Shown here piece after piece: positions 1 through 64,000 of a stretch of DNA of 64,000 nucleotides. The notes beneath the pieces are model-generated. The model was not told where the DNA came from. It made no database searches and saw only the letters and a program-made list of their open reading frames with translations. The DNA comes from Aliarcobacter thereius LMG 24486 (GTDB lineage: Bacteria > Campylobacterota > Campylobacteria > Campylobacterales > Arcobacteraceae), in NCBI RefSeq assembly GCF_004214815.1, contig NZ_CP035926.1, positions 1,550,001 to 1,614,000 of the forward strand, given 5' to 3'. Numbering within the stretch: the stretch's first letter is position 1; every line of letters begins with the position of its first letter. The translations under genes and the position numbers were made by a program.

Positions 1-693
1 AACTATTTTTCCTTTTGTTATTGGAGTTTTTAATTCATGCATAATGTTTCGTATAAAAATATTTCTTGACTCTTTTATATCTTTTAGTTTTTTTGCTGTA
101 TTTTTAAACTCATTTATAAGTAAAGATATCTCATCTTTTTTTGAACTCTCTTCAAGTTCTATATCATAATTCTCTTCTGCTAATTTTGTAAAGTTTTGTT
201 TTAGTTTTTTAAGTGGAGATAATTTTCTAAGAGTTCTTATATATAAAAAAGTAATTACAAAAAATAGCAATATAAAAACTGATGACAAATACAAATTTAT
301 CTCTTCTACTGATGATTCATTGTCCTTTATTATAAATCCATCATGTACTCTTCCAAATATCAAATAGTTATTTCCTTCTATTTCATAAACTCTAAAGCTA
401 TCTCTACCTTTTCCTCTTATAAAAATTGGTTTTCTATCTTTTTCAAATATTCTTGAACTCTCTTCATTTGATAAAAGTTCATAGTTCATCTCATTTAAAA
501 GCTTTTTAAATTCTAAATTGAGCTTTCCTTTTTGTTTATGAACAAACTTTACAATAGTTTTATATTTATCTATTGCATGTTCTTGTCTATTTGCTTTATC
601 GCTTGTATGCAAAAATAAAAATGAAAATATCAATAAAACTATTGTAATAAGATAGTTTAAACTTGTTGAAAATATTATTGAATCTTTATTCAT
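1..693 (-). CDS. ArsS-like sensor histidine kinase, C-terminus cut by window edge
   Basis: Partial gene; 231 N-terminal codons are visible and the reading frame runs off the left edge. The ATG at 693 overlaps the stop of the upstream response regulator as ATGA, so the two are translationally coupled. It has a first membrane helix (about residues 12-29), a periplasmic sensor of roughly 110 residues, a second helix (about 138-155), a HAMP-like linker, and the dimerisation box with phospho-acceptor His in MHELKTPITKGKI. That H-box, with TPITKGK, is typical of the ArsS kinases of Helicobacter and Campylobacter. The ATPase domain lies outside the window. Its partner is the regulator at 690-1379, and the probable periplasmic modulator is the gene at 1395-1871. 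The stimulus is not evident from sequence. Confidence 0.85.
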   Translation of the reverse strand, partial: MNKDSIIFSTSLNYLITIVLLIFSFLFLHTSDKANRQEHAIDKYKTIVKFVHKQKGKLNLEFKKLLNEMNYELLSNEESSRIFEKDRKPIFIRGKGRDSFRVYEIEGNNYLIFGRVHDGFIIKDNESSVEEINLYLSSVFILLFFVITFLYIRTLRKLSPLKKLKQNFTKLAEENYDIELEESSKKDEISLLINEFKNTAKKLKDIKESRNIFIRNIMHELKTPITKGKIV

Positions 694-1379
694 TGTACAA
701 ACTTATATCCCATTCCTCTAACTGTTTGAAGATATTTTGGATCTTTGGAATTATCTTCAATTTTATTTCTAATTCTATTTATAATTACAGCCAAAGAACC
801 AGAACTTTCATAATCACTATTTAAAATATTTGAGTTTTCAAAGATATCATCTCTACTTACAATAAAACCCTCTTTTTTTATAAACAAAGATAAGATTTCA
901 AACTCTGCTGCTGTTAATTTAAGTGCAACTCCATCTTTTGTAATCTCTTTTCTCTCTTCATCATAAATAAAAATTTTGGCTAATTGGTTTTCATCTTTAT
1001 TCTCTTGATGAAGTGATTTATTAAATCTTCGTAGAATTGTTCCTATTCTTACTTCAAGCTCTCTTGGATCATAAGGTTTTGGTAAATAATCATCTGCTCC
1101 TAGTTTTAAAGCAGTAACTTTATCTGTAATATCACTTCTTGCGCTTGATATTATAATAGGAGTATCATGCTCTTTTACAAGCTCTCTACAAACATCTAAT
1201 CCATCCATTTGTGGCAAAGATAGATCAAGAATTATCAAATCATATTTTTGGAATTTTAAACTTGCAAGAGCCAAAAAAGGCTCTGCAAAATTTGTAACTT
1301 CTATATTAAATTGTTTCAAATATATTGATAATACTTCTGCTAATTCTAAATCATCTTCTATCATCGCTATTTTTATCAA
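690..1379 (-). CDS. OmpR/PhoB-family response regulator (ArsR-like, two-component)
   Basis: This 229-residue two-domain response regulator has a receiver with an acidic pocket (E8, D9, D10), phospho-acceptor Asp52 in ILDLSLPQMDG and the conserved Lys in PKPYDP. A C-terminal winged helix of OmpR type ends in the family signature VRGMGYKFV. It should bind DNA as a phosphorylated dimer. The gene lies between a small periplasmic CpxP/Spy-like gene (15 bp upstream) and its cognate kinase (4 bp overlap downstream), so the three look like one operon on the minus strand. The layout resembles cpxPRA or zraPSR: envelope or metal stress sensing with a periplasmic accessory protein. The target genes are not known. 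Confidence 0.9.
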   Translation of the reverse strand: MIKIAMIEDDLELAEVLSIYLKQFNIEVTNFAEPFLALASLKFQKYDLIILDLSLPQMDGLDVCRELVKEHDTPIIISSARSDITDKVTALKLGADDYLPKPYDPRELEVRIGTILRRFNKSLHQENKDENQLAKIFIYDEERKEITKDGVALKLTAAEFEILSLFIKKEGFIVSRDDIFENSNILNSDYESSGSLAVIINRIRNKIEDNSKDPKYLQTVRGMGYKFVQ

Positions 1380-1394
1380 TTTAACTCCTTTTAC

Positions 1395-1871
1395 TTACTT
1401 ATTAGAAAATCTTTGATTCTGTTTCTCTTTTCTTATATCAAGAAGAACTCTTAGCTGCTCTTTTTGTTTTGCATCTAGAACTTTATATGCTTTTTCCATA
1501 ATATCTGCTTGTATCTCTATTTTTTGTTCTCTTTGCTCTTTCTTCATTTTAATAAATTTATCTTTATCAAAACTATTTTTTGTAAAAGCATCATATGGAT
1601 GTACCATTTTTGATCTACTATCTCTTACTATTTCTCTAATTTTTATTTTTTGATCATTTGTTAAGCTTAATTGATTAAAGATATTCATTCCATTCATCTC
1701 ATTTTTACTATGAGATCTTTTATGATTCATCATACCTCTATCGCTATTTTGCATATAACAGTTTTGAGAGTTGTTATTTCTCATATCTCCATTTTGTGCA
1801 TAAAGTGCTGTTGAAAGTGTTGAAACTAAAGCCAAAGCAAGAACTGTTTTTTTTGTAAAAATGTTTTTCAT
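1395..1871 (-). CDS. CpxP/Spy/ZraP-like periplasmic protein (LTXXQ type)
   Basis: This 158-residue exported protein has an N-terminal signal peptide of about 25 residues ending near YAQN. A Met/His/Asn-rich segment (about residues 28-62, with several MN, MM and H residues) precedes a helical region with LSLTNDQKIKIREI, the LTxxQ repeat of the CpxP/Spy/ZraP family, and a second heptad-rich stretch DAKQKEQLRVLL. Family members are periplasmic chaperones or metal-binding modulators of two-component sensors. Placement directly upstream of a regulator and kinase supports the modulator role. Metal binding by the Met/His segment is inference. It could also be a stand-alone chaperone. Confidence 0.75.
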   Translation of the reverse strand: MKNIFTKKTVLALALVSTLSTALYAQNGDMRNNNSQNCYMQNSDRGMMNHKRSHSKNEMNGMNIFNQLSLTNDQKIKIREIVRDSRSKMVHPYDAFTKNSFDKDKFIKMKKEQREQKIEIQADIMEKAYKVLDAKQKEQLRVLLDIRKEKQNQRFSNK

Positions 1872-1976
1872 CTTTTATCCTTTATTTTTGATATGTGAAA
1901 TTATGACATAGCCATTTTAACAATTTTTGAACTTTGCCTTAACACTATATTAATAGCTTTTTCTCTAATATTTCAT

Positions 1977-2924
1977 ATGAATTTAAAACTAAGTACATTT
2001 AATCTTTTCCAATTTTGTGAACCTTCTTTCTCTTTTTATACAAAAAAAGAGAAGTTTAAAACTGATGAATGGTTAAAAAAACTTCACTTTATAAAAGAAC
2101 AGATAAATAAAATGAATCCAGATATTATTGGTTTTCAAGAAGTTTTCTCTCAAAATGAGTTAAAAAACCTATGCTTTGAATGTGGATTTGAATATTTTGT
2201 AGTTTCTGAATTACCAAAGCTAGATGAAAAAACTAACACTTATAAAAGTACAACTCTAGCTTTGGCTTCAAAATTTCCTATATTAAAAATAGAAAAAATA
2301 GAGAAAAAAGATGATTTCTTTTTTGCAAGAGAACCAATAAAAGCGACAATTTCTATAAAAAAAGATCTAGAATTAACTGTTTATGTAGCTCATCTAAAAT
2401 CAAATAGGTTAAATGAGTTTGAGTATAAATTTACTGCTAAAACAAGTTTTGAAGAGAAAAAAGAGAAACTAGAAATTGCTTATAAAAACAATTACTCAAT
2501 CTCTTTAAAACAAAGAATAAACGAAGCAAAAGCACTTCACTTTGATATAAAACAGAAGAAGAATCCTACTGTTTTGCTTTGTGATTTAAATGATAGAGAG
2601 TTTTCTATCACTATTGAAGCTTTGTGCAATCAAAGATTTTATAAAAAAGATTCAAAAAAAGATGATTTTGTTTTGTTTGATAGCTATAATTTTGCTCCAA
2701 AAAAAGTTTATAATCCACATCCTGAATTTAAAGAATATGTACGAACTCCTACAAGCTATTTTATAGGATATGGGAACACACTTGATTTTATTTTTGTAAA
2801 TAAATTTTTAAAAGATAAAATAAAATCTTTTAAAGTTTTTGATGAACACTTGCAAAAAAACAAAAATGGAACTTTAATTACAAGTGACCATGCACAAGTG
2901 CTTTGCGAAATATCATTAATTTAA
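1977..2924 (+). CDS. Endonuclease/exonuclease/phosphatase (EEP) family protein
   Basis: This 315-residue cytosolic protein has the EEP (DNase I/AP endonuclease/inositol phosphatase-like) fold. Visible landmarks are an N-terminal strand with STFNLFQF, the metal-binding Glu in IGFQEVF, the AHLKS motif, the Asp/Asn pair in LLCDLNDREF and the C-terminal catalytic SDHAQV. All five blocks are present, so it is probably an active Mg-dependent phosphodiesterase, but the substrate cannot be assigned. It stands alone on the plus strand, divergent from the CpxP-like gene, and shares a convergent terminator hairpin with the following GNAT gene. The ATG at 1977 has no clear Shine-Dalgarno sequence. Confidence 0.8.
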   Translation: MNLKLSTFNLFQFCEPSFSFYTKKEKFKTDEWLKKLHFIKEQINKMNPDIIGFQEVFSQNELKNLCFECGFEYFVVSELPKLDEKTNTYKSTTLALASKFPILKIEKIEKKDDFFFAREPIKATISIKKDLELTVYVAHLKSNRLNEFEYKFTAKTSFEEKKEKLEIAYKNNYSISLKQRINEAKALHFDIKQKKNPTVLLCDLNDREFSITIEALCNQRFYKKDSKKDDFVLFDSYNFAPKKVYNPHPEFKEYVRTPTSYFIGYGNTLDFIFVNKFLKDKIKSFKVFDEHLQKNKNGTLITSDHAQVLCEISLI

Positions 2925-2944
2925 AAGAGATTAAATCTCTTTTT
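2922..2944. terminator. Convergent hairpin between EEP gene and GNAT gene
   Basis: A perfect 9-bp stem (AAAAGAGAT / ATCTCTTTT) with a TAA loop spans both stop codons. A T-run follows on the plus strand and an A-run precedes it, so it can serve both converging transcripts. Confidence 0.6.
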
Positions 2945-3449
2945 CTAAAACAAGTAATTTTAACTCTTCATTTGTTGTAGGTGTCCAAAGTTCAGATTTT
3001 GGGAATTCCAAATAAACATCTGTATTTTTATATCCTCTTCTATTATAATAAGCAATTAGTTCACTTCTACTTGAAATAACTTCCATAACAAACTTTGTAC
3101 AATCTTTAAAAATCTCTTTAGCTCTATTTTCAGCAAAATCTAAAAGCTTTTTTCCTATTCCACTTGATTGCACTTCTGTACAAACAGCAAAAAGCCCAAT
3201 AATAAGAGCACTACTCTCTTTTTTCACTTGTATTGTAGCAAGAACTTTATCATCTTTTTTTGCAAGAAAAGTTCTAATATTTTCATCTTTTAATATCTCT
3301 TCAAGCATATATTCATTTACTCTAATTCCACTTAAAAGGTGTGATTCTCCTGTCCAGCCATTAGAAGATATTTTTCTATAAGCAGTATTTATTATATTTT
3401 CCATATCTTTTATATTCTCTTTTTTTGCTTCACAAAACTCTAAATCCAT
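2931..3449 (-). CDS. GNAT-family N-acetyltransferase
   Basis: This 172-residue protein has the GNAT fold: acceptor-side N-terminus, the acetyl-CoA loop in VQSSGIGKKLLDFAE (R/Q-x-x-G-x-G/A) and a C-terminal Tyr-rich strand AYYNRRGYKNTD. The ATG at 3449 follows a strong AAGGAGATAAA site and lies one base from the mfd stop codon, so it is the last gene of the operon 6743-2931. The substrate is unknown; this sub-group resembles generic amino-group acetyltransferases. No functional link to mfd is evident. Confidence 0.8.
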   Translation of the reverse strand: MDLEFCEAKKENIKDMENIINTAYRKISSNGWTGESHLLSGIRVNEYMLEEILKDENIRTFLAKKDDKVLATIQVKKESSALIIGLFAVCTEVQSSGIGKKLLDFAENRAKEIFKDCTKFVMEVISSRSELIAYYNRRGYKNTDVYLEFPKSELWTPTTNEELKLLVLEKEI

Positions 3450-3450
3450 T

Positions 3451-6438
3451 TTATCTCCTTAAATATTCTAATGTACTATTTATAATATCGTCATCATCAC
3501 GACTTCTTGCTTTTATACTATTTTTTATTCCATCATCTTTTACAAATGTTATATTTGTTTCATAAGAGCTTATTTGATTTATTCCTTTTTCCAAAGCTAA
3601 GATTTTAATCAAAATTAAATCCATAAACTGTTTTGTAGGAATATCAAGTTTTCCAAATCTATCTTCCATCTCTTCTTCTATTTCATAAAGTGTTTCTTTA
3701 CTAGTTGAACGGCTTAATCTTCTATATAGCTCAAGTCTTACTCTATCTTCACTTATATAATCTTCACTAATAAAAGCACTAATAGCAAGTTTAATATCAA
3801 TATTTTTCTCTTTGTTTTTCTCTTCTCCACTTAATATTGCCAAAGTATCTTCAAGCATTTTAAGATACAAACCATAACCAATCTGTTTTATATGTCCACT
3901 TTGTTCAGCACCTATAATATTCCCACCACCTCTTATTTCTAAATCTTGATGTGCAAGTGCTGTTCCACTTCCTAAATATGAATTTGACTCTAAAGCAACC
4001 AACCTTTTTATAGCTTCAGGAGTAATTTTACTTTTATCTTCAACAACATAATAACAATATCCCTCTTTGTTACTTCGTCCAACTCTTCCTCTTAATTGAT
4101 GTAAATCAGCAATTCCAAATCTATCTGCACTCTCAATTATTATTGAATTTGCATTTGGAAGATGTATTCCACTTTCTACAATAGAAGTTGCAAGTAAAAT
4201 ATCAAACTCTTTGTTTTCAAAAGATTCAACAATCTTTTCAGTCTCATTTGCTTTTATTTGAGAGTGAATTATCTCTACTTTTATATTTGGCATAAGTTCA
4301 AGCAGATCTTTTTTCTTTGCTTCAATAGAAGCTATATTGTTATGTACATAAAAAAGCTGTCCACCTCTTCTTTTTTCTCTTAATATTATCTCTTTTATAA
4401 GTCCATCATTGTACTCTTTTACAAAAGTTCGTACACCCAATCTTTCACTTGGAGGTGTAAGTAAACTACTCATTCCTTTTAGTTTTGATAAGGCTAGATT
4501 TAGAGTTCTTGGAATTGGAGTTGCACTCATTGAAAATATATGAACATCTTCTCTAAGTCCTTTTAGTTTCTCTTTTTGTTTTACACCAAACTTATGCTCT
4601 TCATCTACAATTACTAAGGCAAGATTTGAAGTTTTTATATCAAGTAAAGAGTGAGTTCCAATAACAAATTTTACACTTCCATCTTCAAGCCCTTTTTTAA
4701 TACTATTTTTCTCTTTTGTTGTAGTTTTTCCATCAAGTTTATAAACATCTATTCCAAACTCTTTAAATCTTTTGCTTATTGAGTTGTAGTGCTGAGAAGC
4801 AAGTAAAGTTGTAGGGCATACAAAAACAGCTTGGTAACCACTTGAAATAACAGCTAAAAGTGCATTCATAGCAACTTCTGTTTTACCAAAACCAACATCA
4901 CCACTTAAAAGTCTATCCATAACTTTTCCACTACTAATATCAGAAAAAATCTCATTTATACTTCTTGTTTGGTCTTTTGTATATGTAAAACCTGCACTAT
5001 TTTGAAATCTTTTGATTAAAAAATCATCTATAAAAATTTTAATCCCATTTATAAGTTCTCTAGCAGCTGCTAGTTTTATAATATCATTTGCTATTTCAAA
5101 AAGTCTATCTTTTACTTTCTCTTTAAGTTTTGTAAAGCTTCCTCGACCAAGTTTATCAACTATTGCATAACTTTCACCATCGGCTACATATCTATCAATA
5201 GTATCAATATTTTCAACAGGAATTAAAAGTCTATCTTCTCCTTGATAATTTATAATTACAAAATCTCTTTTCGCTCCCATAATTGAAACTGGTTCAATAC
5301 CTTTATAAATACCTATTCCATGCTTTTCATGAACTACAAAATCATTTAAAACAAGCTCATCAACTACTAGTTTTACTCTTTTTTTTCTTCTTCTTTTAAC
5401 TTCTTTATTTAAAGAAATTATAAGTTCATTTTTTCCTAAAATATTTATAATCTCATCACTAAAATGATACTTTATAGATTTATCATCAAGTGCTAAGTCA
5501 AGAGATTTTATTCTAGCTTCACTTGAACTAATCAAAGTAATTTTTTTATCTTTATGAAAAGTTATAAACTCTTTTATATTTGATGGACTTATCTCTTTAT
5601 ACTCTTTACTTGAATAAATTTGTGGAGTTGCTAAAAACTTATCTTTATTTAATCTTTTCTCTTCAAAAATATATGCTTCATCTAGCTCATTTAGAGCTTC
5701 TTGAGTGATAAAGCTGTTCATATTTTGTGGTAAATAATCTGCTAGATTATCTAAATACCAAAATCCTAATGAGTGAATATCCTTTACAAAGGCATCACTT
5801 GAACTAAGTTCTATTTTCTCATTTATATCTTCAAAACCATCTTCACTTAAAGATAAAAAAGCTGGTGTGATTGTGATACTTTCAAGCTCCTCTTTTTGTG
5901 ATTTTTGGTCTTCAATATCAAAGATTCTAATACTTTCAACCTCATCATCAAATAAGCTAACTCTATATCCAAAATCACTTCCAAGCATCGCTATATCAAA
6001 TATATCTCCTCTTAAAGAAACCTCTCCTGCACTTGTAACAATATCTACAAAATAATAACCCCAATTATAAAGCTTTTGCTTAAAACTATTTAAATCTAAT
6101 TTATCTGCAAAATTAATTGTAAAACTATCAAAACACTCTTTTTTTGGCATAGGAAATGAAATTGTTCGTAAAGGAGAGATAAGAATTTTATCCTCTTTTT
6201 TATAGGAATAAAACTCTTGTAAAGCCTTCGTAATATCTTGTATTTCATCACTAAAAGAGTGTAAATCATCTTTGAAATTTGCTCTAAAATCTGATAAAAC
6301 AAAAGGCTTGAAACCTAAAAAAGAGACGATATGTGAAGCTTTTATTGCTTGTGAATCATCATTTACTATTAAAAGTTGGCACTTTTTTAAACTTTTTTCA
6401 TCTTTTAAACTTTTTAAAAATTCATATATATTTTTCAC
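3451..6438 (-). CDS. mfd: Transcription-repair coupling factor Mfd
   Basis: This 995-residue SF2 translocase removes RNA polymerase stalled at DNA lesions and recruits UvrA. The N-terminal third is UvrB-like. The RNA-polymerase interaction domain begins near residue 355 (DFVVHEKHGIGIYKG). Helicase motifs follow: Walker A GDVGFGKT, motif II DEEH, motif III SATPIPRT and motif VI QLRGRVGR. A C-terminal TRCF domain completes it. At about 1000 residues it is slightly shorter than enteric Mfd, as usual in Campylobacterota. The start is GTG at 6438, sharing one base with the stop of the upstream small gene (TAGTG), which implies translational coupling. Confidence 0.97.
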   Translation of the reverse strand: MKNIYEFLKSLKDEKSLKKCQLLIVNDDSQAIKASHIVSFLGFKPFVLSDFRANFKDDLHSFSDEIQDITKALQEFYSYKKEDKILISPLRTISFPMPKKECFDSFTINFADKLDLNSFKQKLYNWGYYFVDIVTSAGEVSLRGDIFDIAMLGSDFGYRVSLFDDEVESIRIFDIEDQKSQKEELESITITPAFLSLSEDGFEDINEKIELSSSDAFVKDIHSLGFWYLDNLADYLPQNMNSFITQEALNELDEAYIFEEKRLNKDKFLATPQIYSSKEYKEISPSNIKEFITFHKDKKITLISSSEARIKSLDLALDDKSIKYHFSDEIINILGKNELIISLNKEVKRRRKKRVKLVVDELVLNDFVVHEKHGIGIYKGIEPVSIMGAKRDFVIINYQGEDRLLIPVENIDTIDRYVADGESYAIVDKLGRGSFTKLKEKVKDRLFEIANDIIKLAAARELINGIKIFIDDFLIKRFQNSAGFTYTKDQTRSINEIFSDISSGKVMDRLLSGDVGFGKTEVAMNALLAVISSGYQAVFVCPTTLLASQHYNSISKRFKEFGIDVYKLDGKTTTKEKNSIKKGLEDGSVKFVIGTHSLLDIKTSNLALVIVDEEHKFGVKQKEKLKGLREDVHIFSMSATPIPRTLNLALSKLKGMSSLLTPPSERLGVRTFVKEYNDGLIKEIILREKRRGGQLFYVHNNIASIEAKKKDLLELMPNIKVEIIHSQIKANETEKIVESFENKEFDILLATSIVESGIHLPNANSIIIESADRFGIADLHQLRGRVGRSNKEGYCYYVVEDKSKITPEAIKRLVALESNSYLGSGTALAHQDLEIRGGGNIIGAEQSGHIKQIGYGLYLKMLEDTLAILSGEEKNKEKNIDIKLAISAFISEDYISEDRVRLELYRRLSRSTSKETLYEIEEEMEDRFGKLDIPTKQFMDLILIKILALEKGINQISSYETNITFVKDDGIKNSIKARSRDDDDIINSTLEYLRR

Positions 6439-6743
6439 TATTTTTCAACTTCACTTATCTCAAAATCATTTGTATGTTTATCATAAATATATGTTGGATA
6501 TGGTGTTTCATTCAACAAAAAAACCAAAGATGCACTAGAAAAACCAGCTTTTTGTAAGCCTTTTTTAAAAACTTCCAAAATATAAGCTTTTGTAGAAAAA
6601 GTTGTAGTCGTTGAGTGTCCTGTATAAACAAACTCTTCTCCATCAACTTTTATAAAACCCTCTTTTCTTACATGTCTTTCAAATCTATCTTTATCAACTA
6701 TTCCAACAACATCTAACAAAACCAAAACATCTATTGTAACCAT
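6438..6743 (-). CDS. Conserved small protein of unknown function upstream of mfd
   Basis: I do not recognise a family. The protein is about 101 residues and soluble, with no membrane segment, starting with hydrophobic strands (VTIDVLVLLDVVGIVD) and containing GHSTTTTFSTKAYILEVFKKGL. A TTG at 6746 is in frame one codon earlier, but the ATG at 6743 is better spaced from the AAGG at about 6752. Its stop overlaps the GTG of mfd by one base, so it is co-translated with mfd. Tight coupling and clean coding character argue for a real gene; a link to DNA repair is only positional. Confidence 0.7.
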   Translation of the reverse strand: MVTIDVLVLLDVVGIVDKDRFERHVRKEGFIKVDGEEFVYTGHSTTTTFSTKAYILEVFKKGLQKAGFSSASLVFLLNETPYPTYIYDKHTNDFEISEVEK

Positions 6744-6850
6744 CAAAAACCTTCAAAAAAAATTCATAGATTTTATCATAAGTTTAATTTAGGAAAAATT
6801 ACTATAATTTTATGTATAATCAAAAGCTTAAGAGATTTAAAGGATTTTTT

Positions 6851-7270
6851 ATGAATTATGAACTTCTAAGTCGTCTTGCGATGCAAGATTCAAAAAGATT
6901 AAAAAGTGAAAACCTAATTTTAGTTAAGAAAAATATTCTTCTGGAACAAGAAAACAAAAATATAAAAGAGATGAATTCACTTTTAGATAGAGAAAAAGAT
7001 GCTTACAAGCTAAGAGCTAGAGAGATAAAAAAAGAGATGAATGAACTTGAACTACAAAAAGATTTACTTTTTAAAGAGAATAGAAAACTTGAAGATAGAA
7101 TTTTAAGTTTACAACAAGAGTTAAAATTAAAAGAGCAAAAAGAGCTTCACAATGAACAGCAAAAAATAAGAAGAAAAATATATGCTGATGATATTGAATC
7201 TACAAAAAATGAAGATCTAACTCCTTCAAGACAGATAAATAGAGCTAAATCTGTGGAGTTTTATTCTTAA
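6851..7270 (+). CDS. Coiled-coil protein of unknown function
   Basis: This protein has about 139 residues, dominated by one long charged coiled coil (roughly residues 15-105, with repeated E/K heptads such as LEQENKNIKEMNSLLDREK) and a basic, disordered tail ending SRQINRAKSVEFYS. There is no signal peptide or membrane helix. An earlier in-frame ATG at 6812 would add 13 residues, but the ATG at 6851 has the better ribosome-binding site (AAAGGA 7 bases upstream). It stands alone, divergent from the mfd operon. Function unknown; a scaffold or cell-structure role is possible but unsupported. Confidence 0.65.
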   Translation: MNYELLSRLAMQDSKRLKSENLILVKKNILLEQENKNIKEMNSLLDREKDAYKLRAREIKKEMNELELQKDLLFKENRKLEDRILSLQQELKLKEQKELHNEQQKIRRKIYADDIESTKNEDLTPSRQINRAKSVEFYS

Positions 7271-7368
7271 AATTAGTTTAATCATTAAATATTATAATCA
7301 AAGCAATTTACTAGTACTTTTTTTGTATTGATTATTTACTTTGTAACTAATTTGAAACTATAATTTCC

Positions 7369-7402
7369 TATCATTTCTAATACACAGGAGTTAGAAATGA
7401 TA
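7369..7402 (+). promoter_or_regulatory. 12-bp hairpin with ribosome-binding site in the loop and start codon in the stem
   Basis: The arms TATCATTTCTAA (7369-7380) and TTAGAAATGATA (7391-7402) are perfectly complementary. The 10-base loop TACACAGGAG carries the AGGAG Shine-Dalgarno of the acyltransferase gene, and its ATG (7397-7399) lies inside the right arm. In RNA this would place the start codon in a duplex. It could be a cis-acting translational control element (thermosensor-like or protein/sRNA bound) or, as DNA, an operator. Confidence 0.55.
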
Positions 7403-9103
7403 AATATCCAGAAAGAGATTGAAAACAAATTTCCAAAAATAAAAACAAAAGAAAACTTCATAAAAAAATCTATTTTTAAAGTAGCAAAAAAGCTAGTTCA
7501 CGAAGATTCTATAAATAAGTTTTTATCTCAAAACTCTCATTTAAAAGGTTTTGATTTTGTTGATGCTGTATTAGATTATTTTGATTTTGACTATACAGTT
7601 TCAAGCAATGATTTACAAAATATTCCATCTAATGGAAAAGTAGTAATAATATCAAATCATCCTCTTGGTGGACTTGATGCTTTATGTTTATTAAAACTTG
7701 TAGGAAGTGTAAGAAAAGACATAAAGATTGTAGCAAATGATTTTTTAGCAGGTTTTGAAGCACTAAATTCACTTATTATTCCAATAGATAATTTCCAAAA
7801 AAGACAGAGTAAGAATAGTATAAAAAAGATTTATGATTCACTTTTAAATGATGAAGCTCTTATAGTTTTTCCAGCTGGAGAAGTAAGTCGTGCAACACAT
7901 ATTGGAATAAAAGATAAGAATTGGAGCAAAGGTTTTCTAAATTTTGCTAAGAATTCTGGCTCTGCTATTTTGCCTATATTTATAGATGCAAAGAATTCAA
8001 AAACTTTTTATACTATCTCTTTACTAAACAAAACTTTCTCAACTCTTTTATTATCAAATGAGATGTTTAACAAAAAATCAAAACATATAAATATTAAAAT
8101 TGGACAAATTATTCCAAATGAGAATATTATACCAAGAGCTTTGGATAAGAATTTTATTGTAAATCTATATAAAAAACATCTTTATGCTCTAAAAAAAGGG
8201 AAAAAATCATATTTTCAAACTCAATCAGCAATAGCTCATCCAGTAAGTAGGATTGACCTTTTAAATGAATTAAGAAAATCACAAGTTTTAGGTGAAACAA
8301 ATGATGGAAAAATAATATATTTGTATGATTATGTTGAAGATTCTATTGTTTTAAAAGAACTTGGACGCTTAAGAGAGTTATCTTTTAGAAAAGTTGGTGA
8401 AGGTGTAAATAAAAAAAGAGATACAGATAAGTATGATATTTACTACCAACACATAATTTTATATGATAGAAGTGAACTTGAGATAGTTGGTTCATATAGA
8501 ATTGCAAATTCTGAAAAAGTTTTTAAAGAGTTTGGTGTAAAAGGTTTTTACTCAAACTCTCTTTTTGAATTTAATGATGAGTTTTTATTTTATCTTCAAA
8601 ATTCAGCTGAACTTGGAAGATCATTTGTACAACCAAAATATTGGGGAACAAGAGCTTTAGATTATCTTTGGTTTGGAATTGGAGCATATTTAAGAGCAAA
8701 TCCAAATATAAAATATCTTTTTGGTCCAGTTTCTATTTCTGGAACTTTTCCATCTGTTGCAAAAGATTTACTTGTATATTATTACTCTTTCTATTTTAAA
8801 GAAGAAAAAGAGCTTGTAGTTTCAAAAAATAGATACAACTACAAAAATAGTCCAAATGATTTAGCAGAATTTTTTAACTTTGAAAGCAAACAACAAGATT
8901 TTAGAACTTTAAAATCAGCATTAGGAAATATTGGAGTTACAATTCCAACTCTATATAAACAATATGCAGAACTTACAAATGATGAAGGAGTGAAGTTTTT
9001 AGATTTTAATGTGGATAAAGAGTTTAATGATTGTGTAGATGGTTTTATTTTAGTAGAAATAGAAAAAATAAAAGAGCATATAAAACTAAGATATATTTCA
9101 TAG
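7397..9103 (+). CDS. OlsF-like bifunctional acyltransferase (PlsC-type domain fused to GNAT/OlsB-type domain)
   Basis: This 568-residue protein has two acyl-transfer domains. The N-terminal half (about 60-260) is a PlsC/LPLAT domain with the catalytic NHX4D block NHPLGGLD near residue 88 and the glycerol-phosphate-site motif FPAGEVSR. The C-terminal half (about 285-500) resembles the OlsB/hemolysin-like N-acyltransferase family (LGRLRELSFRKVGEG, GSYRIA, ELGRSFVQPKYWG). This order is that of OlsF, which makes ornithine lipids by N-acylation and then O-acylation. A function in aminolipid synthesis at the inner membrane is therefore likely; the head group is not proven. The gene is monocistronic, with its start inside a hairpin (see 7369-7402). 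Confidence 0.75.
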   Translation: MINIQKEIENKFPKIKTKENFIKKSIFKVAKKLVHEDSINKFLSQNSHLKGFDFVDAVLDYFDFDYTVSSNDLQNIPSNGKVVIISNHPLGGLDALCLLKLVGSVRKDIKIVANDFLAGFEALNSLIIPIDNFQKRQSKNSIKKIYDSLLNDEALIVFPAGEVSRATHIGIKDKNWSKGFLNFAKNSGSAILPIFIDAKNSKTFYTISLLNKTFSTLLLSNEMFNKKSKHINIKIGQIIPNENIIPRALDKNFIVNLYKKHLYALKKGKKSYFQTQSAIAHPVSRIDLLNELRKSQVLGETNDGKIIYLYDYVEDSIVLKELGRLRELSFRKVGEGVNKKRDTDKYDIYYQHIILYDRSELEIVGSYRIANSEKVFKEFGVKGFYSNSLFEFNDEFLFYLQNSAELGRSFVQPKYWGTRALDYLWFGIGAYLRANPNIKYLFGPVSISGTFPSVAKDLLVYYYSFYFKEEKELVVSKNRYNYKNSPNDLAEFFNFESKQQDFRTLKSALGNIGVTIPTLYKQYAELTNDEGVKFLDFNVDKEFNDCVDGFILVEIEKIKEHIKLRYIS

Positions 9104-9156
9104 CTTAAGCCTTTTTTGATACAATTTCCAAAAAATTAAAATAAAAAGGTATCAAA

Positions 9157-9666
9157 ATAGAGTTAATTAAATTAAATAAAAATCATATAAATGATTTTAA
9201 GAATATAAATAATATTACAAAAAAAGAGTTAGAAAATCCTGATTTTTTCATAGGCTTTTTTAGTGATGAAGAGATTTCTGAAATATTAAATCAAAAAGAG
9301 AATTTTGAAGATACTATATTTTATGGTTTTTTTAAAGATGAAAAATTACTATCTATTTCAGGACTTTTTTTTGATGTATATGATTTTAAAGATGAATTAA
9401 ATAAATTAAATATAGTTCCAAAGTATTGTGCTGAAATTGGAGCTTCAATGACTTTAAGAAGTGCAAGAGGTCAAAAGTGTATGCTAAATTTAAATAAAAG
9501 ATTATTAGCTTTAGCAAAAGAAAAAAATATTAAATATATTATTGCAACTGCTCATCCAAAAAATATTGCTAGTAATAAATCTTTACAAAATTTAAATATG
9601 AAATTTATAAAAGAGATTATAAGATCAAACTATCCAAGAAATTTATATATTTTAGAACTAAGCTAA
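9157..9666 (+). CDS. GNAT-like acetyltransferase gene with non-canonical (ATA) start codon, possibly a decayed start
   Basis: An open frame of about 169 codons runs from a stop at 9142-9144 to 9666. It is GNAT-like in the second half: acceptor region with GLFFDVYDF, then RGQKCMLNLNKRLLALAKE and ATAHPKNIASNKSLQNLNMKFIKE, the usual acetyl-CoA loop and Asn-rich helix. No ATG, GTG or TTG occurs before the ATG at 9448, which lies just before the CoA loop and would drop the first domain half. The natural start position, 7 bases after AAAAAGG, reads ATA at 9157. Either ATA is used, or an ATG has mutated and the gene is a recent pseudogene. The rest of the frame is intact. Confidence 0.6.
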   Translation: MELIKLNKNHINDFKNINNITKKELENPDFFIGFFSDEEISEILNQKENFEDTIFYGFFKDEKLLSISGLFFDVYDFKDELNKLNIVPKYCAEIGASMTLRSARGQKCMLNLNKRLLALAKEKNIKYIIATAHPKNIASNKSLQNLNMKFIKEIIRSNYPRNLYILELS

Positions 9667-9667
9667 G

Positions 9668-9689
9668 CTCTTTCCAAAATTGGAAAGAG
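9668..9689. terminator. Hairpin terminator between the GNAT-like gene and the rhodanese gene
   Basis: An inverted repeat CTCTTTCCAA/TTGGAAAGAG is followed on the plus strand by TTTAACTATTTTTT. It sits between convergent genes. Confidence 0.65.
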
Positions 9690-9694
9690 TTTAA

Positions 9695-10210
9695 CTATTT
9701 TTTACAATGTTCAGCGTAATAATTACCAAACTTTGTTTTTGTACCACCTTTATAATCACCTGATGTGTACTTAGTAACCACTGGATTACACTCATCTATC
9801 CATTTATTTATCTCATATATTTTGACAGTTGTAAATCCCATTTGCTTAAATGCTTGTGCCTCAATTGCAGCTCTTGAAGCTGTATTACAAACCACAACTA
9901 GCTTATCTTTTACAAAATTGTCATCATCATCCAAAACTATATTTTCTAAAGCTTTTTCAGGAGTTTCTCTTCCAACTCTATAACTTCCTTTTATAGCTGC
10001 TCCAGCCCATTCTTCCATAGTTCTAACATCAACAACAGCCCAATCTTTTGCTTTTAAAGCATCTTTTACCTCTTGTGTTGTTGCCATCATTCCACTTTTT
10101 TTTGCTTCATCTTTAAGTTTTTTACTAAATTCATCATAAGAGATAAATTCTGCACTAAAAAGTGAACAACTTAGTAAAGATAAAAAAGTAAATATCTTTA
10201 ATATTTCCAT
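9695..10210 (-). CDS. Periplasmic rhodanese-domain protein
   Basis: This 171-residue protein has a cleavable signal peptide (about residues 1-20, ending LFSAEF) and a single rhodanese domain. Landmarks are the VVDVRTMEEW strand and the active-site loop VVCNTASRA, with catalytic Cys108 followed by N-T-A-S-R. It may handle persulfide or thiosulfate sulfur in the periplasm, as such single-domain rhodaneses do; the physiological acceptor is unknown. It is a single gene on the minus strand with an AAGGAGTATATT ribosome-binding site. All expected active-site positions are present. Confidence 0.85.
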   Translation of the reverse strand: MEILKIFTFLSLLSCSLFSAEFISYDEFSKKLKDEAKKSGMMATTQEVKDALKAKDWAVVDVRTMEEWAGAAIKGSYRVGRETPEKALENIVLDDDDNFVKDKLVVVCNTASRAAIEAQAFKQMGFTTVKIYEINKWIDECNPVVTKYTSGDYKGGTKTKFGNYYAEHCKK

Positions 10211-10293
10211 AATATACTCCTTATTTAAATAGATTCTAGTATATAAAAAACTCTATTAACTTATAATAAATTATTATCTTAAACACATTTGTA

Positions 10294-12420
10294 TTACTTA
10301 TAATGCATCTGCTTATAACCTTCTACTCTTTTTTTATAGCTTGAGTTTAACATAGCATTCTTACTATCTAAAAAGTCTATTGCAAGGCATTCTTGATTTC
10401 CTCTTCCAATTCTTCCTAAATATTGAATCAATCTTCCATAATACGAAATTGGAGTTGCAAATAATATTGTATTTAAATGAGGAAAATCTATTCCTTCTCC
10501 AAAAAAAGAGCTTGTTGCAAGAATTAAAGAGCTTGATTTAACTTTTTGCATATTTTCTACTTGCTCTTTTTTATTTTGACTTCCATGTACTGAAACAAAC
10601 TCTAGTTGTTCTTCTTCTAAAAACTTCTCCAAAATATTTATATGTTCAATTCTATCACTTAAAAGAAGTATCTTCCTATCCTTATTCTCTTTTATTGCAC
10701 TAATTATCTCTTTATTTCTATCTTCATCTAAAATTAGTTCATTTACTATTGAAGCATAATTATCAAGATTTGATGTGAAATTTGTTCTTACAATTTTTAA
10801 TCTATTCGTATGAGTTCTTGGCTTTTTATACTCATAAGATATTTGCCCTAATTGCTGATATAAAATTGGGTCTAATTCATCTTTTCTATTTGGAGTTGCA
10901 CTAAGTCCTAAAATATATCTTCCTTTAAAATTTTTAATAATCTGTTCAAAAGTAAGTGCTGGAATATGATGACATTCATCAACTATAACTTGTGTATAGT
11001 TTTCTATAAGTTCGCTATTATTATTTAAACTTTGCATAGTAGCCACATCTAAATTTGTATTTAATTTGTTTTGTCCTTTTCCTAAATATCCAATATCTTT
11101 TTTTGAATATCCAAAATAATCTACAAATCTACTAATCCATTGTTCTAAAAGCATATTTTTATTTACTATTATAAGAGTTTTTACAGCTCTTTGCTCAAAT
11201 ATTTTTGCACCAATTAATGTTTTACCAAATCCTGGTGGTGCTACACAAATTGATGAATCATATTTTAAAATCTCTCTTATAGCATCATCTTGCTCCGGTC
11301 TTAAAGTGTATAAAAGCTCTTTTACTTCTATTTTATTAAATACTCTTTTATCATCTATTTTAAAATCCAAAGCATTTTCATTGAAATACTCTATTAAATT
11401 CTCTTTTAATCCTCTTGGCAAAGTTATGAAATTTGCACTCTCTTCATATCCTTTTAAATATTTTGGAGTATTATAAAGTGGTTTTCTAAGATTTGTTAAA
11501 AGTTTTATTTGTGGATTTAAAAATGTTGCAAAAGATTTTAATTTTGATATAAAACTTTTTGAAAAGTTTGTTATATTAAATTTAATTCCACTTTCAAGCT
11601 CAATTTGGAATTCATTTATAGGAAATTCTATACTTTTTAAACTTTTCTCAACATTTCTTGTACTTATAACTTCTGCAAAACTATAAACAACTTGTTTTGG
11701 TACTTTTTTTATATTTATTAGATATTTCCATTGATCTTCGTATGTTTTTTTCGTATCAATATCAAAAAAAACTGTACGATTTTTATTTCTATATAAAAGT
11801 TGTAAAGGAAGTTCTATATAAGAACCTAATCTTTCATTTGAAGAGAACTCACTATTTGGATATATTTTTGCACTAATATTTGCTTTTTTTTGTAAAAAGT
11901 ATAAAAAGCTATAAGATATTTTTGAATTAATTTTCTCTTCAAAAAAAATCCAAGCAAAAATTGAATTATATGAACTTAAACTATATTGTGCCTCAATATT
12001 TAACTCTTTTAAAGCTCTTTGCAATTTGAATATTTCTTCGCTATTAAGTTCAAGAACAACATAAGAACACTCTTGATTTTTATTTATTAAATAAGAAGCT
12101 AAAAAAATATTCCCTCTTAAGTGTTCTTCTAGTTCTTTATTTGTAAGTGGAAGATAATCTTCTCCCATAAAAGTTGTACTTACTGGACTAAATCCAGCTC
12201 GTTTATTGTCTTTGCTTTTCCATCTTTTTAAATAGATATTTTCTCTTGCTACAAAAAGCTCTCTAAATAGTTCTATTCTCTCATTTTTTGATAATTTTCT
12301 TTCTACTATATTTTGATTATCTTTTAAACTCTTTTCAAGTTCTTCTATTCTTGCTTCAACTCTTTCTTTTTCTAAATATAGCTCTTTTAACTCTTGTTCA
12401 ATCTTAATATTTTGCTTCAT
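10294..12420 (-). CDS. TOTE-type primase-helicase: degenerate archaeo-eukaryotic primase domain fused to SF2 DEAD/DEAH helicase
   Basis: This protein has about 708 residues: a short N-terminal coiled coil (about 1-45), a region aligning by eye with the AEP primase of TOTE-type proteins (about 48-255), a linker, and an SF2 helicase (about 370-700). Conserved AEP-family blocks are IELFRELFVARENIYLKRW, AWIFFEE, GSYIELPLQ and YEDQWKYL. The two catalytic blocks are changed: the metal-binding DFD position reads ELN and the H-x-W position reads FAW, so primer synthesis is unlikely. The helicase is intact: APPGFGKT, DECHHIP, GLSATP and QYLGRIGR. The ATG at 12420 overlaps the end of folC by 17 bp (a TTG at 12426 is also in frame). 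Its role is probably DNA repair or defence; not established. Confidence 0.75.
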   Translation of the reverse strand: MKQNIKIEQELKELYLEKERVEARIEELEKSLKDNQNIVERKLSKNERIELFRELFVARENIYLKRWKSKDNKRAGFSPVSTTFMGEDYLPLTNKELEEHLRGNIFLASYLINKNQECSYVVLELNSEEIFKLQRALKELNIEAQYSLSSYNSIFAWIFFEEKINSKISYSFLYFLQKKANISAKIYPNSEFSSNERLGSYIELPLQLLYRNKNRTVFFDIDTKKTYEDQWKYLINIKKVPKQVVYSFAEVISTRNVEKSLKSIEFPINEFQIELESGIKFNITNFSKSFISKLKSFATFLNPQIKLLTNLRKPLYNTPKYLKGYEESANFITLPRGLKENLIEYFNENALDFKIDDKRVFNKIEVKELLYTLRPEQDDAIREILKYDSSICVAPPGFGKTLIGAKIFEQRAVKTLIIVNKNMLLEQWISRFVDYFGYSKKDIGYLGKGQNKLNTNLDVATMQSLNNNSELIENYTQVIVDECHHIPALTFEQIIKNFKGRYILGLSATPNRKDELDPILYQQLGQISYEYKKPRTHTNRLKIVRTNFTSNLDNYASIVNELILDEDRNKEIISAIKENKDRKILLLSDRIEHINILEKFLEEEQLEFVSVHGSQNKKEQVENMQKVKSSSLILATSSFFGEGIDFPHLNTILFATPISYYGRLIQYLGRIGRGNQECLAIDFLDSKNAMLNSSYKKRVEGYKQMHYK

Positions 12421-13567
12421 AATCAACTATATCCAGAAATTTTTCAACAACTAGAAAAGAGCCAAATACTAAATACTCTTTTGTTTTTTCCAAAGATATT
12501 TTTTCTATCTCTTTTATTTTAAGTTCTTTTATACACTTTTGTAAAATATCTTTTTTTACAACTCTTTTATCTTTTAAATCCAAAATAAAAAGTTCATCAA
12601 TAATAGGTTTTAAAATAGTTAAAACCTCTTTAAAATCTTTATCTGCATATGAATTATAAATCAAAGTCAACTTTTTATCTTTAAACTCATTTAATATAAC
12701 TTTTGCTGCAAGTGGATTATGTCCAACATCAATAGTAATATTTGACACAATTTTTTGACATCTTCCAAAAAGTGGAGTTTTATTAAAAATTTCAAAATCA
12801 ATATCAACTTTTAGCTCTTCTAATGCTCTTAAAACTAAAGATAGATTTCTTTTTAAATATGTAGCAAAAGAAAATTCATAATCTATATTAAAATCTTCAA
12901 CTTTCAAAATCTCTATATCTTTATTAAATTCTTCTTTTAACTCTTTTTTTACTATTTTTGCAACTTCAAAAACTTCATTAAACTCTTGATAACCGATTAT
13001 CATCTTTGTATCAACCGAACGAATTTTTGTTTTTGCAATCTCTTCTATGGTATTACCCAAAAATGCAGTGTGGTCAACTCCTATTGTTGTAATTAAACTT
13101 AAATCATTTTTTACAGAGTTTGTAGCATCAAACTCTCCACCTAATCCTGCTTCAAGAACCAAATAATCACAATCTTTACTAATGTAATATGCCAAAAGTG
13201 TTGTATATTCAAAATAAGTAAGCTTTTCTAGAAGTTCTAAAGAGTAAATATTTTGTAGAAATTTGTGTGCATTATTTAGCTCTTCATCATTTATATCAGA
13301 TCCATTTAACCAAATTCTTTCATTGAATTTTTTTATATGTGGAGAGCTATAATGAAGAGTTTTAAAACCTTTTTTATATAAATAATAGGCTAAAAATCTT
13401 CCTGTACTCCCTTTACCATTTGTTCCAACAATATGAATTGTAAAAGGAGTTTTTATATGAATTAGAAGCTCTTTTGAAGCTTTTTCTATATAGCTATAAT
13501 CTATTTTATCATAGTACATAGTTTTATGTTCTAAAAACTCTTTTAAACTTATCTCTTTTAAATTCAT
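12404..13567 (-). CDS. folC: Bifunctional dihydrofolate/folylpolyglutamate synthase
   Basis: This 387-residue Mur-ligase-like ATP-dependent enzyme adds glutamate to dihydropteroate and folates in the cytosol. It shows the P-loop GTNGKGSTGRFLAYY, the substrate loop HYSSPHIKKFNERI, the AGLGGEFDATN block and the C-terminal HNPLAAK motif. It is slightly shorter than the E. coli enzyme (about 420) but keeps all core motifs. It sits 3 bp after the lptE-like gene and overlaps the helicase gene. The order leuS-lptE-folC is conserved in Campylobacter. Confidence 0.93.
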   Translation of the reverse strand: MNLKEISLKEFLEHKTMYYDKIDYSYIEKASKELLIHIKTPFTIHIVGTNGKGSTGRFLAYYLYKKGFKTLHYSSPHIKKFNERIWLNGSDINDEELNNAHKFLQNIYSLELLEKLTYFEYTTLLAYYISKDCDYLVLEAGLGGEFDATNSVKNDLSLITTIGVDHTAFLGNTIEEIAKTKIRSVDTKMIIGYQEFNEVFEVAKIVKKELKEEFNKDIEILKVEDFNIDYEFSFATYLKRNLSLVLRALEELKVDIDFEIFNKTPLFGRCQKIVSNITIDVGHNPLAAKVILNEFKDKKLTLIYNSYADKDFKEVLTILKPIIDELFILDLKDKRVVKKDILQKCIKELKIKEIEKISLEKTKEYLVFGSFLVVEKFLDIVDYEAKY

Positions 13568-13570
13568 ATT

Positions 13571-14080
13571 TTACTCAAATGAAGCAACAGCTACTCTTGA
13601 TAAAAGTTCACTTACAGCCATATCACTTGCTTTTGAAACTGCTTCAAATCTATGTGTATCATTCAATGTTACACCTTGACCAATAGCAAAGTCATTCTCT
13701 CCTGAAATATCAAATCTTATAGTTTTTCCTGTACTTTTTGTAAAATATTTAACTCCAAGATTTACTTTTGCTTTATATAGTTTATTATGACCATCTTTAT
13801 CATATTGCAAAACATTAAAACTAACACTTTTTATACTCAAATCCATTATTACTTCTGCTTCAAACTCATTATCAACTAATTTTGAATCTATCTTTTGAAT
13901 CAAAATTTTTGTAATAGCATCTTTTACAAGAACAGAGTTTCTTGGATCATTAGCTCTTATTTCAACTCTTACATAAACATTTTTATCCAATTGCTCTTTG
14001 GCATAATAAGCACTTGGTTTATATCCACAAGAAGAGAAAAATATAGCAATAAGTAAAAAAAGTGTAGTTTTTTTAAACAT
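13571..14080 (-). CDS. lptE: LPS-assembly lipoprotein LptE-like
   Basis: This 169-residue predicted outer-membrane lipoprotein has signal peptide MFKKTTLFLLIAIFFSSC with lipobox SSC (lipidated Cys at residue 18), followed by GYKP, the usual start of mature LptE. The remainder is an alternating strand/helix pattern of the LptE/secretin-like fold (VYVRVEIRAND, SVLVKDAITKIL). LptE plugs LptD and helps insert LPS into the outer membrane. Assignment rests on the lipoprotein signal, size, GYKP start and its place between leuS and folC as in Campylobacter; sequence similarity to enteric LptE is weak. Confidence 0.75.
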   Translation of the reverse strand: MFKKTTLFLLIAIFFSSCGYKPSAYYAKEQLDKNVYVRVEIRANDPRNSVLVKDAITKILIQKIDSKLVDNEFEAEVIMDLSIKSVSFNVLQYDKDGHNKLYKAKVNLGVKYFTKSTGKTIRFDISGENDFAIGQGVTLNDTHRFEAVSKASDMAVSELLSRVAVASFE

Positions 14081-14082
14081 AT

Positions 14083-16554
14083 TTAACCTTTAATTACTAT
14101 ATTTACAAGTTTATTTGGCACAACAATTTCTTTAATTATTGTTGCATTTTCTAGCCATTTTTCTGATGATTTTTTAGCTAATTTTAAAATCTCTTCATTT
14201 GAAGCATCTTTTGAAACTTCAATTTCAGATCTTTTTTTACCATTTATTGTAACAGCTAAAACTATACTATCTTGTTCAAATACTTCATTCTTAATCTCTA
14301 TAGTTTTTTCAAAATTCTCTAAATCAAAAAATTCATTTGCTAATTCCCAAGATGTATGTGGAATGATTGGCTCTAAAATATTTGTTAATATATAATAAGC
14401 TTCTGCCCAAATAGCTTCATTTTTTTGTACTTGTAATGAGTTTAAAGCTTCCATACAAGATGCTATTAAAGTATTAAAAGCATAAGTTTTTGTTAAAACT
14501 TCATTTGATTTAACTAAAGCTTCATATACTTTTTTTCTAGCTTCTTTTTCTTCTTTGTTTAATACTTTTTGATCAATATTTTTAAATGATTTTAATCCAT
14601 TTGGAGTAATATTTGAAGCTCTTTCATAAAATCTTTTTATAAATTTATAAGCTCCTTCAACTGCACTATCATTCCACTCAAGCTCTTTTGTTGGTGGTGC
14701 TGCAAAAAGAATAAATAATCTTGCTGTATCTGCTCCATATTTTTGAATAATTAAATCAGGATCTACAACATTTCCTTTAGATTTACTCATTTTTGCACCA
14801 TCTTTTAAAACCATTCCTTGAGTTAAAAGGTTTTTAAATGGCTCACTAGAATTTGTATATCCTAAATCTTTAAGTACTTTTGTAAAAAATCTTGCATATA
14901 AAAGGTGTAAAATGGCATGTTCAATTCCACCAATATATTGGTCAACATCCATCCAATAATTGCTATCTTCAAGATTTATAGCTTCATTATTCCATTTTTT
15001 GAAATTTGTTGCATATCTTAAAAAATACCAAGATGATTGAACAAAAGTATCTAAAGTATCAGTTTCTCTTCTTGCATCTTTCCCACATTTTGGACAAGCA
15101 CATTTTTTCCATGTTGGATGTTTTTCAAGAGGATTACCTTCTCCTGTGATTTCAACATCATCTGGAAGTGCAATTGGAAGATTTTCTATTTTTTCAGGTA
15201 CAAGTCCACAAGAATCACAATGCACAAAAGGAATAGGAGCACCCCAATATCTCTGTCTTGAAACTCCCCAATCTCTTAATTTAAAGTTTACTTTTTTTGT
15301 TCCTATTGAATTTTGTTCAAAGTGATAAATTATTGCTTCTTTAGCTTGAGCTGTTGTTAATCCACTAAATCCTTCACAATCAACTAAAATACCATCTTCT
15401 GTGAAAGCCTCTTTTAATCTACTTGAAAGAGCTTCATCTTTATTCTTTACAATAACTTGTTTAATAGGTAAATCATAATTTTGAGCAAATTCAAAATCTC
15501 TTTGATCATGTGCAGGTACACTCATAACAGCACCTCCACCATAAGATTTTAATACAAAATTAGCTGTCCAAACTGGAAGTTTTTGCCCTGTTAATGGATG
15601 AATAACCTCTATTTCTAAATCAACTCCCTCTTTTTCCAAACTAGCTCTATCTTTTTCAGCAACTTTTTGAATATTTTTTATAGCATTTAATTTATTTTTT
15701 GGTAAAAGTCCATTATCTACTATATATTTTACAATATCGTGTTCAGGTGCAATAGCAACATAAGTTACTCCATAAATTGTATCAGGTCTTGTTGTAAATA
15801 CTTCAAAACTTGAAAACATTTTATCTAGCTTTGCTCTTGTCTCTTTTGTAACTTCAAATTTAAATTCTAGCCCTTCACTTCTTCCTATCCAATTTTCTTG
15901 CATAGTTAAAACTTGTGATGGCCAAGAGTTTTCTAATGTTTTTAAATCATCAAGAAGTTTTTGTGCATATTTTGTAATAGCAATATAATATCCTGGCATC
16001 TCTTTTTGAACAACTTCATTGCTACATCTCCAGCAACAACCATCTTCAACTTGCTCATTTGCTAAAACTGTTGCACAATCATTACACCAATTCAAACTTG
16101 CACTTTTTTGGTAAACAATTCCAGCTTCATACATTTTAATAAAAATTTCTTGTTCAAACTTTGTGTATAGTTCATCACTTGTTGCAAACTCTTGCTTCTC
16201 ACAAAATGATAATCCTAAACTTCTAAGTTCTTCTTTCATATAAGCAATATTTTCATAAGTCCATTTTTTTGGATGAAGTTTATTTTGTATAGCAGCATTT
16301 TCAGCTGGCATTCCAAAACTATCCCATCCTATTGGATGAAGAACATTAAATCCATTTTTTCTAAAGTGTCTTGCAAAAGCATCTCCAATACAATAATTTC
16401 TTACATGCCCCATATGTATTCTTCCACTTGGATATGGGAACATACTTAAAATATATTTTTTTGGTAATTTATAATCTTCTTTTACTTCAAAAGATCCATT
16501 CTCTTGCCAAAAATTTTGCCATTTTTTCTCAACAATCTTACTTGCGTATTGCAT
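14083..16554 (-). CDS. leuS: Leucyl-tRNA synthetase
   Basis: This 823-residue class I aminoacyl-tRNA synthetase has the HIGH signature as HMGH in [16 protein letters not shown], the CP1 editing domain ([23 protein letters not shown]), Zn-binding Cys clusters (CNDC and CWRC; CPKCGKD), and [10 protein letters not shown] as the KMSKS loop. The C-terminal anticodon-binding and tRNA-elbow region is complete. The ATG at 16554 overlaps the stop of the upstream gene (TAATG), so it is co-translated with that small membrane protein. All catalytic and editing landmarks are intact. Confidence 0.98.
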
Positions 16555-16898
16555 TAATAATCATCCTTTTCATTACTTTTTGCACTCTCAATTAAAGATA
16601 GTGCAACTGATACAATATTTGCTATAACAGCTCCAATTGCAAGAGCAATTGCTAGCTTAACATTTCCACTAAATACATATACTAAAAATGCAGGAATCAA
16701 GTGTAAATCTGCAACTAATGAACTAGCCAAGAGTTCAGCTGCTAAAAGATTTTTTACCCCTATTTTTATAATAGTTGAAATTAAGTTCACTCCTGATGCA
16801 ACAAAAAGTGCCACTGCATTTGGATCATATATAAATCCAGCTGTTGTAGTAAGTGACATCAAAGATAAGAAAATATAGGTAACTTTACCCCAGTCCAT
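16554..16898 (-). CDS. Small integral membrane protein (DUF6394-like)
   Basis: This 114-residue protein has three or four hydrophobic helices (about 5-27, 28-48, 63-80, 83-105) and a short acidic tail [10 protein letters not shown]. It matches in size and position a conserved Campylobacterota membrane protein placed before leuS, which I recall as DUF6394; that family name is from memory. No catalytic motif is visible. Its stop codon shares a base with the leuS ATG, so it heads the leuS-lptE-folC-helicase operon. Function unknown. Confidence 0.65.
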
Positions 16899-16934
16899 TT
16901 TAATCCTTTTGATTTTAGTTTTAAACCTAACATA

Positions 16935-16968
16935 CTATCAAATTATCCATAAAAAACTAATTTGATAG
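16935..16968. repeat. 10-bp inverted repeat in the divergent leuS-operon/motA intergenic region
   Basis: The arms CTATCAAATT (16935-16944) and AATTTGATAG (16959-16968) are perfect and separated by 14 bases. The repeat lies about 70 bp upstream of motA and 40 bp upstream of the leuS operon. Spacing suits a regulator site more than a terminator. No known operator consensus is matched. Confidence 0.4.
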
Positions 16969-17039
16969 CTATTTTCTAGTACAGCTTATTTTTAATTTTT
17001 TTTAGATATGATTAAATCAATTTTTTTTTAGGAAAATAA

Positions 17040-17792
17040 ATGGATTTATCTGTAGTAATAGGTTTAATAGGTGCTTTAATATCTATATCTGTTGGAGTTA
17101 TTTTAGAAGGTGGAAACCCAGCTGGAGTTCTTCATATAGCTTCGTTTATTATTGTTATTCCAACAGCAATATTAGCAGCTGTTACTGCAACTGAAAGCTC
17201 ATATGTAAAAGCAGCTTTTAAAGAGTTCAAAATGATTTTTAAGAAATCTCCTGTGAACTATGAAGCAAGAATTGATGAGCTTGTTGAGTATGCAATTACA
17301 GTAAAAAAGCAAGGTGTTCTAGCTTTAGAAAAAGATATTCAAAATATTGATCATGCATTTCTAAAAGAGGCTTTAAGTATGGTTGTTGATGGTTCAAGAG
17401 AAGAACAGCTTGAAGAACAGCTTGAACCAGTAGTTGAGGCAACTGAAGAGTATTATCATGGAGCTTCACATTTTTGGTTACATGCAGGAGAAACAGCTCC
17501 TACTATTGGTCTTGTTGGAGCTGTTTTTGGTCTTATTCTTGCTCTTCAACAATTAGATAATCCACCAGCAATGGCAGCTGGTATTGCTGGTGCATTTACA
17601 GCAACAGTTATGGGAATTGCTGGTTCATATATTTTCCTTGGACCTTGGGGAGCAAAAATGAAAGCTAAAGGTGGTTTAGTTGTAAAAGAACAACTACTTA
17701 TTTTAGCAGCATGTAAAGCAATAGCTAGAGGGGATGCTCCTGGTGAGTTAAAACTTAAGTTATCAAAAATGGTAACTCCAATGCCTTTATAA
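17040..17792 (+). CDS. motA: Flagellar motor stator protein MotA
   Basis: This 250-residue stator subunit has four membrane helices (about 1-25, 29-50, 148-168, 180-203). The large cytoplasmic loop between helices 2 and 3 contacts the rotor. The conserved proline-bearing segment ETAPTIGLVGAVFGL begins helix 3, and helix 4 carries AGIAGAFTATVMGIAGSYIF. With MotB it forms the proton channel that drives the flagellum. The ATG is preceded by AGGAAAATAA. motB follows after 12 bp. The divergent promoter region is very T-rich, as usual for this phylum. Confidence 0.95.
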   Translation: MDLSVVIGLIGALISISVGVILEGGNPAGVLHIASFIIVIPTAILAAVTATESSYVKAAFKEFKMIFKKSPVNYEARIDELVEYAITVKKQGVLALEKDIQNIDHAFLKEALSMVVDGSREEQLEEQLEPVVEATEEYYHGASHFWLHAGETAPTIGLVGAVFGLILALQQLDNPPAMAAGIAGAFTATVMGIAGSYIFLGPWGAKMKAKGGLVVKEQLLILAACKAIARGDAPGELKLKLSKMVTPMPL

Positions 17793-17804
17793 GAGTTAGA
17801 AAAT

Positions 17805-18545
17805 ATGGCTAAAAAGAAAAAATGTGAGTGTCCTGCTGGTGAAAAGTGGGCTGTTCCTTATGCAGATTTTTTAAGTCTTCTTCTTGCACTATTTATTGCC
17901 CTTTATGCTTTAGCATCAATAAATGTTGAAAAACAAAAAGCTTTAAAAGAAGAGTTTATAAAAATATATAATTTTCCTACTGCTAATATAATAGAAGAAG
18001 AGACTAAAACAGAAAAAGCAATGACTGATGAAGCTAGTCCTGATAATGTAGAAGGAAGAAAAGTTATTGTTCATACTTTAGAAAATAATCAAGAAGCAGA
18101 ACAAAATAAAAATAAAGGTGCAAATTTAATTGAACTTCCTGATGGCTCAGTTATGAGTGTTCCTGCTCACCTAGTATTTGATGCAGGTAAAGCTGAAGCT
18201 AGTTCTATATTTGCAAAAGATTTTTTAGAAAATCTTGCAACTTTAATTCAAACAATGCCTGAAGATACAGAAGTAAATGTACAAGGTTTTGCTGAAGAGG
18301 CAGAGATTAGAGGTTCAAGATTTAAAGATGCTTTAGATTTATCAACTGCAAGAGCTAATAATGTTATTAGAGAACTTGTAAAATACAAAGTAAATCCAAA
18401 AAAACTATTCTCTAGTGGTTATGGAAGTAATAAAGAATCAACTCTTCAAGACAAAAGAGTCGTAGTTTTTGAATTAAGAACAACTGGAAATCCTATTAGT
18501 GAAGAAGATATGGATTTAGAAACTATTTTTAAGAATATGAAATAA
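17805..18545 (+). CDS. motB: Flagellar motor stator protein MotB
   Basis: This 246-residue protein has one N-terminal membrane helix (about 16-40) whose YADF motif carries the proton-accepting Asp (Asp21), then a plug/linker rich in Glu and Asn, and a C-terminal OmpA-like peptidoglycan-binding domain (about 105-235; LPDGSVMSVPAHLVFDAGKAE, LSTARANNVIRELVKY, GYGSNKES). It anchors MotA to the cell wall. The gene lies 12 bp after motA and ends at a terminator hairpin. All functional residues visible to me are present. Confidence 0.95.
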   Translation: MAKKKKCECPAGEKWAVPYADFLSLLLALFIALYALASINVEKQKALKEEFIKIYNFPTANIIEEETKTEKAMTDEASPDNVEGRKVIVHTLENNQEAEQNKNKGANLIELPDGSVMSVPAHLVFDAGKAEASSIFAKDFLENLATLIQTMPEDTEVNVQGFAEEAEIRGSRFKDALDLSTARANNVIRELVKYKVNPKKLFSSGYGSNKESTLQDKRVVVFELRTTGNPISEEDMDLETIFKNMK

Positions 18546-18556
18546 CTTATAATTAT

Positions 18557-18581
18557 TTTAGAAGAGTTTATCTCTTCTAAA
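18557..18581. terminator. Hairpin terminator after motB
   Basis: A perfect 10-bp stem TTTAGAAGAG/CTCTTCTAAA with loop TTTAT lies 12 bases after the motB stop and faces the convergent small gene at 18609. Only a weak T-run follows. Confidence 0.55.
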
Positions 18582-18608
18582 CCCTCTATTTAATCTATTA
18601 ATTTATTC

Positions 18609-18833
18609 CTAGTTAAACATCTTTTTTAAAGCATCTCTTTTTTCTTGTATATTTGAGTTTTGTGGAAGCTTCGGAGCTTCTGGAGTTATTGTTTCTTCTT
18701 TATTTTCTATTGTTTCTTCATTCTTTATAAACTCTTCTTTTAGCTCTTTTAAGCTTTTATTATTAATCAATAAGTATGCACTAATTGCTACTAAAATAAG
18801 AAGAGTTATAAAAAGAGTTAATAGTCTTTTCAC
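18609..18833 (-). CDS. Small single-pass membrane protein downstream of secF
   Basis: This 74-residue protein starts with GTG at 18833. It has one N-terminal membrane helix (about residues 4-24), then a Lys/Glu-rich stretch (KELKEEFIKNEETIENKEE) and a Pro/Asn tail. It begins 2 bases after the secF stop, so it is probably the last gene of yajC-secD-secF. I do not recognise a family. A small Sec-associated factor is a positional inference; it may equally be an unrelated small protein. Confidence 0.6.
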   Translation of the reverse strand: MKRLLTLFITLLILVAISAYLLINNKSLKELKEEFIKNEETIENKEETITPEAPKLPQNSNIQEKRDALKKMFN

Positions 18834-18835
18834 TA

Positions 18836-19804
18836 TTAAACTCTTCCTTGTTCATACATAGCTCTTAGTTTTTCTTTCTCTTTTTTTGCTATCTCTTTTT
18901 GTTGTTCTTTTGATCTATAATCATTTATATTAAATCCTAAGAATTTAATAAATGGTGAAACAACAAAAATAGAAGAGTATGTTCCTATTATTATTCCTAC
19001 AAATAGAGTAAATGTAAATGCATAAATAATCTCTCCACCAAATAACAACATTGTTACAACAACAAACCAAGTTGTTGAAGATGTTAATACTGTTCTTGAT
19101 AAAGTTCTACTTACAGATTCATTTATAAGAGCATCTAAATCAGTCTGTTTTGAAGTATGAAGAGTCTCTCTAATTCTATCATTTACAATAATAGTATCAT
19201 TTATCGTATATCCAATCAAAGTTAAAATTGCTGCAATCATATCAAGGTTTACATCTATATTAAATAGACTTATAAATCCTAAAGATATAATAACATCGTG
19301 AACAAGACCAATAATTGAAGCAACAGCAAATTTCCATTCAAATCTATATGTAATATAAATAAGCATTGCAAGAAGTGCAAGAGCAAGAGCCGTAATACCT
19401 TTTACTCTTAACTCTCCTCCAACTTTTGCTCCTACCATATCAATTTTTCTTATCTCGAAATTTCCTGTTGGATCTAATATTTTATGCATCTCATCACTAA
19501 TATCATTTGTAATATCACTTGTACTTCCAGTAAATCTTATAGTTATCTCTTCTTTACTTCCAAACTCCGTAACAGTTGAATTTGCATAAGTTGTATTTTG
19601 TAAAACTTCTCTAATTTGTTCAACTGGTGCTTCTTTGTCATATTTTACTTGAACAACTGTTCCACCTACAAAATCTATTCCGTAGTTTAATCCTTTAGTA
19701 AATAAAAGAACAAGAGAAGCTATAATTAATATACCAGATAGTCCTAAAAATGGTATCTTTTTACCCATAAAATCATATGTTTTATTATTGCTAAAAATTT
19801 CCAT
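18836..19804 (-). CDS. secF: Protein translocase subunit SecF
   Basis: This inner-membrane RND-like protein of about 322 residues pairs with SecD to use the proton gradient in late protein export. It shows helix 1 (about 18-36), the periplasmic P4-type domain, and helices 2-6 in the second half with DVIISLGF, GYTINDTIIVNDRIRE and SRTLSRTVLTSSTTW. A start at 19822 would add six residues, but the ATG at 19804 has GGAG at good distance and overlaps the secD stop as TAATG, so I choose it. A small GTG-start gene follows by 2 bases. Confidence 0.95.
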   Translation of the reverse strand: MEIFSNNKTYDFMGKKIPFLGLSGILIIASLVLLFTKGLNYGIDFVGGTVVQVKYDKEAPVEQIREVLQNTTYANSTVTEFGSKEEITIRFTGSTSDITNDISDEMHKILDPTGNFEIRKIDMVGAKVGGELRVKGITALALALLAMLIYITYRFEWKFAVASIIGLVHDVIISLGFISLFNIDVNLDMIAAILTLIGYTINDTIIVNDRIRETLHTSKQTDLDALINESVSRTLSRTVLTSSTTWFVVVTMLLFGGEIIYAFTFTLFVGIIIGTYSSIFVVSPFIKFLGFNINDYRSKEQQKEIAKKEKEKLRAMYEQGRV

Positions 19805-21369
19805 TATGCTACTCCAAACCATTTTTTATTATTTTTATCTTTTGCTATTTTTGGTAAAATAGCTTTATAAATACCATGTGTCCCTACAATTGCTGTTAGC
19901 ATTGAAGTTAAAATACCAATAGAAATTGTAACTGCAAAACCTTTTATAGGTCCACTTCCATAAGCATATAACACAACTGCAACCAAAAGTGAAGTTATAT
20001 TTGAATCTAGGATTGCTCTTAAAGCATTAGAATAACCATCTTCAATAGCCTTATGAACTCCTGCTCCACTTCTTAAAGCTTCTCTGATTCTTTCATTAAT
20101 AATTACGTTTGAGTCAATTGCCATTCCCATTGTAAGAATAATTCCTGCCATTCCAGGAAGTGTTAAAGTTGCTCCAAAAATTGCCATAACTGCTAAAATA
20201 ATAAATATATTTGCAATAAGTGCAATATTTGCTATAACACCAGCTCTTCTATAATAAAACATCATAAATAGAAATATTAAAGCTGTTCCAGAAACTAAAG
20301 CTACCATAGAAGCTTTTATACTTTCAGCTCCCAAAGATGGTCCAACACTTCTTTTTTCAAGCATATCAATACTTGCTAAAAGGGCTCCACTTCTAAGTGC
20401 AATTGCTACATTTCCAGCTTCTTGAACTGTAAAACCACCACTAATTTGTCCACTTCCACCACCAATTCTCTCATTTATATTTGGTGCAGAATAAACTTTT
20501 CCATCAAGAACAATAGCAAGTCTTTTTCCAGTGTTTTTTGCTGTAAAATCTGCAAAAATTCTAGCTCCTGCTGAATTTAGTGTAAAGTTAATGATTGGCT
20601 GATTTGTTTGATTAAAAGCAACTTGTGCATCAACAATTTGACTTCCATCTAAAATTGGAATCTCTTTTACTAAAAATCTTCTATTTGGATCATTTGTATC
20701 TTCTAAAATAATATCCCCATACAAAGATGCTTCTTTGCTAGTCATTTGATTAACTCTTCCATTTCTCTCTTCATCAACTGCCATAAGTTCAAGATTTGCT
20801 GGTTTTGATATTAAATCTCTCGCATCTTTTTCTTCTTGAGCTGTTTTAATTCCTGGAAGTTCTACAACAATATAATCCTCACCTTGTCTTAAAACACTTG
20901 GTTCGCTAAGCCCAAATTGGTCAAGTCTATTTCTAATAGTTTCAACAGCTTGTGCAACAGAATAATCTTTTGTTTTAATTATCTCTTCAGCATTTAACTC
21001 TATTTTATACTCTAAATTATCTTTTACTATATCCAGACCTTTTATCTCTGTTAGCATTTTATCCATTTTTGGGATTTCATCAATATCCAAAACAGAGAAA
21101 ATAATACTATTTTCAATAATAGTAAGTCCATCTATTAGAAGTTCTTCATCATCTGTGAAATATTTAATAGCAGTTGCTATTGATTTTATTTTAGATGTAA
21201 CTGCTTCTTCTGTTTTAACTCCAAGAAGCATATGAAGTCCACCTTGAAGATCAAGTCCAAGATTTACTTTTTTTCCATAATCTTTATCAAATAAAGATGG
21301 AAAAGAAAAAACAATTCCAAATATAAAAGCTATTAGAAAAATTGTTAGTTTAAAATTAAAAAATTTCAA
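19804..21369 (-). CDS. secD: Protein translocase subunit SecD
   Basis: This 521-residue inner-membrane protein has helix 1 (about 5-24), the GLDLQGGLHMLLGV signature, a periplasmic P1 domain (about 105-330, IRNRLDQFGLSEPSV), and five C-terminal helices with the conserved GMAIDSNVIINERIRE block. The start codon is TTG at 21369 behind AAAGGAT. It follows yajC by about 50 bases and is coupled to secF. Gene order yajC-secD-secF is standard. Confidence 0.95.
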   Translation of the reverse strand: MKFFNFKLTIFLIAFIFGIVFSFPSLFDKDYGKKVNLGLDLQGGLHMLLGVKTEEAVTSKIKSIATAIKYFTDDEELLIDGLTIIENSIIFSVLDIDEIPKMDKMLTEIKGLDIVKDNLEYKIELNAEEIIKTKDYSVAQAVETIRNRLDQFGLSEPSVLRQGEDYIVVELPGIKTAQEEKDARDLISKPANLELMAVDEERNGRVNQMTSKEASLYGDIILEDTNDPNRRFLVKEIPILDGSQIVDAQVAFNQTNQPIINFTLNSAGARIFADFTAKNTGKRLAIVLDGKVYSAPNINERIGGGSGQISGGFTVQEAGNVAIALRSGALLASIDMLEKRSVGPSLGAESIKASMVALVSGTALIFLFMMFYYRRAGVIANIALIANIFIILAVMAIFGATLTLPGMAGIILTMGMAIDSNVIINERIREALRSGAGVHKAIEDGYSNALRAILDSNITSLLVAVVLYAYGSGPIKGFAVTISIGILTSMLTAIVGTHGIYKAILPKIAKDKNNKKWFGVA

Positions 21370-21421
21370 TATTTATCCTTTAAGGCATTTAAGATATGAA
21401 TAACATATCTTAAATCTATTT

Positions 21422-21688
21422 TTATGCTGTAATTTGTCTAGCTACGAACTCTTTTGCTAGTTTCATCTCTGAGTTATCACTATTTTTTACTAAAAAATAA
21501 GTCTCTTCAACTTTTACAACCTCAACCATTAAGCCACCATTAGTTACAATGCTATCACCTTTTTTAAGTCCTGCAATCATTTCTTTATGAGCTTTTGCTT
21601 GTTTTTGTTGCGGTCTTATAATTAAAAAATAAAATATCGCAAATAAAGCAACCAAAGGTAGTAATGATGTTAATAAATCACCTTGCAT
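21422..21688 (-). CDS. yajC: Preprotein translocase subunit YajC
   Basis: This protein has about 88 residues, with one N-terminal membrane helix (LLPLVALFAIFYFLIIRP) and the diagnostic RPQQKQAKAHKEMIAGLKKGDSIVTNGG. It associates with SecDF. A longer frame up to 21748 lacks a ribosome-binding site; the ATG at 21688 follows AAGGAAATGAC. The start codon overlaps the possible upstream start of the divergent lnt gene. Confidence 0.93.
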   Translation of the reverse strand: MQGDLLTSLLPLVALFAIFYFLIIRPQQKQAKAHKEMIAGLKKGDSIVTNGGLMVEVVKVEETYFLVKNSDNSEMKLAKEFVARQITA

Positions 21689-21716
21689 GTCATTTCCTTT
21701 TTCTAAGAAGTTATCT

Positions 21717-22982
21717 ATGTTTTTTCTAAAAACCCAACATTTTAACAAAAGAAGTATAATAAACGGCTTGGTTTTATCAATACTTTTAAGCTCTTTTATC
21801 TATCTTGATTATTTTAATATTAGTTTTAAATTGCTTGATACATTTTTTGCTTTGGCTTCAATTTTTCTTCTTTTAAAATATTCAAAAAGTGATCTATTTT
21901 TCACTGGTTTTTTTGTAGGAGTATTTTGGTTTTGGTGGTTTATAAATAGTTTACAGTACTATGATTTAAACTATTTAGCACCATTTATTATTTTGGGATT
22001 GGGTATTTTTTATGGATTATCTTTTTTACTTTTAGGATTATTTAAAAATATATATCTTAAAGCTATTTTAATCTCTCTTTTTTTATTTTATGCTCCTTTT
22101 GGATTTGATTGGTTAAAACTTGATTTAATATTTATAAACTCATATTTAAATAGTTCAAAACCATCTTTTATTCTTATTATTATAGGATTTTTAATTCTTT
22201 TTGAAAATAGATTAAAAAACTTTAGAGTTATTGCTATTTTCCCTTTTATTTTGGCTCTTTCATTTTCACAAAATTTTCTAAAAAATGAAAATCAAAACAC
22301 TATTTTAGATGAAAAAGATTTTCCAAAAATATATATGAGTCAATTTTATATAAATCAAGACTTAAGATGGCAAAAAGAGAATTTCAAAAAAATAAATAGT
22401 TTGGTTTTAGATGAGATTTACAAAGCAATAGATGAAAAATATGATGTAATTGTTCTTCCTGAAACAATATTTACCTTTGTTTTAAGTGATTATAAATCTT
22501 TGTTTGAAGAGTTGAAAATATTATCAAATGATATTGATATTATTGCTGGTTCAATTTATAAAGAGAATAAGTCTTACTACAATGCTTCATATTTTTTTAG
22601 TAAAGAAAATGTTCAAATAGCAAAGAAAGTTGTGCTTGTTCCGTTTGGAGAAGAGATTCCACTTCCAAAATTTATGCAAGATTTTCTAAATAATCTTATT
22701 TATGGTGGTGCAAATGATTTAAGTAAAGCTTCACAAGCAACAGATTTTTTAGTAAAAGATACAAAGTTTAGAAATGCTATTTGCTATGAAGGGACAAATG
22801 ATAAAATTTATGAAGATTTAAATGGTGTAGAAAATATGATTATGATTTCAAATAATGCTTGGTTTACTCCATCTATTGAGCCAACTTTACAGCATCTTCT
22901 TTTAAAATATTATTCAAGTAAGTACGATATAAATATCTATCATATTGTAAATGGAAGTAAAAATAGAGTTTATAAAAAATAG
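21717..22982 (+). CDS. lnt: Apolipoprotein N-acyltransferase Lnt
   Basis: This protein has about 421 residues. The N-terminal half contains several membrane helices (about 12-195) and the C-terminal half is a nitrilase-like domain. The catalytic triad is visible: Glu in VLPETIF, Lys in the AKKVVLVPFGEEIPLP block, and Cys in AICYEG. It transfers a third acyl chain to the N-terminal Cys of lipoproteins on the periplasmic face. It is short relative to E. coli (512), as is common here. An ATG at 21687 is in frame, but it overlaps the yajC start and has no ribosome-binding site; the ATG at 21717 is weakly better. The next gene is convergent. Confidence 0.88.
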   Translation: MFFLKTQHFNKRSIINGLVLSILLSSFIYLDYFNISFKLLDTFFALASIFLLLKYSKSDLFFTGFFVGVFWFWWFINSLQYYDLNYLAPFIILGLGIFYGLSFLLLGLFKNIYLKAILISLFLFYAPFGFDWLKLDLIFINSYLNSSKPSFILIIIGFLILFENRLKNFRVIAIFPFILALSFSQNFLKNENQNTILDEKDFPKIYMSQFYINQDLRWQKENFKKINSLVLDEIYKAIDEKYDVIVLPETIFTFVLSDYKSLFEELKILSNDIDIIAGSIYKENKSYYNASYFFSKENVQIAKKVVLVPFGEEIPLPKFMQDFLNNLIYGGANDLSKASQATDFLVKDTKFRNAICYEGTNDKIYEDLNGVENMIMISNNAWFTPSIEPTLQHLLLKYYSSKYDINIYHIVNGSKNRVYKK

Positions 22983-22985
22983 TTT

Positions 22986-23011
22986 TCAACAAGGAATTTA
23001 ATCCTTGTTGA
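22986..23011. terminator. Bidirectional hairpin terminator between lnt and the receptor gene
   Basis: A perfect 10-bp stem TCAACAAGGA/TCCTTGTTGA with a 6-base loop lies between convergent genes, just after the lnt stop codon. Confidence 0.7.
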
Positions 23012-23022
23012 GTGAGTTTGTT

Positions 23023-25065
23023 TTAGAATCTTAAGTTCATACCAACAGTATATCTTATTCCATCTATTACAACATCATAATCATCATTTGTAATCTCTTT
23101 ATTTGTGAAATTATATACTCCTGCTTTTAAGCTTAAATCTTTTTTAGCTTTATAAACGAATCCTAAGTCAGCTGTTCCATATCCAGGTGTCCCTTTACTC
23201 ATAGAAGTTCTACTTAAATAGTCACTTGTTTTACCTCTATAGTTATATTGTGTCCATGCACTCCATTTACTAGAAATATCCCAATCAAAAGCAATATTTA
23301 CCATATTCTTTGGCATTTTATTTAAAGGCTCCCCTTTAAAATCTCCACTTTTTTGTTCTGATTTTGTATAAGTATAACTTGTACTTGCTGTAAAGTTTTC
23401 TAAAATATCATAATCTAAACTAAACTCTATTCCTTTCATTTCAGCATCATCAACATTTTCCATTTGACTTACAAATCTCATTGGTTTTCCATTAGCACTA
23501 CACTTCCAATCACTTACTGCTGAATTATTATTTGTTCCTGGACTATCACATTTTCTTGATTCAACAATTTTATCTTTAAAATCCGTTTGGAAAATCATTA
23601 AACTACTAAATAATCCTATATCATCATTAGAGTAATTTACTCCTAACTCATAGCTTGTAGTTTTCTCAGGTTTTAAGTCAGGATTTCCAATAATAACTCC
23701 ACTACCTTTCCCTGTAACACTACCAAATCCTTCAGAAATTTGTGTAACAGTTGGCTGTTTATAACCTGTACTTACCCCACCTTTTAAAGTAAGATTATCT
23801 GTTAAATGATATATTCCATATATTCTTGGAGTAATTTCACTACCAAAATATTCATCTTTATTATATCTTGCACCTATTGTTAATGCGAAATCATCACTAA
23901 TTCCCCACTCATCTTCTAAATATAATGCCATAAGCCATCTATCAACTTGATCTACACCTGTTGCTGATAAAAGTCCATTTGTGTTATCAATAACTTTTTC
24001 ATATTGATATTGTCCACCAGCTGTTATAGTATGATTATCTATAAAGAATGAACCTTGAGTATTGAATGTTTTTAACTCTTCTCTTTTTTGGTCTTCTGTA
24101 TTTCCTTCATAAATCTTTTCTGTTGTTTCATCTTTATAATATGTATCTAATAAAAAGCTATCATATTTAGCTTGATGACCTAATGTATATGAATATTTCT
24201 CATTCTGATTTGTTGATCTTTTAGCTGGATTACCTTTTGTATCCAACAAAGATATACTTTTCCCAGGTGTTGTAGTATATTCTTGTCTTGAAAAATCATA
24301 TCTTAAAGCTAATTCATTATTTTCATCAATATTCCAATTTAATTCACTTCCAACTTTTCTAACTTTCTTTTCTGATTCACTAGAACCTGATTTATGACCT
24401 TCTCCACCTATATAATCACTTTCATCAGTTCCTTGAAAATTTCCATCTAATGATAATGATAATTTATCTTTAATTAAAGGTCCAGTTAGATACATACTCA
24501 CACCATAGTTATCATTTGAAATATCATTAGCAGATTTTGTATACTCTGGACTAATACTTCCTTTCCACTCATCAACAGAAGCTTTTTTTGTAATAATATT
24601 TATAACTCCTCCCATAGCATCACTTCCATAAAGTGAACTCATAGGTCCTCTAATTACCTCTATTCTTTCTATCATATCGATAGGTGGTAAATATGCACCA
24701 ATTTTCCCACCATCTGTTCCATTTCCGTTTACAGCTCTTCCTACGCTAATAGGTTTACCATTTATCAAATACTTAGTATAGTTTGCTCCCATTCCACGAA
24801 TAGTAATCTCTTGATTATTTCCACCACCTGACACAGAAATACCAGGAATATTTTTAACAGCATCTATAACATCTGTATAAGATTTTTTTTGTAGTTCTTC
24901 ACCAGTAATAACAGAAATTGAAGCTGGAGCATCAGCTACATTTTGCTCAAAACCTGAAGCTGTTGTTACAACTTGTACAGAATCAAGTTTTGTAGCTTCA
25001 TTTGCTAAAATCAAATTTTGTGCAAGTAATATACTTGCTACACTAAAAGCCATTTTAATCTTCAT
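23023..25065 (-). CDS. TonB-dependent ferric-siderophore receptor (CirA/CfrA/FepA-like)
   Basis: This 680-residue outer-membrane receptor has a signal peptide (about 1-21), a TonB-box-like segment near LDSVQVV, a plug domain (about 40-160; TIRGMGANYTKYLINGKP, IERIEVIRGPMSSLYGSDAMGGVINI) and a 22-stranded barrel ending in an aromatic residue (MNLRF). The plug motifs are those of catecholate-siderophore receptors such as CirA, FepA and Campylobacter CfrA; the exact ligand cannot be read from sequence. Two Fur-like boxes and a -10 lie upstream, fitting repression by iron. Energy would come from ExbBD/TonB; an exbBD pair is at 34.2-35.1 kb. Confidence 0.88.
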   Translation of the reverse strand: MKIKMAFSVASILLAQNLILANEATKLDSVQVVTTASGFEQNVADAPASISVITGEELQKKSYTDVIDAVKNIPGISVSGGGNNQEITIRGMGANYTKYLINGKPISVGRAVNGNGTDGGKIGAYLPPIDMIERIEVIRGPMSSLYGSDAMGGVINIITKKASVDEWKGSISPEYTKSANDISNDNYGVSMYLTGPLIKDKLSLSLDGNFQGTDESDYIGGEGHKSGSSESEKKVRKVGSELNWNIDENNELALRYDFSRQEYTTTPGKSISLLDTKGNPAKRSTNQNEKYSYTLGHQAKYDSFLLDTYYKDETTEKIYEGNTEDQKREELKTFNTQGSFFIDNHTITAGGQYQYEKVIDNTNGLLSATGVDQVDRWLMALYLEDEWGISDDFALTIGARYNKDEYFGSEITPRIYGIYHLTDNLTLKGGVSTGYKQPTVTQISEGFGSVTGKGSGVIIGNPDLKPEKTTSYELGVNYSNDDIGLFSSLMIFQTDFKDKIVESRKCDSPGTNNNSAVSDWKCSANGKPMRFVSQMENVDDAEMKGIEFSLDYDILENFTASTSYTYTKSEQKSGDFKGEPLNKMPKNMVNIAFDWDISSKWSAWTQYNYRGKTSDYLSRTSMSKGTPGYGTADLGFVYKAKKDLSLKAGVYNFTNKEITNDDYDVVIDGIRYTVGMNLRF

Positions 25066-25094
25066 TTTTTCTCCTAAATTTTAGCAATAAAAAA

Positions 25095-25121
25095 ATTAGA
25101 ATACGAAAATTGTATTCTAAT
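25095..25121. repeat. Perfect 10-bp inverted repeat in the leader of the siderophore receptor gene
   Basis: The arms ATTAGAATAC and GTATTCTAAT are separated by 7 bases, lie 30-56 bases upstream of the receptor ATG and fall within the inferred 5' untranslated RNA. It could be an RNA hairpin affecting mRNA stability or translation, or an operator for an additional regulator. Confidence 0.5.
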
Positions 25122-25132
25122 AATTGTTATCA
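25118..25132. promoter_or_regulatory. Fur-box-like site downstream of the receptor -10
   Basis: On the minus strand the site reads TGATAACAATTATTA, 12 of 15 positions matching TGATAATGATTATCA. It sits just after the predicted start of transcription, where Fur would block initiation. Confidence 0.45.
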
Positions 25133-25150
25133 CTATTGTAATGGCTTAAT

Positions 25151-25156
25151 ATTATA
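25151..25156 (-). promoter_or_regulatory. -10 element of the siderophore receptor promoter
   Basis: TATAAT on the minus strand lies about 87 bases upstream of the receptor ATG. No good -35 is visible, as usual in this phylum. It sits between the two Fur-like boxes. Confidence 0.45.
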
Positions 25157-25183
25157 GATTACTTGCTTAATTTATCTTTAAAT

Positions 25184-25198
25184 TGATACTAATTATCA
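25184..25198. promoter_or_regulatory. Fur-box-like palindrome upstream of the receptor promoter
   Basis: TGATA-CTAAT-TATCA is a dyad matching 13 of 15 positions of a Fur core (TGATAATGATTATCA). It overlaps the last codons of the CCA-adding enzyme gene and lies upstream of the -10. Confidence 0.5.
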
Positions 25199-26412
25199 TA
25201 ACTTTTTAGCTTTTCTATTATTTCCGATTTTGAGAGCTTATTATTTATTTGAAGATTTAAAGCCTTCTCTAAAAGCTCTTTAAACTCTAATCCAGCAGAA
25301 AATCCAGCATCAATCAAATCTTTTCCCAAAACTAATATTTCCATAGGTTTATTTAAAATATTATTTTTCTTTAATTTTTTAAGTATATTTTTTAATCTTT
25401 TTTTGTTTTTATTTTTTGCAAAATATATGAAGATTAACTCTTCAATATTTACTTTTAAAGATAATCTTTTCAAATATTTAATATCATTTCTAAGTTCATT
25501 TTCTATTAAGAGATTTATATGTTTTATTAAGCTTTTATCATTGATTACTTTAGATATGAAATTATCTTTTTTCTCTTTATTTTGTTTTTTTAATAATAGT
25601 GCAAAAACAATTGCTAATACTCTTTTTTCATCTTTTATATCTTTATTTTCTAAAATTCTTATAAGCTTATCAATAGCTTTATAAGATTTTTTAAAAGAGA
25701 TATCAAATATCTCTAAGTCATCTAAAAGTTTTAATCCAATACTTGGTTTTTTTGATTTTAAAAATAGTTTTTTTAATTCTTCAAAAACTCTTTCACTTGA
25801 TAAATATTCAAGTTCTTTGTTTTTTACAATATTTTTACAAAGCTCTTTTGTATTATTATCTATTTTAAAATTAAACCTTGAAGCAAATTGTACTGCTCTA
25901 AAAACTCTTAAACTATCTTCTACAAATGTTTTATCATCTATATGTTTTATTTTTCTATTTTTTAAGTCATCTATTCCATTATGTGGATCAAGAAATTGAT
26001 TTTTAAAATAATCATATCCAATAGAGTTTATAGTAAAATCTCTTCTTTTACTAGCTTCTTCATAAGTTAATTTTGAATCTAAAACAACATCAAAATCTCT
26101 ATGTTTTTGACCTATTTTACTTTCAGTTCTTGGAAGAGAAAAATCAAATTCCAAATCATCAAATTTTAGTTTTAAAACACCAAAAGATTTTCCTACAAAT
26201 TTAGGTTCTTGGTATTTTGAAAGAAGTTTTATTAAATTTTCAATAGAACTTATATTAAAAACTTCTATATCATAATCTTTTATCTTTTTATTTAAAAAAC
26301 TATCTCTAACTGAGCCTCCAACAATTATTGGCTCAGCTTTTATTTTTTTTAAATCATCAAAAATGTTTTCTAGTTCTTTAGGTATTTCAATTTTGGTTAT
26401 TTTGGTAAACAT
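25189..26412 (-). CDS. CCA tRNA nucleotidyltransferase / poly(A) polymerase family
   Basis: This class II nucleotidyltransferase has about 407 residues. Landmarks are IIVGGSVRDSFLNKKIKDYDIEVF (the GG...RD and DxE metal-binding motifs), the RRDFTINSIGYD block and the ERVFEELKKL neck helix. It most likely repairs or builds the CCA end of tRNAs; a poly(A) polymerase cannot be excluded from motifs alone. An upstream TTG at 26451 would extend the frame. I prefer the ATG at 26412, which begins just before the conserved region, although its ribosome-binding site is weak. It overlaps the end of the mscS-type gene by 26 bp, so coupling is likely. Confidence 0.85.
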   Translation of the reverse strand: MFTKITKIEIPKELENIFDDLKKIKAEPIIVGGSVRDSFLNKKIKDYDIEVFNISSIENLIKLLSKYQEPKFVGKSFGVLKLKFDDLEFDFSLPRTESKIGQKHRDFDVVLDSKLTYEEASKRRDFTINSIGYDYFKNQFLDPHNGIDDLKNRKIKHIDDKTFVEDSLRVFRAVQFASRFNFKIDNNTKELCKNIVKNKELEYLSSERVFEELKKLFLKSKKPSIGLKLLDDLEIFDISFKKSYKAIDKLIRILENKDIKDEKRVLAIVFALLLKKQNKEKKDNFISKVINDKSLIKHINLLIENELRNDIKYLKRLSLKVNIEELIFIYFAKNKNKKRLKNILKKLKKNNILNKPMEILVLGKDLIDAGFSAGLEFKELLEKALNLQINNKLSKSEIIEKLKSYDN

Positions 26413-27250
26413 ATTGAGTTGGATATGGAATTGTAATTCCTTCTTTATCAAACATTAGTTTGATATTTTCTATTAAATTAAATCTTACTTCCCAATAATC
26501 AGGAGTATTAACCCAAGCTCTTACAACAAAATTTATAGAAGAATCAGCAAGTTCAGAAACTGAAACTGTAAGCCCTTTTTCAAGTAATACTTTTTCATTT
26601 GATGAAAGTAAGTTTGTTAATAACTCTTTTGTTTTTTTAATATCATCATCATAAGATATGCTAACAACTAAATCAACTCTTCTTGTATCAAATGCATTTA
26701 CATTTGTAATAGAACCACTTGTAATTGAACTATTTGGTACAATTATTCTTTGATTGTCTCCTGTTATAAAAACTGTACTAAAAATCCCTACTTCGCTTAC
26801 ACTCCCAGTTACTCCACCAGCACTTACAAGATCACCCACTTTAAATGGTTTAAATATTATTATCATAACACCTGAGGCAAAATTTCCTAAAGAGTCTTTA
26901 AGTGCCAAACCAATAGCTAATCCAGCTGCTCCAAGTATTGCTAGAAATGATGTTGTAGTAATTCCTAGTTTATTTAAAGCTGCAATAACAACAGCTGTAA
27001 TTAGAGAATAATAAACTAAATTTTCCAAAAATTTAACAAGTATTTCATCTATCCCATCAATCTTTCTTATGATTTTTCCAAATACTTTTACAACTCTATT
27101 TACAATCCATTTTCCTATAAGAAAAATTATAATTGCAAGAAAAATCGACCAAGAGTAATCAAGAAGATTATCAATTAAGTTTTGAGGAATAAAAGATTGA
27201 AAATCTTTCTTAATACTATTAATACTTGTCTCTATATTTGGCATATCCAT
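26387..27250 (-). CDS. MscS-family mechanosensitive channel
   Basis: This 287-residue protein has three membrane helices (about 30-50, 70-92, 96-125). Pore helix TM3 has the Gly/Ala pattern AILGAAGLAIGLALKDSLGNFASG, followed by the beta domain (FKPFKVGDLV, RIIVPNSSI) and the alpha/beta C-terminal vestibule. It is typical MscS size (286 in E. coli). It acts as an emergency valve on hypo-osmotic shock. It lies between proS (9 bp upstream) and the CCA-adding enzyme (overlap). Confidence 0.93.
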   Translation of the reverse strand: MDMPNIETSINSIKKDFQSFIPQNLIDNLLDYSWSIFLAIIIFLIGKWIVNRVVKVFGKIIRKIDGIDEILVKFLENLVYYSLITAVVIAALNKLGITTTSFLAILGAAGLAIGLALKDSLGNFASGVMIIIFKPFKVGDLVSAGGVTGSVSEVGIFSTVFITGDNQRIIVPNSSITSGSITNVNAFDTRRVDLVVSISYDDDIKKTKELLTNLLSSNEKVLLEKGLTVSVSELADSSINFVVRAWVNTPDYWEVRFNLIENIKLMFDKEGITIPYPTQYVYQNNQN

Positions 27251-27259
27251 AATAATCTC

Positions 27260-28957
27260 CTATTTAATAAGTTCTAATATTTTTTCAAGTACATCTTCTA
27301 CTTTTATCTCTATTTTTTCTAAAGTTTTTCTAGAAACAATTTCAACTAATCCATCTTCTAGTTTTTTCCCAATAACAATTGCATATGGAAAACCTAAAAG
27401 TTCAAAATCACCCATTTTAAAGCCAAATCTAGCATTTATTCTATCATCTAAAATAGTTGAAACTCCCGATTCTTTTAATTTATTATAAAGTTCTTCTGCT
27501 ATCTTTGATTCTTCTTCTTTTTTTGAATTAGAAACAATAATATCTACCATAAATGGAGCTGTTGCTTTTGTCCAAATACAACCTTTATCATCATGGTTTT
27601 GTTCAATAACAGCAGCAACTAATCTTGAAACTCCAACTCCATAACAACCCATAACAAATGGTTTTGCTTTTCCATTTTCATCTAAAAAATTTGCATTCAT
27701 AGCACTTGAATATTTTGTACCTAATTGAAAAATATGCCCAGCTTCAATTCCTTTTGTATAAGAAAGTTTTCCACCACAACAAGAGCAATTATCTCCTTCT
27801 TGAACAGCAATTAAATCAAAATATCTTGCATCTTTTAGAGTTCTTAAATCTGCATTTGTAAAGTGATAATTTTCTTCATTTGCTCCACAAACAAGCCCAA
27901 AATTATCTTTTAGTTCATTATCTATCACAAAAGTTGCATCTAAATTTACAAAGCCACAATATCCAGCAACAATTCCAGCTTCATTTATCTCATCTTCAGA
28001 AGCATCAAGTAGTTCTAAAGCATTTACACTATTTGTAGCTTTCGTCTCTTCAAGCTCATCACTTCCTCTTATAAAGAAAACTACAATTTTAGTTTTATCT
28101 TCAAAAATAGCTTTTTTTATTACTGCTTTTACAGTTTGTTCTTTTGATACTTTTAAGAAACTTGCTACTTCTTCTATTGTTTTACAGTTTACTGTCTCTA
28201 TTTTTTCTAAACTAGCATTTTCAAAATTGTATTCTTTTACTCTTCTAGTTGCTGCTTCAATATTTGCTGCATATGAACAAGAATCACAAACAACAATAGT
28301 ATCTTCTCCTGAATCTGCTAAAACATGAAACTCTTTTGATCCACTTCCACCAATAGCTCCACTATCAGCTTCAACAACTCTAAAATCCAAACCTAATCTT
28401 GTATATATTCTTTTATAAGTCTCTTCCATAAGATTAAACTCTCGAACTAAATCATCTTCATTTGAGTGAAACGAATAAGCATCTTTCATCAGAAATTCTC
28501 TTCCTCTCATAAGCCCAAATCGTGGTCTTGCTTCATCTCTAAATTTTGTATTTATTTGGTAAAGATTTAAAGGTAAATCTTTATAAGAATTTACTCTATT
28601 TTTTACCATATTTACAACTGATTCTTCATTTGTAGGACTTAGTACATACGAAGCATTTTTTCTATCTTTAAATCTTAGAAGCTCATTTCCCATAGTAGTT
28701 GCACGACCTGATTCTTCCCATAAAGAAAGTGGTGTTACAAAACCAAACTGAACCTCATTTGCTCCTGCATTATCCATCTCTTCTTTTACTATATTTCTAA
28801 TTTTATCTAATACAATTTTTCCTAAAGGCATAAAATCGTAAATTCCAGCACCAGTTTGTGATACAAATCCACCTCGAAGCAAATATTGATGTGATGCTAA
28901 AGTAGCATCATTTGGTGTTTCTTTTGTTGTTGGAATAAAAAGTCTACTAAATTTCAT
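27260..28957 (-). CDS. proS: Prolyl-tRNA synthetase (bacterial type)
   Basis: This 565-residue class II synthetase has class motifs 1-3 (motif 2 in [23 protein letters not shown]), an insertion editing domain of INS type (about 235-385) between motifs 2 and 3, and the anticodon-binding C-terminus. It charges tRNA-Pro in the cytosol. It follows hemA by 21 bases, an arrangement shared with Campylobacter (hemA-proS), and precedes mscS. Confidence 0.97.
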
Positions 28958-28978
28958 AATATATTTTTCCTAATATTT

Positions 28979-30268
28979 TTAATTTTTATTTATATGTTCA
29001 CAATTATAATCTATCTCTTGTACATTTTGAGAAAACATATTCTGAACTGAACTTACAACCAAATCACAGTGCTTTGTTCTTGAAATAGTTTTAAGCTGCT
29101 TTGCTGGATTATGTAAATACTCAGTTATAATTGTTTGGCAAAGCTTTTTTATGTTTTCTTCATACTCTTTTGGCACATATCCTTTTTTAATAGCATTTTC
29201 TAATTTTTTATCTATTATTTGATCACCTTTTATATACAAATCTTTTATTAAAGGTTCAATATCTAAACTTTTTAACCAATCAAAAAACTCTAAAGTATTT
29301 CTTCCAACAATTGTATAAGCTTCTTTCGCTTGTGCTGATCTTTGAGTCATATTTTTATTTACAATCTCTTGTAAATCATCAACACTATAAATCTCTAAAT
29401 CAAACATAGATATATCTTCATCAATATCTCTTGGAACTGCTATATCAAACCAATATCTATTTATACTTGAGCTTGGAGTATTTTCTTGTGTAATTATTGG
29501 ATATGGAGCACTTGTTGCTGTTATCATTATAGGCATTATTTCAAGTAACTCTTCTAATTTATCATATGGTTTTACTTCTATATTTTCTGTAAAACTATTT
29601 GCTAGATTTTGTGCTTTTTTTATATTTCTACTTATAATTGTAACATCAAAACCAGCTGTTAATAAATGTTTAACAGCCAATTCACTCATTGTTCCAGCAC
29701 CAATTACAAGTGCTCTTACACCTTTTTTATCTCCTATAAGTTCTTTTGCTTTTGCAACTGCTGTTGAAGCAACAGATACTGAACCTGTTCCTAAACTTGT
29801 AGCATTTCTTACTTGTGCAGCACATTTAAATGCATAGTGCATAACTCTACTAATACTTTGATCACAAAAACCTAAACTTTGAGAGAATCTAAATGCATCT
29901 TTTAGTTGCCCAACTATTTGAGTTTCACCAATTACCAATGAATCCAAGGCTGAAGCAACTGAAAAAAGATGATGAACTGCAATATCTCCATCATAAATAT
30001 CAGCTCTATCATATAAAAAATCATATGATAAATTTGAATAAGAAGATAAGTTTTCTAGAATATTCTTACTACTTTGTTTTATATTTGAGCTTTTCCCAAT
30101 AATCTCAACTCTATTACATGTTGATAATAAAACTAACTCTTTTGTACTTTCAAAATCTAAAAGTTTTTTTATAAATCTACTTTTTTCATCTTCTCCATTA
30201 AAAGCTAGTTTTTCTCTTTGTTTTATATCAATATTTTTATGAGAAAAACTGATTACTAGATAACTCAT
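28979..30268 (-). CDS. hemA: Glutamyl-tRNA reductase
   Basis: This 429-residue enzyme catalyses the first step of the C5 haem pathway, reducing Glu-tRNA to glutamate-1-semialdehyde. It shows the catalytic Cys in LLSTCNRVEI, the YDRADIYDGDIAVHHLFSVASALDS block, the NADPH-binding ALVIGAGTMSELAVKHL and a C-terminal dimerisation helix region. It begins directly before the stop of the polyprenyl synthase gene (stop/ATG adjacent). Haem supply fits a respiratory organism with cytochromes such as NapB. Confidence 0.97.
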   Translation of the reverse strand: MSYLVISFSHKNIDIKQREKLAFNGEDEKSRFIKKLLDFESTKELVLLSTCNRVEIIGKSSNIKQSSKNILENLSSYSNLSYDFLYDRADIYDGDIAVHHLFSVASALDSLVIGETQIVGQLKDAFRFSQSLGFCDQSISRVMHYAFKCAAQVRNATSLGTGSVSVASTAVAKAKELIGDKKGVRALVIGAGTMSELAVKHLLTAGFDVTIISRNIKKAQNLANSFTENIEVKPYDKLEELLEIMPIMITATSAPYPIITQENTPSSSINRYWFDIAVPRDIDEDISMFDLEIYSVDDLQEIVNKNMTQRSAQAKEAYTIVGRNTLEFFDWLKSLDIEPLIKDLYIKGDQIIDKKLENAIKKGYVPKEYEENIKKLCQTIITEYLHNPAKQLKTISRTKHCDLVVSSVQNMFSQNVQEIDYNCEHINKN

Positions 30269-31168
30269 TTAAAACTCTCTTTCTATCATATCTTTCATAA
30301 TATCAACTAAATCTTTACTGTTTTTTTCATCTTTGATAGAATTTATTGCTTCTAAACCTATCTTTCTAGCTTCATTTATAGAATCATTTAAAGCATTTGT
30401 CTCTTTAAACTTTGTTTTTATCCAGTTTAATTCTTCTTTGTTTAACTCTTTTTTATACAGTGATTTTAAATAATCTTTTTCTTCAACTCTTTCATATAAA
30501 TACAAGTATGGAATAGTTACTTTTCCTTCTACAAAATCTAGCATAGCTGGTTTTCCAAGAGTTTTTGAATCAGAAGTTATATCCAAAATATCATCTATCA
30601 TTTGAAAAGCAAGTCCAAGGTTTTTTCCATATAAAGCATATTTATCACTATTAAGTCCAGCTAATATTGCTGCACTTCTAGCACTAGCTTCAATTAAAGA
30701 TGCTGTTTTTTTATAAATCATTGTTAAATATTTATCGTATGAAGTATTAAATGTAAGAGTTAAATCAACATCCATCATCTCTCCAATACTTAGTTCTGTT
30801 ACAGTATTTGAGATATGATAAGCAACTCTTTTATCCATTTGAGAAAGTTCTGTAAATGCTCTTGAATATAAAATATCACCAAACATTATTGAAGTTTTAT
30901 CACTATAAAGTGCATTAATTGATGGCTTACCTCTTCTTGTATCTGCTTCATCAATCACATCATCATGTAATAAAGAAGCTGCATGAATCATTTCAACAAC
31001 AGCACAAAGTTTTATACTATCTTCACTAATACCAGCAATTTTTAAAATCAATTTGCTTCTTAACATTTTTCCAGTAGATAATTTTTCCAAAAGTTCTAAG
31101 GCTTTTGGATAGTTACATACTTCTATAAATTCATAAATCTTTTTTTTAACTTGTTCTAAAACTTCCAC
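30269..31168 (-). CDS. Polyprenyl diphosphate synthase (trans-prenyltransferase)
   Basis: This 299-residue prenyltransferase has both Asp-rich motifs, LLHDDVIDEADTRRG (first) and FQMIDDILDIT (second). It extends farnesyl-type substrates with isopentenyl diphosphate, probably to make the menaquinone side chain; chain length cannot be read reliably. The start codon is GTG at 31168, immediately after the stop of the preceding small gene. The order DUF2018-like gene, polyprenyl synthase, hemA, proS matches that in Campylobacter. Confidence 0.9.
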   Translation of the reverse strand: MEVLEQVKKKIYEFIEVCNYPKALELLEKLSTGKMLRSKLILKIAGISEDSIKLCAVVEMIHAASLLHDDVIDEADTRRGKPSINALYSDKTSIMFGDILYSRAFTELSQMDKRVAYHISNTVTELSIGEMMDVDLTLTFNTSYDKYLTMIYKKTASLIEASARSAAILAGLNSDKYALYGKNLGLAFQMIDDILDITSDSKTLGKPAMLDFVEGKVTIPYLYLYERVEEKDYLKSLYKKELNKEELNWIKTKFKETNALNDSINEARKIGLEAINSIKDEKNSKDLVDIMKDMIEREF

Positions 31169-31471
31169 TTAACTATCCAACCTACTAATAATTTCTCCAG
31201 ATATCTCCATATAAAGTCCTTTTTTCATAGATTTAACTTCATTGATATTTTTCTCTTTAAACTCATTTATATAAGAGTTAATATCAAAATCTTCATCTTT
31301 ATTTTCACTTATTATAAGTTCTAAAACTGCTAGTTTTTCAATAACTTTATCAAGTTCATCTTCAACTAAATCTCTGTGAGTTTGTTCAACAATATCAAAA
31401 AATTTTGATTTTGGACTTCCAAAGAAAATATCATCTTCATCTTCTGTGAACCAATCTTTAAACTTTGACAT
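31169..31471 (-). CDS. DUF2018-like small acidic protein
   Basis: This 100-residue soluble acidic helical protein begins with FKDWFTEDEDDIFFGSPKSKFFDIV. Position between hisD and the polyprenyl synthase gene, and the sequence pattern, fit the DUF2018 family of Campylobacterota. No catalytic residues are recognisable. Its ATG overlaps the hisD stop by one base going upstream, so hisD, this gene, the polyprenyl synthase, hemA and proS probably form one operon. Function unknown. Confidence 0.75.
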   Translation of the reverse strand: MSKFKDWFTEDEDDIFFGSPKSKFFDIVEQTHRDLVEDELDKVIEKLAVLELIISENKDEDFDINSYINEFKEKNINEVKSMKKGLYMEISGEIISRLDS

Positions 31472-32766
31472 TATCTGTTTTCCAATCGTACTCGTACACT
31501 TTTTGCATGAGCTGTTAATCCTTCTGTATCAGCTAAAAGTGCACAAGGTTCTCCTAAAGTTTGAATAGCTTTTTTAGAAAAACTAATTATTGAGCTTTTT
31601 TTCAAAAAGTTTTCAACATTTAATGGACTATAAAATTTAGCAGTTCCACCTGTTGGTAAAGTATGATTTGGTCCAGCAATATAATCTCCAATTGGTTCAG
31701 GTGTATTTTCACCTAAAAATATTGCACCAGCGTGTTTTATATATGGTAAAAGTTCAAAAGGATTTTCTGTCATTACTTCAAGATGTTCAGGAGCAATATC
31801 ATTCATAAGTTCTATTGCTTCATCCATATCTTTTGCAATAATTATAGCTCCTCTTTCATCTATTGATTTTCTAGCTATTGTTTCTCTTTCAAGTTTTGAT
31901 AAATAAGTTTCAACTTCAATATCTGTTTTCTTTGCAAGTTCTTCACATGTTGTAATTAAAATAGAACTAGCCATTTCATCATGCTCTGCTTGAGAAAGTA
32001 AATCAATTGCAATATAGTTTGCTTTTGCATTTTTATCAGCTAAGATCCCAATTTCACTTGGTCCTGCTATCATATCAATATTTACTTCTCCAAATACAAG
32101 TTTTTTTGCTGTTGCAACAAAAATATTTCCAGGTCCTGTTATTACATCTACTTTTGGAATAGTTTTTGTTCCATAAGCCATAGCAGCAACTGCACTAGCT
32201 CCTCCAACTTTATAAACTTTTGAAACTCCACATAAGTGACAAGCTGCTAAAAGTAACTCATTTACTTCATCGTTTGGAGCTGGTGTACATACAACTATCT
32301 CTTTAACATTTGCGACTAAAGCTGGTATTGCATTCATAAGAAGCGAACTAGGATATGCAGCTTTTCCACCTGGGATATAAAGCCCTGCTCTATCAACAGG
32401 AGTCACTTTTTGTCCAAGAATAGTTCCATTATCTTCAAAATCAATCCAAGATTTTGGAACTTGTTTTTCGTGGTAAGCTTTTATTCTATCATAAGCTGTA
32501 TGAAGAGATTTTCTTAATTCATCATCAATATTTTTATATGCTTTTTCCATATCATTTGTAGAGATTAAAAGTTCATTTGCATCTTTAAATGCCCACTTAT
32601 CAAATTTTTCTATATGTCTTTTTAAAGCTTCATCACCATCAGCAATAATTTCATCTATCATATTTGTAACAATTTTTGAAACATCTTTTATATCACTTTT
32701 AGCTCTTGCTAAAATATTTCCAAACTCTTCTTTAAAGTTTTTATCTTTTGTATTAATTATTTTCAT
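31471..32766 (-). CDS. hisD: Histidinol dehydrogenase
   Basis: This 431-residue Zn-dependent NAD enzyme oxidises histidinol to histidine in two steps. It shows the PGGKAAYPSSLLMNAIPA motif, VDVITGPGNIFVATAKK, IDMIAGPSEIGILAD, the catalytic LLSQAEHDE and the metal-site region GPNHTLPTGGTAKFYSPL. The ATG at 32766 overlaps the end of aroK by 14 bp. It stands apart from other his genes, as common in this phylum. Confidence 0.97.
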   Translation of the reverse strand: MKIINTKDKNFKEEFGNILARAKSDIKDVSKIVTNMIDEIIADGDEALKRHIEKFDKWAFKDANELLISTNDMEKAYKNIDDELRKSLHTAYDRIKAYHEKQVPKSWIDFEDNGTILGQKVTPVDRAGLYIPGGKAAYPSSLLMNAIPALVANVKEIVVCTPAPNDEVNELLLAACHLCGVSKVYKVGGASAVAAMAYGTKTIPKVDVITGPGNIFVATAKKLVFGEVNIDMIAGPSEIGILADKNAKANYIAIDLLSQAEHDEMASSILITTCEELAKKTDIEVETYLSKLERETIARKSIDERGAIIIAKDMDEAIELMNDIAPEHLEVMTENPFELLPYIKHAGAIFLGENTPEPIGDYIAGPNHTLPTGGTAKFYSPLNVENFLKKSSIISFSKKAIQTLGEPCALLADTEGLTAHAKSVRVRLENR

Positions 32767-33280
32767 TTAATTTTCCTAATATCTCTTTTACAATATCTTT
32801 TAAATCTTTTCTTTCAACATCAATTATAATATTTGAAACTTTTTCATACTCTTTTTCTCTTATATTAAAGAGTTTTAAAGCCTCTTTTTTGTTTTGCAAA
32901 AGTGGTCTTTTTTTAAGTTTATTTTTGGCATTTGGTGCTTTTTTTATTCTTTCTAAAATTCCATCAAAAGATGATTTTAAATAGATTACCAAACCAATAT
33001 TTCGAAGATTTTCCTGCTTATAAAATCCACCACCTGTTGAAATAATTGTATTTTCTACACTATTTTCAAGCCAAAGAGCAGTTTTTTTCTCTAAATTTCT
33101 AAAATAAGCTTCGCCATCACTAGCAAAAATATTTTTAATTTTTCTATTTTCCATACTTTCAATTAAATCATCTGTATCAATAGAAAACATTGAAGAGTTT
33201 TTAAGTAAAGCTCTAGCAACTGTACCTTTTCCAACACCCATAAAACCGATTAAAATAATATTGTTTTTATTCATTTTCAT
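32753..33280 (-). CDS. aroK: Shikimate kinase
   Basis: This 175-residue P-loop kinase has Walker A GFMGVGKGT, the shikimate-binding DTDDLIES region, the second Arg/Gly motif STGGGFY and the lid with RPLL. It phosphorylates shikimate at O3 on the path to chorismate. Two ATGs are in frame (33280 and 33274), neither with a strong ribosome-binding site. It overlaps hisD and lies 27 bp after the deaminase-like gene on the same strand. Confidence 0.93.
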   Translation of the reverse strand: MKMNKNNIILIGFMGVGKGTVARALLKNSSMFSIDTDDLIESMENRKIKNIFASDGEAYFRNLEKKTALWLENSVENTIISTGGGFYKQENLRNIGLVIYLKSSFDGILERIKKAPNAKNKLKKRPLLQNKKEALKLFNIREKEYEKVSNIIIDVERKDLKDIVKEILGKLNENN

Positions 33281-33307
33281 TCTTTTTTCAATAATTTTGG
33301 ATTATAT

Positions 33308-34177
33308 CTAAATATTAGTAAATTTTCTTTTGTATCTTTCTATCATTGTTTCATTTCCTAAAGTTCCACCTTGATGAATATATAAGAAAATATAATTTTC
33401 TTTATTTTTTAAATTTTTTACATAGTTTTCAAAAACAATCCATCCTAAACTATCATAAAGCAAATCAAACTCAATATTTGTTTTGTTTAAAAGTTCAATA
33501 TGTTTTTCATAAAACTCTTTATATAGTTTTCCAAAATGATATTTCTTATCTTTTCCTAAAATTCTTGGATGATTATTTTTTTCAAGCTCTAAAAATTGTT
33601 TTTCTAAATATTCATCATCTCCAACACAAGAACAAGTAAGCACTTCAAAAGGCAGATAATGTTGTAAATATAGGGCTGTTGTTCCTGTTCCACTTGGTAA
33701 AAATACTTTTAATTTTTTGGAATCAATATTTATCTTTTTTGCCCAAGTTTTTATCTCATTTGCTAATATTTCTATTCCATATCTAGCTTCTTGTACTGCT
33801 CCACCTTCACTTACAAACAACTCATCTTCACTAAAATTTGTTGGAAGATTGCCAACTATTATATTCATTCTATTTTCAAGGGCTTTTTTATAATTTCCAC
33901 TTGGATTTTCTTCTAAATATTTAGGAATATGTGAAACATAATAATCAAAATTCAAAGACTTTATTTTACATAAAACACTCAAAGAGTACATTGCATTTGA
34001 TTGATTTGAACCATGAGAAACTATCTTCTTATAAGCTTTTAAATCTTTATTTAAAAAATAGTGAAATTTTCTTGCTTTATTTCCACTAAAATCTTTATCT
34101 AATAAATCATCTCTTTTTACAAAATATTTTTGTGAATTAAAAATAATTTCATCTACTTTTGAACTTTGAAAATCCAT
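33308..34177 (-). CDS. PLP-dependent ACC deaminase / D-cysteine desulfhydrase family protein
   Basis: This 289-residue fold-type II PLP enzyme has the PLP lysine in FVKRDDLLDKDFSGNKARKF, the SHGSNQSNAMYSLS substrate/phosphate region and PSGTGTTALYLQHY for PLP phosphate. The family deaminates 1-aminocyclopropane-1-carboxylate or desulfurates D-cysteine. The bacterial context makes the second, or another small amino acid, more likely, but the substrate is undetermined. The start region is a mirror image of that of divergent exbB (see 34172-34240). Confidence 0.8.
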   Translation of the reverse strand: MDFQSSKVDEIIFNSQKYFVKRDDLLDKDFSGNKARKFHYFLNKDLKAYKKIVSHGSNQSNAMYSLSVLCKIKSLNFDYYVSHIPKYLEENPSGNYKKALENRMNIIVGNLPTNFSEDELFVSEGGAVQEARYGIEILANEIKTWAKKINIDSKKLKVFLPSGTGTTALYLQHYLPFEVLTCSCVGDDEYLEKQFLELEKNNHPRILGKDKKYHFGKLYKEFYEKHIELLNKTNIEFDLLYDSLGWIVFENYVKNLKNKENYIFLYIHQGGTLGNETMIERYKRKFTNI

Positions 34178-34240
34178 AAACTAACCTTATTAATTAAACT
34201 TTCATTATAATATAAAAAATTAAAAGGTTAGTTTATGGAT
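34172..34240. repeat. 17-bp perfect inverted repeat covering both start sites of divergent genes
   Basis: The arms are 34172-34188 and 34224-34240 (AAGGTTAGTTTATGGAT on each coding strand), separated by 35 bases. Each arm holds the AAGG ribosome-binding site, the ATG and the second codon of its gene. The spacer holds a self-complementary ATTATAAT (34204-34211) that supplies a TATAAT -10 on both strands. Confidence 0.7.
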
Positions 34241-34705
34241 ATTTTAGAGTTTATTCACAAAGGTGGAACAATTGTTTATATTTTAATAGTTTTAAATTTT
34301 ATTGGTTTTTCAATAATTATCTATAAATTTCTAACTTTTCCTAAGATTAATAATATTCTACAAAATATTGCAAATAGTGTTGATAGAACAAAAAATATAG
34401 AAGCACAAATAGAGTTTGAGATTAAAAAACTTGAAAGAGGTTTAGTTGTAATAAAAAATATTGCTGTTATTTCTCCACTTTTAGGACTTTTAGGAACAGT
34501 TGTTGGAATTTATGCCTCTTTTGATGTAATTAGTGTAAAAGGTTTAGGAGATCCAACAATATTTTCAGGTGGAATTGCTGTTGCTTTGATTACTACAATA
34601 GCTGGAATAATTGTATCAATACCTCATCAAATTGCATATAATCACTTTATATCTTTTGTTGATGAAGCTGAACTAAAAGCTAAAAAAGAGATTTTGGGAG
34701 CATAA
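34235..34705 (+). CDS. exbB: ExbB/TolQ-type proton channel subunit
   Basis: This 156-residue inner-membrane protein of the MotA/TolQ/ExbB family has three helices (about 12-34, 72-95, 105-130) and the conserved ISPLLGLLGTVVGIYASF and GGIAVALITTIAGIIVSIPHQIAYN. With ExbD it powers TonB-dependent import. The short N-terminus resembles the ExbB of Helicobacter and Campylobacter. exbD follows after 2 bases. It could be a TolQ homologue, but pairing with a short ExbD and three TonB receptors in the window favours ExbB. Confidence 0.88.
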   Translation: MDILEFIHKGGTIVYILIVLNFIGFSIIIYKFLTFPKINNILQNIANSVDRTKNIEAQIEFEIKKLERGLVVIKNIAVISPLLGLLGTVVGIYASFDVISVKGLGDPTIFSGGIAVALITTIAGIIVSIPHQIAYNHFISFVDEAELKAKKEILGA

Positions 34706-34707
34706 AT

Positions 34708-35097
34708 ATGAAAAGAAGAGAGCAATTAGGTCTTGATTTAACTCCTATAATTGATGTCGTTTTTATTCTTTTAATTTTCTTTTTAGTTACAAGTGTTTTC
34801 AAAAAAGAGGAACTAGCTTTGATGCTCGACTTACCAAAAGCCGAAGCAAAAGGAGTTCAAGTAAAAACTGAACAGATTTTTATAGAACTAAATCTTGATA
34901 AACTTGCGATAAAAGGAATAGAAGTTTCATTTGATTCTTTAGAGGATAATCTAAAAGAAATAGAAAATAAAAATGATGCAATTGTTGTAAGAATTGATAG
35001 CAAGGTGCCATATGAAAGAGTTGTAAAACTACTTGATTTATTACAAAAATACAATTTAAATAATCTAGCACTCGTTACAAACGATATCTCAAAATAG
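34708..35097 (+). CDS. exbD: ExbD/TolR-type proton channel subunit
   Basis: This 129-residue protein has one N-terminal membrane helix (about 12-34) carrying the essential Asp in LTPIIDVVFILLIFFL, and a periplasmic ferredoxin-like domain. It partners the ExbB encoded 2 bases upstream. No tonB gene follows: a strong terminator hairpin overlaps the stop codon and the next gene is an ion channel. TonB must be encoded elsewhere. Confidence 0.9.
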   Translation: MKRREQLGLDLTPIIDVVFILLIFFLVTSVFKKEELALMLDLPKAEAKGVQVKTEQIFIELNLDKLAIKGIEVSFDSLEDNLKEIENKNDAIVVRIDSKVPYERVVKLLDLLQKYNLNNLALVTNDISK

Positions 35098-35125
35098 CTT
35101 AATATTTAAATTATTAAGCTATTTT
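35091..35125 (+). terminator. Strong hairpin terminator after exbD
   Basis: A perfect 14-bp stem AAAATAGCTTAATA/TATTAAGCTATTTT with a 7-base loop includes the exbD stop codon and is followed by a pyrimidine-rich stretch. Confidence 0.75.
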
Positions 35126-35195
35126 CTCTAATTTTTAATCTTATTATAAATATTTTTCTGATTATATTCCACAAAAATTTTATAAAAGGATATTG

Positions 35196-36002
35196 ATGTA
35201 TCAAAGAATAAAGAGTTTTGTAGAGAGTAGTTTTTTTACAAAATTAATTATATATTTAATAGTTTTAAATGGTATTACAATGGGATTAGAAACTTCAAAA
35301 AGTTTCATTGAAAGTTTTGGAACTTATAGTTCTATATTTAATAAAATAGTTATTTCAGTTTTTACAATAGAGATTATATTAAGAATTTATGTTTATAGAG
35401 TATCTTTTTTCAAAGATTCTTGGAGTTTATTTGACTTTTTTGTTGTTACAATATCTTTAATTCCTGCAAGTCAAGGTTTTGAGATTTTAAGGGTCTTAAG
35501 AGTTTTAAGATTATTTAGGCTTATAACAGCTGTTCCACAAATGAGAAAAATAGTTACAGCATTAATTAGTGTAATTCCTGGTATGCTATCTGTTATTGGT
35601 CTTATGACACTATTTTTCTATATTTTTGCAATTATGGCTACACAGCTTTTTGCAGAAAAATTTCCTGAATGGTTTGGAACTTTAGGAGAATCATTTTATA
35701 CTCTATTTCAAATCATGACTTTAGAATCTTGGTCTATGGGAATTGTAAGACCTGTTATGGAAATTTATCCTTACTCTTGGCTTTTTTTTGTTCCTTTTAT
35801 CTTCATTGTTACTTTTGTAATGATAAACCTAGTTGTTGCAATCATTGTTGATGCTATGGCAATTTTAAATAAAGAAGAAGAGAAGAATATTATTGGTGAA
35901 ATTCAAGACCATGATAATAATTTAAACAAAGAGATAGTAGAGTTAAGAAAAGATATGAATGAAATTAAATTAATTTTAAAAGAATTTATAGATAAGAAAT
36001 AA
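35196..36002 (+). CDS. NavAb-like voltage-gated sodium channel
   Basis: This 268-residue one-domain channel has helices S1-S4 as voltage sensor; S4 carries regularly spaced Arg ([14 protein letters not shown]). The pore has selectivity filter TLESWSM, and S6 ends [18 protein letters not shown], followed by a C-terminal coiled coil. The filter and flanking residues are those I recall for NavAb of Arcobacter butzleri; there are scattered substitutions (for example [12 protein letters not shown]), so this is an orthologue in a related species. It tetramerises to pass Na+. The ATG at 35196 (after AAGGA) matches NavAb's start; a TTG at 35193 is one codon earlier. Confidence 0.95.
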
Positions 36003-36018
36003 TTCAAAAGGAGTATAT

Positions 36019-37068
36019 TTGCAAACAGCAAATCTAAAAGGCTACTTTTTTTATTTAGCTAGTTTTATAATAATTATGGCTGGAATAAAGATGGCTAGTG
36101 AAATAGTAGTAATACTATTTTTAGCTATTTTTATATCAATAATATTTTCATCTGTTTTAAATTTTCTTCAAAAAAAGAGAATCCCAAAATTTATCTCATA
36201 TATTATTTTAATTTTAATTGTTTTAACTATTGGTTTTGTACTCTCATATGTAGTAAATATTTCACTTAAAGATTTTTTGAAAAATATCCCTATGTATGAA
36301 GAAAATCTTAAACTCTTAATATTTAATTTAATAAACCTACTTCACAACTATGGATTTGAAATAAATATTGATAGAGCTGTGATTATGGAAACTCTAAATA
36401 TTAGCTCATTTTTTGGTCTTACAAAGAATCTAATAGGAAGTATTAGTGCATTTTTATCTAAATTCTTACTTATTATTATTGGAGTTGCATTTATTCTTGC
36501 AGAGTCAAAATCTTTTCAAACAAAATTGAAATTAATTTTTAGAAATGATTCAAATAGAATAAACAGTTTTGATCTTTTTTCAGAAAATATCCAAAAATAT
36601 TTTGTTGTAAAAACTTTTACAAGTTTCTTAACTGGTTTAATCATATCTATTATGTTAATCTTTTTTAATGTAGATTATCCTATTTTATGGGGTGTTTTAG
36701 CTATGTTATTTAATTTTGTACCAGTTGTTGGTTCAATTATTGCATCTATTCCTGCAATAATACTAGCTCTTATGAGTTTAGATATTCTTACAGTTATTTG
36801 GATAATTTCTTTTTATGTACTAATAAATATATCTATAAGTAACATTCTAGAACCAAAATTTATGGGAAAGGAGCTTGGACTTTCTCCTTTAATAATCTTC
36901 TTCTCACTTATTTTCTGGGGATATATTTTAAATATTGTAGGAATGTTTTTAGCAGTACCTCTTACAATGTCACTAAAAATTGCTTTTGATTCAAATAAAA
37001 GCACAAGATGGCTTGGAATTTTGATGTCTAATCTATCATCAAAAAGAGTAAATAAATTTAGTAAATAA
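36019..37068 (+). CDS. AI-2E family transporter (PerM/YdiK-like permease)
   Basis: This 349-residue membrane protein has about eight helices, four of them in the N-terminal 90 residues in pairs and the rest after residue 140, with conserved blocks GLTKNLIGSI and FNFVPVVGSIIASIPAIILAL and the C-terminal LEPKFMGKELGLSPLIIFFSLIFWG. Family members export small molecules or ions; only some are linked to autoinducer-2. The start codon is TTG at 36019 behind AAAGGAG. It follows the sodium channel by 16 bases; the pair may be co-transcribed. Confidence 0.88.
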   Translation: MQTANLKGYFFYLASFIIIMAGIKMASEIVVILFLAIFISIIFSSVLNFLQKKRIPKFISYIILILIVLTIGFVLSYVVNISLKDFLKNIPMYEENLKLLIFNLINLLHNYGFEINIDRAVIMETLNISSFFGLTKNLIGSISAFLSKFLLIIIGVAFILAESKSFQTKLKLIFRNDSNRINSFDLFSENIQKYFVVKTFTSFLTGLIISIMLIFFNVDYPILWGVLAMLFNFVPVVGSIIASIPAIILALMSLDILTVIWIISFYVLINISISNILEPKFMGKELGLSPLIIFFSLIFWGYILNIVGMFLAVPLTMSLKIAFDSNKSTRWLGILMSNLSSKRVNKFSK

Positions 37069-37089
37069 AGCCCTAAACAGGGCTTTATT
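37064..37089. terminator. Bidirectional hairpin terminator between the permease and aldehyde dehydrogenase genes
   Basis: A perfect 11-bp stem AATAAAGCCCT/AGGGCTTTATT with loop AAAC is flanked by A- and T-rich DNA on both sides and lies between convergent genes. Confidence 0.8.
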
Positions 37090-38586
37090 CTAAAAGAATC
37101 CTAAAGCTTTAGGACTAAATGAAGTTAATATATTTTTTGTCTGTCTATAAGAATTTAACATAACCATATGAGTTTCTCTTCCTATTCCAGATTTTTTATA
37201 TCCTCCAAATGATGCATGAGCTGGATACATATGATAACAATTTACCCAAACTCTTCCAGCTTCAATAGCTCTTGAAACTCTGTGAATTTGATGTGCATCT
37301 CTTGACCAAAGTCCAGAACCCAATCCATACTCTGTATCATTTGCAATCTCTATTGCTTCTTTTTCATCTTTAAATGTAGTCACAGATAAAACAGGTCCAA
37401 AAATCTCTTCTTGGAAAATTCTCATTTTATTATGACCTTTAAATATAGTTGGTTCAATATAAAAACCATCTGGATTTATTTTAGAATTAAAGATATTTCC
37501 ACCAACTAAACACTCAGCACCCTCATCTTTTGCAATATCCAAATATTTTGATATTTTTTCTTTTTGAGCAAGTGAATTTTGTGCTCCCATTGTATTTTCT
37601 GTATCAAGTGGATTCCCAACTTTTATAGCTTTTACTCTTTCTATAACTCTTTTCATAAATGCTTCATAAATTGATTCTTGAATCAATGCTCTTGATGGAC
37701 AAGTACAAACTTCTCCACTATTAAATGCAAACAGAACTAAACCTTCTATTGCTTTATCAAAAAACTCATCATCTTCTTGCATAATTGATTCAAAGAAGAT
37801 ATTTGGAGATTTCCCTCCAAGTTCAAGAGTTGATGGAATTATATTTTCTGTTGCATATCTCATAATTTCTTGACCTGTTTTAGTCTCTCCCGTAAATGCA
37901 ACTTTTTTGACATCTTTATGAGTTACTAAATGCTTTCCTATCTTTCCACCAGCACCATTTATTACATTTATAACACCTTTTGGTAAAACATCTTTTATTA
38001 AATCAAGAAATAAAAGTATTGATACAGGTGTTGAACTAGCTGGTTTTAGTATAACACAATTTCCAGCTGCAATTGCAGGTGCAAGTTTCCAAGCTGCCAT
38101 TAGAAGTGGGAAATTCCATGGAATAATTTGTGCAACAACACCATAAGGTTCATGAATTTCTTGAGATATTGTATTCTCATCTAAATCAGAAATAGTTCCT
38201 GATTCTGCTCTTATTACTGATGCAAAATATCTGAAATGGTCAATAAATAGTGGTAAATCAGCATTTAAAGTCTCTCTAATCGCTTTTCCATTATCCATTG
38301 TTTCAGCAAGTGCTAATTCTTCTAAATTTGCTTCAACAATATCAGCAATTTTGTTTAATAATGCGCTTCTTTGAGTTACACTTGTATGTTTAAACTCTTC
38401 AAAACCTTTTTTAGCAGCAGCAACTGCTAAATCAACATCTTTTTCATTTGATCTTGGAATTTTTGTAAGAATTTTTCCATCAACTGGAGAAATACTCTCA
38501 AAATACTCATTACTAAGTGGTGCTACCCACTCTCCACCAATGAAATTTTCATATTTCTCTTTAAACTTTGGTCTATTGTAAATCAT
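37090..38586 (-). CDS. NAD(P)-dependent aldehyde dehydrogenase
   Basis: This protein has about 498 residues and the ALDH superfamily signatures: NFPLLMAAWKLAPAIAAGNC, the general-base Glu in ELGGKSPNIF, catalytic Cys in FNSGEVCTCPSR, and EEIFGPVLSV. The C-terminus KTNYRQ-like SYRQTKNIL resembles the acetaldehyde dehydrogenase (ExaC/AldB) group. It oxidises aldehydes to acids; acetaldehyde is a guess. The frame opens earlier (38625), but the ATG at 38586 has AAGGAG at proper spacing. A perfect palindrome lies about 90 bp upstream. Confidence 0.9.
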   Translation of the reverse strand: MIYNRPKFKEKYENFIGGEWVAPLSNEYFESISPVDGKILTKIPRSNEKDVDLAVAAAKKGFEEFKHTSVTQRSALLNKIADIVEANLEELALAETMDNGKAIRETLNADLPLFIDHFRYFASVIRAESGTISDLDENTISQEIHEPYGVVAQIIPWNFPLLMAAWKLAPAIAAGNCVILKPASSTPVSILLFLDLIKDVLPKGVINVINGAGGKIGKHLVTHKDVKKVAFTGETKTGQEIMRYATENIIPSTLELGGKSPNIFFESIMQEDDEFFDKAIEGLVLFAFNSGEVCTCPSRALIQESIYEAFMKRVIERVKAIKVGNPLDTENTMGAQNSLAQKEKISKYLDIAKDEGAECLVGGNIFNSKINPDGFYIEPTIFKGHNKMRIFQEEIFGPVLSVTTFKDEKEAIEIANDTEYGLGSGLWSRDAHQIHRVSRAIEAGRVWVNCYHMYPAHASFGGYKKSGIGRETHMVMLNSYRQTKNILTSFSPKALGFF

Positions 38587-38676
38587 AATCAACTCCTTGT
38601 AATATAAGATATTAAACTTTAACAAAAGAGAGTAGCTTTATAGTATGATTTATATAATGATTTGATTTCGATAAGA

Positions 38677-38709
38677 TTTTGTATCTATTTGTTACAAATA
38701 GATACAAAA
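38677..38709. repeat. 15-bp perfect inverted repeat between fba and the aldehyde dehydrogenase gene
   Basis: The arms TTTTGTATCTATTTG (38677-38691) and CAAATAGATACAAAA (38695-38709) flank a TTA loop. It follows the fba stop by 16 bases and precedes the dehydrogenase ATG by about 90. There is no T-run on the minus strand after it, so an operator is as likely as a terminator. Confidence 0.6.
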
Positions 38710-38724
38710 ATATGTTTTATAATT

Positions 38725-39792
38725 TTAGTTTTTATTTAATGCTAAAAGATCAGAATATGCAGTTTCAAGTCTTGAAATCATACTCTCTTGTCCCGCTCTT
38801 AGCCATTTTCTTGGGTCATAATAATTTTTATTTGGCTTATCTTCACCTTCTGGATTTCCAATTTGCCCTTGTAAATATCCATGATATTTTGCTTCGTAAG
38901 CTCTTACTCCATCCCAAAATGACCATTGAGTATCTGTATCAATATTCATTTTAATAACTCCATAAGATATAGCATCTCTTATATCTTGTAGTTCTGAACC
39001 ACTTCCTCCATGGAATACAAAATCAACTGGTTTTGAAGAAGTTTTAAAATTTTCTTCAATATATTTTTGAGAATTTAATAATATTTTTGGACTAAGTACA
39101 ACATTCCCTGGCTTATAAACTCCATGAACATTTCCAAAACTTGCAGCTATTGTAAAGTTTTCACCAACTTTACTTAACTCTTCATAAGCAAAAGCCACTT
39201 CACTTGGTTGAGTGTATAATAAAGAGTTATCTACATTTGTATTATCAACTCCATCTTCTTCTCCACCAGTAATCCCAAGTTCAATCTCAATCATCATATC
39301 AAGATCTTTCATCTTTTTGAAATACTCAACACAAATAGAGATATTCTCTTCAAGACTCTCTTCACTTAAATCAAGCATATGTGATGTAAAAAGTGGTTTT
39401 CCTGTTTTATTAAAGTGTTCTTTTCCTGCATCTAATAAACCATCAATCCAAGGAAGAAGTTTTTTAGCTGCATGATCTGTATGTAAAATTACAGGTATAT
39501 TATAAGCTTTAGCCATAATATGAACATGATTTGCTCCACTAATAGCTCCAAGAACAGCGGCATCAGAAGTTTTTAAACCTTTTCCTGCATAAAATCCAGC
39601 TCCACCATTTGAAAACTGAACAATAATTGGTGATTTAACTTTTGCAGCAACTTCTAAAACAGCATTTACAGAATCTGTTCCTACAACATTAACTGCTGGT
39701 ATTGCAAAACCTTGCTCTTTTGCATATGCAAAAAGTTTTTTAGCTTCACTTCCTGATAAAACTCCAGCATTTACAACATCTAATACACCCAT
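38725..39792 (-). CDS. fba: Class II fructose-bisphosphate aldolase
   Basis: This 355-residue Zn-dependent aldolase has the metal-binding HTDHAAKKLLPW, the acidic EIELGITGGEEDG block, GNVHGVYKPGNVVL and the phosphate-binding FHGGSGS and NIDTDTQW. The length fits the class IIA group. It interconverts fructose-1,6-bisphosphate with triose phosphates, mainly for gluconeogenesis in this sugar-poor lifestyle. The PEB4-like PPIase gene lies 12 bases upstream in the same direction, a pairing also found in Campylobacter (peb4-fba). Confidence 0.97.
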   Translation of the reverse strand: MGVLDVVNAGVLSGSEAKKLFAYAKEQGFAIPAVNVVGTDSVNAVLEVAAKVKSPIIVQFSNGGAGFYAGKGLKTSDAAVLGAISGANHVHIMAKAYNIPVILHTDHAAKKLLPWIDGLLDAGKEHFNKTGKPLFTSHMLDLSEESLEENISICVEYFKKMKDLDMMIEIELGITGGEEDGVDNTNVDNSLLYTQPSEVAFAYEELSKVGENFTIAASFGNVHGVYKPGNVVLSPKILLNSQKYIEENFKTSSKPVDFVFHGGSGSELQDIRDAISYGVIKMNIDTDTQWSFWDGVRAYEAKYHGYLQGQIGNPEGEDKPNKNYYDPRKWLRAGQESMISRLETAYSDLLALNKN

Positions 39793-39804
39793 ATAAAACT
39801 CTCC

Positions 39805-40602
39805 TTATTTAATTACTATTTTTGCTTTTTTTCTAAGTTCTGAAACTAATGTTTCAATATCTTTATTTATTTTTTCACTTTTCATAATATTTTCAATATT
39901 GTCTTTTACTTCATCATAGCCTAATGATCTAGCAGATGATTTATCTTTTAGTAAAATAATATGATATCCAAACTGTGTTTTTACAGGAGCTTTAGTATAA
40001 GCACCTTTTGATAAACCTTTAACAGCTTCTGAAAACTCAGGTACCATTTCATTTGAAGCAAACTTTCCTAAATAACCACCATTTTTAGCTGAACCATCTT
40101 TTGATTTTGAACCAGCTAATTCTGCAAATTTATTCTCTTTATTTATAGCCTTATCAAGCTCTTTAATAATCTTTTTTGCTTCACTTTCATCTTCAACTAA
40201 TATATGACTTGCTTCAAAAGTTTCAGGGATATTAAATTTATCTCTATTTTTATCATAAAACTCTTTTTTCTCTTTATCATTAAATGCAATACTCTCAATT
40301 TTTTGTTTTTGCCAAACTTGAAGAGCTAAATCTTCTTTAATTCTATCAAGAGCTTCTTTATAACTTGAATCTTTTTCAACTCCACTTGATAAAGCATTTT
40401 TTGCTAATAACTTTCTATTTATTGCTCCATCAAGAATTTGTTTTTTCATATCTTCTGGAAGTTGGTCATAATTTACTCTTGGATCTTGAATTAAAATACT
40501 AATATCTTGTTTAGTAATTTTATTCCCATTAACAGTAGCATAATATTCTTCTGCAAATAAAATAGAGCCAAATAAAGCTGTTGCTAAGACAATTTTTTTC
40601 AT
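39805..40602 (-). CDS. PEB4/SurA-like periplasmic peptidyl-prolyl cis-trans isomerase
   Basis: This 265-residue protein has a signal peptide (about 1-17, ILFAEE), an N-terminal chaperone domain (helical, about 25-120) and one parvulin domain (about 125-225) with ASHILVEDESEAKK, GGYLGKF, MVPEFSEAV and TQFGYHIILL. It assists folding of outer-membrane proteins in the periplasm, as PEB4 of Campylobacter jejuni does. It is co-directional with fba and divergent from the cosR-like regulator. Confidence 0.93.
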   Translation of the reverse strand: MKKIVLATALFGSILFAEEYYATVNGNKITKQDISILIQDPRVNYDQLPEDMKKQILDGAINRKLLAKNALSSGVEKDSSYKEALDRIKEDLALQVWQKQKIESIAFNDKEKKEFYDKNRDKFNIPETFEASHILVEDESEAKKIIKELDKAINKENKFAELAGSKSKDGSAKNGGYLGKFASNEMVPEFSEAVKGLSKGAYTKAPVKTQFGYHIILLKDKSSARSLGYDEVKDNIENIMKSEKINKDIETLVSELRKKAKIVIK

Positions 40603-40742
40603 ATTTTTCCTTTTATAATTTTCAGATATTTTAACTTTTTCTTGTTAATTTAAAATTAAGGCAATATTCTACAATAAAATTCATTTTAATTAGATTTTTA
40701 GCTTTTAATTTAAAGAATGTTTAAAAAAACTTTTTTTTATGG

Positions 40743-40748
40743 TATACT
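40743..40748 (+). promoter_or_regulatory. -10 element of the cosR-like gene
   Basis: TATACT in the context TTTTTTTTATGGTATACTGCG lies about 40 bases before the ATG at 40789. The upstream T-rich run is typical of sigma-70 promoters in this phylum. Confidence 0.5.
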
Positions 40749-40788
40749 GCGAACAAATTTTAAGATTAATTTAAACTTAAGGATAAAA

Positions 40789-41472
40789 ATGAGAATTTTA
40801 ATTATAGAAGATGAAATAACTTTAAATAGAACTTTACAGGAAGGATTGATTGATTTTGGATATCAAGTTGACACTGCAGAAAACTATAAAGATGCTGAAT
40901 ACTTCATTGATATTAGAAATTACGATTTAGTTCTTACAGATTGGATGCTTCCAGACGGTGATGGTATTGAACTTTGTAAAATTGTAAAAAATAGAAGTTC
41001 TAGAACTGCTGTTGTAATTATCTCTGCAAGAGATGATAAAGAGAGTGAAATTGAAGCTCTTAAATCTGGAGCAGATGATTTTATTAAAAAACCATTTGAT
41101 TTTGATATTTTACTTGCAAGAATTGAAGCAAGATTAAGATTTGGTGGAACAAATATTATAGAGATTGACGATTTAGTTATAAATCCAGATGAAGAAAAGA
41201 TTGAATATGCTGGTGAAGAGATTGAACTAAAAGGAAAACCTTTTGAAGTTTTAACTCATCTTGCTCGTCACAGAGATCAAATTGTTTCAAAAGAACAATT
41301 ATTAGATGCTATTTGGGAAGAGCCTGAACTTGTAACTCCAAATGTTATTGAAGTTGCTATTAATCAAATTAGACAAAAAATGGATAAACCTCTAAATATT
41401 TCAACTATTGAAACTATTAGAAGAAGAGGATATAGATTCTGTTATCCAAACCAAGTTTCTGAGGAAAAATAA
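40789..41472 (+). CDS. cosR: CosR/HsrA-type response regulator with intact phospho-acceptor Asp
   Basis: This OmpR-family regulator has about 227 residues. Its DNA-binding half, from ELKGKPFEVLTHLAR through VSKEQLLDAIWEEPELVTPNVIEVAINQIRQKMDKPL to RRRGYRFCYP, is nearly the same as I recall for CosR of Campylobacter and HsrA of Helicobacter. Those are orphan regulators whose receiver lacks the phosphorylated Asp. Here the receiver is canonical: D8, E9, Asp51 in VLTDWMLPDGDG and Lys in KKPFDFD. The frame opens at 40717 but the ATG at 40789 follows AAGGAT. A histidine kinase follows 9 bases later, so this copy is likely phosphorylated. Expected targets are oxidative-stress and growth genes. Confidence 0.88.
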   Translation: MRILIIEDEITLNRTLQEGLIDFGYQVDTAENYKDAEYFIDIRNYDLVLTDWMLPDGDGIELCKIVKNRSSRTAVVIISARDDKESEIEALKSGADDFIKKPFDFDILLARIEARLRFGGTNIIEIDDLVINPDEEKIEYAGEEIELKGKPFEVLTHLARHRDQIVSKEQLLDAIWEEPELVTPNVIEVAINQIRQKMDKPLNISTIETIRRRGYRFCYPNQVSEEK

Positions 41473-41481
41473 TTTTATAAT

Positions 41482-42762
41482 ATGAAAAGTAGAAGTATTT
41501 ATAAACAGTTTTATTTAAAACTGATTATTGCAACTTCTCTTTTCATTCTTACTTTGTCATTTCTTTTTTTTGAATATTCTAGAAGTTCTTTTTATAATAA
41601 TATTTCTGAAAGTTTATTAGTTCAAGCAAAGAATATTGAAGAAAAATATAAGATTACAAATATTATAGAGGAGAATACAAACCCTTTTTATAGTATTAGA
41701 CTTGTTAATAATATTTTATCTTTAAATGTTTACTCATATTCAAGAATACATAAAGATGAAAAAGATTTTGTAAAAATAGATTATCCTTTAAACCAAAATT
41801 TACTTTTAGAAATAAGAAAAGATATAACTTTAGAGAAAGATTTATTATATACGATTATTCTAAAAAACTATCTATCTTTAGCTATTCCTATATTTATTTT
41901 GATGCTTATTTACTCTTTATTTGTTTCAAAAAACCTATTAAAACCTATTGTTGAAATAAATAAAAAACTATCAAATATGGATGAAAATTCTCTTTCTCAA
42001 ATTGATACAAAGAATCTTCCAACAGAGTTTTTAACTCTTGCAAACTCTATAAACTCGCTAACAAATAGAATAGGAACTTATCTAAGATTCAAAAAAGAAC
42101 TATATATTGGAATTGCTCATGAACTTAAAACTCCACTTGCTGTTATGAAATTAAAAAATGAATTAATGCTTAGAAAACCAAGAGAAAAAGACGCTTATAT
42201 TGATACTATTAATCTTACAATTAATGAAATAAATAGTATGAATATAATGATTAGCTCTATTTTAGATATTGGAAGAACAGAAGGTGCACAATTTGAACAA
42301 GCAAAAAATATAGAGTTGGTTTCATACATTAATAAAAAAGTTGAAGATTATAAAATGTTAGCCTCACAAAAAGATATAAATATGAGATTTGTTACAAATG
42401 TTTCAACTCTTAATATCTCTATTCAAGAGACACTTTTTATGCAAATTCTTCAAAATTTTGTACAAAATGCAATAAAATTTACTCCAAATGAGAAATCAAT
42501 AGAAATTGGTTTGAAAAAAATTGATAACCACATAAATATATATGTTTTAGATGAAGGTTTAGGAGTTGATGAATCAGTTGATGTTTTCGCACCATTTAAG
42601 AAAATTGGAAAAGAAAATGGAGTTGGTTTAGGTTTATATTTAGCACAAATTGCAAGTGATGCATTAAATGCAAAGATATCTTTAAAAAATAGAGATGATG
42701 GAAAATCAGGTGCTATTGCAAAGCTTGAACTTCACAATAACAAAGAAGATGAAATTTTTTAA
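41482..42762 (+). CDS. Sensor histidine kinase paired with the CosR-like regulator
   Basis: This 426-residue kinase has helix 1 (about 13-32), a short periplasmic loop of about 90 residues, helix 2 (about 132-152), a HAMP-like region, the H-box IGIAHELKTPLAVMK, N-box QNFVQNAIKFTPNE, G1 VLDEGLGVDE and G2 GVGLGLYLAQ. All ATP-binding and phospho-transfer motifs are intact. It follows the regulator by 9 bases on the same strand and should be its partner. The small sensor domain gives no clue to the signal. Confidence 0.9.
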   Translation: MKSRSIYKQFYLKLIIATSLFILTLSFLFFEYSRSSFYNNISESLLVQAKNIEEKYKITNIIEENTNPFYSIRLVNNILSLNVYSYSRIHKDEKDFVKIDYPLNQNLLLEIRKDITLEKDLLYTIILKNYLSLAIPIFILMLIYSLFVSKNLLKPIVEINKKLSNMDENSLSQIDTKNLPTEFLTLANSINSLTNRIGTYLRFKKELYIGIAHELKTPLAVMKLKNELMLRKPREKDAYIDTINLTINEINSMNIMISSILDIGRTEGAQFEQAKNIELVSYINKKVEDYKMLASQKDINMRFVTNVSTLNISIQETLFMQILQNFVQNAIKFTPNEKSIEIGLKKIDNHINIYVLDEGLGVDESVDVFAPFKKIGKENGVGLGLYLAQIASDALNAKISLKNRDDGKSGAIAKLELHNNKEDEIF

Positions 42763-43199
42763 GAGTAAATAAGATTATGTTCTATCTTTGTACACTTATT
42801 TTGTACAACTTTTAATCCAGATTCTATGGCTTTTTGTGCTGCTTCATTATTTGCAAGTCCAAGTTGAAACCAAACACTCTTTATGTTTTTCTCATCTTTT
42901 ATTTTTAAAACTTCTTCTACTACTTTTAAAATAGCATCTGGTTTCCTAAAAATATCAATCATATCAATAGAAAAAGGAATTTCAGACAAAGTTCTATAAA
43001 CTTTTTCTCCTAATATTTCATCTTCTTTTGGATAAATTGGAACAATTTTAAAACCATTATTTTGTAAATATTGAGCAACTTTAAAAGATGCTTTTTCACT
43101 ATTTGGAGAAAGACCTACAATAGCAATAGTTTTTGTCTCTTCAAATATAGCTTTTATCTCTTCTTTATTTGAATTTACTGTTGGAAATTCACACTCCAT
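42759..43199 (-). CDS. CoA-binding domain protein (YccU-like)
   Basis: This 146-residue Rossmann-fold protein has TIAIVGLSPNSEKASFKVAQYL, IVPIYPKEDEILGEKVYRTL and the C-terminal VWFQLGLANNEAAQKA and VQNKCTKIEH. It matches the CoA-binding domain found alone in YccU. It may bind CoA or a nucleotide, but the physiological role is unknown. The stop overlaps the end of the convergent kinase gene by 4 bases. The DHH-family gene lies 10 bases upstream on the same strand. Confidence 0.85.
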   Translation of the reverse strand: MECEFPTVNSNKEEIKAIFEETKTIAIVGLSPNSEKASFKVAQYLQNNGFKIVPIYPKEDEILGEKVYRTLSEIPFSIDMIDIFRKPDAILKVVEEVLKIKDEKNIKSVWFQLGLANNEAAQKAIESGLKVVQNKCTKIEHNLIYS

Positions 43200-43209
43200 A
43201 TTATCTCCT

Positions 43210-44244
43210 TTATTTTAAATTATCTAATTTATTTTGAATATATTTTTTTATATCTTGAATATAGATTGAATCTACAAAATCTTCAAATTTACATCCACTT
43301 GCATTTATATGTCCACCACCATTTGCTAACTTCATAGCTAATTGTGAAACATCAAGTTTTCCATCTGCTCTAAAAGATGCATTTCCTTTTTTATTTATAT
43401 CAATAAAAAAATCATAATCACTATTTGCTCTTAAAAAACTATTTGCAGGAATAGAAATAGAGCCTAAACAATAAGTCATAAGCCCTTTTTGTCCATTATA
43501 AACTATTGTTAATTCATCTTTTATAGTATCCAAAGATTTTACTAAATATTTTGCACTTAAGTTATCTAAAGTATCATCTTTATTCTCTTTTAAAAAATCT
43601 TTCTTGATTTTGTGCATATCATTATCTAAAATTATATGTCTATCTTCAAAGTTCAAATAATCTTTCGCTTTATCCAAGATATAAAACTTATATTCTCTAT
43701 CTAAAGATGCGAATAAAATACTATTTATCTCTCTTGCTTTAATTATAGATGACATTAAAACTTTTCCAAACTCAAAGTTTTCTACCTCATTTTCTAACCA
43801 AATATCAACTGCATTTATAGTATCTACTAATTCTTTATATTCATCAATTTTTGAATCAAAATTATCTTTTAAATAATCAAAAACTATTTTTGTAGCACAT
43901 CTTTTATCATCTAAAAAATACCAATCATATTTTTCTGAACTTTTTTTACCACTTATGTGATGATCTAATAATTGCAAAGTAATATCGCATCCAAACTCTT
44001 TTAATTCATCTATATTTTTATCAAGTTCAGCACTTTCTTGTGGAGTTAAATTTAAATCACTTATTATAAATAATAGTTTTTCATCTTTATATTTTTCTAT
44101 GTCAATTAATGCCTGTTTTAATGCTTGTTTTACCTCTAAACCATAATTTGCATTATAAAAAGTGCTTTTAGAAAAAACTTTATTTGTCAAAAATTGACAA
44201 GCATAACCATCTAAATCTGTGTGTGAAATATGAAATAATCTCAT
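43210..44244 (-). CDS. DHH-family phosphoesterase (NrnB-like)
   Basis: This 344-residue protein has an N-terminal DHH domain with HTDLDGYACQ, ISDLNLT and the signature LLDHHISG, and a C-terminal DHHA1-type domain ending in the GGGHINASGC substrate motif. The family hydrolyses short oligoribonucleotides or cyclic dinucleotide products with Mn2+. A role in nano-RNA turnover is likely by analogy to NrnB; the substrate is not proven. The ATG at 44244 overlaps the stop of the upstream Rrf2 regulator by 4 bases. Confidence 0.85.
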   Translation of the reverse strand: MRLFHISHTDLDGYACQFLTNKVFSKSTFYNANYGLEVKQALKQALIDIEKYKDEKLLFIISDLNLTPQESAELDKNIDELKEFGCDITLQLLDHHISGKKSSEKYDWYFLDDKRCATKIVFDYLKDNFDSKIDEYKELVDTINAVDIWLENEVENFEFGKVLMSSIIKAREINSILFASLDREYKFYILDKAKDYLNFEDRHIILDNDMHKIKKDFLKENKDDTLDNLSAKYLVKSLDTIKDELTIVYNGQKGLMTYCLGSISIPANSFLRANSDYDFFIDINKKGNASFRADGKLDVSQLAMKLANGGGHINASGCKFEDFVDSIYIQDIKKYIQNKLDNLK

Positions 44245-44642
44245 GATATTATATCTTTCAAAGTTAGTTGAGATAAAAAGTCATTTACTTTAAATTGAAG
44301 ATTATTTAGAAAAGGCCAAATATTACAAAGCTTTGCTTTATTATTTGGACAAGAGCTTATAGAGTCTGAACATTCAAAAACCATAGGTGTTCTCTCTTCA
44401 GCTGCTACAACTATCTCTAATATTGTAAGTTCATCAATAGGCTTATTTAAAGTAAATCCACCATTTACTCCTCTATGAGATACTACTAAACCCTCTTTTG
44501 CTAAATTCTGCATAATCTTTGCTAAAAAAGACTTAGAGATTTCAAGCTCTTTTGATAATTGATCTACATTTATTGGCTCTTCATGTTTAGAAATAGAGAT
44601 AAGTGATAATAGTGCATATTCGCTTTTTTTTGTTAATAACAT
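44241..44642 (-). CDS. Rrf2-family iron-sulfur transcriptional regulator
   Basis: This 133-residue winged-helix regulator has recognition helix around SKSFLAKIMQNLAKEGLV and the wing HRGVNGGFTL. Three cysteines, C91, C98 and C106 in ECSDSISSCPNNKAKLC, match the [2Fe-2S]/[4Fe-4S] ligand spacing of IscR, NsrR and RsrR relatives. It therefore probably senses iron-sulfur status, NO or redox. It overlaps the DHH-family gene by 4 bases. The target regulon is unknown; no iron-sulfur assembly genes are adjacent. Confidence 0.88.
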   Translation of the reverse strand: MLLTKKSEYALLSLISISKHEEPINVDQLSKELEISKSFLAKIMQNLAKEGLVVSHRGVNGGFTLNKPIDELTILEIVVAAEERTPMVFECSDSISSCPNNKAKLCNIWPFLNNLQFKVNDFLSQLTLKDIIS

Positions 44643-44702
44643 ATTTTATCCATTATAAATTTTTCTATATTGTACAAAAGATATTATTAAAAGTAGAGAA
44701 AC

Positions 44703-44740
44703 AGCAAAAAAAAAGGAGAGAAACTGAGTTTCTCTCCTTT
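44703..44740 (-). terminator. Rho-independent terminator of rpsO
   Basis: A perfect 13-bp stem AAAGGAGAGAAAC/GTTTCTCTCCTTT with a TGA loop is followed on the minus strand by eight T residues. It sits 21 bases past the rpsO stop. Confidence 0.9.
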
Positions 44741-44760
44741 AAGTATAATTCTAAAAAAAA

Positions 44761-45033
44761 TTATTTTGCTCTAATTCCTAAATCTTCAACAAGTTTAGTA
44801 AATGCAGTATAATCTTTTCCTCTTAAATAAGAAAGAAGTTTTTTTCTTTTTCCAACCATTTTTAATAGACCAAGTCTTGATGAGTGATCTTTTTTAAATA
44901 CTTTTAAATGTTCTGTTAAAACTTTAATTTGTTCACTTAATAATGCGATTTGAACTTCAGCAGATCCTGTATCTCCATCTTTTCTTTTATATTTTGCGAT
45001 AATACTTGCTTTTAAATCCTGATCTAAAGCCAT
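44761..45033 (-). CDS. rpsO: 30S ribosomal protein S15
   Basis: This 90-residue protein is full length for S15, with the conserved [43 protein letters not shown] and LRGKDY segments. It binds 16S rRNA helices 20-22 early in small-subunit assembly. The ATG follows TAGGAGG, one of the best ribosome-binding sites in the window. It is a single gene with its own terminator. Confidence 0.98.
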
Positions 45034-45131
45034 ATTGACCTCCTAATAGGTATATTTTAATCTTACTTTCAAATGAAAATAGATGCGAATTTTATATAAA
45101 GTTTGCTTTATATTTACTTTAAAATAATCAA

Positions 45132-46103
45132 TTATCCACCTGTTTCATAAAAAGCTCTTTGAGAAACTTCATTATCTGATTTATTTGACCATCTATTTTT
45201 CTCTGGTTTATTTTGTAAAACTTTTTTTAAAATTTCTGCTGCTTTTTCAACATCATTTGCTCTTATAGCATCTTTTATACTCATAGCATCTTCAAAATAT
45301 AAACATGGTATTAAAAATCCTTCTGCTGTAAGTCTAATTCTATTACATGATGAACAAAAATCATCTTTATGAGGTTCAATAATTCCAAATTCATATCCAT
45401 CTTCAAGCTTATAATATTGTGCTGGAGAGCTTGTATCTCTAGGAACTTTCTCTATATTTTTATATTTTTTAGAGATTATTTCTAAAATTTCATTTGAGTT
45501 TAAACCTTTTGCTGTTGTTTTTGCGAAAGAGTTTTCCATAAATTCAATGTATCTAACAGGAAAAAAGTTTTTTTTACCAAATTCTAAAACATCAATAATA
45601 TCAATATCATTTATTCCTTTTAATGGTACACAGTTTATTTTTATTTTTAAACCAACTTCTTTTGCTTTTTCTATACCTTTTAAAACTGTTCCTAAAACAT
45701 CTTTTTGTGCGATTTTTTCTGCTCTATCTTTATTTAAAGTATCCAAAGAGATATTTATTCGTTTTAAACCAGCATCTTTTAATTTTTGTGCCATTTGTGG
45801 AAGTAAATAAGCATTTGTTGTAAGAGCTAAATCTATATCATTTTTATAATCACTTATTAGCTTTATAAAATAGTCTAAATTATCTCTTATAAGTGGTTCA
45901 CCACCTGTAATTCTAACTTTTTTAATACCTTCATCAATTCCAACTTTTATAAATTTAAACATATCTTCATATGATAATAAATTCTCTTTTGGAACCCATG
46001 AGAAAGGTTTCTGAGGCATACAATATTGACATCTAAAATTACATCTTTCTGTAACTGATACTCTTAAATAATCGTGTTTTCTTCCAAATCCATCTATTAA
46101 CAT
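45132..46103 (-). CDS. moaA: GTP 3',8-cyclase MoaA (molybdopterin biosynthesis)
   Basis: This 323-residue radical SAM enzyme has the N-terminal cluster motif CNFRCQYC (CX3CX2C) and the C-terminal [4Fe-4S] ligands [18 protein letters not shown]; it ends in the essential Gly-Gly. It makes the first intermediate of molybdopterin from GTP. Its location 3 kb before the nap operon fits the need for Mo-bis-MGD in NapA. It is preceded by a TrpD2-like gene with 9 bases between. Confidence 0.95.
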
Positions 46104-46112
46104 CTTATTCCT

Positions 46113-47042
46113 TTAATTCATTCTTTGCCAAGCTTCATCTAAAGTTTTTACTCTTGATGAGAATAGTAAATATAAAGCTACATTAAATTTTGCCAGATTT
46201 AAGATATCCTTATCTGGGTTTTTCAATATATTAATATTCTCTTCTAAACTTATACTTTCAAAAGTTTTATCTATATTTATTCCAAAATCTTTTAAGAAAA
46301 ACTCTTTTTCTACTATTTTTCCTTGTTCTTTTTGCCAAAATTTAGAATCTTTAAAAACTTCTATATCTCCTTCATTTCCTCTTATAACTGTAACTTTTTT
46401 AAAATTATCTTCAAACATATCAATATATTTTTCAACATATGGTTTATGGAAAACTCCACAAACTCCATATTCACTTAAACTTGGATTTAGAAGTTTTTCA
46501 ACTGTATTAAATGCTGTTCTTAATCCAAGTTCTTGTCTTAAAGATGTAAGTTCACTTAACTCTTTTAAATATTCTACTCTATCTATATATTTTAGATATT
46601 GATTTTCATCAAAGCTTTTAAATATATCTTTCGTTCCAAAACCATTTTTTGTTGGCTGTAACAAATCTCCACTAATTACAAAATTTAATCTTTTTATATC
46701 ACTGTTTTTTTCATAAAAATTTTTTAAAATATCTTCATATAAAGGGAATAAATATGGTGTTCTTTCCCTTCCATCACTGTTATATCCAAGCAAGATAGAA
46801 TCATCTATTTTATTAACTTTCATTAAAGAATTTAGAGCTTTTATACAAGCTTTAAACTCTTCAGTAGTTTCAAGTTTGACTCTCCAAGCAATCAAAAAAG
46901 CCCCAATTTGAGCATCTGTTGCATCTTTTTTTAATATTTGAAGAGTTGCTTCATAAATTTCTTCAAAATCTAAATCTCTGTTACCTTTTATTCCAGTTCC
47001 GACAGCTTTTATAAAGGTTTTAAAAATCTTATTATTTTTCAT
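46113..47042 (-). CDS. Anthranilate phosphoribosyltransferase-like protein (TrpD2/YbiB-type)
   Basis: This 309-residue protein's N-terminal domain (about 10-75; EIYEATLQILKKDATDAQIGAFLIAWRVKLET) is the helical N-domain of the glycosyltransferase-3 family (TrpD, DeoA). The remainder keeps the topology (GYNSDGRERTPYLFP; LRTAFNTVEKLLNPS) but has no GTGGD loop for PRPP. It therefore resembles the YbiB/TrpD2 paralogues, which bind nucleic acid rather than make tryptophan. The assignment to that group is inference. It precedes moaA on the same strand. Confidence 0.7.
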   Translation of the reverse strand: MKNNKIFKTFIKAVGTGIKGNRDLDFEEIYEATLQILKKDATDAQIGAFLIAWRVKLETTEEFKACIKALNSLMKVNKIDDSILLGYNSDGRERTPYLFPLYEDILKNFYEKNSDIKRLNFVISGDLLQPTKNGFGTKDIFKSFDENQYLKYIDRVEYLKELSELTSLRQELGLRTAFNTVEKLLNPSLSEYGVCGVFHKPYVEKYIDMFEDNFKKVTVIRGNEGDIEVFKDSKFWQKEQGKIVEKEFFLKDFGINIDKTFESISLEENINILKNPDKDILNLAKFNVALYLLFSSRVKTLDEAWQRMN

Positions 47043-47127
47043 TAATTTTCCTTTATTTACTATTATTAATTACTTTTTTTACAAGCTTAATATATACTAG
47101 CTTAAATAAATCATTTTAGGGAAATTT

Positions 47128-47793
47128 ATGACTTTAAAGAATTGTATTGAAAATCTAGATTTTTTTAAGAGTTTAAATAATGATCAAATTGAGTTACTTT
47201 CTAGTTTCTCTTTTATGAAGAATTATCAAAAAGATTCAATTCTTTTTTATCAATCAGATAAAGAAAAACATCTACTTTTTTTAGTTAAAGGCTTAATAAA
47301 AATATATAAATATGACAAATTTGACAATGAAATTTTTTTATATCATATTAATCCAAACTCTTTAATTAGCGAATTAAGTTCAATTGAAAATAGTGAAATA
47401 ATCTCTTACTCAAATAGTGCTTTTATAGAAAATTCTACTATTTTAGCAGTAGATTTTCAGAAATTCAAAGAACATTTTTTGGATACTGATATTTTAATAA
47501 AAGAGCTTATGAACTCACTTTTAAGAAAAAATCATAAACTTCAATCTCTATTGGATAGAGAATTGGTTTTTGATGCAACAGCAAAAGTTGCGTATATGCT
47601 TTTTTCTGATTTAAAACTATTTAATAGTATAAAAAGGCAAGAAGTTAGTTTTATGCTTCACATTCAACCTGAAACTCTATCAAGGGTTTTAAAAAAACTT
47701 ACAAGAGATAATATAATTGAAATAGAGAGTCAAGAAGTTATAATAAAAGACTCTTTCTTACTTGAGGCTATTTTTAAAGGAGTTTCTATATGA
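47128..47793 (+). CDS. Crp/Fnr-family transcriptional regulator upstream of nap
   Basis: This 221-residue protein has an N-terminal cyclic-nucleotide-like beta-roll (about 15-125) and a C-terminal helix-turn-helix with recognition part HIQPETLSRVLKKLTRDNII. It has a single Cys (residue 6), so it cannot carry the FNR-type [4Fe-4S] cluster; it is closer to DNR/NssR-type NO or haem-responsive members. The SRVLKK recognition helix fits TTGAC/GTCAA half-sites such as that before napA (48807-48820). Its stop overlaps the next gene as ATGA, so it is co-translated with the P-box sensor. Confidence 0.88.
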   Translation: MTLKNCIENLDFFKSLNNDQIELLSSFSFMKNYQKDSILFYQSDKEKHLLFLVKGLIKIYKYDKFDNEIFLYHINPNSLISELSSIENSEIISYSNSAFIENSTILAVDFQKFKEHFLDTDILIKELMNSLLRKNHKLQSLLDRELVFDATAKVAYMLFSDLKLFNSIKRQEVSFMLHIQPETLSRVLKKLTRDNIIEIESQEVIIKDSFLLEAIFKGVSI

Positions 47794-48764
47794 AAAAAAG
47801 AACTATTAGCACAAAAATAAAAATAATTGGAGTATTTTTTACACTATTGATGGCAAGTGTAGTTGCAACAACTATCTATTTAAATAATAAAAGCCAAAAA
47901 GATGCAACACTGATAAATATAGCTGGAAAGCAAAGAATGCTTACACAAAATATATCTAAAAATATATTCTATCTTTACTCAAATAGAAATGCACCTTTAG
48001 ATGAGTTGCTAAATAGTAAAGAAGAGTTTATCTATAATCTTAATAATCTAAAAAATAGAAAAGACTTATCAAATACAAAAATAGATTCTCAAGTTTTAAA
48101 AGTAGAATATCTCTGGAAAAACTTTAATAAAAATATAGAACTTTTTATAAATAATATTCACACTTTAAATAATGATGAATTAAAAATAATAGTAGATAAT
48201 ATTTATGAATCAAATCCTACCCTTTTAAATAAAGTAGATGAATTAGTAAGCCTATATACAATAAATAGTGAACAAAAAGTTAGTCTTTTACAAAATACAC
48301 AGTATCTTTTTGCAATATTAATCTTATTTTTAATACTTTATAGTTTTTTAGAGTTAAAAACTATGGAAAAAAATGCTATTAACTTCTTAGAAGAATCAAA
48401 AAGAGTAATGGAACAAAATTTAGCTGAACCACTTAAACCACTAGAAATTGATGCGGAGAAAGAGTTAATTGAAGCTTCTAATATGTTTAATAGCTTTATT
48501 AATAAAATAAATCTTGCAATAAAAGATTCAAACAATGCACTAATACAATCTCAAAATGCTTCATATAAATTAGAAGAACTAACAAACGAATTTGATGAAA
48601 TTCTTAATGCTTTAAGAGATAAAAATGAATTATCAAATCATTTAAATAGAAGTGAAGATATAGCTATTGAAACCCATGAACAGCTAATTTTTTCAACAAA
48701 AAGAGTAGAAGAGCTTAAAAAAGAGCTTGAAAAAATAGCTTCAACTCTTGAAGAAAATAAATAG
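47790..48764 (+). CDS. NarX/PilJ-type P-box sensor protein without kinase or chemotaxis output domain
   Basis: This 324-residue protein has a membrane helix (about 13-30), a periplasmic four-helix PilJ/NarX-type sensor (about 32-170) with P-box INIAGKQRMLTQNISK at residues 43-58, a second helix (about 172-188) and a cytoplasmic coiled coil of about 135 residues. There is no H-box, ATPase, HAMP-MCP hairpin or GGDEF domain; the stop codon is followed by a hairpin and the nap promoter. In NarX and NarQ the P-box binds nitrate or nitrite. The coupling to the Crp/Fnr gene (ATGA) and placement before nap suggest nitrate sensing through a protein partner; this is inference. Confidence 0.8.
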   Translation: MKKRTISTKIKIIGVFFTLLMASVVATTIYLNNKSQKDATLINIAGKQRMLTQNISKNIFYLYSNRNAPLDELLNSKEEFIYNLNNLKNRKDLSNTKIDSQVLKVEYLWKNFNKNIELFINNIHTLNNDELKIIVDNIYESNPTLLNKVDELVSLYTINSEQKVSLLQNTQYLFAILILFLILYSFLELKTMEKNAINFLEESKRVMEQNLAEPLKPLEIDAEKELIEASNMFNSFINKINLAIKDSNNALIQSQNASYKLEELTNEFDEILNALRDKNELSNHLNRSEDIAIETHEQLIFSTKRVEELKKELEKIASTLEENK

Positions 48765-48789
48765 TTTAAGTTTATAAGCTTAAACTATT
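48760..48789 (+). terminator. Hairpin after the P-box sensor gene
   Basis: An 11-bp stem AATAGTTTAAG/CTTAAACTATT with an 8-base loop overlaps the sensor stop codon, followed by CTTTATATA. It is probably a weak terminator separating the regulator unit from nap. Confidence 0.55.
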
Positions 48790-48806
48790 CTTTATATATA
48801 AAAATC

Positions 48807-48820
48807 TTGACCATTGTCAA
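48807..48820. promoter_or_regulatory. FNR/DNR-type box upstream of napA
   Basis: TTGAC-CATT-GTCAA is a perfect dyad. Its centre (48813.5) is 41.5 bp from the transcription start predicted from the -10 at 48843-48848, the classical class II activator position. The likely binder is the Crp/Fnr protein encoded at 47128-47793. Confidence 0.7.
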
Positions 48821-48842
48821 ACTTTCTTTTTAGCCTATGAGA

Positions 48843-48848
48843 TATGAT
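48843..48848 (+). promoter_or_regulatory. -10 element of the nap operon promoter
   Basis: TATGAT lies about 36 bases before the napA ATG. No -35 is visible, consistent with activator-dependent initiation from the dyad at 48807-48820. Confidence 0.5.
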
Positions 48849-48883
48849 GCTCTTGTTTAAAATTTATTTCATAAGGAGTACGA

Positions 48884-51694
48884 ATGTCACTTTCACGAAG
48901 AGATTTTCTAAAAAGTTCAGCAGCAGCAAGTGCAGCAGCAGCTATTGGTATGTCTATACCAAAAGATCTTGAAGCACAAGCAAATGTAGCTGAAGGTAAT
49001 TGGCGTTGGGATAAAGCAGCCTGTAGATTCTGTGGAACAGGTTGTGGAATTATGCTTGCAACAAAAGAGGGAAAAATTGTTGCTGTAAAAGGTGACCCAG
49101 CAGCACCTGTAAATAGAGGATTAAATTGTATTAAAGGTTATTTTAATGCAAAAATCATGTATGGAGCTGATAGATTAAAAACTCCTCTTTTAAGAATGAA
49201 TAAAAAAGGGGAATTTGACAAAAACGGAGACTTTGCACCTATTTCTTGGGAAAGAGCTTTTGATGAAATGGAAAAACATATCAAAGCAGCCTTAAAAGAG
49301 AAAGGTCCTGAAGGAATTGGAGTATTTGCAAGTGGTCAATACACAATTATGGAAGGTTATGCTGCTGTTAAAATGATGAAAGCTGGATTTAGATCAAATG
49401 CTATTGATCCAAATGCAAGACACTGTATGGCTAGTGCGGTTGTTGGTTTTTATCAAACTTTTGGTATTGATGAACCAAGTGGTTGTTATGATGATATTGA
49501 ACTTACAGATACAATTGTTTGTTGGGGTTCAAATATGGCAGAGATGCATCCAATACTATGGTCAAGAGTAACTGATAGAAAACTTAGTAATCCAGACAAT
49601 GTAAAAGTTATTAATATATCAACTTATAGACATAGAACATCTGATATTGCTGATATGGAAATAATATTTACTCCAAATACAGATTTAGCTTTATGGAACT
49701 ATATTGCACATGAAATAGTATATAACAATCCAGAAGCTATTGATTGGGATTTTGTAAAAGAGCATATTGTTTTTGCAGCAAGTCCAGTTAATATTGGTTA
49801 TGGAATGAGAAGAGATGATGAAAAATCAATCAAAGATGGAAAATATTCTGATAAAGAGATGGAAATTGTAAAAAAAGAGATGCAAACAATAGTTTCTGAA
49901 ACTGAAGCTCCTGCACTTGCACCTTATGGCTACAAAGCTGGTGACACAATGACTCACAAAAATGCAGGTCTTGCTCACTGGGAAATATCTTTTGAAGAGT
50001 ATAAAAAATTCCTTGAGCCATATAATTTAGATTATGTAGCAAAAATTGCTAAAGGTGACCCTGATGAGGATATTGAAGTATTTAAGAAAAAACTTAAACA
50101 ACTTGCAGATTGGTATATAGAAAAAAGTAGAAAAGTTGTAAGTTTCTGGACAATGGGTATGAATCAACATACAAGAGGAACTTGGGTAAATACTTTAGCT
50201 TATAATGTTCACTTTTTATTAAATAAACAAGCAAAACCAGGAAGTGGAGCATTTTCACTTACAGGACAACCAAGTGCTTGTGGAACTGCAAGAGAAGTTG
50301 GAACATTTACACATAGACTTCCAGCTGATATGATGAATGAGAATCCAAAACATAGAGAAATTACAGAAAAAGCATGGAATGTGCCTCTTGGAACTATTAA
50401 TCCAAAAGGAACTCAAGCTTTTATGAAAATTATGAGAGATTTAGAAGATGGAAATATGAAATTTGCTTGGGTAAATGTTAATAATCCTTGGCAAAATACA
50501 GCAAATGCAAATCACTGGCTAAAAGCAGCTAGACAAATGGATAATTTCATTGTTACAAGCGACCCTTATCCTGGAATTTCTGCGAAAGTATCAGATCTTG
50601 TTTTACCATCTGCTATGATTTATGAAAAATGGGGTGGATATGGAAATGCTGAAAGAAGAACTCAATTATGGAGACAACAAGTTCTTCCAATAGGTGATTC
50701 AATGAGTGATACTTGGCAATGGGTTGAATTATCAAAAAGATTTACAGTAAAAGAATTATGGGGAGAACAAAGCTTACTAAGTACAGATAATAAAGTAAAA
50801 CTTCCAAGCATTATTGAAGAAGCAAAAGCTATGGGATATAATGAAGATACAACAATGTATGAAATTTTATTTGCAAATAAAAGAGCAAAATCTTATAAAA
50901 TAGATCAAAAAGACCCAATTCAAGCTGGATTTGATAACACTGAAGCGTTTGGAGATAGTAGAAATGTTTTAGGAAGTGATGGAAAACCTTGGAAAGGATA
51001 TGGATTCTTCATTCAGAAATATCTTTTTGAAGAGTATGCAGATTTTGGAAGAGGACATGCTCACGATTTAGCAGATTTTGATACTTATCATAGAGTAAGA
51101 GGACTTAAATGGCCAGTTGTTGATGGAAAAGAAACTTCTTGGAGATTTAATACAAAATATGACCCTTATGCAAAAAAAGCAAATCCAAATAGTGATTTTG
51201 CATTCTACGGAACATTAGCAAAAGAGTTAGCACAAGGAGATCTTTTAGGAGTTAAAGATAAAACTAAAAAATCTTTGAAAAATAAAGCAAAAATATTTGC
51301 AAGACCATATATGGATCCACCTGAAATGCCAGATAATGAATACCCAGTTTGGCTTAGTACTGGAAGAGTTTTAGAACACTGGCATAGTGGAACAATGACA
51401 ATGAGAGTTCCTGAACTTTATAGAGCCGTTCCAGAAGCACTTTGCTATATGCACCCTGAAGATGCAAATAAATATGGTGTTAAACAAGGTGAATTAGCTT
51501 GGGTAGAAAGTAGAAGAGGAAAAGTAAAAGCAAGAGTTGAAACAAGAGGAAGAAATAGACCTAGTCGAGGTCTTGTATATGTTCCTTGGTTTGATGAAAA
51601 AGTATTTATAAACAAAGTTTGTTTAGATGCAACTTGTCCTCAATCAGGTCAAACAGATTTCAAAAAATGTGCTGTAAAAGTTTATAAGGCTTAA
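48884..51694 (+). CDS. napA: Periplasmic nitrate reductase catalytic subunit NapA
   Basis: This 936-residue molybdo-bis-MGD enzyme has an N-terminal twin-arginine signal ([17 protein letters not shown]), [4Fe-4S] ligands C47, C50, C54 and C82, and the Mo-ligating Cys181 in [15 protein letters not shown]. It reduces nitrate to nitrite in the periplasm. Like other Campylobacterota NapA it is about 100 residues longer than enteric NapA (828), with the extra length inside the MGD domains. The ATG follows AAGGAGTACGA. It is the first gene of napAGHBFLD. Confidence 0.98.
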
Positions 51695-51704
51695 GGTAAA
51701 AAAG

Positions 51705-52511
51705 ATGAATATAGTAAAAAACTATCAAGAGAATAGAAGAAAGTTTCTTTTAAAAAGTGCTAGAACTATTGGTCTAGTTGTTCTTGGTGGTTTAACATGG
51801 AGTGCATATTTAAGTGAAGTAAAAGCTACTTCACTTATTTTAAGACCACCAGCTGCTTTAAAAGAAGATGACTTTTTAGCAACTTGTATAAAATGTGGAC
51901 TTTGTGTTGAGGCGTGTCCTTTTGATACATTAAAACTAGCAAAACCAGGAGATAATTTACCTTTAGGAACTCCCTATTTTATTCCTAGAGATATTCCTTG
52001 CTATATGTGTGTTGATATTCCTTGTGTTCCTATTTGCCCAACAAATGCTCTTGATGAGAAACTTGTAAAAAATAAAGATAATGAGTTTGAAATAAGACAA
52101 ATGGAAATGGGTGTTGCAGTTGTAGATGAAAAATCTTGTGTAGCATTTTGGGGAATACAATGTGATGCTTGTTATAGAGCTTGTCCACTTTTAGGAGAAG
52201 CTATAAATATAGTGTATGAAAAAAATGAAAGAACAGGAAAACATGCATTTTTGAAACCTGTTGTAGATAGTGATATTTGTACAGGATGTGGTCTTTGTGA
52301 AAAAGCTTGTATTACTGAAAAACCAGCTATTTTTGTACTACCAAAAGATGTAGCTTTAGGAAAAGTTGGTAACCACTATATTAAAGGTTGGGATAAAGCA
52401 GATGAACAAAGATTAAAAGATGCAAATGCAACAAAAGGAGTAACTAATATAAATAAAAAGAGTGCAATTGATTCTTTAAACAGTGGTATGGAGGATTTAT
52501 TAAATGATTAA
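51705..52511 (+). CDS. napG: NapG, ferredoxin-type quinol-dehydrogenase component
   Basis: This 268-residue protein has a Tat-type signal (RRKFLLKSARTIG) and four Fe-S Cys clusters: CIKCGLCVEACP, CYMCVDIPCVPICP, CDACYRACP and CTGCGLCEKAC. With NapH it forms the menaquinol dehydrogenase that feeds electrons to NapB/NapA in organisms lacking NapC, as here. It lies 10 bases after napA and overlaps napH by 8 bases. Confidence 0.95.
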   Translation: MNIVKNYQENRRKFLLKSARTIGLVVLGGLTWSAYLSEVKATSLILRPPAALKEDDFLATCIKCGLCVEACPFDTLKLAKPGDNLPLGTPYFIPRDIPCYMCVDIPCVPICPTNALDEKLVKNKDNEFEIRQMEMGVAVVDEKSCVAFWGIQCDACYRACPLLGEAINIVYEKNERTGKHAFLKPVVDSDICTGCGLCEKACITEKPAIFVLPKDVALGKVGNHYIKGWDKADEQRLKDANATKGVTNINKKSAIDSLNSGMEDLLND

Positions 52512-53310
52512 AAAATATAGATTTTTAATAGCTAGAAGAGTTAGTCAAATCTCTATAATGTGCTTATATATCTTGGCAAATATATATGGAATAAATATAT
52601 TAATGGGAAATTTAAGTAGTTCTTTACTACTTGAAACTATTAATTTAAGTGATCCTTTTGCTGTTTTACAAATGCTTTTTGCAGGAGCGATTATCTCTTT
52701 TGATATAGCTTTAGGAGCATTTATAATTGCAATATTTTATTTTATTATTGGTGGTCGTGCTTTTTGTTCTTGGGTTTGTCCTGTAAATATTATTACAGAT
52801 TTTGCAAACTATTTAAGAAGAGTTTTGAAATTTGATGAAGTCCAAAAAAGACAACCAGCAACTAGGAATCTTAGATATTGGCTTATTTTAATAAGTTTCA
52901 TTATCTCTTATTTTATGGGTGTTGCTGCTTTTGAATTAATCTCTCCTGTTTCAATGATTCACAGAGGATTAATATTTGGATTAGGTTTTGGTTTTGCAAC
53001 AATATTAGTAATATTTTTGTTTGACTTATTTGTTTTAAAAAATGGTTGGTGTGGGCATCTTTGTCCTCTTGGTGGATTTTACTCACTAATTGGAAGATTT
53101 AGCCTTATAAGAGTGCATCACAATCACAAGAATTGTACAAACTGTATGAAGTGTAAAGTAGTTTGTCCTGAAATGCAAGTACTTCATATGATAAATAAAA
53201 GTTCTGAAGCTGTTTTAGATGAGTGTACAAATTGTGGAAGATGTATTGAAGTGTGCGATGATGAAGCACTTAATTTTTCAATAAGAAACTATATAAAGGA
53301 TAAAAAATGA
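52504..53310 (+). CDS. napH: NapH, membrane quinol-dehydrogenase component
   Basis: This 268-residue inner-membrane protein has four helices (about 15-35, 58-80, 125-147, 157-180), two cytoplasmic CX3CP motifs (AFCSWVCPVN; GWCGHLCPLGG) and two C-terminal [4Fe-4S] clusters (CTNCMKCKVVCP; CTNCGRCIEVC). It oxidises menaquinol and passes electrons to NapG. It overlaps napG upstream by 8 bases and napB downstream by 4. Confidence 0.95.
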   Translation: MIKKYRFLIARRVSQISIMCLYILANIYGINILMGNLSSSLLLETINLSDPFAVLQMLFAGAIISFDIALGAFIIAIFYFIIGGRAFCSWVCPVNIITDFANYLRRVLKFDEVQKRQPATRNLRYWLILISFIISYFMGVAAFELISPVSMIHRGLIFGLGFGFATILVIFLFDLFVLKNGWCGHLCPLGGFYSLIGRFSLIRVHHNHKNCTNCMKCKVVCPEMQVLHMINKSSEAVLDECTNCGRCIEVCDDEALNFSIRNYIKDKK

Positions 53311-53894
53311 AACTTTTTAAAATTGCCTTAATCTCACTTATTGCTATATTTTTCATAGCATGTTCAGAAGAGAAAAAAGAGGATAATTTTGGATTAAGAA
53401 CAGGGGATTTGCTAGATGAAAGTTCCATAGTTGCTGATCCTACAAATTATAGTACTGATGTAGCAGGAACTAGTACAAAAATAAAAAGAGCTTTTGAAAA
53501 TGCTCCTCCTATGATTCCACATGACACAGAAGGAATGCTTCCAATTACTATTGATAATAATCAATGTACAATGTGTCATGATCCTATGATTGCTGAGTCA
53601 ATGGGAGCAACTCCACTTCCAAAATCTCACTTCACAGATTTTAGAGAAGGTGTTAAAATAGATAATAAAGGAAACTTAATAAGAGATGGAAAAAATGTTG
53701 ATAGTAGTGAATTAAAAACTATTGTAAAACCTTTAGATCATTTATCAAATGCTAGATTTAACTGTTCTGCTTGTCATGCACCACAATCAGAAAATCAAAA
53801 TGTTCCTAAAAATAACTTTACAACAGAGTTTAGAAGCATTGATTTAAATGATAAATCAAATTTAATTGATGTTCTTGGTGAAGGTGTAAAATAG
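53307..53894 (+). CDS. napB: NapB, di-haem cytochrome c subunit of nitrate reductase
   Basis: This 195-residue protein has two c-type haem motifs, CTMCH (87-91) and CSACH (153-157), as in all NapB. The signal peptide ends IFFIACSEEKK; FIAC with Cys19 looks like a lipobox, so the mature protein may be lipid-anchored rather than soluble. It carries electrons from NapGH to NapA. The ATG overlaps napH by 4 bases; napF follows directly. Confidence 0.95.
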   Translation: MKLFKIALISLIAIFFIACSEEKKEDNFGLRTGDLLDESSIVADPTNYSTDVAGTSTKIKRAFENAPPMIPHDTEGMLPITIDNNQCTMCHDPMIAESMGATPLPKSHFTDFREGVKIDNKGNLIRDGKNVDSSELKTIVKPLDHLSNARFNCSACHAPQSENQNVPKNNFTTEFRSIDLNDKSNLIDVLGEGVK

Positions 53895-54374
53895 ATGGAA
53901 AGAAGAGAGCTTTTTAGCTCTCTTTCTAATAGTTTTAGAAAAGAGAGTAAAAAAATAAAAAAAATTAGACCTCCATATTTTATAGATGAAAATGTTTTTT
54001 TCACAAACTGTATAAATTGTTCTACAAAAGATTGTATTACAGCTTGTGAAGAAAATATAATTTTCTTAGATGATGATGAAACAGTATTTATAGATTTCTC
54101 AAAAAGTGGTTGTACTTATTGTGATTTATGTGCAAATGCTTGTACAAATAATGTTTTAAGTATGGAATATAAGAACAAAATAAATGCTAAGTTTGAAATA
54201 GATATCCTTTCTTGCTTATCTTGGCAAAACACTATGTGTTTTTCTTGTAAAGATCCTTGTTTGGACAATGCAATCGATTTTTTAGGAGTTTTTAGACCTT
54301 CAATTAATAACAGTTGCACTTCATGTGGATTTTGTTTAAAAGTTTGTCCAAGCAATGCAATAAAAATAAAGTAG
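53895..54374 (+). CDS. napF: NapF-type ferredoxin, nap accessory protein
   Basis: This 159-residue cytosolic protein has Cys clusters of ferredoxin type: CINCSTKDCITAC, CTYCDLCANAC, CFSCKDPC and CTSCGFCLKVCP. NapF helps insert Fe-S or Mo cofactor into NapA before Tat export. The ATG begins at the base after the napB stop codon. The length is normal for NapF. Confidence 0.92.
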   Translation: MERRELFSSLSNSFRKESKKIKKIRPPYFIDENVFFTNCINCSTKDCITACEENIIFLDDDETVFIDFSKSGCTYCDLCANACTNNVLSMEYKNKINAKFEIDILSCLSWQNTMCFSCKDPCLDNAIDFLGVFRPSINNSCTSCGFCLKVCPSNAIKIK

Positions 54375-54381
54375 GTGTAAT

Positions 54382-55332
54382 ATGAAATTTTTTATATTTT
54401 TATCGTTTTTAATTTTATCTCTACAAGCAAAAGAGATAAATCCATCATTCTCTTTTTTTGCAAGTGGTGGTATAAACGATATAAAGAAATACAAAAACAA
54501 TCTCTATTTAGCTACAAGTAGTAGCAGTATTGATATCTTTGATTTAAATAAAAATGAGATAATAAATACTATTAAAATACCAAAAATAAAAGATTTTACA
54601 AATAAAGTTATTGATTCTAAAGTTTTTAGTGTTGATGCAATAAATGATAAAAGATTGATTTTATCTCAAGGAGAAAGTGGAGGAAGAGATATTTTCATAG
54701 AGGAAAATGGGATTTTAGAAAATATCATCAATTCAGAAGAGAGACTTTTTATTGCTTATGCAAAGTTTTTAGATGAAAATAAAATTATATATTCTTTACT
54801 ATCAAATCAAATATTTATCTATGATTTAAAAGAGAAAAAAATATTAAAAGAGCTTCATATCTCTTATTCTTCTTTTTCTCACTTTGTTTTAAGTGATGAT
54901 TTAAGATATGTTTTTGTAGCAGATGAAAGTGGAACTATTAGCAAAATAGCTACAAATACTTTAGAAATTATTAAAGAATTTAATAAAGAAAATGTTGATA
55001 GAGTTTTTAAAGTTGATTATAAAAACAGTACTATCTTAGCATCTGGTCAAGATAGAAGAGCAGCTATATATTTTGAAGACTCTTCAAATTCATATCATAA
55101 GAGTATTGATTTTTTAGTTTACTCTGGTGCTTTAAATAATGATGCTTCAAAAGCTGCAATCTCTTATAATGAAAATAATGATATTTTAGTATTTGATGTT
55201 TTATCTCAAAACGAGGAGCATATTTTAAAAGGAAACAACTCTTTAATTACTTCAATTCTATTTTTGAATAACTATGAAATAGTAGTTGCAAGTGATGATA
55301 AAAAAGTAAATATATTTAATTTAAAGGAGTAA
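54382..55332 (+). CDS. napL: NapL, periplasmic beta-propeller nap accessory protein
   Basis: This 316-residue protein has a signal peptide (about 1-17, SLQAKE) and about seven WD40/YVTN-like repeats, each with a SxDxxxVFVADESG or ASGQDRRAAIYFE style blade. NapL is found in the nap operons of Campylobacter, Wolinella and relatives; it is required for full activity but its exact step is unclear. It lies 7 bases after napF and 3 before napD. Confidence 0.85.
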   Translation: MKFFIFLSFLILSLQAKEINPSFSFFASGGINDIKKYKNNLYLATSSSSIDIFDLNKNEIINTIKIPKIKDFTNKVIDSKVFSVDAINDKRLILSQGESGGRDIFIEENGILENIINSEERLFIAYAKFLDENKIIYSLLSNQIFIYDLKEKKILKELHISYSSFSHFVLSDDLRYVFVADESGTISKIATNTLEIIKEFNKENVDRVFKVDYKNSTILASGQDRRAAIYFEDSSNSYHKSIDFLVYSGALNNDASKAAISYNENNDILVFDVLSQNEEHILKGNNSLITSILFLNNYEIVVASDDKKVNIFNLKE

Positions 55333-55335
55333 TTT

Positions 55336-55716
55336 ATGAATATTTCAAGTATTGTGGTACAAACCTTAGCAAAAAATCTAGATAGTGTTATTAATGATTT
55401 AAAAGAGTCTGGTGTTTGTGATTATCATATGCATGATGAAAAAGGTCGAATAATTGTTACTATTGAAGGAAAGAATGTAGAAGAAGAGCTTAAAAAACTA
55501 AAAGTAATAGAAGCAATTCCTTTCGTAAGTAGTGCTGATATGCAGATGTCTTATAGTGAAGAAGAGCTATCAAGTCATCTTGAAGTTTTAGAAAATTCTG
55601 ATGCTGTTCCTAAAGTTTTAAATGATAAAGATATAAAAGCTGAAGATATTGTTTATAGAGGAGATCTTAAAAAGAAAGATTTAATAGACTTTTCAAATGA
55701 ATTTGATAAAGCTTAA
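55336..55716 (+). CDS. napD: NapD, chaperone for NapA export
   Basis: This 126-residue protein's first about 85 residues form the ferredoxin-like NapD fold (NISSIVVQTLAKNLDSVINDL, CDYHMHDEKGRIIVTIEG, EAIPFVSSADMQMSY). It binds the NapA Tat signal and delays export until cofactor loading. The extra C-terminal about 40 residues are acidic and of unknown role. It is the last gene of the operon; a terminator follows. Confidence 0.92.
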   Translation: MNISSIVVQTLAKNLDSVINDLKESGVCDYHMHDEKGRIIVTIEGKNVEEELKKLKVIEAIPFVSSADMQMSYSEEELSSHLEVLENSDAVPKVLNDKDIKAEDIVYRGDLKKKDLIDFSNEFDKA

Positions 55717-55717
55717 T

Positions 55718-55819
55718 TTAATTAAAAAGAATTTTAGAATTCTTTTTAAACATAGCATTTAAATAGCAAACTTTAAGTTTATTAGTTGTATCATTCACCT
55801 GATCAAGAGATTTTACCAT
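55718..55819 (-). CDS. Candidate 33-residue small protein antisense to the nap terminator region
   Basis: A short frame starts with ATG at 55819 behind AAGGAGAGATAAGT, a very good ribosome-binding site, and ends in TAA at 55718, two bases from the napD stop on the other strand. It would encode a 33-residue basic peptide (MVKSLDQVNDTTNKLKVCYL...), with no membrane helix. A 6-bp stem AGAGAT/ATCTCT covers the ribosome-binding site and start. A chance frame is possible; the strong ribosome-binding site in an otherwise empty 320-bp gap is the main support. Confidence 0.35.
   Translation of the reverse strand: MVKSLDQVNDTTNKLKVCYLNAMFKKNSKILFN
55722..55749 (+). terminator. Terminator of the nap operon
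   Basis: A 12-bp stem (about 55722-55733 / 55738-55749) with core AAAAAGAATT/AATTCTTTTT and loop TTAG lies 6 bases after the napD stop. Confidence 0.75.
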
Positions 55820-55931
55820 ACTTATCTCTCCTTAGTTAAAATGTAGCAATTTTAGGTAAAGTCTCTTAAAAAGGTCGTTCTATTAATTTTAGGTTATGAA
55901 GAAATATTAAAAATTATTAAACCTAAATATC

Positions 55932-55963
55932 AAAAAAAAGGGGCCTTCTCATCCCCTTTTTTT
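55932..55963. terminator. Hairpin with A- and T-tracts in the nap/serS gap
   Basis: The stem AAAAAAAGGGG/CCCCTTTTTTT has a 9-base loop. It reads as a good terminator on both strands. It lies 210 bases after napD and 80 bases after the end of serS, so it may end a small transcript in this gap or serve serS. Confidence 0.6.
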
Positions 55964-55993
55964 CTCCCAAAAGAAATTAAAGTAGATTTTAAA

Positions 55994-56022
55994 TTTTAAG
56001 AGGATTTTTCGACCTCTTAAAA
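55994..56022 (-). terminator. Hairpin shortly after the serS stop
   Basis: A perfect 10-bp stem TTTTAAGAGG/CCTCTTAAAA with a 9-base loop lies 17 bases beyond serS. It lacks a strong T-run, so the main stop may be the hairpin at 55932-55963. Confidence 0.45.
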
Positions 56023-56038
56023 CTATACATTTTTTATC

Positions 56039-57280
56039 TTATTTTAAATATGGTTTTAAAACTTCTGGTATTATTATTGTTCCATCTTCTTGTTGATAGT
56101 TTTCCATAATAGCAACCAGTGTTCTTCCAACAGCCAAACTTGAACCATTTAAAGTATGTACAAATATATTTTTTTTATCTTCTTTGTATCTTATTTTTGC
56201 TCTTCTTGCTTGAAAATCTCTTGTATTTGATATTGAAGATATTTCTCTAAATTTATTTTGTCCTGGTAACCACACTTCTAAATCAATAGTTGTTGCTGCA
56301 CTAAATCCTAAATCTCCTGTACATAGTTGTACTTTTTGATGACAAAGTCCAAGTGAACTTAATAAATCACTAGCTGTTTGTACCATCTTATTGAATATCT
56401 CTTCAGAGTTTTCTTGTGAACTTATTGCAACCATTTCAACCTTATCAAATTGATGTTGTCTTATAAAACCTCTTGTATCTCTTCCTGCACTTCCTGCTTC
56501 TTTTCTAAAACAAGGAGTATAAGATGTAAGAAGTAAAGGTAATTCCTTTTTATCCAATATTTCATCATTATAAAGATTTGTAAGACTAACTTCTGATGTT
56601 GGAATTAAATATAAATCTTCCCCTTCTATTTTAAATAAATCATCTTCAAATTTTGGAAGTTGCCCTGTTCCTAAAAGAGTATTTGAGTTTGCCATAAAAG
56701 GAACATACCACTCATTGAATCCTCTTTGTCTATTAAAATCAAGCATATAGTTTATCAATGCTCTTTCAAGTCTTGCACCCTCACCTTTAAGAGCTGTAAA
56801 TCGTGATTTTGCTAATTTAACACCTCTTTCAAAATCTAACCAATCACAAGATATATCCCAATGCTCTTTAGCAGGAAAAGAGAATTTTGGTTTTTCTCCA
56901 ATAACTTCTAAAACAATATTTTCATTTTCATCTGCTCCAACTGGAACACTATCATCAGGAGTATTTGGCACACCTAAAATAATAGAGTTTAATTCATTTT
57001 CTAAATCTCTAACTTCATCTTCCATCTCTTGTTTTTGAGTTTTTAAAGCATTAATCTTTGATTGAAGTTCCCCAATATCGAGATTCTCTTTTTTGTATCT
57101 TCCAAACTCTTTTGATAGAAGATTTTGAGAAGCTGTTATATCTTCCATCTCTTGTCTTTTTTGCTTTGTTTTTAGGGCTAAATCTTTTAAACTATTTAAA
57201 AGTTCATTACTTACACCTTTTTTTTGTAAAGCTTGGCTAATCTTTTCAAAATCATTTTGTAGTAGTTTTATATCTATCAT
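56039..57280 (-). CDS. serS: Seryl-tRNA synthetase
   Basis: This class II synthetase has about 413 residues. An N-terminal tRNA-binding coiled coil (about 28-105) precedes the catalytic core with motif 2 [25 protein letters not shown] and motif 3 [18 protein letters not shown]. The open frame extends upstream to 57367, but the ATG at 57280 begins the conserved [12 protein letters not shown]. The longer version would overlap the palindromic operators of the divergent receptor gene, so I reject it. Confidence 0.97.
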
Positions 57281-57350
57281 AATTGTCTCTTTATCTAATT
57301 TTTTGCCGATTATATCAAAAAAGTTTAGCAATAAAACTGAAATAGTTAAG

Positions 57351-57367
57351 ATGCAACTAAGTTGCAT
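57351..57367. promoter_or_regulatory. Palindromic operator 1 upstream of TonB receptor
   Basis: ATGCAACT-A-AGTTGCAT is a perfect 17-bp dyad placed just upstream of the -10 (57371-57376), covering about -32 to -16. Confidence 0.7.
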
Positions 57368-57370
57368 TTA

Positions 57371-57376
57371 TATAAT
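57371..57376 (+). promoter_or_regulatory. -10 element of the TonB receptor promoter
   Basis: TATAAT lies between the two palindromic operators. The implied start of transcription is near 57383, about 45 bases before the receptor ATG. Confidence 0.55.
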
Positions 57377-57386
57377 ATTTCTCTTT

Positions 57387-57401
57387 TGCAACTTAGTTGC
57401 A
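57387..57401. promoter_or_regulatory. Palindromic operator 2 downstream of the -10
   Basis: TGCAACT-T-AGTTGCA repeats the dyad of operator 1 with its centre 35 bp away. It covers about +4 to +18, where a bound repressor would block transcription. Confidence 0.7.
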
Positions 57402-57427
57402 TAATTTTTTATTATAAAAGGAACATT

Positions 57428-59461
57428 ATGAAAACAAATACTAAAGCCAAGATATTTATCTACTCTTTGTTACTACCTCATCTTCTATTTTCAGAAACAA
57501 CTATCTTAGAAGAAGTAAAAATAGAAGAAAAAAGTATAAGCACAAATCCAATTGATATTAATTTGGAAAAAGTTGAACAAAATCAAGCAAACTCATTTAA
57601 AGAGATTTTTGATAATCACTCATCTATTGAGATTGGTGGTGGAGCTATAAATGTACAAAGAGTTTATTTAAGAGGTTTAGAAAGTTCAAATTTTGATATT
57701 TCACTAGACGGTGCAAAACAGGGTAAAAATATGTTTCAACATAGAAGTAATGAACTTGGAATTAATCCAGATTTACTAAAAGTTGTAAATATAAAAACAT
57801 CTAATGATGCTTCAAAAGGTCAAGCTCTTGGTGGAAGTATAGAGATAAGTACAAAAGATGCACAAGATTTTATTAAACATAATAAAAATTCTGGAGTTAT
57901 TTTAAAAACAGGATACAACACAAATGCAAATCAAAAATATGGAAGCACAACTGCTTATTCAGTTTTTGAAAACAACTTAGGAGCTTATTTTAGTATTAGT
58001 GGATTAAATAGTGATGATTATAAAGATGCCAATAAAAATAAAGAGATAGGAAGTGAATATAAAGATAGAGATTATCTATTTAAAATAAGTTTACTAAATT
58101 CAAATAATCATGATCTAAGATTATCAATAAACCAAAATGAAAATAGTGGTGATACAAGATGGAGAGGAACTGAGTATAGACCAAAGCCTGAAGAACTTGA
58201 GAAAATAGTATCAACTACTACAAATTACACTTTAAATCATACATATAATCCAAACAATTTAATAAATTTAAATACAAATTTAAATCTTACAGATATAAGC
58301 TTGGAAAGAAAAGAACCAAAAAATAATTTAAACAAGAAATTAGATGGAACTAGAGAATACGAAAATAGAAATATTGGATTAAATGTTCAAAATCACTTTG
58401 ATTTTGATATATCTTCAACAACAAATAGAGTATCCATTGGAGCTGATTATCAAAAAGAGCATGGAAATGGTAGTTTTGAAGCACATAATTTAGATAAAGC
58501 TGTTACAAAATACTCTGATTTGAATTCAGAAAACAAAGCTTTATTTATTCAAAATAGAACTACAATTGACTCTTTAGGGCTTGATTATGGATTAAGATAT
58601 GACTACTATACTTTTAAAACTGGACTTGGAAAACAAAGTGATTATACTTTTTCTCCAAATATTGGTATTGATTATGAAGCCACAGAGAACTCTTTAATTT
58701 ATGCAAACTATGGAAAAGCTAGTAGAATGAGTGGAATCATTCCTTTTACATGGGAACTAAATACAAAAATCGATTCAACTTACTCAAAAGATTTAAAAGC
58801 CGAAAAATCGAATAGATATGAAATTGGTTATAAATATAATAAAACTGATACTTTTTTAAGTGATGATTATCTATCTTTTAATGCAAATATTTTTCAAACG
58901 AAATTAAAAGATTTAATAGTATCAGGTGCTATTGGTGGTGGAAGTGGTGAAGGAGGAAGAACTTTAGAAGATATTTATAATAGAGATGATGAGTTTAAAT
59001 CAAAAGGTTTTGAACTAAAACTTATATACAACTACGATATTTTTTCAACATCATTTGCTTATACACAAATTGATACAAATGCAAAAAATATGGATACAAA
59101 TGGAACAATTTATAATGAAGACCAAAATATAAGAAGAGTTGGAGGCTATGATAGTAAAAAGTTTATTTTTAATGGTGCAGTTGATTTATCAGAAGATTTT
59201 ACTATAAATTATATTTTAAATGCAGTTGCAAAAACAGATATTTTAGATAGTAATAACAATGAGATAAATAGAGCTGGTTATGTAACTCATGATATAAACT
59301 TAAAATATATATTAAAAGATTGGACTTTTTTCTTTGCTGTTAATAACTTAACAAATAAACAATACGCAAAAGCTACAACAATATCTACAAAAAATCAAGC
59401 TGATATTTATAGATACGAAATGGGGAGAGATTATAAATTTGCTCTTAAATATGAATTCTAA
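57428..59461 (+). CDS. TonB-dependent outer-membrane receptor, ligand unknown
   Basis: This receptor has about 677 residues: a signal peptide (about 1-22, LLPHLLFSET), a TonB-box-like LEEVKIEEKS, a plug (about 35-150; RVYLRGLESSNFDISLDGAKQGK, IKTSNDASKGQALGGSIEI) and a barrel ending ALKYEF. The plug has a shortened start and the segment KNMFQHRSNELGINPDLL, unlike the catecholate receptor at 23-25 kb. The ligand could be a metal chelate, haem or another small molecule. The ATG at 57428 follows AAAAGGAACATT; an ATG at 57362 falls inside operator 1 and is rejected. Twin palindromes suggest tight repression by an unidentified regulator. Confidence 0.85.
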   Translation: MKTNTKAKIFIYSLLLPHLLFSETTILEEVKIEEKSISTNPIDINLEKVEQNQANSFKEIFDNHSSIEIGGGAINVQRVYLRGLESSNFDISLDGAKQGKNMFQHRSNELGINPDLLKVVNIKTSNDASKGQALGGSIEISTKDAQDFIKHNKNSGVILKTGYNTNANQKYGSTTAYSVFENNLGAYFSISGLNSDDYKDANKNKEIGSEYKDRDYLFKISLLNSNNHDLRLSINQNENSGDTRWRGTEYRPKPEELEKIVSTTTNYTLNHTYNPNNLINLNTNLNLTDISLERKEPKNNLNKKLDGTREYENRNIGLNVQNHFDFDISSTTNRVSIGADYQKEHGNGSFEAHNLDKAVTKYSDLNSENKALFIQNRTTIDSLGLDYGLRYDYYTFKTGLGKQSDYTFSPNIGIDYEATENSLIYANYGKASRMSGIIPFTWELNTKIDSTYSKDLKAEKSNRYEIGYKYNKTDTFLSDDYLSFNANIFQTKLKDLIVSGAIGGGSGEGGRTLEDIYNRDDEFKSKGFELKLIYNYDIFSTSFAYTQIDTNAKNMDTNGTIYNEDQNIRRVGGYDSKKFIFNGAVDLSEDFTINYILNAVAKTDILDSNNNEINRAGYVTHDINLKYILKDWTFFFAVNNLTNKQYAKATTISTKNQADIYRYEMGRDYKFALKYEF

Positions 59462-59471
59462 AAAATAAATT

Positions 59472-59504
59472 AACTAAGCATTTAAATAATTTAGATGCTT
59501 AGTT
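59472..59504 (+). terminator. Terminator after the TonB receptor gene
   Basis: A stem of about 15 bp (AACTAAGCATTTAAA with TTTAGATGCTTAGTT, one G-T pair) and a 3-base loop are followed by TCATTTTTG. It separates the receptor from mntP. Confidence 0.75.
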
Positions 59505-59559
59505 TCATTTTTGCTATTTTAGTTATAATTTCACTCTTATTTAAAAAAAGAGGAATTGT

Positions 59560-60096
59560 ATGTTAGAAGTTTTAATCTTAGCATTTGCACTAAGCATGGA
59601 TGCTTTTGCAGTAGCTATTGGAATAGGTATAAAAAATAGATCAAATTTGAAAACAATTGCTTTAAAAGTAGCTATCTTCTTTGGATTTTTTCAAGCTTTA
59701 ATGCCTTTTATTGGTTATTTAGGAAATATTGGTTTAAAAGATTATATTCTAAACTATGACAAAATCATTGCATTTATTTTACTTCTTTTAATTGGTTTAA
59801 AAATGATTTATGAAGCTTTTAAAAATGAAGAAGAGAAAGATTTTAATCTGACAAATAGAGTATTGTTTACTTTAGCAATAGCTACAAGCTTAGATGCTAT
59901 GGCAGCTGGATATAGTTTACATCTATTTAATATTAATATTTATTTATCACTATTTATAATTGGTTTCACAACTTTTATTATCTCTTATCTTGGTGTTTAT
60001 ATTGGAAGCCGTGGTGGTGTGAAATATGAAAAAAAAGCTGAAATTTTAGGCGGAGTTATTCTAATATTAATCGGATTTAAAATTTTACTTTTTTAA
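59560..60096 (+). CDS. mntP: Manganese efflux pump MntP
   Basis: This 178-residue membrane protein has six helices in two repeats. The two DUF204-type signature blocks are present: ALSMDAFAVAIGIG (residues 10-23) and ATSLDAMAAGYSL, each with the functional Asp. It exports Mn2+ and prevents overload. The ATG follows AGAGGAATTGT. No yybP-type riboswitch is visible: the 55-base gap after the terminator is too short. It ends convergent with the AraC regulator, overlapping by 12 bases. Confidence 0.93.
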   Translation: MLEVLILAFALSMDAFAVAIGIGIKNRSNLKTIALKVAIFFGFFQALMPFIGYLGNIGLKDYILNYDKIIAFILLLLIGLKMIYEAFKNEEEKDFNLTNRVLFTLAIATSLDAMAAGYSLHLFNINIYLSLFIIGFTTFIISYLGVYIGSRGGVKYEKKAEILGGVILILIGFKILLF

Positions 60097-61017
60097 AATA
60101 TCTTTGGGTCTAATTTTAAACTCTTTAAAAAAAGCATTTGTAAAATTATTTGCAAATTTATAGCCAACTTTTAAAGCTATCTCATTAATATTATATTCTC
60201 CACTTTGAAGGAGATTTTTTGCTATGTTCATTTTATAAGCTAATAATAATTTATATGGAGAAGTTTTATAAAGTTGCTTAAACCCTTTTTTCAGCTTTAC
60301 TTCACTTAAGTGTACCATTTTTGATAAAGAGATTATAGATGGAGGATTTTGTAAGTTATCTAATAAAATCTCTTTAGCTTTCAAAATTGCATTTTTATCA
60401 TAATCATCAAGAAATATAATATCTTTATTTCTTTCAAGTTTTAAGATTTCTAAAGATAATAATTCAAGAACTTTACCTTGTTTATAAATATTAGCTAATT
60501 CTCCAATTAATTTACAATTTAATATATCATTTAATAAAAATTGAGATTCAATTGAAGTCAAATTAAAATCTAATAGTTGTAATCTTTGTTTATTATAAAA
60601 ATATTTTTCAACTATACTCTTTTGGAAATTTCTTAATAAAAAATCTTCACTTAATATTAATCTAACTTGATTTATTTCTTTATCTTTAAATTTTCTAAAT
60701 CCTTCTGTATTTTCAAATAATGTTATTGTGGTAAAACCTTCTTTAAAAGGTATTATTCTTTTATCATAATTATTTATATAGTCAGAATTTCCTTTGAGTG
60801 ATATAGTAATTACAAATTTTCGTTCATTTTGTTTTTGTGCTTCTAAATATACAGGTTCTAATAAATTATATTCTATTTTTGAGAAAAGAATCCCATCTTG
60901 AATATTTATTTTTTCCATATAATCCGTTCCAAAATTATTTGGGAAACTATTTTTTATAATATTATTTTTATTCTTTATATTTAAACTAATCAAATCCTTT
61001 AAATATCTTTTTGTCAT
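60085..61017 (-). CDS. AraC-family regulator (PchR/YbtA-like)
   Basis: This 310-residue protein has an N-terminal ligand domain of about 200 residues (low similarity; ILFSKIEYNLLEPVYLEAQ, ISLKGNSDY) and a C-terminal double helix-turn-helix (about 215-308): SLSKMVHLSEVKLKKGFKQLYKTSPYKLLL and EIALKVGYKFANNFTNAFFKEFKIRP. The domain layout matches PchR/YbtA activators of siderophore genes. It is divergent from the TonB receptor at 61127, so probably activates it when the cognate chelate is present. An inverted repeat in the shared promoter is a candidate site. Confidence 0.85.
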   Translation of the reverse strand: MTKRYLKDLISLNIKNKNNIIKNSFPNNFGTDYMEKINIQDGILFSKIEYNLLEPVYLEAQKQNERKFVITISLKGNSDYINNYDKRIIPFKEGFTTITLFENTEGFRKFKDKEINQVRLILSEDFLLRNFQKSIVEKYFYNKQRLQLLDFNLTSIESQFLLNDILNCKLIGELANIYKQGKVLELLSLEILKLERNKDIIFLDDYDKNAILKAKEILLDNLQNPPSIISLSKMVHLSEVKLKKGFKQLYKTSPYKLLLAYKMNIAKNLLQSGEYNINEIALKVGYKFANNFTNAFFKEFKIRPKDILKK

Positions 61018-61048
61018 TTTAATCCTTTAGAATAGAAAAAAAACCTTA

Positions 61049-61073
61049 GATAATCATTTTAGTATTGATTATC
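61049..61073. promoter_or_regulatory. Inverted repeat in the AraC/receptor divergent promoter (Fur- or AraC-type site)
   Basis: The arms GATAATCA (61049-61056) and TGATTATC (61066-61073) are perfect, with a 9-base spacer; the right arm is also inside a 15-bp palindrome TATTGATTATCAATA (61063-61077). These elements resemble Fur half-sites. It lies about 54 bases before the receptor ATG and 32 before the regulator ATG. Confidence 0.5.
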
Positions 61074-61126
61074 AATATTCTAGAGTGTATACTAAAGAAA
61101 ATTAATTTTAAATTAAAGGAAACATT

Positions 61127-63124
61127 ATGCTTAAATTTCATTCACTAAAGTTTTCTTTTTTAGCTTATATTTTATTATCAAATAATTTATTAGCAAAAGA
61201 TGAAATTACAACTTTAGATAGTATTAAAGTAACTGCACAAAAAAAAGAGGAAAATATCCAAAAAGTTCCTATATCAATATCTGCTTTTGATGATATTTCA
61301 ATAGAAGATAAATCTATTGATAGTTTAGAAGATATTGCAAAATATACCCCAAACTTAATGCTTTATAACACAGGGCAAGAAGGCTTAATAGTTCCTTCAA
61401 TTAGAGGAATAAGTGGAAATGTTCTATCTTATTCAACTCCTGTTGGGCTCTATGTTGACGGAATTCCTACTACAAGTACCTTTGGTTTTGATGATGCAAT
61501 TAGTGATATTGAAAGAATTGAAATTTTAAGAGGACCACAAGGAACTTTATATGGTAAGAATAGTGAAGCAGGAGTTATAAATATCATCACAAAACAACCT
61601 AATAATGAATTAAGGACTAAACTCTTTTCAAAAATAGGAAATAATGGAAGAAGAGATTTTGGATTAAATGTAAGTGGTCCAATAATAAAAAATAAGTTTT
61701 ATGTAGGTATAGCTTATAATCATAAAGAAATAGATGGATTTATAAAAAACACTCTTACAAATGATTATATAAATGAGAAAAAAAGTGATTATGGAAAATT
61801 AGTCCTTAGAACAACTCCAACAGATAATCTTGATATCTCTTTAATATCATCAATACATAAAGAAGACAATGGTAGCCACAACTGGGTTAATTCAACAAAT
61901 AACAAAAAAGAAGTTAGTTCAAATTTAAAAGGAAGTTCTACTCCAAAAGATACAACTTTTGCTTTAAATGTAAACTATAATATAGATGAAAACTCTAAAA
62001 TCAAATCTATAACTACAAAAAAAGAGTACAAAGATAAAGCAATAGTAGATGCAGATTTTACCCCTTTGACTTTAAGACATATTTATAAAAACAATGAATT
62101 AAATACAATCTCTCAAGAGTTTAGATATGAAACAATATTGAATAAAACAGAACTAACTTCAGGAATTTATTTTGATAAAAAAGATGATGACTTATATGTA
62201 AGAATATTTGCACCTTTTAATCCAACAGGATTTGCAAATCCTCAAGATATGAGTTCTAAAAGTATAGGAATTTTTACAAATATCATTCATCCTTTAAATA
62301 ATTTCTGGGTTTTAAGTGCAGGAATTAGATATGACAAAGAAAAAAAAGAGATGCAAGTAAAAAACACAACTATTGATTTAGAAAATAGTTATAGCAGTAT
62401 TTCTCCAAAAATTGGAGCTCAATACAATATAAATGAGAATCAAATGAGCTATTTTACAATAGCAAAAGCGTATAGAAGTGGAGGATTTAACCCTTTTGCT
62501 ACATCAGAAGTACAAGCATACGATGAGGAAAATTTGATCTCTTATGAACTTGGATATAAAGCAATGTTTTTTGATAATCGTTTAAAATTTAACACAAATG
62601 TCTATTATATGGACATAAGAAATATGCAAGTAGAAGAAACTCCCATGCTTGGTACTACTTATATGGTAAATGCAGCAACTGCAACTTCAAAAGGGCTAGA
62701 GTTAGAAATTGAAGGTTTAGTAACAAATAAATTAAGTTTATTTGTAAGTGGAGGCTTAAATAAAACAACTTTTGATAAATTTAGTGATATAGCAGGAGAT
62801 TATAGTGGAAATTACAATCCTCTTGCTCCAAAATATAATTTTAATTTAGGAGCTCAATATAGAGCAAACAATGGTTTATATGCAAGAATTGATTTTAATG
62901 GATATGGAAAAACTTATTTTGATAAGGCAAATACAAACTATCAAAAAGCTTATAACTTAGTTGATACAAAAATTGGTTATGAAGCAAATAATTTTGATAT
63001 ATATTTTTATGTAAATAATTTATTTGATAAAAACTATGATGCAATAGGTGCATATTTTAGTGGAACAACAACTATTTTAAGACCAGAACAAGAGTTTGGT
63101 ATCAAATTAGCTTATAGATTTTAA
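61127..63124 (+). CDS. TonB-dependent siderophore-type receptor (FyuA-like group)
   Basis: This 665-residue receptor has a signal peptide (about 1-24, SNNLLAKDE), TonB box near LDSIKVTAQKKEENIQKVPISISAF, a plug (about 40-155; RGISGN, YVDGIPTT, ERIEILRGPQGTLYGKNSEAGVINIITKQP) and a barrel ending LAYRF. The KVTAQKKEENIQKVPISISAF start is common to the pesticin/yersiniabactin (FyuA) and related receptor groups. Divergent PchR/YbtA-like regulator and Fur-like dyads support metal-chelate uptake. The methyltransferase-like gene follows after 9 bases, suggesting one operon. Confidence 0.88.
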   Translation: MLKFHSLKFSFLAYILLSNNLLAKDEITTLDSIKVTAQKKEENIQKVPISISAFDDISIEDKSIDSLEDIAKYTPNLMLYNTGQEGLIVPSIRGISGNVLSYSTPVGLYVDGIPTTSTFGFDDAISDIERIEILRGPQGTLYGKNSEAGVINIITKQPNNELRTKLFSKIGNNGRRDFGLNVSGPIIKNKFYVGIAYNHKEIDGFIKNTLTNDYINEKKSDYGKLVLRTTPTDNLDISLISSIHKEDNGSHNWVNSTNNKKEVSSNLKGSSTPKDTTFALNVNYNIDENSKIKSITTKKEYKDKAIVDADFTPLTLRHIYKNNELNTISQEFRYETILNKTELTSGIYFDKKDDDLYVRIFAPFNPTGFANPQDMSSKSIGIFTNIIHPLNNFWVLSAGIRYDKEKKEMQVKNTTIDLENSYSSISPKIGAQYNINENQMSYFTIAKAYRSGGFNPFATSEVQAYDEENLISYELGYKAMFFDNRLKFNTNVYYMDIRNMQVEETPMLGTTYMVNAATATSKGLELEIEGLVTNKLSLFVSGGLNKTTFDKFSDIAGDYSGNYNPLAPKYNFNLGAQYRANNGLYARIDFNGYGKTYFDKANTNYQKAYNLVDTKIGYEANNFDIYFYVNNLFDKNYDAIGAYFSGTTTILRPEQEFGIKLAYRF

Positions 63125-63133
63125 GGATTTTAA

Positions 63134-64000
63134 ATGCAAAATATAAACAACTATTTATCACTACTGTTAGCTCAACAAAAAACCGAGATTTTAGAACTAG
63201 CTTTGGAGTTAAAAATCTTTAAATTAATAGAAGAGAATATAAATACAATTTTTATAATCTCTTCAAAAATAAATATAAATGAACATAAAACAAAAATATT
63301 ATTAGATAGTTTAGTTTTTATGGAACTTTTGGACATAAATCAAGACAAATATCTCAATACAAAATTTGCTAAAGAATCTTTTATTTATGGAGCTTCTTCA
63401 TATTGTGGTGATGTTTTTTTACATAGAAAACAGCTAGCTGAAAATGGTAAAAAAATGATGAAATCAATGTTTGAAGAAAAAAAAGAGCTAGAAGAAATAA
63501 AAATAGCAAAACTTTGGGCAGATGCTTCAAAAAAGTTTTTAAAACAAGAACAAAAAAATCTTATCTCTCCAATAGCACTTAATATTATAAAAAATCTAAA
63601 AGATTTCAACTCTTTTAAAACTATGTTGGATTTAGGTTGTGCATCAGGGATTATTGGTTTAGAAATTACAAAAAATCACCCTACACTAAAAACAACTTTA
63701 TTTGATTATGAAGAAGTTACAAATGTTGCAAAAGAGCATATAAAAGAGTATGGTTTAGAAAATCGTGTAAAAGTTTTAAGTGGAGATATACAAAGTGATA
63801 ATATTGGAGAAAAATATGATTTGATTTGGTGTAGCAATATATTTTATTTCCTAAAAGATAAGAAAGAAGTAATAAAAAAAATTTATGATGCTTTAAATCC
63901 AAATGGAATAATAGTAAGTTGCCATGTAGAAATTGATACAAAAAATAGCCTTGATGAAGATAGTTTTTTCTATTTTCTATCTTTAAATATGCAAGGTAAA
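63134..64000 (+). CDS. O-methyltransferase-like SAM-dependent enzyme, C-terminus cut by window edge
   Basis: 289 codons are visible and the frame is open at the right edge. An N-terminal helical dimerisation/winged-helix domain (about 1-95; QKTEILELALELKIFKLIEEN) precedes a Rossmann methyltransferase domain with SAM motif I LDLGCASGIIGLEI (about 160-173), the acidic D-Y-E strand end, and motif IV IWCSNIFYFL. The layout is that of plant/bacterial small-molecule O-methyltransferases. The ATG at 63134 follows AAGGATTTTAA and is 9 bases after the receptor gene. It could modify the chelate taken up or made by a neighbouring pathway outside the window. Confidence 0.8.
   Translation, partial: MQNINNYLSLLLAQQKTEILELALELKIFKLIEENINTIFIISSKININEHKTKILLDSLVFMELLDINQDKYLNTKFAKESFIYGASSYCGDVFLHRKQLAENGKKMMKSMFEEKKELEEIKIAKLWADASKKFLKQEQKNLISPIALNIIKNLKDFNSFKTMLDLGCASGIIGLEITKNHPTLKTTLFDYEEVTNVAKEHIKEYGLENRVKVLSGDIQSDNIGEKYDLIWCSNIFYFLKDKKEVIKKIYDALNPNGIIVSCHVEIDTKNSLDEDSFFYFLSLNMQGK

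Follow-up and report, generated by a model that had tools for sequence, protein, structure and literature searches.

A probably domesticated AEP-TOTE primase-helicase with a degenerate primase domain in the leuS-lptE-folC block of Arcobacteraceae

Why should a gene of the AEP-TOTE family (PF22548), of which mobile or conflict loci are a feature, lie in a housekeeping block of Aliarcobacter thereius LMG 24486, and can its primase domain still work? We addressed these questions in a window of 64,000 nucleotides (contig NZ_CP035926.1, positions 1,550,001 to 1,614,000), and all positions below refer to this whole stretch. A check of the open reading frames confirmed a real gene on the minus strand, with its ATG at 12420 and its stop at 10294. 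The protein combines a coiled coil, an AEP-TOTE primase domain, and an XPB/UvsW-like SF2 helicase (Table 1). A sequence-only reading had described an AEP of the TOTE type joined to an SF2 helicase with all its motifs, and both profile search and structure prediction agreed with it. The PF22548 match (151 bits against a curated cut-off of 27) covers positions 1 to 228 of the 230 in the profile and is thus not due to chance. An AlphaFold model of residues 36 to 275 (mean pLDDT, 72.7) was searched with Foldseek. The closest solved fold was that of the CRISPR-associated Prim-Pol of Marinitoga (MpCAPP), followed by other AEPs, and a profile built from 18 orthologs also retrieved MpCAPP by sequence (E = 2.8e−16). 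The PrimPol models of PADLOC match the protein as well.

Table 1. Features of the pseudo-primase helicase gene and its neighbors (window positions)
Feature	Position	Strand	Basis or remark
Whole gene, pseudo-primase/SF2 helicase, 708 aa	10294..12420 (including stop codon)	-	ORF and profile matches
N-terminal coiled-coil helix, residues 2-36, also in AEP-less orthologs	12313..12417	-	AlphaFold helix 2-36
AEP-TOTE (primase-like) domain, residues 47-246, catalytically degenerate	11683..12282	-	PF22548, 5.1e-44; Foldseek, CAPP Prim-Pol 7nqe, E 8.5e-12
Motif I position, E124-L125-N126 (D-L/F-D in triad-bearing relatives)	12043..12051	-	alignment
Motif II position, F155 (His, SKSGNGIH, in triad-bearing relatives)	11956..11958	-	alignment
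KIYPN, residues 185-189, equivalent to SYDRMFPNQD of triad-bearing relatives; acidic YD step gone	11854..11868	-	alignment
Linker domain, residues 272-365 (NPQ...PRG)	11326..11607	-	inside phrog_16 match
Helicase domain 1 (ResIII), residues 371-512, motifs I-III intact	10885..11310	-	PF04851, 7.1e-27
Helicase domain 2 (Helicase_C), residues 570-674, motifs IV-VI intact	10399..10713	-	PF00271, 1e-14
folC, overlapping upstream neighbor	12404..13567	-	near gene in orthologous loci examined
leuS, first large gene of conserved block leuS-lptE-folC	14083..16554	-	ORF list and orthologous loci

The helicase half retains all the motifs from I to VI: PPGFGKT (residues 395 to 401), DECHH (481 to 485), and LSATP (506 to 510) in its first part, and LLSDRIEH (586 to 593), SFFGEGIDFP (638 to 647), and QYLGRIGR (666 to 673) in the second. 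Among the best structural matches of the full-length model were archaeal XPB (XPBII, E = 2.4e−22) and UvsW of phage T4 (2oca, E = 5.8e−19), with modest TM-scores and high rmsd because a multidomain model was compared as one rigid body. Phage helicases of phrog_16 match residues 282 to 695, and sequence matches include helicases like D10 of phage T5, at an identity of only about 26%. The protein misses the NCBIfam equivalog cut-offs for XPB (58 versus 610 bits) and RadD (64 versus 720 bits). XPB, UvsW, and D10 have no AEP domain, in contrast to the window protein.

The AEP domain lacks the catalytic triad of its family. The alignment comprised 50 orthologs from the leuS-lptE-folC locus, among them the window protein, and 16 relatives that are mobile or plasmid-borne. 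The D-x-D motif is present in 16/16 relatives and in none of the orthologs, where column 124 reads E in 41 proteins, K in 4, S in 2, C in 2, and Q in 1, instead of the D of all the relatives. Aspartate at column 126 and histidine at column 155 are each found in only 2 orthologs, against 16/16 relatives. The core orthologs have also lost the glycine-rich SKSGNG segment, as well as the acidic YD step of motif III, before FPNQD. The earlier observation that DFD reads ELN and the catalytic His reads Phe was therefore extended from E124, N126, and F155 of the window protein to the orthologs, intact triads being found only in mobile paralogs. Misaligned motifs were ruled out, since the D, D, and H of all 16 relatives fall in the same columns, which shows that the alignment is sound. 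MpCAPP is an active polymerase that needs D177 and D179, and mutation of both abolishes its activity (PMC8211822); in the window protein these positions are occupied by E and N, and a helicase is present in addition. Together with the loss of the triad, SKSGNG, and the YD step, this makes it very likely, as far as sequence can tell, that the domain is catalytically dead and should not synthesize primers. Weak binding of metal or nucleotide is possible, because residue 124 is acidic in 41 of the 50 orthologs. The same residue, with another acidic one such as that at position 129 (Asp or Glu in 46/50 core and 16/16 mobile proteins), could in principle sustain a noncanonical polymerase or nucleotidyltransferase activity, the more so as motif II varies among AEP families (PMC5862659). 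We consider this very improbable given that the second Asp and the His are each lost in 48 of 50 orthologs, along with SKSGNG and the acidic step of motif III, and that CAPP is inactive once both aspartates are mutated.

A degenerate domain might simply be decaying and functionless, with the helicase alone mattering, and the fate of the AEP domain in some genera would agree with this. In genus g20 the protein has about 650 aa and its AEP match drops to 42 bits, indicating an eroded domain. The orthologs of three other genera (g7, g8, and g12) have only 466 to 478 aa: about 230 residues are gone (L202 to L212), and the coiled coil, which is kept, leads directly into the linker, the first part retained after the deletion, and the helicase. 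The AEP-less gene is still at the folC locus in g12 and g8 (L202 and L221), and it lies elsewhere, after a GTPase gene reading like der, in the g7 loci examined. Nesting of these proteins inside the AEP-bearing core clade was favored, but not decisively (AU test, P = 0.27), and g20 grouped with the AEP-less clade in one tree (support, 91/97) and outside it in another. Whatever the nesting, domain loss is the simplest reading, given that AEP and helicase are joined in the mobile outgroup as well as in the core copies. Against mere decay, dN/dS values in close ortholog pairs were about as low in the AEP part (about 0.02 to 0.15) as in the helicase part (about 0.01 to 0.14) in most cases, nearly every genome has an open reading frame here, and 46 diverse orthologs share 31 almost invariant AEP residues. 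Decay without function is thus quite unlikely, and the low dN/dS values show that the presumably dead domain is maintained by purifying selection. A pseudogene or a chance match was ruled out by the profile score, this selection, and the conservation. One core orthologous copy (L071, G059:C9:15140-15739) carries a single in-frame TAG, which is either an assembly error or a recent inactivation. As the AEP-less orthologs demonstrate, the core function can do without the accessory domain. Since these orthologs keep the coiled coil, linker, and helicase, the helicase would be the conserved function; the pseudo-primase, of which one genus has an eroded form and three have none, would be an accessory and not the protein's core.

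The locus itself looks like a housekeeping one. The gene had been placed in the leuS-lptE-folC core block, overlapping folC, and its start (counted from the ATG) does overlap the end of folC by 17 nucleotides, both genes being on the minus strand. In the orthologous loci fetched, the helicase gene was downstream of folC, either directly or after other genes. The block was thus confirmed as the fixed setting, but the direct overlap is typical only of the genus of the window and of a small number of others. In the majority of the remaining genera, folC is separated from the helicase by an M23 peptidase (PF01551) and, in the loci checked for it, by a bactofilin. A promoter scan around the gene found sites no more numerous than in shuffled sequences. 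On the plus strand of the window (7397 to 9103), an acyltransferase is fused to a GNAT-type acetyltransferase domain (PF19576 and PF13444), and such a gene lies near the helicase locus in many relatives too.

The AEP domain was matched in 78 of the 104 Arcobacteraceae genomes, and the helicase is present in about 92, i.e., these 78, one more (G100), and 13 with AEP-less orthologs. The remaining 12, of which 4 are below 90% complete, lack the gene; absences include genera g5 and g6 and the genomes G034 and G070, so that the gene is not universally essential. No core-type copies were found outside the family in our samples of the order and the phylum, where matches were of the mobile type or DUF1882. 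In phylogenetic trees, core orthologs and AEP-less proteins formed one clade relative to the mobile relatives (support, 98 to 100). Pairwise protein distances follow those of leuS (Spearman coefficient, 0.87; 36 genomes), and we make no use of the P value because the pairs are not independent. A fixed locus, a single clade, and distances tracking leuS fit vertical inheritance after one capture.

Triad-bearing relatives have a very different setting, and we judged the usual context of TOTE proteins from these loci themselves. They are found on plasmids and islands, and four genomes of the genus of the window carry both core and mobile copies. One mobile relative, from the Aliarcobacter cibarius plasmid pACIB (WP_151029588.1), has the same architecture as the window protein and about 41% identity over 94% of its length; mobile proteins keep D-x-D and His, whereas in the window protein, which is encoded in a core gene block, the triad is gone. 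Several paralogs (L121, L122, L124, L128, L129, and L225) adjoin AbiEii/AbiEi-like toxin-antitoxin genes, with which they possibly form one functional module; others lie near a methylase, integrases, or transposases. A plasmid copy split by internal stops into two ORFs of 431 and 299 aa (L123, G012:C2:92984-95139), also found on the Aliarcobacter faecis plasmid NZ_CP053838.1, is apparently a decaying mobile copy. Peptide patterns from P0001 and a mobile homolog retrieved no relatives among viral contigs, and the literature searched, with partial coverage, contained no paper treating TOTE, primase, and conflict together. These neighborhoods and the PADLOC matches raise the alternative of a chromosomally fixed antiphage helicase that retained the conflict role of its mobile relatives. 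We regard it as unlikely, because the gene has a fixed place among housekeeping genes, is inherited vertically, and is under strong purifying selection, and because no defense partners lie at the core loci examined. Domestication from the mobile or conflict AEP-TOTE family, as the sequence-only reading had proposed, is instead supported by the locus, the single clade, the leuS-like distances, and a triad-bearing plasmid paralog next to an AbiE gene pair.

Capture from a plasmid or island followed by vertical inheritance, with an intact motor and a dead accessory AEP domain, is in our opinion the probable explanation of the whole. A primase-helicase borne by such an element would have reached the chromosome of an early member of the Arcobacteraceae, taken a place downstream of folC, and become a vertically inherited SF2 DNA helicase or translocase of the XPB/UvsW (T5 D10) type. 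The motor has stayed intact and would be the conserved function, while the AEP domain has lost D-x-D, the nucleotide-binding His, and the acidic step of motif III, and very likely primer synthesis with them. Selection would then have kept it as a noncatalytic accessory, probably aiding the loading or targeting of the motor to nucleic acid that is branched, primed, or hybrid, as in animal Twinkle; where dispensable, it would have been eroded (g20) or deleted (g7, g8, and g12). An AEP domain acting as a nucleic acid-binding module is plausible. Being AEP-TOTE by descent and fold, and lacking the catalytic and mobile-locus features of that family, the protein is better named a pseudo-primase helicase of AEP-TOTE origin than a primase.

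The animal mitochondrial Twinkle protein offers a parallel, since it also joins a helicase to a primase domain without an active site, and this dead domain matters for loading (PMC9723800). In plant Twinkle, the primase is still active. The resemblance is not homology: in Twinkle, a TOPRIM-type primase is joined to a ring helicase of SF4, and in the window protein an AEP domain to an SF2 motor. The locus may thus represent a bacterial counterpart, in which a chromosome captured a mobile primase-helicase, the primase was inactivated, and the helicase was kept. The putative stages (triad-bearing mobile, dead, eroded, and deleted) are visible in living genera, and natural versions with and without the dead domain make its role testable by comparison. 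We found no description of such a catalytically dead AEP-helicase in the literature searched; with partial coverage, this speaks only weakly for novelty. New here are the orthologs of three genera that keep coiled coil, linker, and helicase without the AEP domain and the eroded domain of a fourth.

What might the motor do? The genome encodes DnaG, and the AEP domain is therefore not needed for priming. In this one-contig genome (G000), no locus reaches the cut-off of the RecG profile (TIGR00643). The profile finds only the Mfd motor (the best match, at window 3451 to 6438), a PriA-like protein, and other helicases; the window helicase is not among these matches. The gene recG is present in Helicobacter pylori, of the same order (PMC3325230). 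The part read of a helicase-less relative (G038), about 640 kb out of some 1.3 Mb, yielded neither RecG nor Mfd, so that the RecG link comes from a single genome. Migration of branched DNA is carried out by D10 and UvsW, D10 being a branch-migration protein (PMC5180179). Given the XPB/UvsW fold, the D10-like match, and the lack of a detectable RecG, we prefer by analogy a UvsW/RecG-like role in branch migration at forks or R-loops, in which the helicase possibly replaces RecG. These results point to a possible unrecognized helicase of DNA repair or fork remodeling, in a family of which the member sequenced here shows no RecG.

Foldseek searches with the AEP model also found another atypical AEP of Campylobacterales, HP0184/DUF1882 (2ATZ), whose AEP nature was already noted (PMC8065100). 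Unlike the window protein, it stands alone (180 aa) and by eye keeps the first Asp and a His. It matches the AEP-TOTE profile above the cut-off in some species (e.g., L132:7656-8198) and occurs in 213 of the 299 Campylobacterales genomes sampled but in 0 of the 104 Arcobacteraceae genomes. Its absence and the presence of the core helicase may be one event each on the same branch. A broader proposal seems doubtful to us: in Arcobacteraceae, the captured plasmid primase-helicase would have replaced RecG as the motor of branch migration at forks or R-loops, its dead AEP domain would sense ends that are primed or hybrid, and the protein would in addition take the place of DUF1882/HP0184. Elsewhere in the A. 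thereius genome (L231, G000:C1, about position 1791096), a 536-aa SF2 helicase reads by eye like an RNA helicase of the Suv3 type.
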